Origin: Heterostelium album PN500
Taxonomy: Eukaryota > Evosea > Eumycetozoa > Acytosteliales > Acytosteliaceae
Reading direction: 5' to 3'
Length of the DNA stretch: 64,000 nucleotides
NCBI RefSeq assembly: GCF_000004825.1
Contig: NW_008805073.1
Coordinates: 434,001 to 498,000 of the forward strand
Shown here one piece after another: positions 1-64,000 of the stretch. A model generated the notes under the pieces. The model saw nothing but the letters and a program-made list of their open reading frames with translations, did no database searches and was not told where the DNA came from. The position numbers and the translations under genes are program-made. Positions within the stretch are counted from its first letter, which is position 1, and each line of letters begins with the position of its first letter.

Positions 1-991
1 TTCGTCGATCATCACCAGTTTCTTCTCGTAGTACGACAGCGAATCCTCTACTTCACCGCCGAGTGTACCTGGACGCCATCCTTTGGCACGAGTCGGTCTG
101 AGATGTGTAATCTCTGTTTTCGATATGATACGATCAAGCTTTCGCTTGGTTGATCGATATTGACTCCAGAGATCTCGCAGCTTTGGTTCCTTGTAGACAA
201 TGTGACACGCCAATATCTCTTTGGGATCAAAGAAATTCTGGAAATAGTTTCTCATATCGCTTTCATTCTTGATTGACTTGCTCATTTCCCTCACCATAAC
301 AGAGTAGTTTCTTGGATGATGTTTTGACATCCATCTAATTCTTTTTTCGACATACTAATAATAATCAAATGTTAATGTTGGATATTTTTGTTTGTTTGTC
401 ACTTGACTTGTCATGATGAATACTTACAATTAAATAAGTTCTTCTAAATAAAAATAATGATACACCAGTGAATAGTGGAATGGAAAGTGAATGTGCCCAG
501 AGTCGCTTCGAACCTTCGGGGATTGATGCGATCGATACGGAATCGAGGTTGTTGATGGTGACTCCTTGTTCGTGGAGGTAGCTGTTGCTGCTTGTAAAGT
601 TGAGTGGCAGTAGTACACCGATGCCAAACACCAAGATAATCGAGAGTAGTTGTATACAGAGAATGAGGAATCGCAAATGCATGTATGCGTCGATTCCACG
701 CGATTCAAAAACCGACTCCACTGGAAAACTCCATGTGTAGCGCAGCCATGCTATCGGACTGGTGATGAGATGTGAAGTGGCGCCATTACTCTTGATGAGT
801 CGCGCATTATAGAAACTTCTGTAGAAAAACCGCAGAAAATAAAAAAGAGTAAAGAGAATCGTTGCAATGATGATATTCGTGAAAAAATTCGATGAGAAAC
901 CCTTCCAACCAGTCGTTAGACTGACCGTAGAGTTACTTGAACTACTATCGTTTTGTGGTGATAGAAAATCTGTTACTGCCATCACTATCAA
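1..991 (-). CDS. CSC1/OSCA/TMEM63-like stress-gated cation channel, N-terminal part (runs off left edge)
   Basis: Two exons are visible, 428..991 and 1..354, joined across an intron at 355..427 (donor GTAAGTA, acceptor TATTAG) in phase 0; the gene continues beyond base 1. Exon 1 gives 188 residues: an extracellular N-terminus, a first membrane segment (about residues 38-58), then two more hydrophobic segments (about 107-128 and 168-182) with a Ser/Asn-rich loop between them. Exon 2 begins the soluble loop, with NYSVMVREM and KLDRIISKTE matching the cytosolic RNA-recognition-like domain that follows TM2 in this family. Family members are plasma-membrane or endomembrane cation channels opened by osmotic or mechanical stress, or lipid scramblases; which applies here cannot be told. 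ATG at 991 is used; an in-frame ATG three codons later is an alternative. Family call fairly secure, function inferred. Confidence 0.75.
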
Positions 992-2336
992 TATATTATA
1001 TAACTATATAAATAAATATAACAACAAAAAAAAAAAAACTATATATCTATCTATAAATATATATAAATTATATTATTTACTAAACATTTATCTTTACAAA
1101 TTAATATAATCTATAGATTTGTGTTACGAAATGATGATTGATTACTACTACTACTATTAATTATTATTATTAATTGTAATCTTTAACTTTTCTATTATTT
1201 TCTCTCTCTGACTGTCTAATGAATAAATTAAAATTAGTATATCAAAATATAATGTAGTTGTCTTGTCAAATTGAAAATTTAGTTTGTTATAATAAAACAA
1301 GAAAAAATAAACTATTGTAATTAATATTATAATTGGATAATTGTCAATTGTGTGTTGGCACCGCTTTTCTTTTCTATTCTTTTTGGGTGATGAATGCTAG
1401 GGTATGAAAATAAAAGCTAAACAAATGTCAATTCTTATTTTATTATATTATTATGTTTGTTGGTAAAGTAATTACTTTTATTGGGTGACAGACAAACAGA
1501 CTAGAATGATTTAAAAATGTTCATTCTAAATAGACACTCCCCACAATTAAAAATGAAAATAATAATAATAATAAATAATAATAATTGACACTGTTGTTGT
1601 TGCAATATATTCAATTACTTTCTCATTGAATCAGATATCTTATCTTGTGTTTTTTGTGTGTGCTGTTTGTTGTCGTAGTCAATCTTCGCTGAGACATCAG
1701 ACTTTTTTAATGTTATAAAATTTAAGAAAGTGTGTGGTGTGTGTGTTTAGAATGAACATTTATTTTCAAAACGACAATTGTGTTATTCCCATATAAAACA
1801 AAACAGAATAGTTTTGAATGTTGGTGTTTGATAAAAATTATTAAATCTTCTTTACTTCTTTTTTTTTTAATCAAATCCATTTGTAATCTACAAAATATAA
1901 TTTGAGTGTATAAAGTGCAGTGAAGTAATATAAAAATTATAAACTTTACTTACTTTTTTTATTTATTTACTTAAATATTAAATGAATATTAACAAAAGGG
2001 AATGGTGATAAAATCTAAAATCTAATTCTACACTTTATTTGTTGTAATAATAATGATAATAATTAAAATTTAATGAAAATCATTTCTGACTATTTTTAAA
2101 TAAACCGTAAAATTAATTAAAAAAAAAATAAAAAACAATTTTTATTTTGATTTGCATGAATCAAGATTGAGCGGTTTAAAAAAAGGTTCAGAGATCTTTT
2201 AGAACACGTTTTATCTATTGCACAAATTCAAATAAATAAAGATTTGAACACTACACACACTCGCAAGAACAATTATGATATTTTTAGATAAATCATATTT
2301 TATTATAATAATATTTTATTTTGATATTTATTTTAT
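992..2336. other. AT-rich intergenic stretch
   Basis: About 1.3 kb of A/T-dominated DNA with poly-T tracts, AAT repeats near 1558-1585 and no open frame of convincing composition. It holds the promoter side of the channel gene (992 upward) and the 3' side of the Cys-rich gene ending at 2337. No tRNA-like cloverleaf was noticed. Confidence 0.6.
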
Positions 2337-3158
2337 TTAATAAATAAGTCTGAAACCATCTAGTTTAATTTTTAGTGATAGTGCCAGTTGTTTTCTCTTT
2401 ATCAGTATGAGTAACAAAATAATAGTTACCACCAAGAAGATCAATATAAAAGACACGCTGTTTGAAATTCGTTGTAAGACATTGCAACTAGGATGACCAT
2501 CTACCCACAAATGCGAACCACTTAAAAACCTCGCTGTTCCGCCATCAGTGGCTTTGCACTTTCCATCTTTGTTAATTTCACCAGAGTCTTTTTTCTTGCA
2601 GCTTTCACACTTTTCGTCACAAACATAAGCGGTAAATTCAGTATCGGTACAATACATCATGACATAACCTGTTTCCAAGTCTGATCTAAAACATTGATTC
2701 ATTGTAGCTTGGTAGATGAAGAAATTCTTTCTACACGACTGATCGGCATAAAACATAGCTGTACAAGTGTTTATTTTAGCAGGATCGACCGGATTCAATT
2801 TGAAATTTGATCGCCTAGCCATCTTTGATACTCCTGAGTTATGATTCATACAGGTATCGAAATAATAGATCCCATATATTGTTGTGTTGAGATCGGAGTG
2901 GTCGACCAAATCACAATCAATCCGTTGTCTTCTGTGAGATGTGGTATTATATAGAATGAAATGATCGTCATACACTGATACCACTCCTTTAAGCGAACAA
3001 GTATCGTAGTATTCTACAAGATGTGGTGAGCCATTACAATTCTTATTCGGATAATATTCTACAGTAACTTGATTTGTGTAATCTGTAGGTACTGTTAAAG
3101 AAGTTACAATTTCCAAAACTAATAATAATAATGCAAATAATTTATAAAGATTGAACAT
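2337..3158 (-). CDS. Cys-rich type I membrane protein, tandem paralogue A
   Basis: A single-exon gene of 273 residues. It has a signal peptide (MFNLYKLFALLLLVLEIVTS), an ectodomain of about 215 residues with many cysteines and several N-glycosylation sequons (for example YNTT and LNTT), a C-terminal membrane helix rich in Val/Ile/Leu, and a short basic tail ending GFRLIY. The reading frame is open 30 codons further upstream to 3248, but I start at 3158: the paralogue starts at the equivalent Met and the upstream 30 residues have no counterpart there. I do not recognise the family; it looks like a dictyostelid-specific secretory-pathway or cell-surface protein. Ectodomain and tail are nearly identical to the neighbour at 3603..4421. 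Confidence 0.8.
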   Translation of the reverse strand: MFNLYKLFALLLLVLEIVTSLTVPTDYTNQVTVEYYPNKNCNGSPHLVEYYDTCSLKGVVSVYDDHFILYNTTSHRRQRIDCDLVDHSDLNTTIYGIYYFDTCMNHNSGVSKMARRSNFKLNPVDPAKINTCTAMFYADQSCRKNFFIYQATMNQCFRSDLETGYVMMYCTDTEFTAYVCDEKCESCKKKDSGEINKDGKCKATDGGTARFLSGSHLWVDGHPSCNVLQRISNSVSFILIFLVVTIILLLILIKRKQLALSLKIKLDGFRLIY

Positions 3159-3602
3159 CTTTGTTCCCTCTTTGGTTGTCCTATAGATTAGCTCTAATTG
3201 TTCATCTGTGTGTGACAAAGAGAAAAAAATATCCATTTCCAAGCCCAATAATAAAAAAAAAGAACTAATTCAAAATATCTCCCAACAAAATAAAATTTTT
3301 CTTCCATTCCTTGACCAATTATTATTATTTACCTTTCAAAAGTGTTTCTTCAAATTTAAGAATTTGATTCTGTTTGTTTGAGAGGAAAGAAAATTCTTAA
3401 AAACCAATGTTCACTATAGAAATTATGGAGCCCAGTATTGAATTTAAATGCTTTGGATCCTTTCTTATATATTTATTTACAACAACTCTATTCTATTGTA
3501 TTAATATCTTAATTAATATAATATTGAAAACATTTTTTTGAATATTTTTAAATCATATGCATGTTAAACCTTTTTTTTTGTTTTTGTTCATGAGTATTTT
3601 AT

Positions 3603-4421
3603 TTAATAAATAAGTCTGAAACCATCTAGTTTAATTTTTAGTGATAGTGCCAGTTGTTTTCTCTTTATCAGTATGAGTAACAAAATAATAGTTACCACCA
3701 AGAAGACCAATATAAAAGACACGCTGTTTGATATTTGTTGTAAGACATTGCAACTTGGATGACCATCGACCCACAAATGTGCACCACTTAAAAACCTTGA
3801 TGATCCACCACTTTCGGCTTTGCACTTTCCATCTTTGTTGATTTTAACATTGTCATTTTTCTTGCATCTTTCACATTTTTCGTCACAAGAATAAAAGGTA
3901 AATTCAGTATCGGTACAATACATCATGACATAACTTGTTTCCATGTCTGATCTAAAACATTGATTCATTGTAGCTTGGTAGATGAAGAAATTCTTTCTAC
4001 ACAACTGATCGGAATAAAACATAGCTGTACAAGTGTTTATTTTAGCAGGATCGACCGGATTCGTTTTAAAATTTGATCGCTTAGACATCTTTGATACTCC
4101 TGAGTTATGATTCATACAGGTATCGAGATAATAGATTCCATATACTGTTGTGTTGAGATCGGAGTGGTCGACCAAATCACAATCAATCGGTTCTCTATTG
4201 AATGTTGTATTATATAGAATGAAATGATCGTCATACACTAATACCACTCCTTTTAGCGAACAGGTATCGTAGTATTCTACAAGATGTGGTGGGCCATTAC
4301 AATTCTTATTCGGATAATATTCTACAGTAACCTGATTTGTGTACTCTGTAGGTACTGTTAAAGAAGTTACAATCTCCACAACTATTAATAATACTGCAAG
4401 AAATTTATAAAACCTGAACAT
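3603..4421 (-). CDS. Cys-rich type I membrane protein, tandem paralogue B
   Basis: A single-exon gene of 272 residues with the same layout as the gene at 2337..3158: signal peptide, Cys-rich N-glycosylated ectodomain, one helix near the C-terminus and a short basic tail. The last 33 or so residues are identical, and the 3' ends match at nucleotide level past the stop. The two copies lie head-to-tail 444 bp apart. Ectodomain differences cluster in the middle, around residues 180-215 (CDEKCERCKKNDN against CDEKCESCKKKDS), and in basic or hydrophobic substitutions elsewhere. Function unknown; a recent tandem duplication is inferred from the similarity. Confidence 0.8.
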   Translation of the reverse strand: MFRFYKFLAVLLIVVEIVTSLTVPTEYTNQVTVEYYPNKNCNGPPHLVEYYDTCSLKGVVLVYDDHFILYNTTFNREPIDCDLVDHSDLNTTVYGIYYLDTCMNHNSGVSKMSKRSNFKTNPVDPAKINTCTAMFYSDQLCRKNFFIYQATMNQCFRSDMETSYVMMYCTDTEFTFYSCDEKCERCKKNDNVKINKDGKCKAESGGSSRFLSGAHLWVDGHPSCNVLQQISNSVSFILVFLVVTIILLLILIKRKQLALSLKIKLDGFRLIY

Positions 4422-4988
4422 ATCTTTTGTTTTGCTCTTTGTGTTATAATTCTATAGATTAGAGCTTTTATCGTGCACAACTGTGTTGTGCTACAACTGG
4501 TGAAAATTTTTGTTTTTTCAAGCCCGTTAATCACCCCATTATTTGGTTATCTCTAATACAGAAAAGATAATACTTTTTATCTATAATTATTATTGAAAAC
4601 AAATATTTGGCAGCCAATTTTCTTTTCCTACACCTTTCTTCAGATAAGTCTCCAAATTTAAGAATATGATTATTTTTGTCTTGAAAATAAGATTTGTAAA
4701 ACTTGTTGCTCTGTATATTTAACTTGATTGAACAAATTTAAATCCATTTATTGAATCTATTTATTTTTGAAACTAATAATAAAAATTGTTGTTATTTAAA
4801 GTTGAACCTAAATAAATAATTGCAAAGCAAAAAAAGAAAGGGTAGTGTTTAATTACTGTAAAGTAAAAAATATAATTTGATTATGACCATTTTCTTAATT
4901 ATTTAAATCGTAAGAGAAAATTCTTTTCAAACATAAAGGGTATTTATTAAGGACCTAATAAATTATTATTTGTTATTTATTTATCTAT
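4422..4988. other. Intergenic spacer
   Basis: 567 bp between the Cys-rich gene B start and the 3' end of the disulfide isomerase gene. AT-rich, with no coding signal seen. The first 40 bp resemble the region upstream of paralogue A (shared CTATAGATTAG), so the duplication includes part of the 5' leader. Confidence 0.5.
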
Positions 4989-6195
4989 TTAGTCGGCTTT
5001 TTCAGCTTTGGTTGGGTGTGGTTGAGCGTAGCTATTTACTTGTTGTGCAGAGTCAGCGGTGGGTGGGAATATTGCAGATGGTGCAAAGAATGCGTAACCC
5101 AATGCTAGACCCAAAAGGAAGGCGACACCAAGGAACAAGTAGACAAACTCGAGGATAGCGGCATGAACCATTCTAAAGATTGGGTGCCATGGTCTTGACT
5201 TGAGTTGTTGTTGGCTATATCCTGATTGAAGATACTGTACAATGTTATTCTCCGATGGTTCAACTGCGAAATCACGATATCCATCTGATTCGAAACTATT
5301 ATAAATAACAAATTAGTTTTGATTAATATACATCTATATCTATTTATGTTTGTTTGTTGGTCGGAATACTTACTATTTGAAAGTTGGATAACCTGGAATG
5401 TTGTAGAGTTCACAGATACTCTTGTGTTCATCACAATTGATCTTTCCAAATCTGACGTTTCCGGCGAATTGTGAAGAGACCTTTTCGAAACCTGGCATGT
5501 ACTTCTTACAGAATCCACACCATGGAGCGTAGAAGACGATGAACCACTTTTGTCCGTTGTTGACCTCAGCAAAGTTGACAGAGTCCAACTCTAAAACAGA
5601 TGAATCACCTGTCTTTCCACCTGGGAATGGTGTTTTCTTTGCCGATTGATATCCTCCATCCAAGAACTTTTCGAAATCTTCAACCTCTCTTGCTCCTTGA
5701 TATTCATATACTTGACCTTGTGATACACTATTGTTTTGTTTTATATTGTTAAATTAAATTTAAAACTAAAATATATAAATGATAGATAAATTTAAATAGC
5801 TACATACTATTTGATAGTTGGATAACCTGCAACTTGGAATTGTTGACAGATATCTTGGTCTGTAGTACAATCTACTTTGGCAATATTATGTTTACCTTTT
5901 ACTTTGGTAGCCAATTCCTCATAGATTGGTGCCAACTTCTTACCTAAAATTAAGAATCATAATGAATAATATTAGATTAGAATGTTACAAATAATTAACT
6001 TTAAACTAAAGTAAAGTAAAGAAACGATATAATACAGAATCCACACCATGGAGTAAAGAACTCTACCAAGTAGTTGTTATCTTTTAGTAATTGAACATTA
6101 GAGGCTGTTATAGTGATGACATCCGATGTTCCTTCTGAGTGTACGAAACTAACTAATACCAAAGCTGATACTAATAATATAATAATAGATTTCAT
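4989..6195 (-). CDS. Membrane-anchored protein disulfide isomerase with two CGFC thioredoxin domains
   Basis: Four exons, 6036..6195, 5808..5943, 5374..5727 and 4989..5295, with all junctions in frame, give 318 residues. A signal peptide (1-20) precedes two thioredoxin domains with redox motifs C51-G-F-C54 and C169-G-F-C172, each ending in a cis-Pro-type GYPT[IF]K segment. A membrane helix (about 262-287) follows, then a short tail ending AEKAD with no KDEL signal. This is the layout of membrane-bound ER oxidoreductases that form or isomerise disulfides in secreted proteins; CGFC replaces the usual CGHC, so redox potential may differ. Introns 2 and 3 both interrupt the Tyr codon directly after the GYPT[IF]K motif in phase 2, suggesting the two domains arose by internal exon duplication. 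Family certain, exact substrate unknown. Confidence 0.9.
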
Positions 6196-6444
6196 TTTAT
6201 ATAACTATATAACTTATAAAAAACAAAAAATAAACTAATAAAACAACAACAAAATGGAATGGGTTTAAATTAAATGAAGATCATGATTGTGTGGTCTCTG
6301 ACTCACACCAAAAATTGTAAAAAAAAAAACCATCTTTTTTTGGTTGACTCATTATTATTTTCCTGTTTAAACAATTTTTATTTATTATATTATAAATTAA
6401 TGTGAATGTACGCATACTTGATTATTATTATTACTATTATTAAA

Positions 6445-7839
6445 TTATTGAATAATCTTTGTATCTGTCTTTGGTCTCATTGTTAAAATCTTTTCAGAGA
6501 AAGCTTTTACTTTTTGTTTGATTTGATTCTCGTCAATTTCAGTGAGTTTTGATTCTTTCAAGAGTTGTTTGCCGTCTACCCAGACATCACAGACACGGTT
6601 GGTTCCAACGTATACCAAATGTGAGATTGGATCGTAGATGGGTGGCGATGTAACTTTGACGGCGACAATGTCGGCCTTCTTACCGATCTCGAGACTACCG
6701 AGTTGTCGATCGACACCCAACGCTTTGGCACCGTTGATTGTTGCCATCTCCAATATCTGAGCGGCGTTGGTAACGCTTTGTCCTGGCGCGGGTTGTTGCT
6801 CCTTCATGGCGACGTTGAAGCAGAGCTTATCGACGTAGGCAGCGCATCTCAGTTCACCTAGCATATCAAGATCGTCGTTGCTAGCGGCAGAGTCTGTTCC
6901 AATGCCAACGTTGACACCGTTCTCCATCAGCTGATGAACCGGACATATTCCGGCAACACCAAGCTTCAAATTGGATTCTGGACAGTGGACAACGTTCACT
7001 TGCTTCTCTTTGAGCAGAGAGATTTCACCGGTGTTTAGGTGTGTCATGTGCACGGCGACCAAACGCTTCGAGAGAATGCCGAGACGTTCGAGACGCGCAA
7101 TCGGTCGGACACCGTTGGTGGCGACTTCATCGTCGACCTCACGATGTGTCTCGTGGAGATGTGTATGAATGACGAGATTGTGTTGTTCCGAGAGCTCTTT
7201 AACTCTGGTGTATGCCTCGTCGGTGATGGTGTAGACGGCGTGTGGACCGAGTGAAACCTTGATGTGGTCGTGTCCGTGGTAGTGAGCGATCAACTTCTCA
7301 CCCTTTTCGATGTAGTCCGACTCGTCCTTGGCGTAGGACGACGGGAATTTGATAATGGGAACGGCAACGGTTCCACGCATTCCGGAGCGAGCGATAACCT
7401 CGGCGGCAACCTCGGGGAAGAAGTACATCTCATTGCAATAGGTGGTTCCAGTGCGAATCATCTCGGCACAAGCCAACTCGGTTCCGAGTCGAACGAATTC
7501 CTCGGAGAGATGTGCCGATTCCGCTGGCCAGATGAACTTGGTGAGCCAATCGTGTAGCGAGACATCGTCGGCGTAACCACGCAGCAACGACAATGCAGAG
7601 TGTGCATGCATATTGAACAAACCGGGAATGAGAATGTGCTCGTCAGCTGAATCTGGTGCGTCACCGAGATGATTGACCTGCCTGACGTTGTACTTTTCTT
7701 TCAAGTCTGCTGCTCTGACGATATCGAGAATCAAGCCATCTTTAATCACCAAACAATGATCTCTGTATACAGTTTGTCTTGGCACGACAGGAATGATCCA
7801 TTTTGCAACAATCGCTAAATCTGCCTCAATTAAAGTCAT
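6445..7839 (-). CDS. MTA/SAH deaminase-type amidohydrolase (TRZ/ATZ family)
   Basis: An intronless gene of 464 residues, the usual length of the family. Metal-binding and catalytic landmarks are present in order: H78-A-H80 after IPGLFNM, THLHET around 226-231, HCPESNLKLG with H285, and the late Asp in GIGTDSAASND (D316). Family members in bacteria deaminate 5'-methylthioadenosine and S-adenosylhomocysteine, or related aminopurines and triazines. The FNMHAHSALSLLRGYADD and LHDWL segments resemble the bacterial MTA/SAH group rather than the eukaryotic guanine deaminase, which carries a different N-terminal pattern. It has no targeting peptide, so it is probably cytosolic. The bacterial flavour and lack of introns make old horizontal transfer plausible, but codon use matches neighbouring housekeeping genes. 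Guanine deaminase is the main alternative. Confidence 0.8.
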   Translation of the reverse strand: MTLIEADLAIVAKWIIPVVPRQTVYRDHCLVIKDGLILDIVRAADLKEKYNVRQVNHLGDAPDSADEHILIPGLFNMHAHSALSLLRGYADDVSLHDWLTKFIWPAESAHLSEEFVRLGTELACAEMIRTGTTYCNEMYFFPEVAAEVIARSGMRGTVAVPIIKFPSSYAKDESDYIEKGEKLIAHYHGHDHIKVSLGPHAVYTITDEAYTRVKELSEQHNLVIHTHLHETHREVDDEVATNGVRPIARLERLGILSKRLVAVHMTHLNTGEISLLKEKQVNVVHCPESNLKLGVAGICPVHQLMENGVNVGIGTDSAASNDDLDMLGELRCAAYVDKLCFNVAMKEQQPAPGQSVTNAAQILEMATINGAKALGVDRQLGSLEIGKKADIVAVKVTSPPIYDPISHLVYVGTNRVCDVWVDGKQLLKESKLTEIDENQIKQKVKAFSEKILTMRPKTDTKIIQ

Positions 7840-9179
7840 AACTTTTTAAAAACAAACAAATTATCTATATCTGTATGATAATGTAAATATAATAATATTA
7901 ATAATCAAATCAATTTAATATTATGACAATTAATTGTTTGATTGACTTTTGAAAAAAAATCTCGTTCATGTGTGAATTCATTCGTTTGTAGATTCATTCG
8001 ATTACCCCCACCACCTAAAAAATTCCAAACAATTAAAAAGAATGATTGTTTCCATAAGAATGCAAATATGAGATTTAATTGAAATTACTACTTTTAATCT
8101 GTTCTTCGAACTATATAAATAATTCTTAAAAAGTAAAGTGGTATCTAAAAAATGAAAAGAATCAATATATTACTAACCTATTTTGATTTGGTGTATCAAT
8201 AATAATTAAAATGGTATAGTTATTATGTGGTTCTTCACTATATTTATTTATAATGTGATATGCATGTTTATGTCTTGAGCCAATTCGTAAAGAAAACTCC
8301 GATGACATTTTTCTTTATTCTTTGATAACTATTTTATCTTTTTACAAACTGAATAATTAAATACCAATTAATGATAAATATCATTTAGATCACCTAAAAG
8401 TGTTCCATTGATTGACATTTTATTATACATTAAATTCAACCAGTATTGATATCTATTTTGAAAAAGTACCAAAGGAAATCGATACATCATGAAGAAGATC
8501 TTGGATTGCAACTAATAAATATCTAACTGATTGCATTCCATTCTTTTTTAATGTTAAAGATACTTTAAAGATGTAACAACAAATTCAAACTTTCATCTAC
8601 TTTATCTTCATATGATAGTCCTCAACAAAAATTCAAATAATATTTTAAAGAAGCAATAAAACTTGAAGTGATTGTTTATATTACAATCAAAAATATAATA
8701 ATTATTAAAAATAATTTAAAATTTTGAACTATTAATAAATTTTAACACTTATTTTAAAAGGTTGGTTGATCAAAAACAACAATCTAAAAATAAATACACA
8801 CTCATCAATCTGTGGGAGTGTGATCAATTTTGTTTTTTTATTATGTTTTTTTATTTATTTATTTTTTTACTATTAAAGTTTTTACTTCTCCCTGTATGAT
8901 CAATCAAATAAATAATAATATCATTAACTATCTATCTATCTATCTATCTTTGTTTAGATATTAATAATTTTGTTTGTCGACAAACTTTACAAAAAAAAAT
9001 AAAAAAACTGCGACTTTTAGTTTAAGAGGTCACTTTGATTCCACTTACTCCTTTTAGTAATATATTTGTAAACTTTAACTAAAAAAAAAAAAAAAAAAAA
9101 AAGAATAAAAAGAAAAGAAAAGATAGATAGATATAAAAATAAAAAACAAAAAAAAAAAGATAGTAAATGTTTGTAATGA
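7840..9179. other. Intergenic region with decayed coding remnant and microsatellite
   Basis: 1.3 kb of A/T-rich sequence. It contains the remnant described at 8390..8580, a CTAT tetranucleotide run at about 8927..8949, and a long A tract at 9080..9102 just upstream of the FNIP gene. The 3' part is probably the promoter of the gene at 9180. Confidence 0.5.
8390..8580 (+). pseudogene. Decayed fragment of an unrecognised host gene
   Basis: Over about 190 bp, protein-like segments appear in different plus-strand frames: SVPLIDILLYIKFN, then YFEKVPKEIDTS, then SWIATNKYLTDCIPFFFN. The composition (Lys, Ile, Phe with Pro, Trp and Cys) is unlike the surrounding noise, and the segments follow one another closely, as in a frameshifted gene fragment. 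The family was not identified; it looks like a degraded member of a dictyostelid multigene family. Confidence 0.35.
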
Positions 9180-10854
9180 ATGGGTATCATTCATAATAAA
9201 ACACTTGGTTATTTCATAAATAGTAGTAGTAGTAATAGTAGTAACAAACATAATAATAATAGTAATCAACATTATCATCATCATCATCATCATCATCATA
9301 ACAATACAGGCTGTATCATCAACGCTATAAACAATAGTCAATCTATACTCTTAACACTTCCGCGCATACTTATCTTCACTATCACATCGTATCTAAGTAC
9401 CATTGACAAACTATGCTTTGCTCTCACCTGTAAGCAATGGTTCCAATTCCGCAGAAAGATCCTGCAGAATCTATCAAAGATCAAAATCACACACATACCC
9501 ATAACCAACACCAAATTCCAATTGACAGACACACCCGAACACAAAGGAATAACAAAGACAATCGATGGTAAGTGTTAATTTCATCTCTGATCATCATCAT
9601 CACACTATTTGTCAACAACAAACTAATCAACAATCCAATCTATTATTAGATATAAGTTATTTACAACAAATCAACAATGAGCCGATCAGAAAGATAATAT
9701 TCTCTTCGCATTTCTATCATTTGTTGCATGCAGGCGACATTCCCTCGACTGTGAAGAAAATAAAATTTCTCAGTCCACAGTACAAACATAAAATAGCGGT
9801 TGGCGTGCTGCCACCCAATCTCGAGAGTCTGGAGATATCGTTTCCGGTCACTGAGAGTCTGGAACCGGATTCACTGCCGCGCAACCTCCGCAAGCTGACG
9901 TTCACCAACCAGGGCGTCTGCAACATCCTCTCCAAGTCGCTCTTCCAATCGGATCGACTGCGCTCACTCAACTTGGGACTCTTTTTCAACAGTCCTATCA
10001 CTGCCAACCTGCTGCCACGTAGCTTGACACACCTCGACTTGGGGTCGGCGTTCCGACAGCCACTGGAAGTCGGCTCCATTCCGTCTGGCGTGCGGAAACT
10101 CGTATTTAGCTACCAATACACAATGGAAATGTCGATTCCCACTGGCATTATTCCGAGCTCGGTGGTTTCACTCGCTGTCACCTACCACGGCAACGCCATA
10201 AGCATTCCACCCACGGTAACAGATCTGCGGCTGGATTGTCAACAAACCATTCCGGAAGGTCTGATCCCAGCGACTGTCGAGAAACTCTGGCTCTCTGGAA
10301 CCTACTATTATGCGCGCACCAAGAGCGCACTGCCATCGCAACTGCGCGCACTCGTCCTCGACTACGAACACTACCCAAACACACTGCTCCCGTACATTCC
10401 AAAGACGGTGACCGACCTCACTTTTGGCTGGCTCTACAACGTCAAACTCGACTTTAAACAACTCCCGCCAAACCTGACGAAACTTTCATTCTCCGAGTAC
10501 TTTGACCAGCCCATCAACAATCTGCCGTCGACTCTGCGACACCTCAAGATTGGCAAAGACTACTGCGAGTTTTCTCACCCGCTACCACCATTCTCGCCGA
10601 CACTGACGCGAATGTCAATCGGCTCAAACTACCCAACGAAAATTGGCACACCGTTGCCACCGATCAAACAACTCTCACTTCGCGGCTTCTTCTATCGCGA
10701 CTCCTCTGACATCGTACTCAACACGCCACCCATCAACATCAAACTCTCGAAATCAAAGCGAATCAGAATTATAGATTCCACCAATTGCATCATCTACACA
10801 AAATCGACCATTCAATTCATTAAGCTAAGTCAGCTGGAGTTGTTCCAGAAATAA
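9180..10854 (+). CDS. F-box protein with FNIP repeats
   Basis: Exons 9180..9567 and 9650..10854 join in phase 1 across an 82-bp intron (GTAAGTG to TATTAG) to give 530 residues. The N-terminus has Ser/Asn and His runs. An F-box-like segment follows (about 54-90, LLTLPRILIFTITSYLSTID), then about ten repeats of the form [I/L]P.[S/T][V/L]..L.[L/F]...[Y/F], the dictyostelid FNIP/IP22 repeat that forms a leucine-rich-repeat-like solenoid. F-box proteins recruit substrates to SCF ubiquitin ligases through Skp1, so this is probably a substrate adaptor with the FNIP array as binding surface. An ATG at 9565 could start the second exon's frame without splicing, but that would lose the F-box. Substrate unknown. 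Confidence 0.85.
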
Positions 10855-11794
10855 CACTTGTATCATATATGATTATAACAATCCAACTTGTAGCAATAGT
10901 AGTAGTATTAGTAGTAGTAGTCCAGTAAAAATATCGCCAATCTTTTTGTTTTTTTTTTTCCCAATCCAAACCAACAACAACAATCCAAACACCCACACAC
11001 ACATATGGTGCTTTGCTTTGCCTCAAAAAATCAATCAATCAATCAATCAATCAACTAAAATCAAATCCAATTTCACATAGGAATTCATTATTATTAACTA
11101 AAAACAAATACTAATTTAAATTCTTTCCCATTCATAACATTAAAATAAAAAAGAAAACTTTTTTTCATTTATCTATCTTTATGTTTTTTTATTTTTTTTT
11201 TTGACCACTCGCTTCGCTTCATAAATTAATTAAATTGAATTTTATTTTGTTTTTTGTTTATTTTTTGTTAAAATTATTTTTGCATAGCGAAAAAAAAACT
11301 ACGATCAACAATCGTTTCTTTCGACAAAAAAACTTTTATTTTATTTTATTTTTATTTTCTCATCTTCTTATATATATAAATATTTTGGTGTGCTTGAAGA
11401 GTTATCTTTTTTTAACTTCTTGCCTAAACTTTTATTTTATTATATAATAGTAATAATAATAATAATAAATCACAACATTCAATATTAGTTAACTATTTCA
11501 ATAGCTCTATTAATTTTTATTTTATAAAAATAATAATAAAACAGTTTTTCGTTTTATTTTTATAAAAAACAAAAAAATTAGCATTTGGAATTGATTTTTA
11601 TATCACTATTTGTTATTTTTCGAAACTTTATCTTTTTTAACAACATACTTTAGTATACGTATTATTATTTAATAATCAAAAAAAAAAAAAGATTATTATT
11701 TAAAAAAACCGACTTTTTCAAATCGATCAAAGTAAACAGAGATTACTTCGTTTTTTTTCACATACACACAATATAAACAAAACACAACAACACA
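10855..11794. other. AT-rich intergenic region
   Basis: 940 bp including an AATC tandem run at about 11029..11052, poly-T tracts and AAT repeats. No coding signal was seen. It separates two plus-strand genes and should hold the NOG1 promoter and the CACA-rich leader just before 11795. Confidence 0.55.
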
Positions 11795-13919
11795 ATGGTA
11801 TTATATAATTTCAAAAAGATTCAAGTTGTACCAACTTCAAAAGATTTCGTCGATATCGTTTTGTCCAAGACACAGAGAAAGACACCCACAGAAATTCACA
11901 AGCAATATGCAATCTCTAGAATCCGTAGTTTCTACATGCGTAAAGTTAAATACACTCAACAATCATATCACGATAAGTTATCTCAAATCATTCAAGATTT
12001 CCCATTGTTAGACGTAAGTTTTCAAATACACAAACACACACTCGAGTGTTTTTTATCTCTTTTAAAAAACAAAAAATATTAATTTTTTTTTTACAATTAT
12101 TATTTTATTTTTTTAAAAAAATTAGGATATACATCCATTTTATTCGGATTTAATTAATGTTCTTTACGATAAAGATCATTACAAGTTGGCTTTGGGTCAG
12201 TTGAATACCGCTAGAAATTTAATTGATAATTTGTCAAAGGACTATTTGAGATTGTTGAAATATGGTGATTCTTTGTATCGTTGCAAACAGTTGAAGCGTG
12301 CGGCACTCGGTCGTATGTGTACATTGATGTTGAAGCAGAACAGCAGTTTGCTCTATCTCGAACAGGTCCGTCAGCATCTTGCACGTCTGCCATCGATCGA
12401 TCCAAACACACGTACTCTCTTGCTGTGCGGTTACCCCAACGTCGGAAAGTCGTCGTTCATGAACAAGCTCACTCGTGCCAACGTCGACGTACAGCCATAC
12501 GCTTTCACCACCAAGTCACTGTTTGTCGGTCACACCGACTACAAGTACTCGGTGTGGCAGGTCATCGATACCCCGGGAATCTTGGACCATCCACTCGAGG
12601 AGCGTAACACCATCGAAATGCAGTCGGTCACTGCACTGGCACATCTCCACTCTGCCGTCTTGTATATCATCGATATTTCCGAGCGTTGCGGTTACACCAT
12701 CAAGCAGCAGGTCGACCTTTTCTTCTCGATTAAAGCACTGTTTTTGAACAAACCACTGCTCATTCTCATCAACAAGATCGACGTACGCAAGCCAGAGGAA
12801 GTGCCAGCCGATGACTGGGCATTGATTCAATCGCTGGCCGATCCAGCTCGTGGTGGAATCGGTGGAACCAAAATCCTACCGATGTCGACTCTCACCGAGG
12901 AGGGTGTCGCCAACGTCAAGGACGTCGCCTGCACCACCCTGCTAGAGGAGCGTGTCGAGAAGAAGATGAAGAGCGCCAAAATCCAGAAGGATATGCACTT
13001 GCTCCATCTCGCCATGCCCGTGGCCAGAGACAACAAGAAGCGTCCATCTTTTATTCCACCAAGCGTGTTGGCTGCACGTGCCGCCGCCGAAGCCAACCAA
13101 GACGAAGACGAAAAGAAGTTCAAACTCACACCCGCACAAATGGAGTCATTGCAAGAGGAGGAAGACGACATCAAATATCAACAGGGTATTCTTCCAATCT
13201 ACGATGTCAACGAATGGAAGCGTAAGTACTTGCTCAGAGACGACTCGTGGAAGTTCGACATCATCCCCGAAATCATGGACGGCAAGAATATCGCCGATTT
13301 CGTCGACCCCGACATCCTTGAGCGTCTCGAAGAGTTGGAGCGTGAGGAAGACGCACTTCTCGAGCAACTCAAGAACAATATGGAGGAGGACGAGTCCGAC
13401 TTGGACGAAGAGAATCTCGAACTCTACGACGAAATTCAAGAGCAAAAGCACGCCAATCGTGTCAACCACGAGATCAACGACTCCAGCAAGCCAAAACTGC
13501 CCAAACACCATCTCGGAATCAACACTACCGACATGTCCAGAAACCTCAGAAGAATGGGTGTCGACCAAGAGGAAGCCGACGACATTATCGACGACGTCCG
13601 TTCGCGTTCCCGTTCCAAGTCGCGTACCGGTAGAAAGAGAGATCGTTCCGAGGAGCGTGAAGCATCGCAATCCGGAGAGCGTGGTATCTCACTCAATCGT
13701 TCACAATCACGTTCACGTTCCAAGACTCCTGCACCAGTGCCCGGAGAAGGTTACCGTGATTTGGCTCACAAACTGCTGGCTGAGAAACTGAATAAAGATT
13801 CCAGAAGAAAACGTAACAAACTCGGATACAAGGGTGAAGGTGATCATCATATTCCAAATGAAATGCCTAAACATTTGTTTGCCGGAAAGAGAAAGGCTGG
13901 TAAGACCGATAGAAGATAA
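11795..13919 (+). CDS. Nucleolar GTP-binding protein 1 (NOG1/GTPBP4)
   Basis: Exons 11795..12013 and 12126..13919 (intron 12014..12125, phase 0) give 670 residues, close to the usual length (647 in yeast). The protein has the NOG1 N-terminal helical region, an Obg-type G domain with G1 [10 protein letters not shown]3 DTPG and G4 NKID, and a charged C-terminal NOG1C region with [10 protein letters not shown]-type Arg/Ser repeats and a basic nucleolar-type tail. NOG1 binds pre-60S ribosomal particles and is released late in maturation. The start Met opens [13 protein letters not shown], the conserved NOG1 N-terminus. The leader before the ATG is rich in ACA, typical of highly expressed dictyostelid genes. 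Call is secure. Confidence 0.96.
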
Positions 13920-15077
13920 TATTATTATTGTTATTTTTATATAATTTAAATAAACCCTTTTTTAAAAAAAAATAAAAAATAAAATATATTTATAAACAAA
14001 AAACAGAAAAAGATCTATATATTTGAAATACCTTTATAAGTTAATGCAATAAAACTACTAAGGGATCATAGTTGTTTAATCAGGTTAATGATAATATGCT
14101 TATTGGTGAATATTCACCAATCAATCAATTCATAATTATTATTTGCTTATAAAGTAAATATAGCGAAAAGTATGCTTTGATAGGTGTTATCTGTAGCCAA
14201 GATTATTGAACATGTAAGAAATTTATGAATAAAAAATTTTCGACACTACTTTGAATGTTAACATTGACATATCACTTATTTCAGGAATGATTAATAATAA
14301 TAAATTTGATTGTGTATTTGACACCAAAAAATAATCAAACCAAGAAATCTTTTATGCATGGTCTGGTGAATCAGCAAAAAACAAAAAAAACAAATTTTAT
14401 CTCGTGAAGGAAAAGTGAATGGGGATGTCATTCTTAACTAATGAGGAGAAGTATTTTTTTATTTTTGTTTTTTTTAATAAAATTTTCACACTAACCTCAA
14501 CTCCTTTTTCTCCATTTTTTTTATTTTTTATTATTTTTTTCAAACAAAAACAACGATTGAAATTTATTTATTTATTTAAACTATTTTTTTTCCAATTATA
14601 TAATATATAATAATACTATATGAAGTAATTCATATTCTCTGAGTGCACTGCCTGATTAAAAATAGCAAAAAAAACAAACAACAGTTGCAAGTTTGATTTT
14701 GATTATTACCCAAACCAAAAATCAGTTTCAAAATCTTAAAAAAAAAAAGGCAAAAGACAAAACATAATCAAATACCATTTGCATAAAAGAAAGAAAGAAC
14801 AATTAGATTAGTTAGCTGCAAACTAAATAGAATCAGTCAGAGTCAATAATAATAATAATAATAATAATAATAATCATAACTTAATTATATATAATACATA
14901 TATCATTGTAATACTACTTAAAGACAATAATAATAATAATAATTATAACAGTATATAGCATAGTTTCATAGTGTTTTGTTTTAAGTTTTTTATTTATTTT
15001 ATTTATATATTATTAAGTATCTATATTTTATATCAACTCGAGGAAAGAATGATTGATTAGAATTATAACAAAGTAGT

Positions 15078-15109
<32 letters not shown>

Positions 15110-15519
15110 CAACAATAACACACTGAACAGTAATACACTCAGCAACACTCATCACCTTCAACAATTACATTTATTTTTTATATTACACACTTCACTTTCT
15201 TTTCCCACTTGATATATAATTAATTTATTCCCAGGCAAATTTAAAAAACACACACTCTACGTTTACACACAATATATACTTTTTATCTCAACCACACACT
15301 CTCTCTCATTACACACTAAAAAGTCAACAAATCAAAACAAAACAAATCAACAAATCAATTCCTAAAATTAAATAAAAAAGTTAATTTAATTATTTTCTTT
15401 TTTACTTTTTTCTTTTATCTTTATTTTCATTACTCTTTTTTTCCCTTTTTGGACGACCCCAAAAGATAGATAGATCATTGTTTGGAGCATTTTTGGCGAC
15501 AGCAACATCAACTCTCACA
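13920..15519. other. Long AT-rich intergenic region and leader of the kinase gene
   Basis: 1.6 kb with no gene. Contents: a perfect 18-bp palindrome TTGGTGAATATTCACCAA at 14102..14119; AAT microsatellites at about 14847..14872 and 14925..14943; CAA-type repeats at 15079..15110; and a CACACA/CTCTCT-rich stretch at 15240..15330. The last 500 bp probably hold the promoter and leader of the 15520 gene. Confidence 0.5.
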
Positions 15520-17728
15520 ATGTCAAACAGTACGGGTTGTGATGGTGGATGTTCATTCTGTCAGTCGATTCTCACAAAGAGTTTCAGTTTTGTCGACGAT
15601 GGAACCTCCATTGTCTTTAATGTTGTGATCGATGCGATTGCCGTCGGATACATATTCTCAGCACTCTACCTGCTCTTTAGAATACAGCGATCCTACACCT
15701 ATCTACAGCAATCGTCGACACAACTCAACAGCAGTGGATCGACCATTCCAATGCGCACAATGAATGGTGACAAGAAACAACTTCAACAGTCTGGCGACGG
15801 CAACAACCAATATGTAGCAATCAACATGTCGAGCGAATCGCAGCTGCTCTTTGACAAAAACATGCGAATCACCATCAATCAACCGAAAATCATTGGATCC
15901 ACCTATTTCCGACATCTCCTCTTTGTCATTATCTGGCTGTCGGTGATGGGACTCATTCTGATGTTGATGCCACCATGGTCCGGCATTCTATATCCCACGC
16001 TCATCATTGTCGTTGGCAGCGGACAGATCATCACTGACAACTGGATACTCGTTTTCCTAAGTGGCAAAGGCGACGATAAGTTTGCCTCGAGATGTGCGTT
16101 CTTCCTGTGCACCCTGTTGTATTTGATCATCACCTCGACATCACTGGCATCGACTCTGGACAGTCCGTTATGTACTTCGCCACAGCAGTGTCAGTTGTTC
16201 CTCTTCCAGGATCCCTACACCCGACTTGGAATGCATGCAGTCTATACAGTCGTCTACGGAGTATTACTGTTCCTCTCGGTAAGAGGAAAAATGATACGTC
16301 CCACCGCCAGAATATGGATTACATTCCTACTCATTGAATATTTTATTTCATCACTCGGATCCTTCTTGAAGATTTTACACGTCGATTTTTCAGATTGGTA
16401 AATAATATTCATTTATAACCACACAACAAATTAAGTAAACTAAACTAATCAATTCTATATCAAATTATAGTTTACTAAGTTTATCATCGATTACATATGC
16501 ATTCCTTTATGGACCATTATTGTTTAGAACCTGTGGAAATGATACAAATCTATTAAGAGCAAGAAGTGAATTTGAACCACTTTTAAATAATTTCCGTATG
16601 TTGTCCTTTGTTTTTGTTTTTGTTTTGTTGAAAATCTAATTATTAATATATTTGATTTATTTAAATGTGATAACAGAGGAATATCAGAATTTGTTTGGAG
16701 GAGAATCAATTACATCTAGCGATGGAACCAATGCATTACAATTGGCTGCATTCAATATCAAATATTCAGAGTTTAAATTTGGCGAGGTTATTGGAGGTGG
16801 ATATTTTGGTGAGGTTAAAAAGGCAATTTGGAAAGGTGCATTGGTTGCCGTAAAGGTACTGCATCGAAACTCCTATAGGAATACCGACAATATCGAGGAC
16901 AATGTATTCTTCAAGGAGGTGGCGATCCTCAGTATCCTCCGTCATCCAAATGTCTTGCAGTTCCTCGGTGTCTGTGCCGAGCAAGATAAAAACTGTATAG
17001 TAACAGAGTACATGGGTGGTGGAAGTTTGGATCGACTGATATCCGATCGTTACTTCCTCTTTTTGAATCATCCAGAGTTTGCCTGGCGTATCGCTCTCGA
17101 CATTGCCAAAGGAATGTTTTATCTACACGACTGGAAACCCAATCCTATCTTGCATCGTGATCTTTCCACCAAGAATATTTTGCTGGACGAGACTTTTTCG
17201 CTGGCGAAAGTTGCCGACTTTGGTTTGTCGCGTGAACAAGGTTTCGAGATGACTGCATCCGTCGGCTACCTGCCTTTCCAAGCACCGGAAGTCTTTATAG
17301 GCGAGCTCTACACTCCCAAAGCCGATGTCTATTCCTTTGGTATTTTGCTGTGGTGTATTGTTTCGGGTGAGCAGCCAACCGGCGAATTGCCACCTTTGAA
17401 AATGGCACATATGGCTGCCTACGAGAATTATCGTCCGCCACTACCTGATCTCAAGATTCAGATGTGGCAACCACTGGTCAATTTGATACAGATGTGTTGG
17501 AAGCCAAATCCAGAGGAGCGTCCAACCTTTGCATTCGTACTGGATTTCCTCGAGGCCAACATGCCAGCGGAAGCCAGCACATTCTTCCAGCGAACAACTC
17601 TCACCACGACCAATGGAAACTCCACCAGATCGGCATCACTCGCCATGAGCGTTGCTCTAGACACCACCTCATCGTCCGACGACGATGACATATTTAACAG
17701 AAACGAATTCCACTATATAGGTGACTAA
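15520..17728 (+). CDS. Seven-helix membrane protein fused to TKL-type protein kinase
   Basis: Exons 15520..16397, 16471..16595 and 16677..17728 give 684 residues with consistent phases. Seven hydrophobic segments (about 35-55, 131-151, 155-181, 192-212, 236-254, 263-284 and 293-311) precede a kinase domain (about 369-627). The kinase has a Gly-rich loop IGGGYFGEV, K394 in VAVK, E415, HRDLSTKN with D496, DFG at 515-517 and an APE-like APEV. HRDLSTKN and VADFGLSR place it in the tyrosine-kinase-like group, which is expanded in dictyostelids. The Cys-rich N-terminus (CDGGCSFC) is predicted to face outside, the kinase inside. The C-terminal tail has an acidic Ser/Asp patch. ATG 15520 is chosen because the longer frame upstream begins with TTG. 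A sensor passing an external signal straight to a kinase is inferred; the ligand is unknown. Confidence 0.85.
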
Positions 17729-19159
17729 ATTCTCACGACCACCCGCTAAATTTAAAACCAATCAAAAAGGAATTGGAATCTTTTTTTAGTCAAATTCAAA
17801 CTTAATAGAAAAAAAAACAAAAGACAAATCGATTTTGTTTTGTTTTATATATTATATACATTTACACATAAACAACATATATATATTTTTTTTGTTTATA
17901 CTCCCCCTTTTTCTTTTTTTCCAGCCAACCAACCAACCTATCAATCTATCAAATCTCAATATATTACCCAATCTGTAAAAATAATGTAAGTAAATTACAA
18001 TCATTGATTAACTTTTCTCACATATAATCTAACCAAATTTCTATAGAAATATTTTATAAAATATTTAGAATTATTAAAAGAAATGTTTAATTCAGTTATT
18101 ACTTATTAGCCAGTTTGAAAAAAAACATTGGAAACCACACCTAGGTGACCATTTCTTTGAAAAACAAAACTCATCCATCTTTGTGTTGTTCGGGTGAAAT
18201 CAAACACACAACAAATTTTTTCAATAAACAATCATTTATTTAAATATCTTCAATGTTATGTTTTAATTAATTTTTATAATTTTTAATATTTGTGTGACCT
18301 TAATCAATAAAATCTTTTTTTTTTATCTTTTTTTTTTTTGGTTTTTTTTTTGACCATCATCGAAAATTTCCTCTTCTTTTTCAGATCTAAATTTCAGATT
18401 TTGTCAAAAATAAAAAAACTTTAGTAAACGAACAAACATCAGAAAACTTTACTTTTAATATAAATAATAAAATACTAATTAATTGTACTAAAATATATTA
18501 GATATACCAATTATAATATCTTAATATGAAAATGATCTGATAAAGTAAGATTTGTAGTGGTTTTGAATTAATCAAATTTAATTTTTTAATATTCAACCAA
18601 TTTTGTTTGTTTGAATTTTCTATCTTTTTAATATCATCAATTTCGATTCTCATACCCAATGTCAACTTTTGTTTCTCTAAACCATCTGTTCACTACCACT
18701 TCTGGTATTACCCACCCCTTCCATATGGAATCAGTCAAGTCAATCCAATTTTAATTATTTATAAAAAAAATAATAATAATTTTGACACACACGATTTTTG
18801 TTTTTATAAATTATTATTATTTTGTGTGAAAAAAATGAAAAAACCCAACCCACTTAATATGGGAATGGGTAATTATGTAAAGAATTTTTCAAATTTTTAC
18901 ATGAATCTTCTTGTTCATATCATCTACTCACTCAACCCACACAGCCGAAAGCCATATTCACCCAATTTTTTGTCGATTATAAATAACAAAAAAAAATGAA
19001 AAAAAAAAACAAACATTATTCAAAATAATAAAAAAATCAATTTTCTAACAAGCCAGCTATTTTATTCAAAAAGATTGAATATTCATATCATTTTCACTCA
19101 AACCAAACAAGAAATTATCTTTTTTCTTAATATATTTATACATATAAATCTAATATAAA
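17729..19159. other. AT-rich intergenic region
   Basis: 1.4 kb between the kinase gene and cofilin. A long plus-strand open frame at 18607..18999 lacks an ATG near its start and has noise-like composition, so it is not called. Poly-T tracts at 18315..18352. The final 100 bp before 19160 are cofilin leader or promoter. Confidence 0.5.
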
Positions 19160-19886
19160 ATGGTAATATATTCCCACTCTTTTTCTCTAGCAAATAACAA
19201 ACCATCATCAACAACACCAACAACGACAATAATTGACAAACGAACGACAAAGAAAAACGACCACAACAACTAAGAGTTCAATAAGTAGTCTTAACCAGTA
19301 CTTGTACAAAAGTTTATAGTGTTGTTGTGGTATTTTCAAAACATTGGTCGGCGGGTGACGAAAAACATTGTGTTGAGAAGATGAATAATTGTTATTGCTA
19401 TTTTGTTTTTACCAATCAATATACATATATTAACATAATTATAATTATCATTTTTTTTTTCAAACAATTTTCTAGTCATCCGGTGTACAAACAGATCAAG
19501 AATGCGTCAGCAAGTTCAACGAATTGAAGTTGGGTCGTAAATACACTGCTATTTTCTACAAGATGAACGACACCAACACACAAATCGTCGTCGAGAAGAC
19601 CCTCCCAGCCGGAACTCCATTCTCTGAGATCTTGACTGGTTTCCCACCAAAGGAATGCAGATACGTCGTTGTCGATTACGGTTACAATGAAGAAGGAGCC
19701 AACAAGAATAGAATTTGCTTCGTTGTTTGGTGTCCAGATACCGCCCCAATCAAGGGTAAGATGCTTTACACCTCCTCAAAGGACTCCCTCCGTAAGGCTT
19801 TGGTCGGTATCCAAGTTGAAATCCAAGGTACTGATGCTTCTGAAGTTCAAGAGTCTGAATTCTTGGCCAAGTGCACCAAGATCTAA
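19160..19886 (+). CDS. cofA: Cofilin / ADF actin-severing protein
   Basis: Exon 1 is only the ATG (19160..19162). After a 313-bp intron (19163..19475, GTAATA to TTCTAG) exon 2 (19476..19886) supplies SSGVQTDQECV onward, for 137 residues, the length of D. discoideum cofilin as I recall it. An ADF-H domain fills the protein: LKLGRKYTAIFYKM, ECRYVVVDYGY, FVVWCPDTA, KMLYTSSKDSLRKA (the actin-binding long helix) and GIQVEIQGTDASE. Cofilin severs and depolymerises ADP-actin filaments in the cytoplasm and drives cortical turnover. The Ser after Met1 is the conserved regulatory region. The intron directly after the initiator ATG matches my recollection of cofilin genes in this group. Very strongly biased codons fit high expression. 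Confidence 0.95.
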
Positions 19887-19915
19887 AAAAATAAGAAAAT
19901 CAAAAAAATCTCTAG

Positions 19916-20010
19916 TATATTTCTTAAACTAATGTTAATATAGTTCTCCTCCACTTTTTTTAAAATATATTAGTATAATAAATACTTTTTAATAAAAGTT
20001 TGTTATGTAA
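19916..20010 (+). repeat. 95-bp perfect direct repeat, copy 1 (cofilin 3' flank)
   Basis: Beginning 30 bp after the cofilin stop, these 95 bp recur base for base at 25056..25150, and the next 30 or so bp are similar with small indels. This copy lies where the cofilin 3' UTR and poly(A) signals (AATAAA near 19978) should be, so it is probably the source. The repeats bracket 5.0 kb holding the recombinase-like gene and decayed fragments. Confidence 0.85.
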
Positions 20011-20243
20011 CAATAATATAAACAAAAATCAAATATATTTATCTTAGTATCCTATTCAATCTCCTCAAAACCCAGTTGAGTTCTCCCCGCTCTGATTCTG
20101 CAGATACAGAGAGATGGAGAGATCAGAGAAAAACTGATGCTGCTGGAAGAGACAGAGAGATTGAGAAAGACCAGATAGAGATCAAATTAGATAGATCTAA
20201 TGTCTAATGAAACTATTCACAATCAAAAAAATATTAATCAAAA
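20011..20243. other. Spacer between cofilin 3' flank and recombinase-like gene
   Basis: 233 bp. Unlike other spacers here it has a purine-rich, less AT-biased block at about 20090..20170 with repeated GAGAGA/GATAGAG motifs. No gene recognised. Confidence 0.4.
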
Positions 20244-22789
20244 TTATTCTTTATTTGTATTATTTAAAGTTGATCTTCTCAGTCTTCTCATTCTATATTC
20301 TGCTACGTGCATGATACATCTTGAAGTACTGTCGGAATATTCTAAGATCAATGAATTACATTTCATATTACCTTCTTGATGAATACATCTTTCAGATTTA
20401 AAAAGATCAGACTCTGGATCTTCACCAGCTTCCAATGCACACTCTGCACTGCAATAGTCACCCCACTTCTTGGATGGACAGCTACTCATATAGACAAGTT
20501 TCTTTGTGCATATCACACAGTTCTTACTCTGAGGTGGCAGTCTTCTAGCAGGTTCACTCATACTGATTTCATCTGGATTTGGTGCTGCAAAGTCATCATC
20601 GTATTCTTTGGTAGGATCGAATCTCTCAATACGATGTAGAGCTTGAATTCTATAATAAATAAATTAAATCAATAAAATAAATTAAATAAAATAAAATAAA
20701 TAAAATAAATAAATTAATACATACTCATTTACAAGCTTCTTATGCTCTGGCTTTGTAGTTGAACTTGAAGTTGGATTCAGAGTTTCGTTGTGAAAAACCG
20801 TTGTAAGACACGCCATCCCAACAGATTTCCGATGAGGTTCATAGCAGGAGCAACATTTCCAGCAGTTATCCAGTTGTTAATTTCGATACCATAGAGTTGC
20901 TTCAGTTGAATGATGATACTAGACTTTGATATGATGGCATTCTCTTGAACTTGGTTCTCTTCTTGATCATCGTGAGCATCATACTCATCGACATCCATAT
21001 CATTGTCATCTTCTTGATCTTCATTACTGATATCAGTTTCCATACCAATTCCATCCTCTTCTTGATCTTCATTACTGCTATCAGTTTCCATGCCAATCCC
21101 ATCGTCTTCTTGATCATCATGAACATCAGACTCATCATACTCATCGGCAGAAAGCAGAGTTTGTTCAATGCAAGATTGTTCTGCTATTCCCTCCTTACAA
21201 GTACATTGTAGAGAATAAAGACCATTTGGGTGACACTCTGATGCAGAACAATCTTGCATTGAACAAACTCTGCTTTCTCAAGAATACCTGGAATAAGTCT
21301 TTCATCTCGTATCATACGATCCATACCAGTTGCAACCAATATCCAATTCTTGAGTTTTCTACGACCAGTTCCTTGATTGTTATTGTTATTTGTATCAATT
21401 TCTTCTTCCTCCACCTCCTCTTCTTTAATATCATCATTGAAATCTTGCAAAATAATTGGTTGATTTGTATCATCATCATCCAGTGATGCAAAATACTTAG
21501 AGAACTTGGTGAGAGATTTCATAATAATAGTATCATCTAAAATAAATAAATAATTAATATTTGATAAATTAATATACAAATTATTCCTTTAACTTACTAT
21601 TCGCATTCCGACAAACTACATTTGTTGGTCTGGAACGTCCATTCAATTGGTAGTTGGTTTGAGGAGGTACCTCTTGAGTATCATCTTCTTCATCTATCAC
21701 TTCTTCCAGTTGTTCAATGGTTTCTTGATTTGATGGTCGGAGAGGATTGGCTGACTGGCAAAAACAAACGCAGGAATGTGGAGCGTCAGGAAAACAACTC
21801 TGACCAATGGAAACCTGACAATTGATTGATTCACCTTTGACTCGGTCATCATATGGAGGTGAGGTTCTAGAGAAGCATACTACATTATTGATCGTTCCAA
21901 AACTCTCTGAAATAAACTGCATCATATTGTAGTTGGGGTGAACCGTAGATTTCCAGTGGTGCATAGTATGATCTCTCTTTGAATAGACACCATGGGCGTT
22001 TGAGAATTGATAATAGAGATCTGCTGTATCTCTAATATCTTCCAAGAAATCGTTGAATAGAATATTCTCTTGGAAACCATAGGTAGGAAGTCCTTTATCA
22101 TTTTCTTGACCGGTTGGTTTCATTTCAAATACTCTTTGAAGACCAAAATCAATGATAAATGATCCACCTTGAACTCTTCTATTTGATAGTTTCTCAATAT
22201 ACAATATGATGCCAAGAGATTCGAAATGATTGAACAGATAATGTATTTCATGATAGTGTCTTGAAAGCCTGTCTAATCCAGAAATGATTACCAAATCTCT
22301 GAATTCCAATTCAGCTATCATAATTTCCATCTGCTGTCTGAATGCTATTGGATACCAATAGGTTGAAATGATTTCAATTATCCAATGTAATTGATAATCT
22401 TCAATCATCAAGGTTGAGGTTGGTAAGTTGTTGGCAGAGTTGTTATCAGTCAACTTGATAGTTGAAGCCAATAGATAGTTTATGTGTGCCAAAAGGGTTT
22501 GATACGATTGAATGCCAGTACCTGAGCTTTCTCTTGCAAAAATCCAAATGTTCTCGGTTGGGTGGACGATATCAAGCTGAGATCTGATATCATCTGGACT
22601 AGTGAGATTATCAAAGATTTGAACATTCTTGGCTTTCTTTCGTATTTTCTGAATCTGAAGTATACTTTTTTCCTTCTTGATTTCATCGAGCAATCCACTA
22701 AAAATGGTGTTCAATTTAGTTATATTTGAGAGAGTCTTGTGTGCATAAACACGTTGATTAAAGTTCTTCATGTGAGCAGATATATCCAT
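20244..22789 (-). CDS. Serine recombinase-like gene with acidic and zinc-finger-like C-terminal exons (frame interrupted downstream)
   Basis: Exon 1 (21598..22789) encodes an N-terminal helical stretch, then a resolvase-type catalytic domain: IWIFARESSG (R86, S88), R151, and DRLSR (D173, R174, R177). R151 to D173 spans 22 residues, the same spacing as R45-D67 of gamma-delta resolvase, and GLDRLSRHYHEIHYLFNHF fits the following helix. About 28 extra residues lie between the Ser and R151. Exon 2 (21288..21536) is acidic and basic, ending near an RDERLIP segment. Exon 3 (21237 down to about 20877) carries repeats such as DGIGMETD. The last exons (20726-20876 region and 20244..20649) hold clustered Cys (NCWKCCSC, CVIC, DYCSAEC). 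Exon 3 and the zinc-finger exons are in different frames near 20877, and I see no clean intron there: sequence error, decay or two genes. Serine recombinases cut and rejoin DNA; the substrate here is unknown. Confidence 0.6.
21149..21184 (+). repeat. 36-bp perfect inverted repeat, left arm
   Basis: The arm pairs base for base with 21243..21278 across a 58-bp spacer, inside the recombinase-like gene. It lies in coding sequence of exon 3. Confidence 0.85.
21243..21278 (-). repeat. 36-bp perfect inverted repeat, right arm
   Basis: Reverse complement of 21149..21184. In my model this arm falls within a 50-bp intron (21238..21287, GTATTC to ATCAG) whose removal restores the reading frame from exon 2 to exon 3. 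Confidence 0.8.
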
Positions 22790-24390
22790 AAAAAGAACTT
22801 TATAAAGTTCTATCTAATAAATCTATTAAACTTGTATAATTATACTTCAATTGTTTGGAAGTCATCTTCCCAAAGTTAAAATTGATTAATTTCTTAGTTA
22901 TATCTATAATTAATCTAGAGTTTAACATTTTCAATTATAATAATAAAGTAATAAAAAATATAATTAAAAGAAAAGTAAATAATAATTAACAAGGTAGGAA
23001 TCATAAAATCATTTAAAATGTTGACATATATTTATTTAAATTAAAAATATTAAAAAAATTAAAATCCTCTAAATCATTCTTTAGAAATCAATCACCTAGG
23101 TGGTTAAAATATCAGAAATTAATTAAATAAATAAATAATTAATAGTATTTCCAAAAAGAATTTTCATATACAAAAAGAAATACATCGTTTCAAAATCGAG
23201 TAAAAAATAAAAAATAAAATTATATCAAAATGTGAAGAAAGGTTCATGATGATGTATTCTAAATAAATATAGACAAAAATAACAAAAAATCACATTAAAA
23301 TGAAACAACAACCCTCAGTCAAAAGAAGATCAAATTCTAGATGATTAAATATTCGGATAAATATTAATAAAAAAGAGAATTAAATCAATAAATTAAAACT
23401 GAGAAAATTTGTTTAAAGATTAACAGATTTAGTTGATTAGTATTCTTCAGAATTGTGTTTCAAAATGATTATGATGGTTGTTTGTTATTCGTGTTAGCAA
23501 TAAATTCATCAAATACAATGTTGAAAACAATCGAAAAACAAATCTCAAACCTCAAACCTCTCGATTTGAAAAATAGATATGTATATTTGATGTATCCTCT
23601 AGAATCATTGACATCAACATTTTCTTCGATTTTCTAAACCACTGAATACATAGATATATTCACCAACTGTGGCCATTGATTGGTAGGTACAATTAAAATG
23701 ATTATCAAATTAAGTTGTTCGGTTGAATTGTTTGATGTGTTGAAAAGTGTTGCTTCTTGATCTGTGTGTTGTGACAACATGATGATTTATTATAATAGAA
23801 GGGTATTCTTATTAATGTGATTGTGATGATTCAACAATTCTATCAAGTTTGATTGATTGTTTGATCATCAATTTCAATAAACTTAAATCAGGTATTACTA
23901 ATTATGATTGATATGACGAATGTATTGATGGTGATGTTTGACTGCTATTATTATTATTATCATTGATCTCAGTTGTCATATTGAATTGATTGTTGTATTT
24001 ATAAATGATATCCAATAATAATGATGATGAATAATTGTTGTGTTGTTTGATAAGTTCATCAACATTGAATGGATCATCATCATTGACAATGTTTGATTAT
24101 TATCTATCGAGATGTTGATGTCATTAATGATTTACATATCGATTTAAGTGTCTGTGATAATTCAGACTCTTCTTCAAGATCATCAATAATGTTGTTAAAT
24201 TTAACAACAGTATTGATAATTATCACTAATATATTATTTATTGATTGTTTAATTTGATTGATATGTTGACAATGAGCAGTATTATCTATTTGTTGTTTAT
24301 GAGCACATAATTATTATGATGTTTGCAATCTAATGTCATTCTCTATACTGATAAATAGAATAGTGTTGGAGGTATCGAATCGTTTCATTA
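22790..24390. other. Gene-poor region with decayed host gene fragments
   Basis: 1.6 kb. On the plus strand at 23455..23637 the frame DYDGCLLFVLAINSSNTML continues to the segment YVYLMYPLESLTSTF, which is protein-like but lacks an ATG and neighbours. On the minus strand near 23590..23700, VGEYIYVFSGLEN resembles the kelch-like repeat of dictyostelid B-box proteins. From 23900 to 24330 the sequence is dominated by ATT/GAT triplets, as in a decayed Asn/Asp-rich coding stretch. Nothing intact. Confidence 0.4.
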
Positions 24391-24926
24391 AAAAAATAAT
24401 CTATTCACAATGTTATAGGATGGAAAAGGATTGGTTGGTGCATCTGACTTGAGACATATTTTGACAAATTTAGGTGAAAGATTGAATGAGGATCAAGTTG
24501 AGGAGATGTTGAAACAAGCAGTAGGATCGGGTGATGGCGCAATCAACTATGAACCATTCGTACGAAATATGTTAAAGAAATAAAAGTAAATCTTATTTAT
24601 TTTCTTCAATTATATCGTCTCAGTTGAAACCTGTGGGAGCTGGATATTTGAGGTGAAGGAATTCTCCGTTTTGACATTTAATATGGTTGTTGATAACAGA
24701 AGAAGATAGTTCACGTCCCAAACACCAACATGGTCAAAAAGACTGGTATTTTTCTATGGCAACCTTTCTTTGATTTTATATCTTCCAAATCATCTCCACG
24801 ATATTACTAAATTGAAAAATCTTGTCTCAAATTATATTTAGGATAGATAGGATATGAAAATGAGTGTTCATCACTTCTTTAAAAATAAATATTTTAAAGC
24901 AAATGGTATTCGAATAATCATCACAG
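24391..24926 (+). repeat. Inverted duplication, copy 1 (contains last exon of essential light chain gene)
   Basis: About 535 bp nearly identical to the reverse complement of 29215..29750. It includes the intron 3' end and acceptor TTATAG, the whole last exon of the myosin light chain-like gene (24420..24584 on plus), its 3' flank, and a kelch-like fragment (NMVKKTGIFLWQPFF). The exon copy is intact in frame but has no upstream exons here, so it is a partial pseudogene. The copies differ at only a few per cent of positions. Confidence 0.85.
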
Positions 24927-25069
24927 CAATATGTTACGATGGTAAAGATTATATCTATTTGGATAATGGGTATGAATCGACATCTTATAATATAGAAGAT
25001 AGACTTAATATAGATAGATTCAATTTCAATACAATGAAATTCGAGAGATATCATTTATATTTCTTAAAC
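24854..25069 (+). pseudogene. Fragment of a kelch-like / B-box family gene
   Basis: An open stretch of about 70 codons. KMSVHHFFKNKYFKANG is followed by ICYDGKDYIYLDNGY and IDRFNFNTMKFERY, resembling the repeat of dictyostelid B-box proteins with kelch-like units (pattern YDGKDYIYL...RF....M.FERY). It begins inside the inverted duplication and ends abruptly in the cofilin-flank repeat at 25056, so it is a truncated piece trapped between two duplications. Confidence 0.45.
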
Positions 25070-25150
25070 TAATGTTAATATAGTTCTCCTCCACTTTTTT
25101 TAAAATATATTAGTATAATAAATACTTTTTAATAAAAGTTTGTTATGTAA
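25056..25150 (+). repeat. 95-bp perfect direct repeat, copy 2
   Basis: Identical to 19916..20010, the cofilin 3' flank, with decaying similarity to about 25185. There is no cofilin coding sequence next to it. Confidence 0.85.
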
Positions 25151-25471
25151 ACAATAATAATAAAAACAAAAATACAAATATATCTCATTTTTTTTTTTTC
25201 ATTCAGAGATTTAAATGATTATTTAGGTTTGATTAACTAATATTGCAATAGTCCATACGAGATTGTGGAGTTGCTTGTGGAACTAATAAAATAAAATAAA
25301 ATAAAAGTTAAAATCAATATTCTTTTCTTTCAGTTATTTCAATAAAAGATATTACCAGCACTGGTATGTTTATAGTTAATTCAATTCATTTTAAAATGTT
25401 GAATTAAAGAAAATGGAACTATTATTTTAATAATTTTTAATATCGATTCGAATTATAGTCTTTCTCAGTGA

Positions 25472-26876
25472 TTACCATTGTCCTCTTCCAATTACAACTG
25501 AATCTAAGACGGTGTCAGTTTTGTCTTGAATGAATTGCCATTGCATGTGATAGGAATCCAAGAAGCTAACTTTGGCATAACCAGTTTCGAGTAAACGAAC
25601 ACCGGATGAATATACTGGTAGTGGTTGGAAACCAGTATTCAAACCTTCTTGACAACCAGCAGTACCAATAACAACATAGACAGTTGCTTGTGGATTGGCA
25701 TTGCTACCATAGACTTGTGATTTGTAGACAGGTAACATTCTTTCGTATTCGTGTGAGTGACCTCCAATAAAGAAGTTAACATTATATTTATAAAACAAAT
25801 CTTCTAGAGAATTAATTAAACTTACTAATAGATTTTAAATAATCTGTTAATAACTAAATGATTTAAATGTTGTCTATATCTATCTTTATTCAACTTACTT
25901 CTGTTTGTATCGTTCATACACCAGTCAAGATTTGAAGTACAGTAGAGTGGACGATGAGCGAAAACAATCAACCATCCATCGGGGTTCGAATTACGGTAGG
26001 TTTGGAGTTCGTTGGTGAGCCAAATCACTTGCTCAGATGATGGTGAATAGTCAGTCTCTGAGGAAATTCCAACAAAGTGAACACCATTGAAATCGAATGA
26101 GTACCAGTCTCCATTGTCAGATCCCGTGGGCATCATGAAGGTGTTTTGGTAGTTTGAATTGTTACCATTGAAGATATCGTGGTTGCCTGGACAAGTCATA
26201 TATGGAATGGTGGCAGAGATTGGTGTTATCTCTTCCAAGAATTCATTCCAAATAGTTTGGTTACCATATATACCCTCATCACCATCTTGGAGATCAGCAT
26301 AAGCCTAAAACAATGATAAGTAAATGGAATTCCAAAAATAATAATAACAATTAAACCTACAATATCACCAACATGTAAGGCAAATTGGAATTGATCCAAA
26401 GTCTTAACAATATTGCGGACAGTTGAGTTGTCCACAACTGCACCCATATCCCCATAAGTTACGAAACTGAATGGAGTAACTTGTGAGTTAGTATTTGGGA
26501 AAGTTGAGGTAGTAAAGTTGTATAATACACTCCATACACCGGTCTCCTTATTACCGACTGCATAGTAGTAGGTTTGTTGGGCTGCTAATGGTGAAATGAC
26601 AGCAATGGAAGTGTATCCAGACCAGAGTTTCTGGGTGAATTCGACAATTCTACCGGTAATGATGTTGCCAGTAACTTCTGATGGGTTGAATCCCTTGTTG
26701 TCGAATTGGACACATGGAGAGGATGGAAAATCCAAAGTAAACCAGGTGACTTGCATCTCACCTTCAGTGTCAGTAAGTGAGAGTTTAATCGAAAGTGGGG
26801 TTACATTCGAGGCATTTGCAATGGCTACTAAAACCAAAAGGATCGTAGTAATTATCATTAAGATTGAAGCGGACAT
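25472..26876 (-). CDS. Secreted purple acid phosphatase (metallophosphoesterase)
   Basis: Exons 26361..26876, 25899..26304 and 25472..25803 give 417 residues with all phases consistent. A signal peptide (1-22) precedes an N-terminal fibronectin-like domain and a metallophosphatase domain. The purple acid phosphatase motifs appear in order: GDMG, GDIAYAD (created exactly at the exon 1/2 junction), GNHD, a VFAHRPLYC His motif, and GGHSHEYER. Together they supply the ligands of the Fe/metal dinuclear centre. The enzyme releases phosphate from esters at acid pH, probably in the endolysosomal or extracellular space. It lies within the 4.3 kb flanked by the inverted duplication but is itself intact. 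ATG 26876 opens the signal peptide. Confidence 0.93.
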
Positions 26877-28014
26877 ATCGTTTTTTGGTCAGATAATATA
26901 TAAATATAAGATCGGAAAGCTGAGTCCGGACTTGAACTTGAGTCGGACTTTTGTTGTTGTAAGTATTATTACAAAACAAGTAAAGGTATGAATATTTAAA
27001 AATATTGAAAAGATAGATATGAGTGAAAGAACAAAAAACAAAATATATTATAATACCATAAAAAAAAATAATGAAAAAGAATTATTTAAATTACACAAAA
27101 AGGTATTAAAATTGTACTTTTCTAAAATACTTTTGGCTCTGAGAGAATTATTAAAAATAGAGTTGTTATGCCAACAACAGTAGTAATACAATAATGAACA
27201 TTATCATCAGCTAGCTTTATTATATACTTCTTTTGTTGGTTGAATAATTATTTTATAGATATTTTTGAATGAGGCACGAAATTTCTTTTGAAAAAATTGG
27301 TTGTGAAAAACAAATAAAATCTTGAATTTTTGATCAACAATCCAACAATCTTTCCTAAAAAATTAATATTTATTATAAAATAACATAAAAAGATTGAATA
27401 AGGATTTTCTTATATTTCTTTATATATATATTGTAAGAAAAAATCTATTCACATTATAGGACGGAAAAGTTTTGGTTAGTGGGTCTGATACTTATCTGAA
27501 CATATACTATTCAACTCAAAATATATAGGAAATCAATAAAAACATTCATTTTATTCATTCTATTATTATTTTTAAACCCAATTTAATTCATCTAAATATT
27601 ACTAATATTAAAATAATTACTATTATTTATGTATTTATTATCAGATGAACACTAACATATTGTTTAAACAAAATAATGATTCAAAAAAAAAGAAATAGAA
27701 AAATTATTTACTATAAAAAAACATAACTATTTTTAACTTTATTGATCTTTGCCAATTCAAATTCATGATCTAAATATGAGACAAAAAGAATGTTGTGATT
27801 ACAGATTGATTGGGTGATATAGAAATTATTTTTACTTTGAAAGAGGTTTCAATAAATCAGAACTGGTACAACAAATCAAAATATTCTTTTTTAGTGATAC
27901 AACTATTATTTTTTTTGGATATTTTTTAGACATGAAATTTCTGTTGAAAAATTGGTTTATTTAAATAAAAAAAAATTTATATAAATTTCAGTATTTTTTG
28001 ATCATTCCTGAAAA
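26877..28014. other. Intergenic region with a third, diverged exon-like remnant
   Basis: 1.1 kb, AT-rich. At 27441..27530, an AATCTATTCAC-like intron end and GGACGGAAAAG resemble the start of the light-chain last exon, then pass into VLVSGSDTYLNIYYST, which resembles part of the protein encoded at 28015..29176 (segment VFGSVDTYFKIFYLS). This is a mosaic remnant. Otherwise nothing is seen. Confidence 0.45.
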
Positions 28015-29176
28015 ATGATATTTATTGAAAATTTAATATTTATAACTTTTATCTCACTTTTATCATTTCAAATTGTGAGTGGTATTGTAAGTATTAAATA
28101 TTTTAAAGAAAAAAGTTTCCTTCAAAAATTAATTCAATTGAAAGAGACAACCACCTACAATGATGAGTGGCACCAACAAAGATGGTGCGTTTTTCACCTT
28201 AAATATCACTGCTAGTAGTTTATTAGTTTCGAATACTATGCCTCTCAATGGAACTTTTATGTTTGGAATGCTGGCAGGTGATGGAAATGATTTTAATTTT
28301 CTTGCACTCAGCCCAAAAGATTTTCCTAAACAACCAGATCCTTTTGCACCTGGTGAAATAATTGTTTATGATTCATTGGTATATACTCAGTTGATATGAT
28401 AATTTTGAAATTATTTTTCAACTAATATTCAATTTTTAAAAGGAAAATACTATTGTTGTTAAAGAACAAACTGCCATTGTCAATTGGGACTTTTATTACG
28501 ATTATATCAGAAATATGTGTTGGGATCAAAAAAACAATATTATCTATTATATGACAACAGCTGGAGATTCCTATACAGTTGTAATTATTATTGACACACC
28601 AAATCAAAATAGGTTTGTATTTGTAGATTATTTAAATTATTTTTGTTTTAACAATAACATTTGACAAAAATTAGTACTAGAAAATTAGTTTCAAAGAAAC
28701 TTTCTCCTGTTATGGATGGATATTATGATTCAGAGAATAATATATATTATGCTGGATACCTTGTATTCGGATCAGTAGATACTTATTTTAAGATATTCTA
28801 TCTTTCTAATAATACTGAATCTGAAACTTATATATTCCAACCGTACATCTCTGGAGGAGAATTTTGGAAATTATTTATTTATCAATCCAAGGTTTATGTC
28901 GGTGTGTTCGGTCCACGAAATAGCAATATCGTATATATATGCATGGTCGATTTTGAAGCCCGGACCTTGATTGAAATCGTAAAGAATCCTGTGGAACCTA
29001 AATCTACAATTGATTTAGTATTTGATCCAAATGGATATATTATCTTTTTTGAATGGAACTATTCAAATGGTTTAATGGTATTAAATACTTTTGACCTAGA
29101 AACACAATTATTTGTCACCAATAGTACCATACAAGGTCCTCTTGGAAATGGAGACTATTTCCTTTTAGCTCAATAA
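28015..29176 (+). CDS. Secreted protein of unknown family
   Basis: Four exons, 28015..28086, 28145..28378, 28443..28612 and 28675..29176, give 325 residues with consistent phases (0, 0, 2). Exon 1 encodes a signal peptide (MIFIENLIFITFISLLSFQI) cut near VSG. The mature part alternates short beta-type segments with N-glycosylation sites (LNIT, NNTES, NSTI). Recurring motifs of the form YYDSENNIYYAGYL suggest a beta-propeller or similar fold; there is no C-terminal helix or GPI signal. Family not recognised. A decayed copy of part of exon 2 lies at 52602..52705 and another remnant near 27470, so it belongs to a locally multiplied family. Exon 2's TMM residues come from splicing, so a downstream ATG is not needed. 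Confidence 0.7.
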
Positions 29177-29214
29177 TAATTCCAATAATAAATAAAGGAA
29201 TAAATAAAACTAGT

Positions 29215-29750
29215 TGTGATGATTATTTGATTACCATTTGCTTTAAAATATTTATTTTTAAAGAAGTGATGAACACTCATTTTCATATCCTATCTATCCT
29301 ATATATATAATTTGAGACAAGATTTTTCAATTTCGTAATATCGCGGAGATGATTTGGAAGATATAAAATCAAAGAAAGGTTGCCATAGAAAAATACCAGT
29401 CTTTTTGACCATGTTGGTGTTTGGGAGTGAACTATCTTCTTCTGTTATCAACAACCATATTAAATGTCAAAACGGAGAATTCCTTCACCTCAAATATCCA
29501 GCTCCCACAGGTTTCAACTGAGACGATATAATTGAAGAAAATAAATAAGATTTACTTTTATTTCTTTAACATATTTCGTACGAATGGTTCATAGTTGATT
29601 GCGCCATCACCCGATCCTACTGCTTGTTTCAACATCTCCTCAACTTGATCTTCATTCAATCTTTCACCTAAATTTGTCAAAATATGTCTCAAGTCAGATG
29701 CACCAACCAATCCTTTTCCATCCTATAACATTGTGAATAGATTATTTTTT
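29215..29750 (-). repeat. Inverted duplication, copy 2 (functional light-chain gene end)
   Basis: Reverse-complement partner of 24391..24926. This copy contains the last exon of the intact myosin light chain-like gene (29558..29722) plus about 340 bp of its 3' flank. It is the likely source, because here the exon is joined to upstream exons. Confidence 0.85.
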
Positions 29751-30262
29751 ATTGTTTTAGTTTAGTTTCTCTATTTTTATATTATGATTCCCTCTCTCTT
29801 TCTCTTTTTTTTTTTATTTACCTTGTCAAAAACCTTGAATGCATCAATAATCTCTTTCTCATCGAAATCATCAACTACTTTCTTTCCAAGATAGTTAAAT
29901 AGTCCTTCGACTGTCATCTGTCCATTTGCTATTTAATATGTAAATATATATGTTAATTAGTATTGAAGCTATGAACAAATTCTAAATTTATATATATCTT
30001 CTACATACAACCAAACTCTCTAAGAATTTCAGAAATATCAGCTTGTGTTGGGTTTTGACCAAGCCATCTTAGAGCACCTGCCAACTCTGCAGACTCTAAT
30101 CTTCCATCTTTATTGGAATCGTGCATAGTGAATGCTTCTCTAAACTCTGATTGTGCTTCTTCATTCAATTTTGCTGACTATTTTCAAATTATTACTATTT
30201 ATTAGATGAATTTTTAAACTATCGCTATTGTGTAGTATATATATACACTACTAACATACCAT
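29558..30262 (-). CDS. mlcE: Myosin essential light chain-like EF-hand protein
   Basis: Exons 30260..30262 (ATG only), 30009..30177, 29822..29928 and 29558..29722 give 147 residues with matching phases. The protein is a calmodulin-like dumbbell. EF-hand 1 (DSNKDGRLESAEL) keeps calcium ligands; the others are degenerate. LGQNPTQADI in the first lobe and DLRHILTNLGERLNEDQV then INYEPFVRNML in the second match essential light chains of class II myosin, which bind the first IQ motif of the heavy chain. A calmodulin-like protein is the alternative. As in cofilin, the initiator codon is alone in exon 1. The last exon and 3' flank lie in the inverted duplication; a copy is at 24420..24584. Confidence 0.8.
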
Positions 30263-30804
30263 TTTTATGTATTTATAATGAGATTATACTTGATTAGATT
30301 TGAATTGGACCGTTAATTTGATTGATTTTTTTTAACTTTACACTACTACTAAAATTACAACTATTTTTGTTTTAAGATTGAATTTAATAAATAAATAAAT
30401 ATAGATACAATGAATGATGAACTGATTAATCTTGAAAGTTGAATGTCAAAACAATACTTTATAAAAAAAAAAAAAAAGTAAAATTAAAAAAATAAACTAT
30501 CCAAAAATAAAAAAATAAAAAACCCAACCAAATTTTATTTGAAAAAAATAATGATCTTTTTTTTGATGAAGCCCAAATTTCATTTCATAATCATTAGTTT
30601 TATCAGAAGACGAGTAATCTTTATTATTAAATTAAATTTGCATTAAAATTAAATTAATTAAGATATTTAATATATTGAATAAATTAATATTTATTCATAA
30701 ATAGTATTCAAATTCACAGACAATCAAACATTTTTGATTGAAACAAAATAAATAGTTAGATCTAATCGATTAGAAAAATAGTGAAAAATAGATATAAATA
30801 TATC
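30263..30804. other. Divergent promoter region between light chain and Mdm12-like genes
   Basis: 542 bp separating two outward-facing genes. Strongly AT-rich with A tracts at about 30462..30477. No coding signal. It probably holds promoters for both. Confidence 0.5.
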
Positions 30805-31500
30805 ATGTCACTAAAGATATATTGGGAAAGAATTAACAATGAAAAACAATCGAATAAAGCAAAAGATTATTTGAATCGTATATTTGCTTCGATTGATAAG
30901 CCCGATATCATAGGTAAATTCGAGATTACAAGTCTATCGCTTGGCTCGAAGCCACCCACTTTCGAAATCATCAGTATAGCAGACCCAGACGTCAATATCC
31001 TGACACCTGCACCCAACTCCAATTCGATAGAGGCAAGAGTTAAGTTCTCCTATGACGGTGACGCTCACTTTATGTTGGAGGCCGAACTACTCGTCAATGC
31101 ACCCACACCAAAGTTTATTATATTCCCTATTTCCATTAAAGTTTCAAGTCCACATATATCAGGTAACTAGCAATCTATCTGTCTATCTATCTATTTAAAG
31201 AACTTAAACAATAACATTGTGTTAACTTATCATTTATTATTATTATTAGGTATTGCATCAGTTATTTACGATGAAAAGAATGTTTGTTTTTGTTTGTTAC
31301 CGTCGGGTAATGTAGAAGATGATCTAAAAGGACCAATGAAAGATTTGAAAGTGGAAGCGCAAGTCGGTGATACAGCGCAGCATGTACTGATGGATTTAGA
31401 TAAATTGATCAATTTTGTTAAGGATGAGCTAAGAGAGATCATAGCAAAGCGCATGGTTTACCCAAATCGTATTACACTTTCACTCAAAGATGCATTGTAA
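30805..31500 (+). CDS. mdm12: Mdm12-like ERMES subunit (SMP domain lipid-transfer protein)
   Basis: Exons 30805..31162 and 31250..31500 (phase 1) give 202 residues. The protein starts MSLKIYWERINNEKQ and continues FEITSLSLGSKPPTFEIISI and DPDVNI, the N-terminal pattern of Mdm12. The rest is one SMP domain without membrane segment or signal. In fungi, Mdm12 bridges Mmm1 on the ER and Mdm34 on the mitochondrion and carries phospholipids. ERMES is also known from Amoebozoa. It is shorter than yeast Mdm12 (271 aa), lacking the inserted loops. The frame extends 8 codons upstream only from a GTG, so ATG 30805 is the start. Mdm34 or another SMP protein is the alternative. Confidence 0.75.
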
Positions 31501-32170
31501 ATAAAAACAAATACAAAAACAAAACAAAACAATATATAATAATATATTCTTAATCAAAACTGCTCAATCATATTTACATTTAATTAATTAAACAAAAAAA
31601 GTAATATATCGTTGCTAACAACATCTAAAGTTACTATATATATCACCTATTTATTTGTAAAATGAAAAATAACCAACTAAAGTTAACCACACATATATAT
31701 ATACATATATTAAAACAACATTTAAACTAACCACATATGTGAGATTTAAGAAAATGGTTAAAGTTTAATTGTCGCCCACCTCAAAACAATTCACACACAG
31801 CAATACACAATACACTACACACACAACAGTTCCTCTTCTTTTATTTTATCTCTTTTATGTCATTTTTTGTTTTTTTTTTTTAACTTTTTCATTATTTTGC
31901 AATATCGAGGATGTATTGGTAGGTGTGATGTAGCTTTAAAATATTAAAACAAATATTATGTGTCAATTGTTACACCTCCACAACACCAAAAAAAGATAAA
32001 AAAAGAAACATTAACAAAATTAATAAATGATAACTCAGTCACTTAAAATTAAATATATATAGGATAAAATAAAATGTGAATTCTTTAAATACATTTTAAT
32101 ATAAAATAAACCTTTAAATTATATATATAAAAATATATTTATTATAAATATTGGAAAGAAAATTTTATTA
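31501..32170. other. AT-rich intergenic region
   Basis: 670 bp with CACACA-rich patches at 31788..31825 and poly-T. No gene seen. It contains the promoter of the oxygenase gene. Confidence 0.5.
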
Positions 32171-33181
32171 ATGGATTCAATAGAAGAAATACATAATAAT
32201 ACAAAAATACCAATAATTGATATCGGTGGATTGAGTGATGAGAACAATATTGAAGAGTGGAAGAGAATCTCCAATCAAATTGATGCTGCATCTATTGAAT
32301 ACGGATTCTTTTATGTGAAGAATCATGGAATTCCAATGGAGAGATTGGATCAAATTACCGGTGGATGCAAGGATCTCTTCAATATGCCTTTGGAGGAGAA
32401 AATGAAAATCGATATCTCCAAGAGTATCAATCACCGTGGATATGGATGTGTCTACTCGGAGCAATTGGATCCCGATATGAAGCCAGACCTAAAGGAAACA
32501 TTCTCTATGGGAATAAACATGACTGAAGATGATCCACTCTACTACGATGGCTTGAACGGACCGAATCAGTATCCTGAATACCTTGGAGCGAAATGGTCAG
32601 GGATGATGGAATCGTACTTCTATGAAATCATGGATGTCTCCCTAAGAATCCTGAGAGCCATATCATTTAAATTGGGTGCCCCATTAGATTATTTCGATAC
32701 GAAATATGACAAAACTGTCAGCTCCTTAAGATTAATACATTACCCACCGGTCCTGAAAAGACAAGCTAATATCTATGATAAGGATGTATCGCCAGGCTGT
32801 GGTTCGCACACTGACTATGGTTGCATTAGTTTGCTCTACCAAGATATAGCTGGATTGCAGATTGAAAGCAAATCGAAATGGATCGATGCTCCTCCCATTC
32901 CTGGAACATTTGTTGTGAATATTGGTGATATGCTCGAGAGATGGAGTAACAATAGATACAAATCAACCCTCCATAGAGTGCTCAGCCCAATTAATCAAGA
33001 TCGATATGTTTTCGCACTTTTCTCGGAACCAGCATCCGATGTGATGATTGGATGTCTCCCTGGTTGCACTTCACCATCAAATCCTTGGAAATATTCAGAA
33101 ATTACAACCGGTGACTATTTACACTCTAGATTTAATGATACATATGCCTATAGAAGAAATGAAGAAGATCCTAAAAATTAA
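32171..33181 (+). CDS. 2-oxoglutarate/Fe(II)-dependent oxygenase (isopenicillin N synthase-like)
   Basis: An intronless gene of 336 residues. The N-terminal DIOX_N part begins IPIIDIGGL and includes YGFFYVKNHGIP. The double-stranded beta-helix domain carries the iron triad H213 and D215 (SHTDYG) and H268 (STLHRV). The second-substrate region LRLIHYPP is typical of the IPNS/ACC oxidase/giberellin oxidase family. The 2OG-binding Arg is probably R278 in DRYVFALF; the usual Arg-x-Ser has Val280 in place of Ser, so co-substrate binding may be altered. Substrate cannot be predicted. The gene is less GC-rich at third positions than its neighbours. Cytosolic: no targeting signal seen. Confidence 0.88.
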   Translation: MDSIEEIHNNTKIPIIDIGGLSDENNIEEWKRISNQIDAASIEYGFFYVKNHGIPMERLDQITGGCKDLFNMPLEEKMKIDISKSINHRGYGCVYSEQLDPDMKPDLKETFSMGINMTEDDPLYYDGLNGPNQYPEYLGAKWSGMMESYFYEIMDVSLRILRAISFKLGAPLDYFDTKYDKTVSSLRLIHYPPVLKRQANIYDKDVSPGCGSHTDYGCISLLYQDIAGLQIESKSKWIDAPPIPGTFVVNIGDMLERWSNNRYKSTLHRVLSPINQDRYVFALFSEPASDVMIGCLPGCTSPSNPWKYSEITTGDYLHSRFNDTYAYRRNEEDPKN

Positions 33182-34545
33182 GAACAAAAAAAATAATAAT
33201 AATAAAGCTAATCTTTCAATCCATTTAAAAAACAAAATAAATGAATAATATAAATATTCTAATTGTAATTTCCAATGATCATTTTATCTGATTTAAGAGA
33301 ATGAAAGAAAAGTGTTAATACCCACAAATTTTTAAAATGTAAGGATGAATGTAGAATGGTTTTTTTTTTTTTTTCATGATGATGCATTGTAGATCTTGGG
33401 CATTAACACTTTTCTTTCTTTCACTTGAAACAATGATTAATCACTGTAACTTTCTTTCATAGGATAACCAAAATAAATATTGTAACAAAAATCCAAATTA
33501 AGAATTAATGTTAAACATAACTGTTTGAAAAGGTTAATTATTAATTTCCTAACCGTTCAACATGATGTTTAAACAAGAATATTTTGTTTGATTCTAAAGT
33601 TAGAAGTTGAATGATGTTGATGTTAGAATTCAAAGTATACCCATTATTTTTTGGAGGTGGTAAATAATATATTTTGACAATTAATTTATTTGAATTTGCG
33701 TTTTAAAAGTAGGAGATAAAGATATTGAAGGCATGGTTTCACACAACAGCAATGGGCGCATATTATGAACATATGATATTAGTTTTCGAAAAAAATCTAA
33801 TGAGGTTTTAGGAGATAAAAAAATCGATGATGATCGCAAATCTTCGTGAGTAAAAAAAACAACAAACAAAAAAAAAACCAAAAGGTTCAAAACCAACTCT
33901 TTGGTTCCTATGAAAATTTGATCAACAAAAAAAACTCTTTTGTTTCTTTTTTTTTGGTAACTCCTGCAAAAATCAGTAAAAAATTTAATTTTCATCACGA
34001 TTTTTTTTGAAAAGTTAAATGATACCTTTTTGATGGCGGGTAGCCTCTTTGATTTGCGATCAAATTTCAAAAGGTTTTCGATAAATTGTTGAAAATTTAA
34101 ATTAATTTTTTTACTCTCTTTTTTTTTTAATTTTTGATGATTTTGGATATTTTTATTTTCTTTTTTTTTTTCTTCTGCCTATCCTTATTAAAATTCCAAC
34201 TGTATCGTCAATCAAAAAACACCAACAAATATTAAAGTTGTCTCCTAAAACACCAAACCAAATCATTTAATAACTTTACACTTTTCAAACCAAAGCAAAG
34301 CAAAGCAAACTCTACTTTTTCCCAATTACCTTATCTTATACTTTTTTTTTCTTTTGTTTATATCAACTATATTTTATATATGTTTTTATATAGTTAACTA
34401 CTAAAAATTTAATATATATCCTATCGTATTTATTATTATAGTTTATTTCTTTTTCCTTTTATTGGGAAAATTGATAAAAACCACATAACTTTTTTTAAAA
34501 AAATATATAATATAATATAATATATTAATCTAAAAAAACAAAATC
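33182..34545. other. Intergenic region
   Basis: 1.36 kb, AT-rich. A minus-strand open frame at 33681..34070 begins with TTG, not ATG, and its Phe/Lys/Ser-rich translation follows homopolymer tracts, so I do not call it. The right half has poly-T and CAAAG repeats (34304..34318) leading to the gene at 34546. Confidence 0.5.
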
Positions 34546-35955
34546 ATGGATTTCTATGATAGTGATGCAACCATCACAGAGATAGAAGATGATAATACAG
34601 TTCCTGTTATAAATAGTAAAATAAATGGATATTCAAATAATGTCAACAGTAGCAATAGCAATAATAATAATAATAATAATACATTTGTAAATAGAACATC
34701 TTTAAATAATATAAATCTAGAAGCAGGCGATATCCAAAACGATCCACCTTTAATACTTCATTTCTGTAAAATGCACGGCTGTGGCAATGATTTCGTTATA
34801 TTCCATGTTGACTCACTGCGAAGCGAGCTGACGGGTCAATCGATCATGCCTTCGCTGGCGGATCTACAGCTGATTGCCCGGTACTTGTGCGATCGCACCA
34901 GTGGCGTCGGTGGAAACCAGCTGTTGGTCATCACACCGCCACCTCCCCAGAGCGAAGCACAATACCAAATGCTGATATTCAACTCTGACGGCAGCATGGC
35001 AGAGAACAGTGGCAATGGAATCCGTTGTCTCTCGAAATTCATTATCGACTACCAGATCCCGCCATACAACAACGGCGCCAGAAATCACATTATTTGTCCA
35101 ACGCCTCTGAGTTCGTCGCCTTCGCACGGACAGCAGCAATCGACACATCACTGCTTCTCCGCCGCCAATCCACTCGTGCCGTTCTTCACACGCTGCGAAG
35201 GCAGCAATCCATACCAACGCCTGGTTTCCGGCCAGCCACTTTTCCTCTCTATCAACACGATCGCCGGAATCATGCAGTGTTGTCCACTGCCAGCGCATCC
35301 ACAAAACAACTCACGAACTCTCTGGGTCAAAGTGTGTATGGGACGACCAAAAGTTGTCAATACAATCGAACCTGCCCAGAACAATCCAGTCATCCCAAAG
35401 CATGTAAATATCTCCTCACTCAGTCCCGCCGAACAATGCCAGTTGTTGATCGAGCAACAACAACAGCAAGAGAGTCGCCAACAGCCAAAACTCCTCTCAA
35501 TAAAATCAAAGCAAGAAGACTTTTGCAAGATGTTGCCATTCAAAGGTCACTTTATCAATGCCACTCTCGTGAGCATGGGTAATCCTCACTGCGTTGTCCA
35601 CCTCGAGAATGTCCAGGACTTCCCAATGGACTACTACGGTGAGGTCATCGAAACACATCCAATCTTCCCAGACAAAACCAACGTTGAATTCGTTGAGGTG
35701 ATCTCAAGCAATCAAGTGAGAGCACGTGTCTGGCAGCGTGGATGTGGTACCACCAATGCATGCGGTACTGGCGCCTGTGCCATTGTCGTCGCCGGTGTTC
35801 TCCGTGGCAAAACCGACAGAAAATGTACCGTTCACATGGATGGTGGCAGTCTTGAAGTGGAATGGAGAAACGAAGACGAGTATGTCTATCACAGTGGTCC
35901 TTCTACAACCACTTTCCAAGGTACAGTCAGATTCTTCCTTTCTGAACTCCATTAA
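34546..35955 (+). CDS. Diaminopimelate epimerase-fold protein with altered active site
   Basis: An intronless gene of 469 residues, against about 275 in bacterial DapF. The extra length is an Asn-rich N-terminal extension (1-66) and a middle insertion (about 172-345, with Gln runs). DapF landmarks flank it: LHFCKMHGCGNDFV, NSDGSMAENSGNGIRC, VSMGNPHCVV, and QRGCGTTNACGTGACA. DapF uses two cysteines as acid and base. The first (NCGNG in most members) is Ser155 here (ENSGNG), the second is kept (C406), and the Glu of RG.GET is Thr. Normal 1-1 racemisation of LL-diaminopimelate is thus doubtful; a changed substrate, one-base chemistry or a non-enzymatic role is possible. PrpF-like or proline racemase-like isomerases share the fold but not these motifs. 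Confidence 0.85.
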   Translation: MDFYDSDATITEIEDDNTVPVINSKINGYSNNVNSSNSNNNNNNNTFVNRTSLNNINLEAGDIQNDPPLILHFCKMHGCGNDFVIFHVDSLRSELTGQSIMPSLADLQLIARYLCDRTSGVGGNQLLVITPPPPQSEAQYQMLIFNSDGSMAENSGNGIRCLSKFIIDYQIPPYNNGARNHIICPTPLSSSPSHGQQQSTHHCFSAANPLVPFFTRCEGSNPYQRLVSGQPLFLSINTIAGIMQCCPLPAHPQNNSRTLWVKVCMGRPKVVNTIEPAQNNPVIPKHVNISSLSPAEQCQLLIEQQQQQESRQQPKLLSIKSKQEDFCKMLPFKGHFINATLVSMGNPHCVVHLENVQDFPMDYYGEVIETHPIFPDKTNVEFVEVISSNQVRARVWQRGCGTTNACGTGACAIVVAGVLRGKTDRKCTVHMDGGSLEVEWRNEDEYVYHSGPSTTTFQGTVRFFLSELH

Positions 35956-37319
35956 TAACTTTTTTTTCCCTCCACATCTCTCTCCTAAATCAATCAATCA
36001 ATCAACCAATCAACCCCATTAGAATTTTGTTTATAATTTTAACCAAAACGTCAAATATTCATTTCAACTTTTTTCTTTTTTCCTACCTACCTATTCTTAA
36101 CTAATAATAATAATTGTCTATATATTTTTAATTAATTTCTCATTAGTAATAATAATAATAATAATAATCATCCATCATCATCATCAACACAATAATAATA
36201 ATTTTAAAACCTGAAATCACAATACCTCTCAAATTTGAGGTTATCATGAACGAATCAGTCATTCCAAACCAGTCGACCAAACAAATCAACTTATTTATTT
36301 TATCCCCCAGTTTGTTTTTCCCTCTACAAAATAATATATAACCAAAAAAAAAAATCTAACAACTTTTAGTTTCCCCTCCAATCCATAATAATTCTTCAAT
36401 GTACCTTTTTTTTCGAAATCCAAATCCAACAACTATTCAACCAAACTATTCGGTCATAATAAATTGTATTTATTCTAATCAACTTTAAATAAATATTTTA
36501 AATGTTAACATTGTTTATTGCCTTTCGAAAGGTCTTCAACAAAACATTTATTCATAAAATTTAAATAAAAAAAAGATTTATTTCTTTAATTATATAAAAT
36601 AAAATATATTAAACAAAAAAGTATTAATTATGTAAGTTGTTTAGTACTAATCACTTAATTCAATATAGATTATCTAAAGTAATAAAAATATTATTATTAA
36701 ACATATAAAAATCTTTGAAAATAGAAAAAAAAATAAAAAGTATTTAATCAATTTGTACAGAGAGAAGAATTAGTAATAGTGCACCTATTCGCAAAAGGCC
36801 AGCCTAAAGAAAAGTTAATTTGGAAAGTAAACTATGTCGCAAATTGGTGTTTTAGATATTCATAATTCATATAACACAATTTAAAGTGTAATCCGCCAAA
36901 TTCAATCTAATAAAATGAAATGCATTGGAAGTGCAATACATTATAAAAACAAGTTCTTAACCAAAAAAGTTAAATTATATTTTTAAATTTCTTTATTTTA
37001 TTCAAGAATAGAAATATGCTTTGCAATATTATATTATAAATCGATATGATTTTGGTTGCTTTTTGAATTTGATTGAACATTTACTTGGTTGGTTGGTTGA
37101 TAAGTCGACTTGATGAATTATTTGATTTTAGGGAAGGTGTGATAAATATTATATATATTTAAATCTAGATTTGAATGAAATGTTGAATAGTGTTGCATTG
37201 TTGCATAGCATACAAATTGAATAGTGTTTTAGAGAGGGTGAAAGTAAAGGGGGCGGTTGGTGTAAGTCATTTGATTGTTTGGTTAGGCTTGTATTTTATC
37301 TATATATATAACTGTACAG
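35956..37319. other. Intergenic region with a short coding island
   Basis: 1.36 kb between convergent genes. CAAT repeats at about 35990..36016, AAT repeats at 36146..36169, then the coding-like island at 36737..36865. The 3' end includes the 3' flank of MPC2. No complete gene. Confidence 0.5.
36737..36865 (+). pseudogene. Short coding remnant, unidentified
   Basis: An open stretch of 42 codons bounded by stops, with strongly protein-like composition: REELVIVHLFAKGQPKEKL and IWKVNYVANWCFRYS. There is no ATG and the sequence on both sides is noise. Two Trp and one Cys in 42 codons, in DNA this AT-rich, argue against chance. It is probably a fragment of a mobile element or a lost gene; family not identified. 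Confidence 0.35.
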
Positions 37320-37886
37320 TTATTGAGATACAGGAGCAGGTTGAGCTTGTTGCTTTTCATAGTTTAATCTTCTGTATGTGTTGTAACCATGACAGCATGC
37401 CATAGCAAAGTTGCAAGCCGCCAGTGCTCTGGTTCCAGAGTTTTGTGGTTGAATCAAAGTCGAATAGTAAGTCCAAATGGTACCTGTCGCACAGAGTGAC
37501 ATCGATTGTGTGAGGTCAATCTTTTCGGGTGGCTTAGTTCCAGAGATAATCTGTGTAATTGGTACAATTGAGAGTGACCATTTCATCATCTAAAAAGTTG
37601 CAGCAACTTATGAATTAGTATTTAATCAAATCAAATCAAATCATATTATTCACTATCTAACTTACAGGTGCCAAATTAGTAACTATTCATTTTATCATAA
37701 TTCATTTAAGTTTTTATTAGTATAAGCTATTGTTTTTAACAAAAATAGAAACACATTGCAATGTAACATACCATCATTTAAGAAAGCAATCTTTGGATAC
37801 TTCTCGCAAATACCTTGGACGAATGAGTTACTAAAGACAACTCTGTTACCAACATATTTATTAAGAATAGTTGATACGTATTGCAT
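37320..37886 (-). CDS. mpc2: Mitochondrial pyruvate carrier subunit 2
   Basis: Exons 37772..37886, 37666..37682 and 37320..37589 give 133 residues. Exon 2 is only 17 nt (VTNLAP shared with its neighbours), and both junctions keep frame. After an N-terminal amphipathic stretch come PMMKWSLSIVPITQI, EKIDLTQSMSLCATGTIWTYYSTLIQPQN and an Asn-containing last helix, the MPC2 pattern (MKWGLV..., WSRYS..I.PKN). MPC2 pairs with MPC1 in the inner mitochondrial membrane to import pyruvate. The gene sits head-to-head with MPC1 (38363), 476 bp apart. The C-terminal tail QQAQPAPVSQ is longer than usual. Confidence 0.9.
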
Positions 37887-38362
37887 TGTTTTTTTTTGTT
37901 TTATCTTATTTACTTATTGTTTGATTGATTTAAAAAAAAAAAAAAAAGAAAATGTTTTTTTTTTTTTGGTCTGAAGAATAGTATTTTTGTTTTAAAATTA
38001 AATTACAAAAAAAAAAATGTTGATTCATCATCATGTTGGTGAAACAGTATTGGTACCGAAGTTTTTTTTTGCACCACATGTAGTGAAGACATTTCTTTTA
38101 ATTTTTTAAGTTTTTGTTTTGTTTTTTTTTTTTTTTTACTTTGTTCGATTCAAATCATTCATATTTATTCAATTCAATCTAACAAATTTTATTAATTATT
38201 TTCTCAAAATAACCATTTTTGTTAATAATTTGGTTCTCGTTCCAATATCAAACAACTTTAATTTAAAACACTTTATTTATTTATTAATAAATCTCATTTA
38301 ATATTATTGTTCAAATCATTATTTAACATACATTTTAGTAGAAATTTATAGAAATAATAATA
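37887..38362. promoter_or_regulatory. Shared divergent promoter region of MPC2 and MPC1
   Basis: 476 bp between the two start codons, with no coding signal. It has A/T homopolymers at 37932..37946 and 37956..37967 and a more mixed block at about 38020..38090 (GGTGAAACAGTATTGGTACC and CACCACATGTAGTGAAG) that stands out from the surrounding A/T and may carry factor sites. Joint regulation of the two carrier subunits is inferred from the arrangement only. Confidence 0.45.
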
Positions 38363-39413
38363 ATGGCATCAGGTAATATTAAAAAAATATATAAGATGAA
38401 GATTGTGATTGTTGTTTATACATTCTTATTAATGTTTAAACATTGAAATCTTGTATATGTGAATATATATATATAGGTGAAAAGTGGGTAAAGTTTATAG
38501 GATTTTTAGGTGCAGCTGCAAATTGGACCATTCCAATTGCTGTATGTATATATGATTATTAGCTTTTATCAAAATGATAGGTTCTGTAGTATTAATATTG
38601 AAGGAATGTTGATTCTATTTAGTCGATGATGAATTTAAAGAATCCACCAGAATCAATTGATCCAATTATGACAGGAAGTAAGTTATCAGAATCAGAGATG
38701 AATGACCTTTTCTGACTAAAGTAAAACGAATCATCATTGTGCTCACTGATTTACTAATTTTTGTTTGACTTTGCTCTTTTTACTCATACATATATTAGCA
38801 TTGGCAAGTTACAGTTTAGTATTTATGAGATGGTCGATCGCAATCAAACCACCCAACTACTGGTTACTTGGTTGTCACGCAGCCAATGAAGTCGCTCAAT
38901 TAACTCAATTAACAAGATGGGGATTGTATGTATTCATATTATGATCATTAACAACATAACAGTATCGTTATACAGCACAACAGTTTAACATAGCATAGCA
39001 TAGCATTCATTCATTTACCAAAGATCAATCAAATCAATCAAAGCATGCTTGCAATTTAGAAAACAGGAATCAATCAATAATTTTATTACTCTATTCAATA
39101 AGTCTGTTTAAATCAATTGATTTAAGCACACACCACAAATTTCATGATTCATAAAAACAAAAACAACAACAACAAAGACAGAATACTACTTTTTTACCAC
39201 AAGTGGTGACACTTCATCATTATGATTGTTGATTCGCAAAACACATCAAATCAAACCACCTTTTTATCAAAACAACACCATATATATATATAATTAATTA
39301 GTTATTTTATATTAACTGTTTATTATTTAACCAGACATAGTGTTACAGGTAGTAAGAACAAGAATCTCGCAATCGACAACAGCAACAGCAGCAATAACAG
39401 CAGCAGTAGTTAA
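38363..39413 (+). CDS. mpc1: Mitochondrial pyruvate carrier subunit 1
   Basis: Five small exons, 38363..38372, 38477..38541, 38623..38677, 38799..38925 and 39335..39413, give 111 residues with all phases agreeing; none is long enough to stand out alone. The sequence [54 protein letters not shown] and [17 protein letters not shown] matches MPC1 (ANW.IP.A, S..FMRFA, RN..LFACH..NE.AQ). The C-terminus ends in an Asn/Ser run typical of dictyostelids. It works as a heterodimer with MPC2, encoded divergently next door. The last intron is 409 bp, unusually long for the window. Confidence 0.92.
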
Positions 39414-42400
39414 TGAATCAAAAAAATAAACAATATATAAACAACAAAACAATACAATACAAAACTGTCTTAATAATAATATTATATAATTATACAAAAA
39501 CTGTAAAAAAGATATTTATACTAAATATGAATATAGGATTGATTACAGAAACAAACAACTAAACTAAATGAAACCAAAGTCAGAGGATAAAATCTAAGAT
39601 TCTACAATGATAGTTTATATATATAATCAAAATTATTCATAACAAATAAAAGTTTGAAAAAAGTAAGTAAATAATATTATTTTCATTTTAATTATAATAT
39701 GGTACAAATCAACAATAACATAATTATTTGAAGTCGCTTGTTTATCACATATATAAATATTATTTATGTAATTAGTTATTTTGTTTAACCAACTGCTGAA
39801 CAGCAAAGCACCACAATTATTATTAATTATCTTTCACTTTCGTGTTACCTCGCAATTAATTAAAATGAAAATTAGCACACTTCCTGGGAAGATGGGAATT
39901 TTGTTTTGGTTTTCAAAGATTTTCATAATTTGCCGTCGTCCTCTTTATCTGACCATCCAAATCCAATTATTATTTTTTTAAATCTGTCTTGTTTTTTTTT
40001 TTGTTTTTTTTTTTTTGTTTATTGATTAAATCTTCGGTTTTCGAGTGATGATTGGTTCAAAGAAGTTTCAATTTCATCTACGTTGACTTTGTGGTTCCAA
40101 CAATAAAATTCTTATGAATTTGCAACAAAAAAAACTAAAATAACCAACTAAATTAATATTTTAAAAAAAAAAATCTAAGAATTAAATATAGTACATAAAG
40201 ATAAATCTTATTAATAAAAATTAATTATCTTTATAAATAAATAAAATTCATTAAAACTTATTCTTAGAAAAAAAGTTTTAAAAATTCAACTTTCTAAAAA
40301 GTTATTTTTAAAAAAAATAAATATAGTAATAAATTTATTTATCATTTCAGTAGGTAATTTTTAATTAAAAATAGTAAAATAAACCCCCCACAAAACACCT
40401 TTTTCAGAGTAATCATTCATTTCATTTACAAATTTTGTAAATTATTGTTTAAATTCAACAAAAAACAACAACAACATATGTTCTTGAAGACAGAATCTGA
40501 AAAGCATATCCTCAATTCCAAACAATATAGCATTATTATTGAAGATGAAATGTTGGCCATGCAACTTTAGATCGATCTACATAATATAATAATAGACACC
40601 AATTTCAACAACAATGTTGTTGTGTTATTGCATTGAACATTTAATTTAATCCTATAATCTCACAAATTTGTCAAGCCCGAAACTCTAATTACATTGACAC
40701 CTTATAATTTTTTTTAGTTACAACAATTAAGACCAATATTTATTTTTATATTTATTTTATTTATTTATTTATTTTAATAGTTTACTTTTTAGACATAAAA
40801 CGGTAATATTTATATATTAATTTTAATATTATAAAAAAATAAATAACTACCTACCACAACCACTAAAAGCACATATATAATAATAATTTTCAATTAAATG
40901 ATTATCTGAATATATTATTATCATTTTTTTTTATAAATTTTTTTTATTTATTTTATTTTGTGAATCGCCACCAATCTTCATCAGCATCACCGATAACAAT
41001 ACCACCATTAAATACCAACACCCAACACCTCTGAACACATTTATATTTATTAAATTAGGATAGAATCCCTTCATCCAAATAAAACAAAACGTGATAATAT
41101 ATATTGGATACCACAATAGTAAACAAGTTGTAGCAACAAAATCAAATTCAATATAAATAAAAAAACAACCATTGACAGGTAGGTTAGAGAGCGCCATATA
41201 TATATATATTGTTGATTTTGGATATATTATAAATAAAATAAAAAAACACAAACTAGAGTACTATAATATTATATTTTAAAAACAACAGCAGCAACCAACA
41301 ATAAAGAATCTTTTTAGTTTTATAAGTACATACAATTGTCTTTTTGTTTGGATTAGTTTTTTTTGCTTTTAAAATTTAATTAAGAATAAAAAAATTGAAT
41401 CACCAACAAAAACTAGAGATATGCTTTTACTATAAGATAATAGATATAAGATAAGATATATTTAAAGATAGAATTAAGAGTAATTGATTGTCTAATTTAA
41501 ATAAATATTACCACCCTTCTTTTTTTTTTTTTTTTTTTGGAAATTAAATAATTAAATTTAAAAACATCACTCCATCATATAATAATTCAAAATCGAAACA
41601 ACAACATTAATTAAAAATAGATAAAAACATATGAATGATAATTAATTATATATGTATTTAGTGGATCAAATATTTTAATTTAAAAAATGGATAATGAATA
41701 ACTATAAATGTTAATATTTATTACTTTGTTTGTTCCCCCAGTCTCTAATTAAAAAATACTTTAACCAATCCTTTTTGGAATCAAACGACAATAATAACAA
41801 TAACAATAATACCACAGTTTGACAGTCTAGACTATTGAGTAAAAAGGCTATTTGCATATTTTGTTTGTAAATGTAATAAATAAGTTCTACCTCCCTCCTT
41901 TTTAGAGTTTGTTTATTTTCAAACCTCTTCATCGTTTTGTCTGTCTGACTTTAACACCTCAAATATAACATTCACATACTCAAACACCACTACCACTACC
42001 ACTACCAACACACTGCAAGCAATAATACATCTAAAAAACTATACCTTTTTTGACCTTCCTAAACCAAGTTACTTACAACTCTTTCTTGCCTTTCCTTTCT
42101 TTTCCTTTCATATTCCTATCTTATCATATCATTATTTTATATTATTTCATATTCATAGGATAGGTTGTTTTAAAAACAGACATTAGCTGCTGCTTGTATA
42201 GTGTAATACCATAGTACTATTATCATTTCATTTCATTTCATATCATTTCATTTCTATCAGTTTTAATTTAATAATTTGAATTTATTTTCTTATTATTATT
42301 ATTACTTTTGTTATCACCAACCCTTTTTACAAATATTTATATCTTTTAACATTTTACTAATTATTATAATAATCTTTAATTCTTAATTTTAAAAAGAATA

Positions 42401-42556
42401 ACATTTTTAAATCAAACATTAGTTTGTTATTTTATTTTTATTAATAAATATCGTTATATTTTATAATAATATCTATCTATATTTAGTTATCATATATATT
42501 TATCGTATATACATATCTTATTATTATAAAATCTTACTATTTCAAATCCAAATGAG
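39414..42556. other. 3.1-kb gene-free stretch
   Basis: This is the longest gap in the window. It contains an ATG-led 30-codon frame at 40480..40572 (MFLKTESEKHILNSKQYS...) after a CAACAACAACAT leader, a hydrophobic minus-strand frame at 40931..41251 of doubtful coding value, long T tracts (41521..41538), CATTTCATTT repeats at about 42223..42250, and CCACTAC repeats at 41981..42003. No tRNA or structured RNA was recognised by eye. Confidence 0.45.
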
Positions 42557-43669
42557 ATGATTCATTCAAATAGTTGTTATATCTTTTATATGTGGTTGTC
42601 TTTGTTGGCCCTGATAGTGCTGAGTCAGAGCCAATCGGTCTACGCCATCAAGAATATAGATAATTCACCTTCCATTATTGTACCGTCACTCTCTCGTATC
42701 AGAGTAATCAATACAGTTTTGGATTTACAAGATAATAGCAATCAATTGGCAGTCGAACATCTTCAACAACATAATCAACATCAAAGCCGTCATCAACGTC
42801 ATCACAATCACAATAAACAACAGAAACAACAACAACATTTCCACGGTTATGAATTCGATATCATTTTCAACTCTAGTGAGAGTATGCGTGTAAAAGGACT
42901 TAGTTATCTCTCAATGACAGACTATATAACAGTTCCAATCGGTTTGCTTTCAATTTCTATAGTCGACCAGAACAATCCGGTAGTCATTGACAATGGTCGC
43001 GATAGTTTTACACTTGAGAATGACACTGACTATACACTCATTATTACTGGAATCCGTCACAACTCTACATCACTCACATTCCTCTCTGATAAAGACAACA
43101 ACTTTGGAATGGATCCACTGCAACAGCAACAACAACAACAAACACTTCAAAGACGTACTTCTCTTCGTTTCTTGCACTGTGCCCCACAGGCTGGAACCGT
43201 AGATTTCAGTATTGTTGGCGGTGCCACCCTCTTTTCAAACATTGGATATCTTGGCGGCTCAAGCGGTGGCGGTGGTTCGCACCAGAGACAACTGTCGAGT
43301 AGCACCAACTACATCTCGATACCGTCGAATCCATATATTTTCTTTGTTCACCAACCTGAAAATACTAGCAACATATATATACCGGGTGGCGACAACTCAC
43401 TGATGCCACACCAATCCAGCATCGTTAGTATTCTTATGGTAGGAGTGCCAGGCAACGAGAAGCTGCCTCTGCAACTCATCCCAATACTCTATCCTTTCGG
43501 TCAAAGCGATCACTCCATCTATCAAAAGCAACTGCCATACTCACAGATCAACACACAACTTCCACCCTATCCAGCCAGTCCTAACACCAGTGCTAGTTCA
43601 TCTACACTATTTAAATTTTCAATAGCAATTCTTATGTTTTTACTTTTAGCTGGAATAAGTGTAATATAA
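42557..43669 (+). CDS. GPI-anchored or membrane-tethered DUF4397-like surface protein
   Basis: An intronless gene of 370 residues. A hydrophobic signal segment (about 8-30) precedes RIRVINTVLD, a His/Gln-rich spacer (70-96), FDIIFNSSESM, and a second repeat TSLRFLHCAPQAGTVDFSIVGG ... LFSNIGYLG. The two segments (VR.[VL][HN]..P....D.....G..LF.N..Y) look like two DUF4397 units, a beta-sandwich domain common in bacterial secreted proteins. The C-terminus is a Ser/Thr-rich stalk followed by a hydrophobic tail with no charged residues after it, fitting a GPI-attachment signal. A two-codon upstream frame (ATGAGATGA) overlaps the start at 42552..42560, so translation may depend on leaky scanning. 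Confidence 0.65.
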   Translation: MIHSNSCYIFYMWLSLLALIVLSQSQSVYAIKNIDNSPSIIVPSLSRIRVINTVLDLQDNSNQLAVEHLQQHNQHQSRHQRHHNHNKQQKQQQHFHGYEFDIIFNSSESMRVKGLSYLSMTDYITVPIGLLSISIVDQNNPVVIDNGRDSFTLENDTDYTLIITGIRHNSTSLTFLSDKDNNFGMDPLQQQQQQQTLQRRTSLRFLHCAPQAGTVDFSIVGGATLFSNIGYLGGSSGGGGSHQRQLSSSTNYISIPSNPYIFFVHQPENTSNIYIPGGDNSLMPHQSSIVSILMVGVPGNEKLPLQLIPILYPFGQSDHSIYQKQLPYSQINTQLPPYPASPNTSASSSTLFKFSIAILMFLLLAGISVI

Positions 43670-44073
43670 ATAATATTATATTATTCCATCACACACATAT
43701 ATATATAATTACATTCAATCTTAAAAGTATCATAAACATAAACTTGACCGAATTCGATTATTTATTTACATCATGATTTAATAATAATAATAATGTAAAT
43801 AAAATGTAAAATCTAACAAACTACAAAAACAACAACAACAATTGCACTATTCTTTGTTTTGAATATCTCATCACAATTTAATTAAACTGTGATGTTAGAA
43901 TGAATGATTTTATTATTTGTTTGTTATTTGGGTGATCTAATTATTATGGTTGTTATCACTTGATATATATATTTGTATTTCTTTATACAGGGGTTGTACA
44001 ATTTAGATGATAATATACTATTATAATGGTTTGAGATATCAATTTATAAATTGGATTGATATCTCTTTAGATG
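43670..44073. other. Convergent 3' intergenic region
   Basis: 404 bp between the 3' ends of two convergent genes, AT-rich, with TATA repeats and an inverted segment ATCACAATTTAATTAAACTGTGAT at about 43870..43893. No gene. Confidence 0.5.
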
Positions 44074-45489
44074 TTATGATCCTCCATTCGTTGGGCAAAC
44101 ACTTATTTGATTATTAACTGACATCTCTAAATCTTTATCTTGTTCATGCTGTTGTAGTTGAACTTCATATTGTTGCTGTATGTTTTCATTATTATTAATA
44201 TTACTATTACTGTTTATATTTATATTTATACTATATTGCTCTGTTGCTTGTAACTGATGGTCAATCATCTTATTTGAATCTATATAATGCATTGACGATG
44301 CATCAGCGGAATCTGGAACATTAGCACCACTACCCATTTGACTCTGATAGTATTGATCCTGTATATTATTGTCGATTGCAACGTCACTACCGAAATAAGC
44401 ATCGAGAGCATCGCTGCTCAGTCCTTGACCAACAAGATTCGCACCAGCACTCACTCTCTCCGAACTAACTGTATTGTAAGCACGACGGAACATAAAGAAC
44501 GGTATGAACTTTCCACCGCTTACCGCCATCATCACTGCAACCATTTGTCCTACCTCTATCAGAAATGCAAATAAATCACCTACCTGTGACATTGCAAAAC
44601 CTTCATCCACAGCAAATGTAAAAACAAAACTACGCGCTATCGCAATAACTGTCAAACCAGCAAGAATCTTTACAAGAAAATCAGTCTACCAAAAAAAGAA
44701 GAAGAAAGAAAATGCATTAATACCTTTTATATTTCCAAACAATGTTACTATTATAATAATAATAATCATTATAATTACTTTTTTAGCTGATAAAATCATT
44801 GTAGGTGAACTACTTAATCCTGGATTTGTCATCATTTCCTTTTTGAATGCTCTTGACAATCCAATACCATGAATTGTAAAGAGTCCACCGAGATACAAGA
44901 TGACGAGTAAGTAGATGATATTGTAGGTGTTGATGATGCTTATGGTGGTGGCCGCGTTGATAACTATGATTGCAATGACCCACAGCGTCAGTAACACCAC
45001 CGATATTCCCAAGATATAGTTCAACCTCCGCGACACCTTCCTATTGAGCACCGACTGTTTGTTACTGAAAAATAAATAGAAAATACTGATCCAAAAACTT
45101 CCGATTGCGCACCATTCCATCAGAATGAAATAGGTACCGATGATAATAAGTGTGTAATAGATGATTCCAATGGCCGTGTTGTTTCGCGTTAGATTATCGT
45201 TGACTTTGATCACCTTCAATATGAATGCTACCGCTCTGGTGATCGACATGATTCCACAAGAGAAATAGACGACCTTTCGAGTGTAGAACGGCAGCTTCGT
45301 TCCAGTTCGTGCTGTTGTCGCTGCATTAAAATCGTGTGCCCGCAGCTCGAAAAAGAATTGCACCATATTTACAATGCCAAAATAAAAGAAAACTATAATA
45401 CGGAAAATCGCAAATGTCCAAAATACTTTTTTCCACTCCGGTGATACATCATTATATGTATAAGGTAGACCTGTATCATGAGGTTTCAT
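44074..45489 (-). CDS. THH1/TOM1/TOM3-like multispanning membrane protein
   Basis: Exons 44779..45489 and 44074..44685 (phase 0) give 440 residues. Seven or eight hydrophobic segments fill residues 20-310. LPFYTRKVVYFSCGIMSITR resembles the TTQKVFHLMN....R segment of plant TOM1-type proteins, and the last helices (ARSFVFTFAVDE ... FAFLIEVGQM) also fit that family, which sits in vacuolar or tonoplast membranes and resembles a seven-helix receptor. The cytosolic tail is dictyostelid-style (Asn, Gln and His runs, residues 340-430). A GPCR-like protein is the alternative. Function in amoebae is unknown to me. Confidence 0.6.
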
Positions 45490-47031
45490 TTCTTTATCTA
45501 TATATATATATTATTATTATTTATTATTTATTATTTATTATTTATTATTGTTATTATATTATATTATTCTAAAAATAGTTTGATATTAAAGTATATTTGT
45601 TGTATTGATGCTATTATCATTTGTTTTTTAATAAATATTTCTTGCTAAATGGATAGACAAATCAATTTGATTAATGATTTTATTCCAATTCCAAAATGAA
45701 GCAAATGTGTAATTTAAATTGTGATTGATTGTGTTGATTGAATTAAATAATATTACTGTCACTGAAACTATCAATAAAATTAGTTTTTTGTTCAATAAAA
45801 AAAAATGTTTTAAATATTTCCAAACTGGATTGTATTTTATCAACTGATAAAAGTCGTAGATACATACATACATGAGCGGTGTGGTGTGGTTCAATGAGTG
45901 GGTGGTCGTATTGTTACTGTCTTTTTTTTTTTTTTTTTTTATTCTGATGCTAATCTATCTGTGATCGAATTTCAAGATGATAAGTTTTTTTAACTTAACT
46001 CCGCCTCTTGTTTTCTTAATTTAGCTCTTTTCCATAGAAAAAAAAAATAATTGTATTGTCAAATAAAAAAACAACAAACACAATGAACACCACTCTAAAA
46101 TTGATATCAATTTGGGTTATTTGGTGGTGGTGACGATAGGAGGAGGTATTTTGAAAGAGGACCGATGACTGAAAAACAAAAAATAAACTGCTTGCTCCAA
46201 CACAAAACACAATTCAATCTCTTAATTAGTTTTTATGATGATGATATTTATTTGTATGACAGATAGTTTGGTTTGGGTTAGGTTGTGTGCTTTTGATAGT
46301 AGTTTTGTGAATAATGGGGCAGATATGAAATGAATGGATGTTTATGAAATGGTTTTCAAAAAAAAAAAAGAAAATAATGGTTTGTTGATATTTTTGTCAA
46401 ACGCTGAGAGATGAAAATTAAAAATTAATATCTTATGAAATATTTTGATTAAAAAAAGTCCTCAATTTTAGTGCCTCTGAAAAAATAAAAAACAAAAACC
46501 TCATAGGATTTAAATTTGCCAAAAAAAAAAAAAAAAAAAAAACAAAATTAATTTTTTGTGTAAAGGTTATGGAAAAACACAAAAAAAAAAAAAAATTGAA
46601 AAACAGGGATCTACTGTCATTGTTCGATACTGGGTAATGAAGTGGCGGGTGCCAGATTGATAGGATAGTGTGCAAAAAAAAACACCAAAACGAAATAATT
46701 GTTATTTTTTTTTTTAGTTTTTGAAACGCAACAACTCTTTTGCCATTGGCGAAAATAATTAAAAGGTGTTTGCAAACAACAAAAATGAAAGTGATTTTGT
46801 TTTTTACATAGTTTGTTAGATCTATCATTAACTTAACACGTTTGCGTTGTTGGTATTTGCAAAACCATGATTGATTTTATTTAAGCTCTATCTCAACCAC
46901 GAATCTTTTTAGGAAATATATGATCGGTTCACCAAGTAACACCACAATCCACATCCTTGAGTTGAGGAGCACCGGCCTAATCACAAAAGTTGAAGGTAGA
47001 ATCGAATATAATTTTTCTAGAAGAAGGAAGG
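45490..47031. other. Intergenic region with a short coding-like island
   Basis: 1.5 kb. TTATTA repeats at 45510..45550, T tracts at 45920..45940, A tracts at 46520..46542 and 46577..46595. A minus-strand island at about 46930..46976 reads AGAPQLKDVDCGVTW then a stop, directly after a CTAATC/GATTAG acceptor-like site; it could be the last exon of an unseen gene or a remnant. A hydrophobic minus frame at 45628..45873 (80 codons from ATG 45873) is possible but weak. Confidence 0.4.
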
Positions 47032-49174
47032 TCAATCAATCTTCTTCAAATGACCTTTTGCTTCCATAAAATGTTGCATTTCAATCTATTTGATTTAAAA
47101 TAAAGATAATATGATTAGTTTGGTTTAAATGAATAAATAATTCATTATTAGTTATTATATTTAATTGTTGTACCTTTGTTGAGTTTAAATCTTGTCTTAA
47201 TGCAATTAATGCTGATTCTTTACAGAGGTTGGCCAAGTCGGCACCACAACAACCATTGGTCAAGTCGGCCAATTTGAAGAGGTTGACGTCGTCTGCCAGC
47301 GGCATATTCTTTGTCAGTTTCGTTAGAATATCTATTCTACCGTTGTGATCGGGATTGGGTATTTCAATGTGGTAGTCAAATCTGCCGGGTCGCAGAATCG
47401 TTGGATCCAACATATCGATTCTAGTGGTAGCTCCAAGTACAATACTACCTATGCTATTGTTAGTAGATGCAGCTGCACCTTTAGTCTTGCTTCTATGTTG
47501 TTGCGATGTTGCAAATCCATCCATTTCAATGAGTAGACATGATAGAAGACGGTCGGCCGACTGCTCTGTGCTACTGTCGAATCCACGGTGTCGCGCCAAC
47601 ACTTCGATCTGGTCGAGAAACAAGATGCACGGTGCCGACTCGCGAACCACCTTGAAGAGCGCACTCAACTTCTTCTCACTCTCACCCACGACCGGACTGA
47701 TAATATCGGTGGATTGCACGGCGATAAAGTTGATATTCGGCGAGCTCGTGGCGATGGCACGCGCTATCAGCGACTTTCCATTGCCCGGCGGTCCGAATAG
47801 CAGCAGTCCCGACGGCTGACTGACACCGATGCGTGCCAGCGGCTCAGGGTTGAGAATCGGTAGCAACACCGCAGTCTTTATCCTCTGTATCACTTGATCG
47901 AGCGCACCTATCTCCTCGAAAGCGATACTCTCCAGTCGAATCTGATATTGATTCAATATCGATGGCTTCACACGGTGAAACATCTCATTGAAATCCTCAC
48001 GACTGACCAACAAACGCTGAGATTGTTGTTGTCGACTCTCTTTTTGTTGTTTTTCACTTTTTACAATGGCATGGGTAGCAGCTTCATTACATAGGAATTG
48101 AAGATCGGCACCTACATATCCATGTGTACAATTGGCAAGATAATCTATTAATTCATCATAATATTGTTTATTATCATAATAGCCAGAGTACTCTTTTATA
48201 TTTATTATTAAAGAAAATGTTAATATATACATACTTAACAACTACTTTAAAGTTATAAATTAACTTACTCTTTATTAAAATTGATAGTATATCCTTACGA
48301 TCTTGTGGAGATGGTATTGGTATGTTGATTACTGAATCGAATCTACCACATTGAAACATTTCACTATCGATTGAATCAACTCTATTCGTTATACCAATTA
48401 TAAAAATACAACTGTTTACATTGCTTGGTTCACTGTTACCATCTAACAGATCCAACAAAAATGTTGTTACTCCTCTCTCAATTTCTATAAAAATAATAAT
48501 AATAAAAGTAAAGTAAAGTAAAGTAAAGTAAAGTAAAGTAAAGTAAAGTACGGTAAGTTAATAATTGTCAATTTAACATTAATAATAATAATAATACATA
48601 CTACCAACTCTACCACTTTCTCTCTTTACAGATATTGAATCAAACTCTTCTAATACCAATATAAAAGGTTTTGTACTACTATTGTTATTATTTCTCTTGA
48701 TTAGAGATGTTAGATATCTCTCTGTATCACCATCATCTATATAATCGATATTCAATTAGTAGTATTAGTATTAAAATAATATAAGATGACATGTATTTAG
48801 TTAACCGCTTACTCTCTTGATAAAGATAAGTTGAATTTATAATTTGATAATCTAAATCATGTTTATAAAGTGATTTAAATTCATTCAGTATCGTATTGAT
48901 TAGCAATGATTTACCAAGACCTGTTCTAGATTGTATTAATAAATGAACTGGTAATCTTATATCTAATGTTTTAAATATATTATTTATATTATCATTGCTA
49001 CGACTATTATGATGATTATTAATAGTATTATAAGAATCTATATATAATTGTATTCTATCAATGATCGATCTCGATATTTCATTTAAAAGCACCAACTTTA
49101 TTTATAACATTATTAAATATTATATCATTTACATTGTTGTTGTTGTTGTTGTTATTATTGTTGTTGTTGTTCAT
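47032..49174 (-). CDS. Two-module AAA ATPase with altered Walker B motifs (AFG2/SPATA5L1-like)
   Basis: Exons 49133..49174, 48813..49095, 48605..48736, 48269..48484, 47174..48192 and 47032..47085 give 581 residues with every phase consistent. Module 1 has Walker A SRTGLGKS (K76), Walker B-like LVLEEFD (E138, E139) and QCGRFD. Module 2 has GPPGNGKS (358-365), LFLDQIE with D418 then Gln419 where the catalytic Glu belongs, GATTRIDMLDPTILRPGRFD and a C-terminal helix. There is no N-domain, only an Asn run. Order and sequence resemble the AFG2/SPATA5L1 or NVL group, ring ATPases that strip factors from pre-60S ribosomes; PEX1/PEX6 are less likely. The first intron is only 37 bp, so the start is uncertain. 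One intron holds a GTAAA pentanucleotide array. Confidence 0.7.
48507..48550. repeat. GTAAA pentanucleotide microsatellite in AAA ATPase intron
   Basis: About nine tandem GTAAA units, read as TTTAC on the gene strand, inside the intron 48485..48604. Length may vary between isolates. Confidence 0.85.
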
Positions 49175-49913
49175 TGTATATATCGAAAATGAAATGTCGA
49201 TCGACAGATCAGTCTATTAAATTCAATTCACATTTCAAACTATCAAAAACAATCAATCTTTTTTAAAAATAAAATCAATGTTATTGGTTCCCAAATTCAA
49301 TCAAAACTATTGGTTATCATAACATTTATATGATGGTGAATCAATCAATTAAAATAATATAAAAATGTAAATGCAATACAATCTCAAAAATGAAAAAAAA
49401 TAATCTATCAAATAAAAAGATCACAGTTTGTTTTTTTTTGTCAACAGAAAAACGGTATCTCTCGAATTTAGATTGTGACCGTTGAAAACATTTTCACTTC
49501 ATTTAGTTAAATTTTTGAATTTTTTCAAAAATATTTGCAAAAAAAATTGGTTTGATGTTATTCTATTGGTAATAATAGGTTGCTTTCGAGCGGGAACAAA
49601 AATAATTATTAAATCTCACATTGTGTTTGTTATATTTTTATTATTATATATATATATTTATAGTTTTATTTATTTATTTATATTTATTGCATTATTATTA
49701 TTATCAAATGTACATTAAAATATAATCGCTGCTCATATTATTTTATTATTCTACATTTTACACTTAAAATATTTATTATATTTATATATTTTTTTTCAGT
49801 TGCTATTATTAGATCTAATTATACTCAAGCAGTAGTTGCAGTTACGATCGTTTAGATTTTGATTAGTTATTTGTTTTGTTGTTGAATAGATTACATACAG
49901 GTTGTCGAAGAAA
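49175..49913. promoter_or_regulatory. Divergent region between AAA ATPase and ARID genes
   Basis: 739 bp, AT-rich, between two outward-facing starts. T tract at 49429..49440. No coding signal beyond a hydrophobic noise frame. It probably contains both promoters. Confidence 0.45.
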
Positions 49914-52421
49914 ATGAAAGATTCGTCTTCACCAGTTTCAACAGAGTCTATTGGCGGCGATGTCGTAATGACTGTTGCAACTGAATTAGCAACAGCGACG
50001 ACAGAAACAAAGGAAACAACACCGACAACAATAGCAACAGTAACAACACCGACACAAAGTGAAAACGATGAGGCAGAAGAAGAGTTATTCTTTAAACAAC
50101 TAAAAGATTTCTATATTGCAAATGGGTAAGCAAAAACAAACTAAACATTAATTTTATAAAATGAATATAAATAGTAATTTTAATCATTCATTAATTCATA
50201 TATATAGATCATTTCTAATGACAACTAAAAGACCACAGAACAAAGGAAAGTTTATCAAACTGTTTGCCATTTACAACAAGGTGGTGGAATTGGGTGGATA
50301 CACTCAACTCAATACAACTCTGTGGAATGACATTGCGAGTCAACTAGAGATTTCAGGCTCAGTCAAAAAGATCTACTTAAAATATTTAATTGATTTTGAA
50401 AGGTATCTATCTATAATTATTATCATGACGTGTCATTTCCACCAACTAACACACCACACACAAATCAATCATCTAAACTCTTGGAAACGACATTTGTCAA
50501 TTTCATTTTCAAAAAAAAAAAAAAAAAATTAATTTTAATTTAAAAATTTTTAGAACATTTTTTAAACAAAATGAAAATACAAGACAATCTGCATCATCAA
50601 CAGCATCAATCAGTGATATCGTTGTGGAAGCAATCGATCCAAGCGCTGGCGGCACTCTAGGAAACATGTTGAGGAATTCATTTTTAGTGGATAATGTCAC
50701 CGGCTCGCAGAAACGAAAGCAAATAACACCGTCTGCTGCCGCTGCTGCATCGGCTGCTGCCAATCAATCAAACACAGATAGATCCAATAAGAAATTAAAA
50801 GAAGAGAGTAAGTAGAGAATAAATATATCTATAAAAGTAAAATATATTAATATAAGTTAATGTTGAATTATAATAATTCAATTCAATTCAATTCAATTCA
50901 ATTTTAGATTTTAGTAGATTTGAAAAAGATTTCAAGAGTGCAAAGACTTTAACTATATTTTCAAAGCATTTGTTTAAGAGTGCGCTGGAATCACATGTGA
51001 TCAATCTGAAGAATCAGTTGTCACCAAAGTCCAATACGACTTCGACATCTCCACTCACCCTTACGATCGCTACCAACAGCAGTGGAAAAGCAACCGCTGT
51101 CGTACAGAATCTAGGTTCACCGGTAGGCGGACAATTATCACCTTCATCCAACGGTTCTGGTTCAACGTCAAGCTCGAGTGGAAGACTAATTAAATTGATA
51201 AAAACACCACCTCTTTCTTCCAAGATAAGAGTACCATCACCAACAACAACAACAACAACAACGACAACTACAACCACAACAACAACAGTTAATAGCAATC
51301 CACAAACACCACCATCAGGTGAGGAAATCGATGTAGTTACAACACCACCTGAATACAGAAAGCATAGAGATAAAGTAAAAGAGAAAGAGAAAGAGAAAGA
51401 AAAGGAAAAAGAAAAAGAGAAAGAAAAAGAAAAAAGCAAAACAACAGTATCAAATGAGAATAATAATGATAAGAGTAGTAATAAGAAGAAGTTGAGGAAG
51501 ACGGATAATGTTGACCTTCAATCTGATGAAGATGTTTCTACTACTCAACCATCAACATCTTCAAAGTCAAGTAGCATTAGTAGAAAATCTGTAAATATTT
51601 CAAGTAGATCGCAAAATAAATCTAAATCAAAAGATGATAATGAGGTGATACAGGAGGATATAGGAGATGAGAAAGAGGGATCCATGGATAACAGGAAGCA
51701 AGAGAAACAAGATGAAGATGCCACTGAAGAGTTTGTAACCATGGTTGTCGATAAGCGAAGAAGAAAAGTGATCGATGATACAACACCAGAACTAGAAGAA
51801 TCAAAGCTACCATTAGATAGTAATATTAATAGTAGTAGTAGTAGTAGTACAAAATCAGAAACAGTTACAGTAACAACAACAACATCGAAAGAAACCACAG
51901 AGAAGTCAACAACAAATGAGGAGAAAGAAACCAAACACTTTAGACTAAAGGAAAAGAAAAAGAAAGACTATGCATCCTACGAGAAGGAGAAAGAAGAAAA
52001 GAAGAATAAAGAGGAGAAACAACATCAGGAGGAGAAGAATAAAGATAGTGATAAAGTGATAGAGAAAGATGAATCTAATACTGTAGATAAAATGGAAATT
52101 GATCAAAAACAAAATAATAATACAACACCATCTAAAGATAAAACATCAACCTCAACTTCAACAATGACATCACCTTTAAAACTAAATTTAACATCGCATA
52201 CCTCACTTTCACAATTTCCAGGTTGTTACACACCCCTCTTTGCTGAATCAGTCATACAAAACAACAATTTCACTGACGGTGACTACTCTGTGATGCAAAA
52301 GAGAATAGAGGAACTGAAACAACTAGACAAACTTGTCATCGATTATATATCAAAAATCAACGAGGAACGAAATATCTTATTGGAAATTTTATTACAAAAA
52401 CCAAATAAATCGCACTCCTAA
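49914..52421 (+). CDS. ARID (BRIGHT) DNA-binding domain protein
   Basis: Exons 49914..50125, 50208..50402, 50554..50807 and 50908..52421 give 724 residues with consistent phases. An acidic Thr-rich N-terminus leads to an ARID at about 57-140 (EEELFFKQLKDFYIAN, KFIKLFAIYNKVVELGGYTQ, LWNDIASQLEI and IYLKYLIDFE), split by two introns. The remainder is low complexity: Ala run, Thr run (about 315-330), KEKE run (about 350-370), long Ser/Glu/Lys stretches, then a short conserved-looking C-terminal helix (YSVMQKRIEELKQLDKLVID). ARID proteins bind AT-rich DNA or act in SWI/SNF and histone-demethylase complexes; this one is probably a nuclear chromatin factor. The upstream in-frame TTG at 49902 is not used as start. 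Confidence 0.85.
50876..50904. repeat. ATTCA pentanucleotide array at intron end
   Basis: About six AATTC-type units ending directly at the TTTTAG acceptor of the third ARID intron. It could affect the acceptor's pyrimidine tract. Confidence 0.8.
51240..51440. repeat. ACA and GAGAAA coding repeats in the ARID gene
   Basis: A Thr-coding ACA run (51241..51289) and a Lys-Glu run (51378..51437) in the ARID protein's disordered region. Both are slippage-prone. Confidence 0.85.
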
Positions 52422-52821
52422 TTCTTTATTTCAGGATTAAGATAAAGTATTTTTTAGGAAATTAAGTACTTTGTGCATTTTTTGAACAATATCACAAAAT
52501 GATTGATCTTTGCATTCCAATCTTCACTGTATCAAAGTAGATACCAATACTGGTATTAATTAATTGTCAATCATTGGAACTGATAAGTATTGAACACTTT
52601 TAGGTGATGGAAATGATATTTAATTTCATAACTCATAGGATCAACCAACACCATCAAATCCTGTTGCACCTGGTGAAATATTTGTTTATGATTCATTTAG
52701 TTAAAACCAAAATGGTTGATATTGATGTGATTTTGTCAAAAAAAATAACAAATTCAAATGAATTTAAGATATCAAAATTAATTTTTATTCTTTAGTAATG
52801 GATTGAGCAAATTATATTAAT
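52422..52821. other. Convergent intergenic region containing a gene fragment
   Basis: 400 bp between the ARID gene and the giant membrane protein gene. At 52602..52705, GGTGATGGAAATGAT and CACCTGGTGAAATA.TTGTTTATGATTC match exon 2 of the secreted-protein gene at 28015..29176 (segment GDGNDFNF ... PFAPGEIIVYDS), with internal decay. Nothing else coding. Confidence 0.6.
52602..52705 (+). pseudogene. Decayed copy of part of exon 2 of the secreted-protein gene (28015..29176)
   Basis: About 100 bp alignable by eye to 28278..28378, about 24 kb away, in the same orientation. Only this part of the exon is recognisable and the frame is not continuous. Confidence 0.6.
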
Positions 52822-55800
52822 CTAAGCCTGATTGGCACTGTTATCTTCATAGTCATCACCAGCTTCATAATCATTGTCTTCGAATGGATCGGCTGTTTCA
52901 TCGGCCAATAGATCATCAATGTTCTCAACCAGTTCCTCGACTTCGAGCTCTCTCTTGAGTTGACGGAGATGTTGTTTCGATCGCCAAGCTCTCTGCATTG
53001 CAGATGCAGCTTGACTGTGTCTGTCTGAGTAGGGACCGTACTGAGTTGGTGATGTTTCATACGATGGCATCGAAGTGGTTGGACTGTTCTCGGTGGTCGC
53101 TGTTCCATCGGTGGCGGTCAACGGTGACAACGGTATCTTCTTAGAGGCTGCACTCTCCAACTCACGCTTCTTAACGACTTCGTAGATCTCTTTGAATTCA
53201 TTCAAAATGAATTCATTGTCATTCTCGTCACCAAACGATTGTTCTATTCTTTCCTTCTTCTTGGAGCCATCGACCACTGGAACATTGAGAGTGTCAGTTT
53301 TTTCTTCAGCTGCTTCTTTCTTGCCGAGTTTCTTCTTTTTCTTTGATTTTGAGGTTGATGATGAAGATTGTCCTTTATCTCCACTTTCTTCTCCTTCAGC
53401 TTCTCCACTTTGCTTGGCGGTTGAATCATCTTTTTCCTTTCCTTTCTTCTTTTGGTCTTCTTTCTTTTTCTTTTGATCTTTGGCTTTGTCTTTGGTGGTA
53501 CGCTTCTTGGCAGCTCTTCTTCGACGGACAACTACAAACATACCAACTAGGAGACCTGCTACAAGTGCGGCACCAACAACAGAGCCAACAATAACTGCAA
53601 CTCTGGTCCAGTCCGATACAGATTTACCACGTCCAATAACAGCAAACTGAGTCAAATGGCTGCACTTACAAAATACATTGGTATCACGTTTGATAGTAAC
53701 ACAACCTTCGTCACTCCATCGCTGTTTGTTCTTATCCCACCAGACACATTCGTGATTGTCATCGGGATCAAATGTATTTCCACAGTCGATTCCGATTGGT
53801 TCCAGCAGTCCTTTGACTCCAATCTCCTTCATTTCATCACTGACCAAATCCAACGAGAACGTATTCTTACTTAGGAACTTCTTGTCACTCTCCAACTTGG
53901 TATTGAAGTGTGGATTTCCAGGGAATGTAATATACTTTACACCAATCTCCTGATGTGATGTGTACTGAGCAATTACCTTGGAAAGAGCATCGGGTTGAAT
54001 AGTAAAAGTAGGATCTCCAGTGATACCAGCTGCAACGGCACCGTTCTTTTTGAAATGCAAAGGATCTTGTTTGAAAGTGGAGATGGTAACACCCTGTTTG
54101 GAAATGATTGTCGCTTCTTCACCACTGGATGCACGGAACAATAGAGCATTGGCAATCTGATGAGCAACCAAATCCAAGTCCAGACTAATCGTTTTAACCG
54201 AGACCTTCATTGCCGGATCGATATTGTGAAGTTGACGATTCACCTGATGATTGATATTACCAACTACGGAGATCGAAGAGTTGATGCCGGTTGGCAGTAC
54301 CGGATTCTCAAGGAATCCTTTAGATAGTGATTTCATCACACCCATTGCACTGGCCAATATATTGGGACGAAGAATCTGACGTGTTTCCGTTGCGGTATTC
54401 AGGATATCTATCATTGATGTGACACGTTCCGTTGTGATACGTGAGTCATTGGAGACAACTTGCTCGTTGAGGATATCGATTGCAGTGGTTTTGAATCCAG
54501 ACACCTTCTCGGCAACCTGAGCATTCGATACAGCTTTTCCATTTTTGTTGGAGACAGCCGGCAGTAAGACATTACCCAAACGCAGCGAGAATGAGATTTC
54601 ATAGAGTGTAAGTGTTGGACTTTCCATTATAGTTGAAATGAACTCAATGATTCTCTCGGTGTCGTCGTTGGAAGGTGCATCCACATGGATTAAACACGAA
54701 GAGGAAGCAGCCACACCGTTTCCACTCAGTGCGTATCCCATCACCTTAATTTTGCCAGGTGGCAAGAACGTAGTGATTTGACTCACCATTGAACGATCGC
54801 CAAGTGGGAACTCTTCGGGATCGTTGTCAACACGATAGGTGAAACTATATCCAATGATTCCGGCAGCGGCACCCCAGCTACGACCCATATCGATAGTGTA
54901 TTTATCGAAAATGGATCCTTTCTGAGTGTAGCAATTGATTTTTCCACCTGAAGGTCTGGCTTCAGTTCTGAAAGTAATCGATGCTTCACCAGTGATATTG
55001 GTAAGTGAGTCGACAACATGAACGGTGTAGGTATACAGTGTTCCACCTGCCAACGCTCCCGATTTGAATGCCAAATTCCGCATGTTGGTAGGTGTTGAAT
55101 AGGCATCGGATTCGTCGACTGCCAACGTTCCACTATCCAAAGTCCAAGACCAAACCAGTTGCTCCAGCGGAATGTGATTGTTGATGAGGATGGAACGCAA
55201 CACAATCTTTTGACCGGGATCTATAAACACTGGGAGCGCTGTCTTGTTGATTTCCACCTCAATGAAACCACCGCTAGTGATAACGATTGACGTGATGGCA
55301 GAAGATGCCCGAGAGGAATCATCATCTGGCGATACATCCACTTGAAAAATATACTTTCCAGGCTTCAAATCGGTTGCATTGAAAGTGATAACCGATTCAT
55401 CGGGTATTTCAATACCACAATGCTTATCGAATTGCACTGGACTACACTGCCATTTAAACGAGAGAGTAGTATCATTGCCGTCGGGATCTCTTGAATTCGA
55501 TGCATCGAGGGTCACCAATTGATTCTGTCCATATGTCTTATCACCACCAGTGATAACGGCATAGATCGGTCCTTTGGAAACATATACTTCAATGGAGGCG
55601 AACGACGATTTTCTTCCGATGGTAGCGGTCAAAGTGAATACATAAGTGGTTCCAGCAATCCAAGAGTCGGAGCTAACATAGAGATTTCTAGAGGTGGCGG
55701 TTCCCTGGTCTAGTGGGAACTGTGGCGATACACTCCATTGGTAGTCGACAATGCTATCGGCGTTGTTCTTGGCTTCACAACCAGTGTAGGTCGCCAAACC

Positions 55801-58800
55801 TTCGATTGCAAGATTCCTCGCTGGCACGGTGAGTTTGTTCGGACCAAAGATCTTGACAATGACAACGTCCACTGCTTTTTTGTAGACGGTGGTAGTGGTG
55901 CTGTGCGATTTTCCTTGGATGTTTGTTACTTTCAGTTGGAAGGAATACGATGCCCCAATATCAAGAGTTCGATTGCTAATTCTCACTTTGGCGCCGTGTG
56001 AATTCTGTAGGAGTTCAATCAACTCGTTGACGTGTGATGCAGCTTGATAGACACTCCATTCATAGGTAAGTCCACGAGTTGATCCTGCGCCATTCTCAGA
56101 GTAGGAACCGTCCAGAAGCAGCTCGTCACAAGGACCAATGTCTTCTGGTGCTTTAATGGTTGCAACCGGGATGAGAGTACCCAACGATGTAAGCTGAATC
56201 GATTCACGGTTATTTGGTTCACCACCGACCGACTCAATCGATCCTGCATTGAATTCAATGATATCACCGATTTCAGTGGTGGAGGCATGTCCGAGTGTGA
56301 TAGTCAGTGTCTTTGGATCTGTCCAGCTACAGGTTGGATCTTCTCCCAATCTTCTGAGGGTGGAAGCAGTCAGATATTGTTCACAAGTTCTTGGTTTTAC
56401 ATTGGTTTCCGGTGTGAATGTACATTGGATAGTCGTTCCCACGGCGTTGATCGTACAGGTTTGGACTTGTGGAGCAGACAGCGAGACGTACGTGTAACCA
56501 CTGTGTAGTGTGTAGTTTCTACCTTGTGAAGACATGACATTTACATCGGTGGGAAGCGGTGTGTTACCTCTTGGAACATTGCAAGTGATTCGGTTGGTGT
56601 TGGCATCGACGTTCATCGCCTGACATTGCTGTCCACCTATAAAGACCGCCTGGATGGGACAGTTGAATCCGGTACCTTCAATGGTGATCTGGTTGCCACC
56701 TGTCATTGGACCAGAAGGTGGACTAATGCCTGTCAACGTTATATTACATGTCTCCATTGTTTTCTCAACCATTTTGTTACGAGCCAACAGCTTCATGACG
56801 GGTTTGGCATCGGACAGGAACTTTTGGTAGGGACGGATGTATCTCATTTGATTCAACTTGTGATCGGTGTTGTACACCATCTGACCTTGACGATCGTGTA
56901 TTCTATAGTACAAAAGTGGATCGGTTGCAATTGCCAGTTTGTAGCCGTGGATAACCAACTTGGCGAGAAGCTCGTGGTCTTCGAGACCGACTCCATACTC
57001 TTCGGTGAATCCACCGATTGCATTGAAGGTGGCGCGACGAATAAAGAAGTTGGCATCACCGAAACAATTCTTAAACAGACCGACTGACAGTGAAGAACCG
57101 AGAGGAATCCATTGGCGTTGAATTGGTGTGTGATCCGTTGGTGTGTTGGTGGTGGTGATGATGGAATGTGGCGAAGTAACTACATCGGCATTGGTGTGCA
57201 TTGCCACCTTCACATAGGTAGCCAAAGCATTGGGATAAGCGGCATTATCATCATCCAAGAAATAGATATATTCACCGGATGCCTCACGAACAGCTGTGTT
57301 TCTGGCAGCACCAAGATACCGGTTGGCAGTTCTTATCAACTTCCAATGACGTTTCTTGAATTGCGACTCGAGTGATTTGAGATAGCTGAGTGCTTCAGTT
57401 GTATTACTTCCATCATCAACAAGAATCACTTCGTAATTTCCATAGTTTTGTTTATCAATCGATTGTAGTGCTTGTTTCAAAAGAGTAGGACGATTGAAAT
57501 GTACAATACAAACTGATACCAAAGGTTGATTGGATGTTGATTGAGTATTGGTCGTTGTTGAATGATTTAAAACAATATTTAATTGCGATTGTTTTAGTTG
57601 TTGTTGTTGTTCAAGCTCAGTATAGAAAGATGACCATGTATCCAAAGAATGTGATGCAGAAAAAGTTGGTCTTGCAATAACTACACCCTTTTTGATGGAA
57701 CTCAACAACTTTCTAAAGAGAAGATGTGGTTTGGTGTCAAACAATACAGAGTCACGGTCTCGTTTGTCCACCAATGGAATCATAGATGCAGTGGAACTTG
57801 CAATCACTGGAATCGATTTATATAAACATTCATATAATGTATATGGAGCATTATCTTCAAGTGATGGGATAATCTATAATTATAGATGAAAAGAAAATGT
57901 AATTAATTAGTTTCATTTCAAATACATTTAATTTGTTATTGTTTTAACTTACAGCTAAACGAGCTGGAGATTTCACTAGATAATCTAATGCTTCATTAGA
58001 TGTCTTGTCAGAGATGAATGAGACTGCGAATGGCCATTGGAGAGCACGCTTTCTGATGTAACCGATTGAGGATTCACCTTTGATGGTTGAGGTTCTTCCC
58101 AGGAAAGTAACTTTGTAGTTTTTTCAATTCGAAAGTTGATCCTTGTTTTGCCAATAGATCCAGTGCATCACACAACAGAATAACACCTTTTCTTTGTTCC
58201 AATCTACCAAAGAATACAAACTCTTCAATTGGAGAAGAAAAAGATTGGTGTTGTTGAATTTGACTATCTACTTCATCTTCCTTGTTCTTGTTGTTTACGT
58301 TATCTCCACTTATAACACTTGGGGACAAGAAAGAAAGCAGTGCCAATTTATCGGGTGAAATGGTCCAACCTTGTTTTCTCAGCCAATTGACAATGTAGGT
58401 GGATGGCGTCCAAACGACATCGGCCAGCTCAACACTCTTTCTCTCCATGTAGTCGAGTTCAAACTCGGATTCGAGCGTTGGTTTATTCTGAGTGTTTGAC
58501 TGGATTACCCATGAGGACGGTCCGTGCAATCCAACGACAATTTTCGAGCGTTGGAAGTGTTGTCCACTCGCTTTGGCCAGCGAAGTATAGTATGCCATAC
58601 CCTCAAAGTCTGGGAAGTGAATGATGTCATACTGTTGAGACTTGAGGTATTGGTAGACCTGGTAGGAACGCTTCACCAGATACGGATTGTCAAGAGGGAC
58701 GGGCGATGCTGGTAACGCAACCAAATTAATGTTGCGCTTCTCACGCAGCAGCAGTTTCCACTCGGAAAAACTCATTCGCTCGGTTGCCTCATCACGCGCA

Positions 58801-59451
58801 TACAACAGTGTAACATCGTGTCCTCGAGCAACAAGAAAATCCGCTAGAATAGAATACACCGTACCAATACCAGATGTTGAATACATTCCTTCAAAACTAC
58901 TAACGACCAACACTATTTTTAATTTCTTTTTACTCATTTCATTTTCCAAATTAAGTAGTTGTTGTTTATCATTTTCAAAATTATTATTACTACTATTATT
59001 ATCATTTTTAATATTAATATTATTATTACTATCTACTATATTTGATTCAATACTTGAATACCAATCTTAAATTCAAATTAAAATTAATAAATTTTGTTTT
59101 TCCAGTTTTTCCAGTTTTTCTGGAAATATTATATTATAACATTGACATACCTAATGTAATTGAATTATTTGTTGATTTATATTGTAAATTATTTAATCTG
59201 TTTACAATGTCCCAGAGATTCTGTTGATAAAGATAGTCATTGAGATTATAACTATTTAATTGACTAAGAATATTGTCATATTCTTCTCGCAGTGAATTGA
59301 TATCGTTTGTAACGATTGGTCTATTATGATCGAAACTATATGTATTGACTTGTAGTGAAAAAGGTACTACCAATAAAACTATGAATAAAATAAGATAAAC
59401 ATTTTTATAAAATCGATTATAATTATTATCTATTATATTTATTATTTTCAT
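52822..59451 (-). CDS. Giant membrane protein: two glycosyltransferase domains, IPT/TIG, REJ/PKD-like region, GPS, C-terminal helix
   Basis: Exons 59151..59451, 57953..59065 and 52822..57873 encode about 2154 residues. Order: membrane anchor (about 17-36); GT4 domain with EEFVFFGRLEQRKG and the E-x7-E motif SLEDNAPYTLYECL; GT2 (GT-A) domain from about 585 with SVCIVHFNRP, DDDN (about 677) and LEDHEL (about 773); IPT/TIG domain (about 848-930); PKD/REJ-like beta region (about 1000-1500) with TLDASNSRDPDG; GPS motif (about 1850-1885) with CVWWD, GC, and CKCSHLTQFAV, including the HLT cleavage tripeptide; a helix (about 1893-1917); a Lys-rich tail with an IQ-like MQRAWRSKQHLRQL. The frame is joined across a run of six T at 58119..58124 where one base too many breaks it; I read that as a sequence error. 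Both transferase sites look intact. Orientation across the membrane is unclear. Confidence 0.75.
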
Positions 59452-60723
59452 TATATAAATAAAATAAAATAAATAAATACAAAACTAATTATATATTATT
59501 ACTATATTATTATTATTATTTTATTTAAATATAATCAATAATCAATAATTAAACAAATAAAACTAATTAAAATCTAACCTATCTATCTAATTATTATTTA
59601 ACTATTGCTATAATTCTATTATTTTGTTGTTTATGATTTAAAAATAAATAATTAATGAAGAATGGAAGAAAAATAATTATAATATGCTTTGGAAAGTAAA
59701 GATTGTTTGTCTGTCGTCTGAATTTGATTATTCTTTTTTTGTCGATATTCTCTATCCACACACATTCACACACTCTCTCAAAGTACAATACGATACACCT
59801 ATGGACTATATGTGGGTTGATTTAGTTTCAGTGCACTGAGTTGAAACCTTAATGAACAAATATGTGTATAGATGATACTGATGCTGATGCTGATGATGAT
59901 GGTTGATATAAGGGGGAATAATTCATTACAATGAATGAAATAGGATAGAATTGGATTAATAGGATGTGTTGTTTGACTTGTTGTTTGTTGCACTCATTAT
60001 TAACTTCTTCCTCTGACTACTCATCTACTCTTCTACGCTTTTACTCTTATACTACTAATAGTAGTACTAATTCGAAAATTTGTAAGTTGTGGTTATTTTT
60101 CTATTGATTTCCTTTGTCAACACTCACGCAAATTGTCTCTACACATATTACCAAACCACAACCAACACACATCTCATAATAACCAACATCATCATTGTTA
60201 TTAAATAACAATTGCTATATAAATCAACCACTACTATTTCTATCTATCTATCTATCTATTTATTCCTACATTATTCGATAATATATTAATTAATTGTTGT
60301 TATTTGTTTTTTTCGAAGTGTGAACACTGACACAACCACCCACACACTGCATCAAACAAAACAATCAAATAAAAAATAAAATAAAATAAAAAAGAAAATA
60401 ATCATTTAATGAGTCAACACTCATAAACACACACAATTGATTATCATAATCAATCAAAATATATATTAATTTATATATAATCATATTGTGTAAAAAAGTA
60501 ATTATAATTGCTCACTTTTTTTTCATTGATCAAATTAATGAATATTCTTGATTTATACAAATAGTTTAATTAGTTATCATTAATAAGATATGATTTTGAT
60601 TGATCTATGATCTTAATAGATATGTGTATTTACATGTTTTTTTATTTGTGTTTTATTGATTTTATATTATTTTTTTTTTTGATTGATTTGATCTTTATGA
60701 GACTGATTGATTAGCTAATCGAT
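59452..60723. other. AT-rich intergenic region
   Basis: 1.27 kb. CTAT repeat at about 60241..60259, TGATGC repeats at 59875..59898, AAAT runs. A minus-strand 64-codon frame near 59594 and another at 59799 lack ATG context and are not called. Confidence 0.5.
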
Positions 60724-61407
60724 TTACTTTGATTTCTTCAAAGCCTCGGCAACCAAATTCTTTTCGAAATCAGACTTGGCATCCATCTTTGATACTTTGA
60801 CATACCATTCTTTGGCACTGGCGTTGTCCTTCAATGCTGCGTAGGTGTCGGCAATGGAGAGTGAATTACGGATCAAAGTGGGATCGGCCTTGTCAGCACG
60901 GATATAGTAGTCCAAAGCCTCTTGGAAGGTGGCAGTTGGTGGAGTACCAAAGAGAGCAGAGGCAGCGGCACGCTCTACCCAACCGATGTTGGCAACGCTG
61001 AAACACCAACGACCGAGCAAATGGAGAGTGGTTGGATCTTCGGGCTTCAACTCGAGCGAACGGAGAGCGTGCTCCTTGATCTTGTAGGCGTTGGCAATCT
61101 TCTCCTTGGCCGAGAGATGGTCACCGAGACCACTGGTGATGATAGACCACCACTTGTGGAGAGCCCAGTGTTGTTCGTTCTTGGCGAGCGACTCGTTGAT
61201 GAGTGCCATTGCTTTGTTGAGCAACTCCAACTTTTGTGCCTTGTCGGCGACCTCTTCGTTCTTGTCGTAGTAGGAACGAGCTAGACGCCATGAAATTTCA
61301 ACGTTATCTGGGTAGGTTTGGTGTGCCTCCTCCAACAATGTATAGATTGTAGCGTATTCACGATTCAAATGCAAAGCATCTGCACGACTAATAATTTCTT
61401 CTGCCAT
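60724..61407 (-). CDS. RMDN-family TPR protein (regulator of microtubule dynamics)
   Basis: An intronless gene of 227 residues made almost wholly of TPR-like helices. Family signatures: VEISWRLARSYYD, HWALHKWWSII (family consensus WALHKW), LHLLGRWCFSVA and LFGTPPTATFQEALDYY. It lacks the N-terminal membrane segment of animal RMDN2/3, so it resembles RMDN1 and may be soluble or mitochondrial. Animal and worm members associate with microtubules and spindle poles; RMDN3 tethers ER to mitochondria. The small size equals the conserved core. The coding DNA is notably GC-rich and regular, as in well-expressed genes. Confidence 0.88.
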   Translation of the reverse strand: MAEEIISRADALHLNREYATIYTLLEEAHQTYPDNVEISWRLARSYYDKNEEVADKAQKLELLNKAMALINESLAKNEQHWALHKWWSIITSGLGDHLSAKEKIANAYKIKEHALRSLELKPEDPTTLHLLGRWCFSVANIGWVERAAASALFGTPPTATFQEALDYYIRADKADPTLIRNSLSIADTYAALKDNASAKEWYVKVSKMDAKSDFEKNLVAEALKKSK

Positions 61408-62159
61408 TATTTATTACTTAAATATATTTGTATTTAACAAGATTCAAAAAACAAATGAAAAACTTTGACATAAATCACAACAAACATTAATTAATTTCTT
61501 CCCACACTCCTTGAACTGAAAAATTCAAAAAATATCTGAACTATTGTTGAAATTTTCATATTTTGGCAATTCATTTCCTTTTTTGATCCCTGCCCTGCTG
61601 GTCATCATGATGAGTGGTGTGGCTAAAATATTATAATATTTTTCTTTTTAAAACAATTCAAATTAAATTTCAAATATAAATTCAATTTTATTTATAATAA
61701 TAAACAATAAAATAGATTATTTAAAATATTACTATATTTATTCAAAGTGCTGAATATTTATGTAGGTGTTGGATTAAAAGATGGATCAAAGCTTGTTACT
61801 CTATTGCCTTATCAAATTCATGATTCGATAAACGGAATAGTCAGAGAATCGATTGTTATCGTCGTATCGTTGGGTGTTCATCAAAGTTGACATTATTTGA
61901 ACTGACTGACAAACTTTGGATGTAATCTTAAAATACAAACAAAAGACAAAGGATATTCGGAAGCATCGTGGCATTGTAGTTGAATCTACAAATATCTTCA
62001 TTCCTTCTTTTTTGAGAACGTTCTCAAAAAAAGCAAACATTACAGAATATGCTCAGCCTCATAGATTGGTGACTTGTATTATTTAAATAATCTATTTTAT
62101 TATCATAGTATTAATATTATTATTAAATTTAAAAAAAAACTAAACAACAATCAATAGAA
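61408..62159. other. Intergenic region with coding remnant
   Basis: 752 bp. At 61762..61890 on the plus strand the frame VGVGLKDGSKLVTLLPYQIH continues DSINGIVRESIVIVVSLGV before a stop; it is protein-like but has no start or neighbours. The minus strand of the same stretch is open too (61801..62040). One of them may be a fragment of a lost gene. The rest is A/T-rich. Confidence 0.4.
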
Positions 62160-64000
62160 TCAATAAAACTCTTGTTCTATCGATAATAATGTTGTTGTAT
62201 TCGATTGTTGTACATTTGTTTTCTTTTCTTTCCATTGATTTAGTAATTTAATTTCTTGATCTATTGATGATGTTGATGAAGATGGAGTTGGTTTTGATGT
62301 TGAATTTGTTGTTTTTGTTGGTTCTTTAATTGAGGTTATTGAAAATAGTGAATTTTCACCTGGACCTTGTAGACGAGCCAAGAATGTATCGCTTTGTCTT
62401 GGAATCTTTTGTATCCAGAGATCCAATACGTTTTGGAATGACGATAGAACTCCAGAGTTGGAGGAACGGAATTCAAAGCGCGTCTGGATGACCTTTCCGT
62501 GATACTCATCCATGGTGACGCGATCCATTCCCGTGACGATGAAGCAAATCTGGTCGTTGAACCAGGTCGACGATGAAAATGCCAGTTGGAAAGAACTGGC
62601 GTCAAAGTACGACGATTGCACATTGTGGAATGGGTAGTTTAGGAGACATTGATTGATGAGTTCACGACTCACCGAATCGCCTTCGAATACAACGTCCACT
62701 TGGAACGACGCTTCGAAACGTGGCCATTGCTGGAGGAATTGATGCTTATTGTATTTCAGAGGTATCAAGAATTGATTCCAATCGAATTGGTAGTCTTGTA
62801 GACGTGTCTCGATCGGTACCATGGTGACGGGTGGCGGCTTGGTTGACTGCGCCGACTCGATTTCACACATGCCCGAAGGATGACAATAGGCAATAGAGAA
62901 TGTTACATAGTTGTGGTCGAGTCCGGTTACCGATAGAGGAACCTCAAATTGATAGGATTTCTCTGGGAGAAGCTTGGGAATTTGGTGGCGCGACTGTGTG
63001 AGTGGATGTGGAAACTCGAGATGTCCAGAGAGTCCGAGGGTGACGGTGATATTCTTCAGGGCGAATGGGAGCAAGTTGGTGACGCTGATATTCAAGCTGA
63101 TCGTGTGGAGCGTTGGGTGAGCAGTGTGACTGACTTCCAGCCAGACGGGGTCGCCGCATCCCGAGAGTAGAGTGGTGTCGCGCGATGGACGGTCGCGAAT
63201 CGACGAACCATAATGCTCGCCAGCCAGCCCGGTGATCGCTTTCTTGCATTCATATGCAAAGATATCGCTTGCCGTTCTCAGAGTGTTGGAACTCTCGAGG
63301 AATTCAATGGGAATGCAATAGGAGAAGTCGATATTCGATGGCGCGAACGAAGGGGTGGCGCGAACCGACGGGTTGGCGATTGCTTTCTTGATGAAGCGAG
63401 CCCGACTCACCACCTCCTTGTTGGAGGAGTACCCCTCGATGAGATCGTCGAGCGTACGTTGGACAGCGCTGTCCGCAGAGGGAATATTCAATCCCATCAA
63501 GTAGAGACACTCCAACGCACCGAGCCAGAAAGCACTGAGAGATTTCAGCTGAGCTGGAACGGCGCGGCCATACTGTGATACTCCCATCACCATGTTTCGG
63601 ATGCTGCCATTGAATTGTGTGAATTTCGGTTGGTTATCGAGATAGAGGAAACGCGCACGCAGTGTATTTATCAGTAGGATAGAATCGCTCTGTTCATAGA
63701 CTTTGTTGGCTGATGACTTTAAGAGATGCAACGCCAACAAGAAGATCGATTGCAGACAGATGTAATCCGATGGAATCTTTGGTATTTGTTCTAAAAGATC
63801 CGAACGTAAAAGTGATACTAATTTCTGTGCGTTTGTAGCTGTTGCTGTTGTTGTTGGATCCGATGCTGCTGCTGATGAAGAAGACGACGTTGTTGTTGTT
63901 GTTGTTGGCAAGGTGACGCGACATAACCAATCGACGAAACGAATACAATATTCATGTGCAGAAAGACGTTCTCCTGCCCATAATACACATTTCAAACATA
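62160..64000 (-). CDS. Adaptor-appendage-type vesicle coat subunit, C-terminal part (possibly TPLATE of TSET); runs off right edge
   Basis: The frame is open from base 64000 to the stop at 62160, giving 612 C-terminal residues with no intron; the start lies outside. The N-terminal 210 residues look like an alpha-solenoid (helical, Leu-rich). About residues 290-400 form a beta-sandwich appendage-like part (DPVWLEVSHTAHPTLHTISL, ISVTNLLPFALKNITVTLGL). A second mixed alpha/beta platform-like part follows, then a Ser/Thr-rich tail. This layout is that of beta-type adaptor or TPLATE/COPI subunits. TSET with TPLATE is known in Dictyostelium, and the appendage phrasing recalls it, but AP or COPI beta subunits are possible. 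Two Ser/Thr runs lie near the left end. Confidence 0.45.
   Translation of the reverse strand, partial: CLKCVLWAGERLSAHEYCIRFVDWLCRVTLPTTTTTTSSSSSAAASDPTTTATATNAQKLVSLLRSDLLEQIPKIPSDYICLQSIFLLALHLLKSSANKVYEQSDSILLINTLRARFLYLDNQPKFTQFNGSIRNMVMGVSQYGRAVPAQLKSLSAFWLGALECLYLMGLNIPSADSAVQRTLDDLIEGYSSNKEVVSRARFIKKAIANPSVRATPSFAPSNIDFSYCIPIEFLESSNTLRTASDIFAYECKKAITGLAGEHYGSSIRDRPSRDTTLLSGCGDPVWLEVSHTAHPTLHTISLNISVTNLLPFALKNITVTLGLSGHLEFPHPLTQSRHQIPKLLPEKSYQFEVPLSVTGLDHNYVTFSIAYCHPSGMCEIESAQSTKPPPVTMVPIETRLQDYQFDWNQFLIPLKYNKHQFLQQWPRFEASFQVDVVFEGDSVSRELINQCLLNYPFHNVQSSYFDASSFQLAFSSSTWFNDQICFIVTGMDRVTMDEYHGKVIQTRFEFRSSNSGVLSSFQNVLDLWIQKIPRQSDTFLARLQGPGENSLFSITSIKEPTKTTNSTSKPTPSSSTSSIDQEIKLLNQWKEKKTNVQQSNTTTLLSIEQEFY

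Follow-up and report, generated by a model that had tools for sequence, protein, structure and literature searches.

A multi-exon gene family with two serine-recombinase-type domains in Heterostelium album PN500

The genome of Heterostelium album PN500 (Amoebozoa, Dictyostelia), a strain which earlier went under the name of Polysphondylium pallidum PN500, contains a scattered and for the most part decayed family of multi-exon genes. We interpret it as a DNA-transposon-like family whose gene codes for a serine recombinase with two catalytic-type domains, and give this reading a probability of about 0.6. Judged from sequence, the first domain is homologous to serine recombinases (PF00239) and keeps the whole catalytic set, R8, S10, R45, R68 and R71 in the numbering of gamma-delta resolvase. 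On the same grounds the second region is homologous too, and it keeps R-x-S and DRxxR (D-R-x-x-R) in 5/5 copies. One copy is found in the window, the 64-kb stretch of contig C12 that we have analyzed.

Structure of the window copy and its relatives

The domain-1 exon of the window copy occupies 21598..22789 (minus strand), as supported by PF00239, the family alignment, an alignment with 17 bacterial or phage recombinases and the listing of motifs. Its 402 codons stay open from the ATG at 22789 up to the intron at 21597, which, given the local base composition, would happen by chance with a probability of about 2e-13. The translation from this ATG contains R86-E-S88, R151 and D173-R174-L-S-R177, with a spacing of 22 residues between R151 and D173: all the residues named in the preliminary description are found where it placed them. 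The 3' end of the exon carries V-C-F-S-R-T-S, the R-x-S motif which opens the recombinase-like domain 2. On the other side of the ATG, the frame stays open to the preceding stop (22790..22813, minus strand) and matches exon sequence of other copies, one of which (L010a) aligns to 22813. A candidate acceptor, TTAG, is found just 5' of 22813. Its phase has no clear match in the other copies, so we have dropped it as a conserved splice acceptor and keep it only as a candidate.

The exon is followed by a predicted intron of 61 nt (21537..21597, minus strand, GTAAGT...TTTTAG), which is found at the matching place and in the same phase in three other copies. The following exon (21184..21536, minus strand, WILVATGMDRMIRD), recognized by reading the sequence and by comparison of copies, corresponds to the start of the second half of domain 2. 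Domain 2 breaks off after DRMIRD, at a perfect inverted repeat of 36 nt (21149..21278, arms 21149-21184 and 21243-21278), and the rest of it is not recognisable beyond this exon in the window copy. Then come an acidic open frame (20777..21277, minus strand), which we read as a degraded coding part, a candidate intron GTATGT...TATAG (20650..20724, minus strand), read in the same phase in three other copies, and the C-terminal Cys-rich, zinc-finger-like exon (20244..20649, minus strand, bounds approximate), 35% identical to the C37 copy over the aligned stretch. This last exon has no Pfam match in the window, and that of a paralogue has weak ones (zf-FCS, E 0.006). The acidic and zinc-finger-like stretches previously noted are present, but the gene is not a complete recombinase. 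By tblastn, nothing in the 64-kb window corresponds to the N-terminal exons of PPL_11686, the C27 copy or the C3 copy; of PPL_11686 only residues 610-895 and 1277-1380 are matched, and most of the later part has been lost. This copy is a truncated, damaged remnant, and a working enzyme is probably not made from it.

A search of the genome (32.9 Mb, 39 contigs) with the window protein gave 8 matches at about seven stretches. A whole-genome scan with PF00239 has hits at five places, located on contigs C27, C9, C12 (the window), C3 and C37. They all belong to one family, three above the cut-off. Searches with other exons add remnants, and copies or remnants are found at ten places when they are grouped by neighbourhood. 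The main copies are C3 804998-809521, C9 1780366-1784444, C27 1434315-1438031, the C37 copy, which is PPL_11686, and the window copy. Remnants are found at C12 699643-700246 (pieces in opposite orientations), C3 605096-608863, C4 1443871-1444011, C9 1488957-1489281 and C24 1218254-1218367, and extra fragments adjoin the main copies of C37 and C27. At C27:1429123-1430337, the remnant pieces are in opposite orientations, with an inverted repeat of 233 bp and 97% identity.

Two of the five main copies, C37 and C27, are open throughout. The other three are broken: C3 in domain 2, C9 into pieces with stops, and the window copy. PPL_11686 has 1386 amino acids and is annotated as a "hypothetical protein" of Heterostelium album PN500. 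It matches no Pfam family at E <= 0.001, which may be the reason why it has remained unnamed. The protein can be mapped to its own locus without changing a base, across five introns, all GT-AG and 60-80 nt long; these introns throughout the mapping rule out a frame break in its N-terminal part. The C27 copy is predicted to have five exons, open over 1156 amino acids. Both proteins present the same order: an N-terminal region, domain 1, domain 2 and a Cys-rich C-terminus. By reading, the copies have the motif order RxS-DRxxR-RxS-DRxxR. In the two open copies the stretch between R-E-S and the R45-type arginine varies, and this arginine is 22 residues before (D/E)RxxR. The N-terminal region has no Pfam match, either in the N-terminal frames or in PPL_11686.

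Pairwise identity among the main copies is about 19-37% over long stretches (19% between the two open ones), so no recent movement is visible. The intron and exon structures of the copies are predicted from reading of the sequence. Two introns, the one separating the exons of domains 1 and 2 and the one preceding the Cys-rich exon, have the same phase in all four copies read. The copies thus go back to a single intron-bearing DNA ancestor, with no passage through spliced RNA.

Two recombinase-type domains

The window exon scores 22.1 bits against PF00239 with hmmscan (E 1.7e-4), slightly below the cut-off of 23.3 bits. In the six-frame scan of the genome it scores 23.6 bits, above the cut-off, and the domain expected from the preliminary description is thus matched; two frames from paralogues reach 28.1 and 27.0 bits. 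Its best match by sequence comparison among solved structures, and the sole one, is Sin (E 0.057). The resolvase fold predicted earlier is found in the AlphaFold model of domain 1; this model is based on an alignment which includes the 17 bacterial or phage recombinases, and a single-sequence model failed. In a fold comparison of the model, Sin, gamma-delta and the large integrases are tied in Z.

The bacterial set comes from 80 loci: 28 of them were selected for having both R-x-S and (D/E)RxxR, and 16 of these were kept as non-redundant, which together with a protein from a phage contig (L046) makes 17. In profile-profile comparison with this set, domain 1 has a score of 73 (E 1.7e-11, 67 columns), domain 2 one of 36.8 (E 4.2e-5, 40 columns). 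For domain 1, 150 column shuffles have a mean of 12.4 and a maximum of 20.5, and the reversed profile gives 20.2; the corresponding values for domain 2 (150 shuffles) are 11.1, 18.4 and 16.0. An N-terminal exon used as a control profile scores 10.9. The aligned columns correspond to the part from R45 to DRxxR in domain 1 and to the DRxxR part in domain 2, the R-x-S parts being outside them. R151 is in register with the bacterial arginine in 19/19 aligned rows, and it was no criterion in choosing the bacterial rows. R86, S88, R174 and R177 are also invariant in 19/19 rows, for bacterial rows chosen by their R-x-S and DRxxR motifs.

Within the family, domain 1 has R-E-S in all four copies which hold that stretch, and R151 and the arginines of DRxxR in 5/5. 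D173 is found in four of the five, and is replaced by E in C37. In domain 2 the R45-type arginine is not conserved: by reading, only 1/5 copies has R. The profiles of the two domains match each other weakly (score 31.9). Domain 2 alone never reaches E 0.1 against PF00239; the C37 copy gives E 0.14.

Serine recombinases attack DNA through their catalytic serine; four domains come together in a synaptic complex, and the strands rotate and are rejoined. The two domains of the amoeba protein may act as a covalently joined dimer, and two such proteins would then supply the four subunits of a synaptic complex across the ends of the element. Domain 1 would carry out the full serine-linked cleavage, and domain 2 would be impaired or have a supporting role. 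The serine found in every copy of domain 2 suggests that this domain matters, and the lack of a conserved R45-type arginine suggests an active site other than a normal one. DNA may be bound by the N-terminal region and by the Cys-rich tail.

These genes might also be a domesticated host family, in which PPL_11686, the C27 copy or both serve the host, for example by rearranging DNA in a programmed way, and all other copies are dead duplicates. Catalytic residues which persist despite low identity, together with stable introns, agree with this, as does the fact that 2/5 main copies are open throughout and 3/5 broken. Nevertheless, remnants are found at many scattered places, with several at one spot in C37, C27 and C3, as would be the case for mobile DNA, and the two open copies are very divergent, with their 19% identity. 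We consider domestication unlikely: broken copies scattered in this way speak rather for a mobile origin.

Neighbourhood of the copies

The window remnant is found between a cofilin gene and a purple-acid-phosphatase-like gene, both with their 3' ends toward it. It is bounded by direct-repeat pieces of 123-128 bp from the cofilin 3' region (19916..20038 and 25056..25183, both on the plus strand, 94.5% identical to each other), and the genome matches listed comprise these two places only. To the right of the remnant, 23204-25183 is a mosaic made up of a repeat-family fragment, an inverted copy with the end of an EF-hand-like gene, a C9-like piece and the cofilin repeat. Within it, 23204-24381 is common to the flank of another C9 remnant at 82-88%, 24391-24925 repeats 29215-29750 in inverted orientation at 98%, and 24929-25054 is 98% like C9:1493279-1493404. 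The repeat or gene family which matches 23618-24103 has at least 40 scored places on C5, C9, C11 and other contigs, many of them at 738-1136 kb of C5. The window also contains a direct duplication of about 0.87 kb (2329-3191 and 3595-4462, 91% identity).

The C9 copy is found between inverted copies of the profilin 3' end, of 420 bp and 99% identity (L011 2057-2476 and 7171-7588). The C-terminus of the full-length profilin frame differs from that in the profilin fragment of the C9 flank. On C3, the copy and the L15e gene are found together between direct repeats of 249 bp (C3:803528-803776 and 817788-818036, 95.6% identity), 14.3 kb apart. A frame which by eye resembles a fragment of a hAT transposase (L013 8932-9258, minus strand) adjoins the open C27 copy.

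The window and C9 flanks look like patchwork break repair, and are not what a serine recombinase alone leaves. The copies might have been spread in a passive way: double-strand-break repair or segmental duplication would have copied parts of the gene along with parts of its neighbours, and the recombinase would no longer move anything. The mosaic to the right of the window remnant (the inverted copy of 29215-29750, the C9-like piece and the copy of the cofilin 3' region), the flank it has in common with C9 and the inverted profilin ends would all fit. This patchwork could be later decay, however, and passive spread does not account for one gene having repeatedly seeded tail-to-tail gaps that are unlinked. 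We find it quite improbable.

Most copies or remnants are in such gaps. By script, 7/10 element-holding gaps with both flanks readable are tail-to-tail, or 8/10 once an antisense shadow of the SAH hydrolase at C12:699643 is set aside (Pfam matches the sense frame). In the element-free gaps of the same sequences, used as controls, the proportion is 13/96, or 0.16 by length. At 0.16, the binomial probability is 2e-4 for 7/10 and 1.4e-5 for 8/10; when two C27 gaps with repeat-like flanks are left out, 7/8 gives 1.8e-5. Counted by flank, 17/19 frames have their 3' end toward the element. The gaps are delimited by open frames instead of curated genes, and the tandem class is made larger by introns, so the contrast between convergent and divergent control gaps (13 versus 20) is the safer one.

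The neighbours of the copies include cofilin, EF2, L15e, profilin, SAH hydrolase, SAM synthetase, CDC48, a class II tRNA synthetase and a formin. Third-position GC, a proxy for high expression, differs weakly from that of 123 open frames in a post hoc comparison (one-sided p 0.047 for the 17 neighbours with their 3' end facing the element, 0.019 for all 19). Either targeting or removal by selection would give the tail-to-tail bias. In the transposon-like reading that we prefer, the element would move as DNA, because its introns are kept, and would survive mainly where it is harmless: downstream of genes, in tail-to-tail gaps.

Relatives and known systems

Copies repeated in the genome and with shared ends had been expected for a mobile element. 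The copies are indeed repeated, and shared ends have not been found: no match over 17 nt is present between the 3' or the 5' flanks of different main copies, and there are no inverted terminal repeats or consistent target duplications between copies. Since the copies are divergent and AT-rich, the ends of the element may have decayed.

Within the limited sensitivity of the collections searched, no other eukaryote yielded a relative. In a single-sequence search of 5.8 billion proteins, 0/1566 candidates had E <= 10. Among the best 8000 candidates by shared words, the domain-1 alignment found one Bacillota recombinase (E 0.89), and a profile of domains 1 and 2 found PPL_11686 itself and nothing else. 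In genome contigs, the domain-1 alignment gave 29 stretches, zero of them confirmed. Plasmids searched in protein mode gave 45 records with weak matches; 7/8 matches listed fall on a 'recombinase family protein'. Viral contigs gave one bacterial-type phage recombinase (L046), and no match with a domain-2 exon as the query. Two matches of 22 residues in these contigs were set aside as chance.

Serine recombinases commonly serve plasmids and phages. The copies might be pieces of an integrated extrachromosomal element, a nuclear plasmid or virus, which would use the recombinase for resolution or integration, and the N-terminal region without a Pfam family would be compatible with this. We consider such an origin very improbable: no other plasmid- or virus-type gene is found beside the copies in the stretches read, and the viral contigs gave nothing beyond the phage recombinase and the two short matches. 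A chance motif or bacterial contamination, suggested by a single-sequence Pfam score just below the cut-off, may practically be dismissed in view of the homologous copies (three of them over the PF00239 cut-off), profile scores far above the shuffles, introns, and the presence of cofilin and other host genes on this contig. The earlier proposal of a serine-recombinase domain settled in a eukaryotic nuclear genome therefore stands, in an intron-bearing gene with relatives in the same genome.

Serine recombinases are usual in bacteria, whereas few are known from eukaryotic nuclei. The small serine recombinases (gamma-delta/Tn3 resolvase, Sin; PF00239) have R-V-S where the amoeba family has R-E-S, and the latter has about 30 more residues between R-x-S and the R45-type arginine. 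The amoeba protein also differs in its size of 1150-1390 amino acids, its two recombinase-type domains, its large N-terminal region and Cys-rich tail, its nuclear location and its introns. In the large serine integrases (phiC31, Bxb1, SPbeta/LI type), Recombinase (PF07508) and the zinc-beta-ribbon (PF13408) follow the catalytic domain; in the amoeba frames and annotated protein scanned, Pfam gives no match to either. With the TnpA of the IS607 family the amoeba family has in common a serine recombinase in eukaryotic nuclei and a part before the catalytic domain. Nevertheless, IS607 TnpA has about 190-250 amino acids, a single catalytic domain and an N-terminal HTH, whereas the amoeba family has two catalytic-type domains. 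No MerR or HTH match to Pfam is found in the N-terminal frames or in PPL_11686, where a divergent HTH is possible.

As far as the accessible text of each source goes, the eukaryotic nuclear cases described are of the IS607 type (PMC2715888, PMC3627910): six horizontally transferred genes of an IS607-type serine recombinase in Saccharomyces kluyveri (PMC2715888), and Fanzor2 elements with IS607-type recombinases, for example in Acanthamoeba and Mimivirus (PMC3627910). The same portion of the latter lists P. pallidum PN500 with Fanzor1 and not with Fanzor2. According to the available part of PMC6188088, IS607 makes no target duplication, and that of PMC6431247 concerns bacterial elements only. 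A survey of dictyostelid retroelements which includes P. pallidum names, in its accessible part, tyrosine and not serine recombinases (PMC5006619). It also covers gene-avoiding retroelements, TRE and DGLT-A, found near tRNA genes. Like them, the amoeba family would settle at sites of a compact haploid genome in which an insertion does the least damage to the host; unlike them, it is no retroelement, and its bias is to tail-to-tail gaps between protein-coding genes.

In the open-licence literature, we have found no description of the locus tag or of tandem or paired resolvase or serine-recombinase domains; in a broader set from the same literature, judged by title and start of the abstract, none describes this architecture. 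Two catalytic-type domains in a single chain, coded for by a multi-exon family, would be an architecture that we have not found described there. It is possible, though doubtful, that the family represents a eukaryote-specific class of serine-recombinase transposons, with an asymmetric built-in dimer of one fully equipped and one modified catalytic domain and new N-terminal and Cys-rich DNA-binding parts, which settles in tail-to-tail gaps downstream of strongly expressed genes. If the two-domain reading is true, a natural joined dimer would bear on how serine recombinases control the pairing of subunits, and would be useful to recombinase engineering. The tail-to-tail bias is a further aspect of how mobile DNA can persist in a compact haploid genome.
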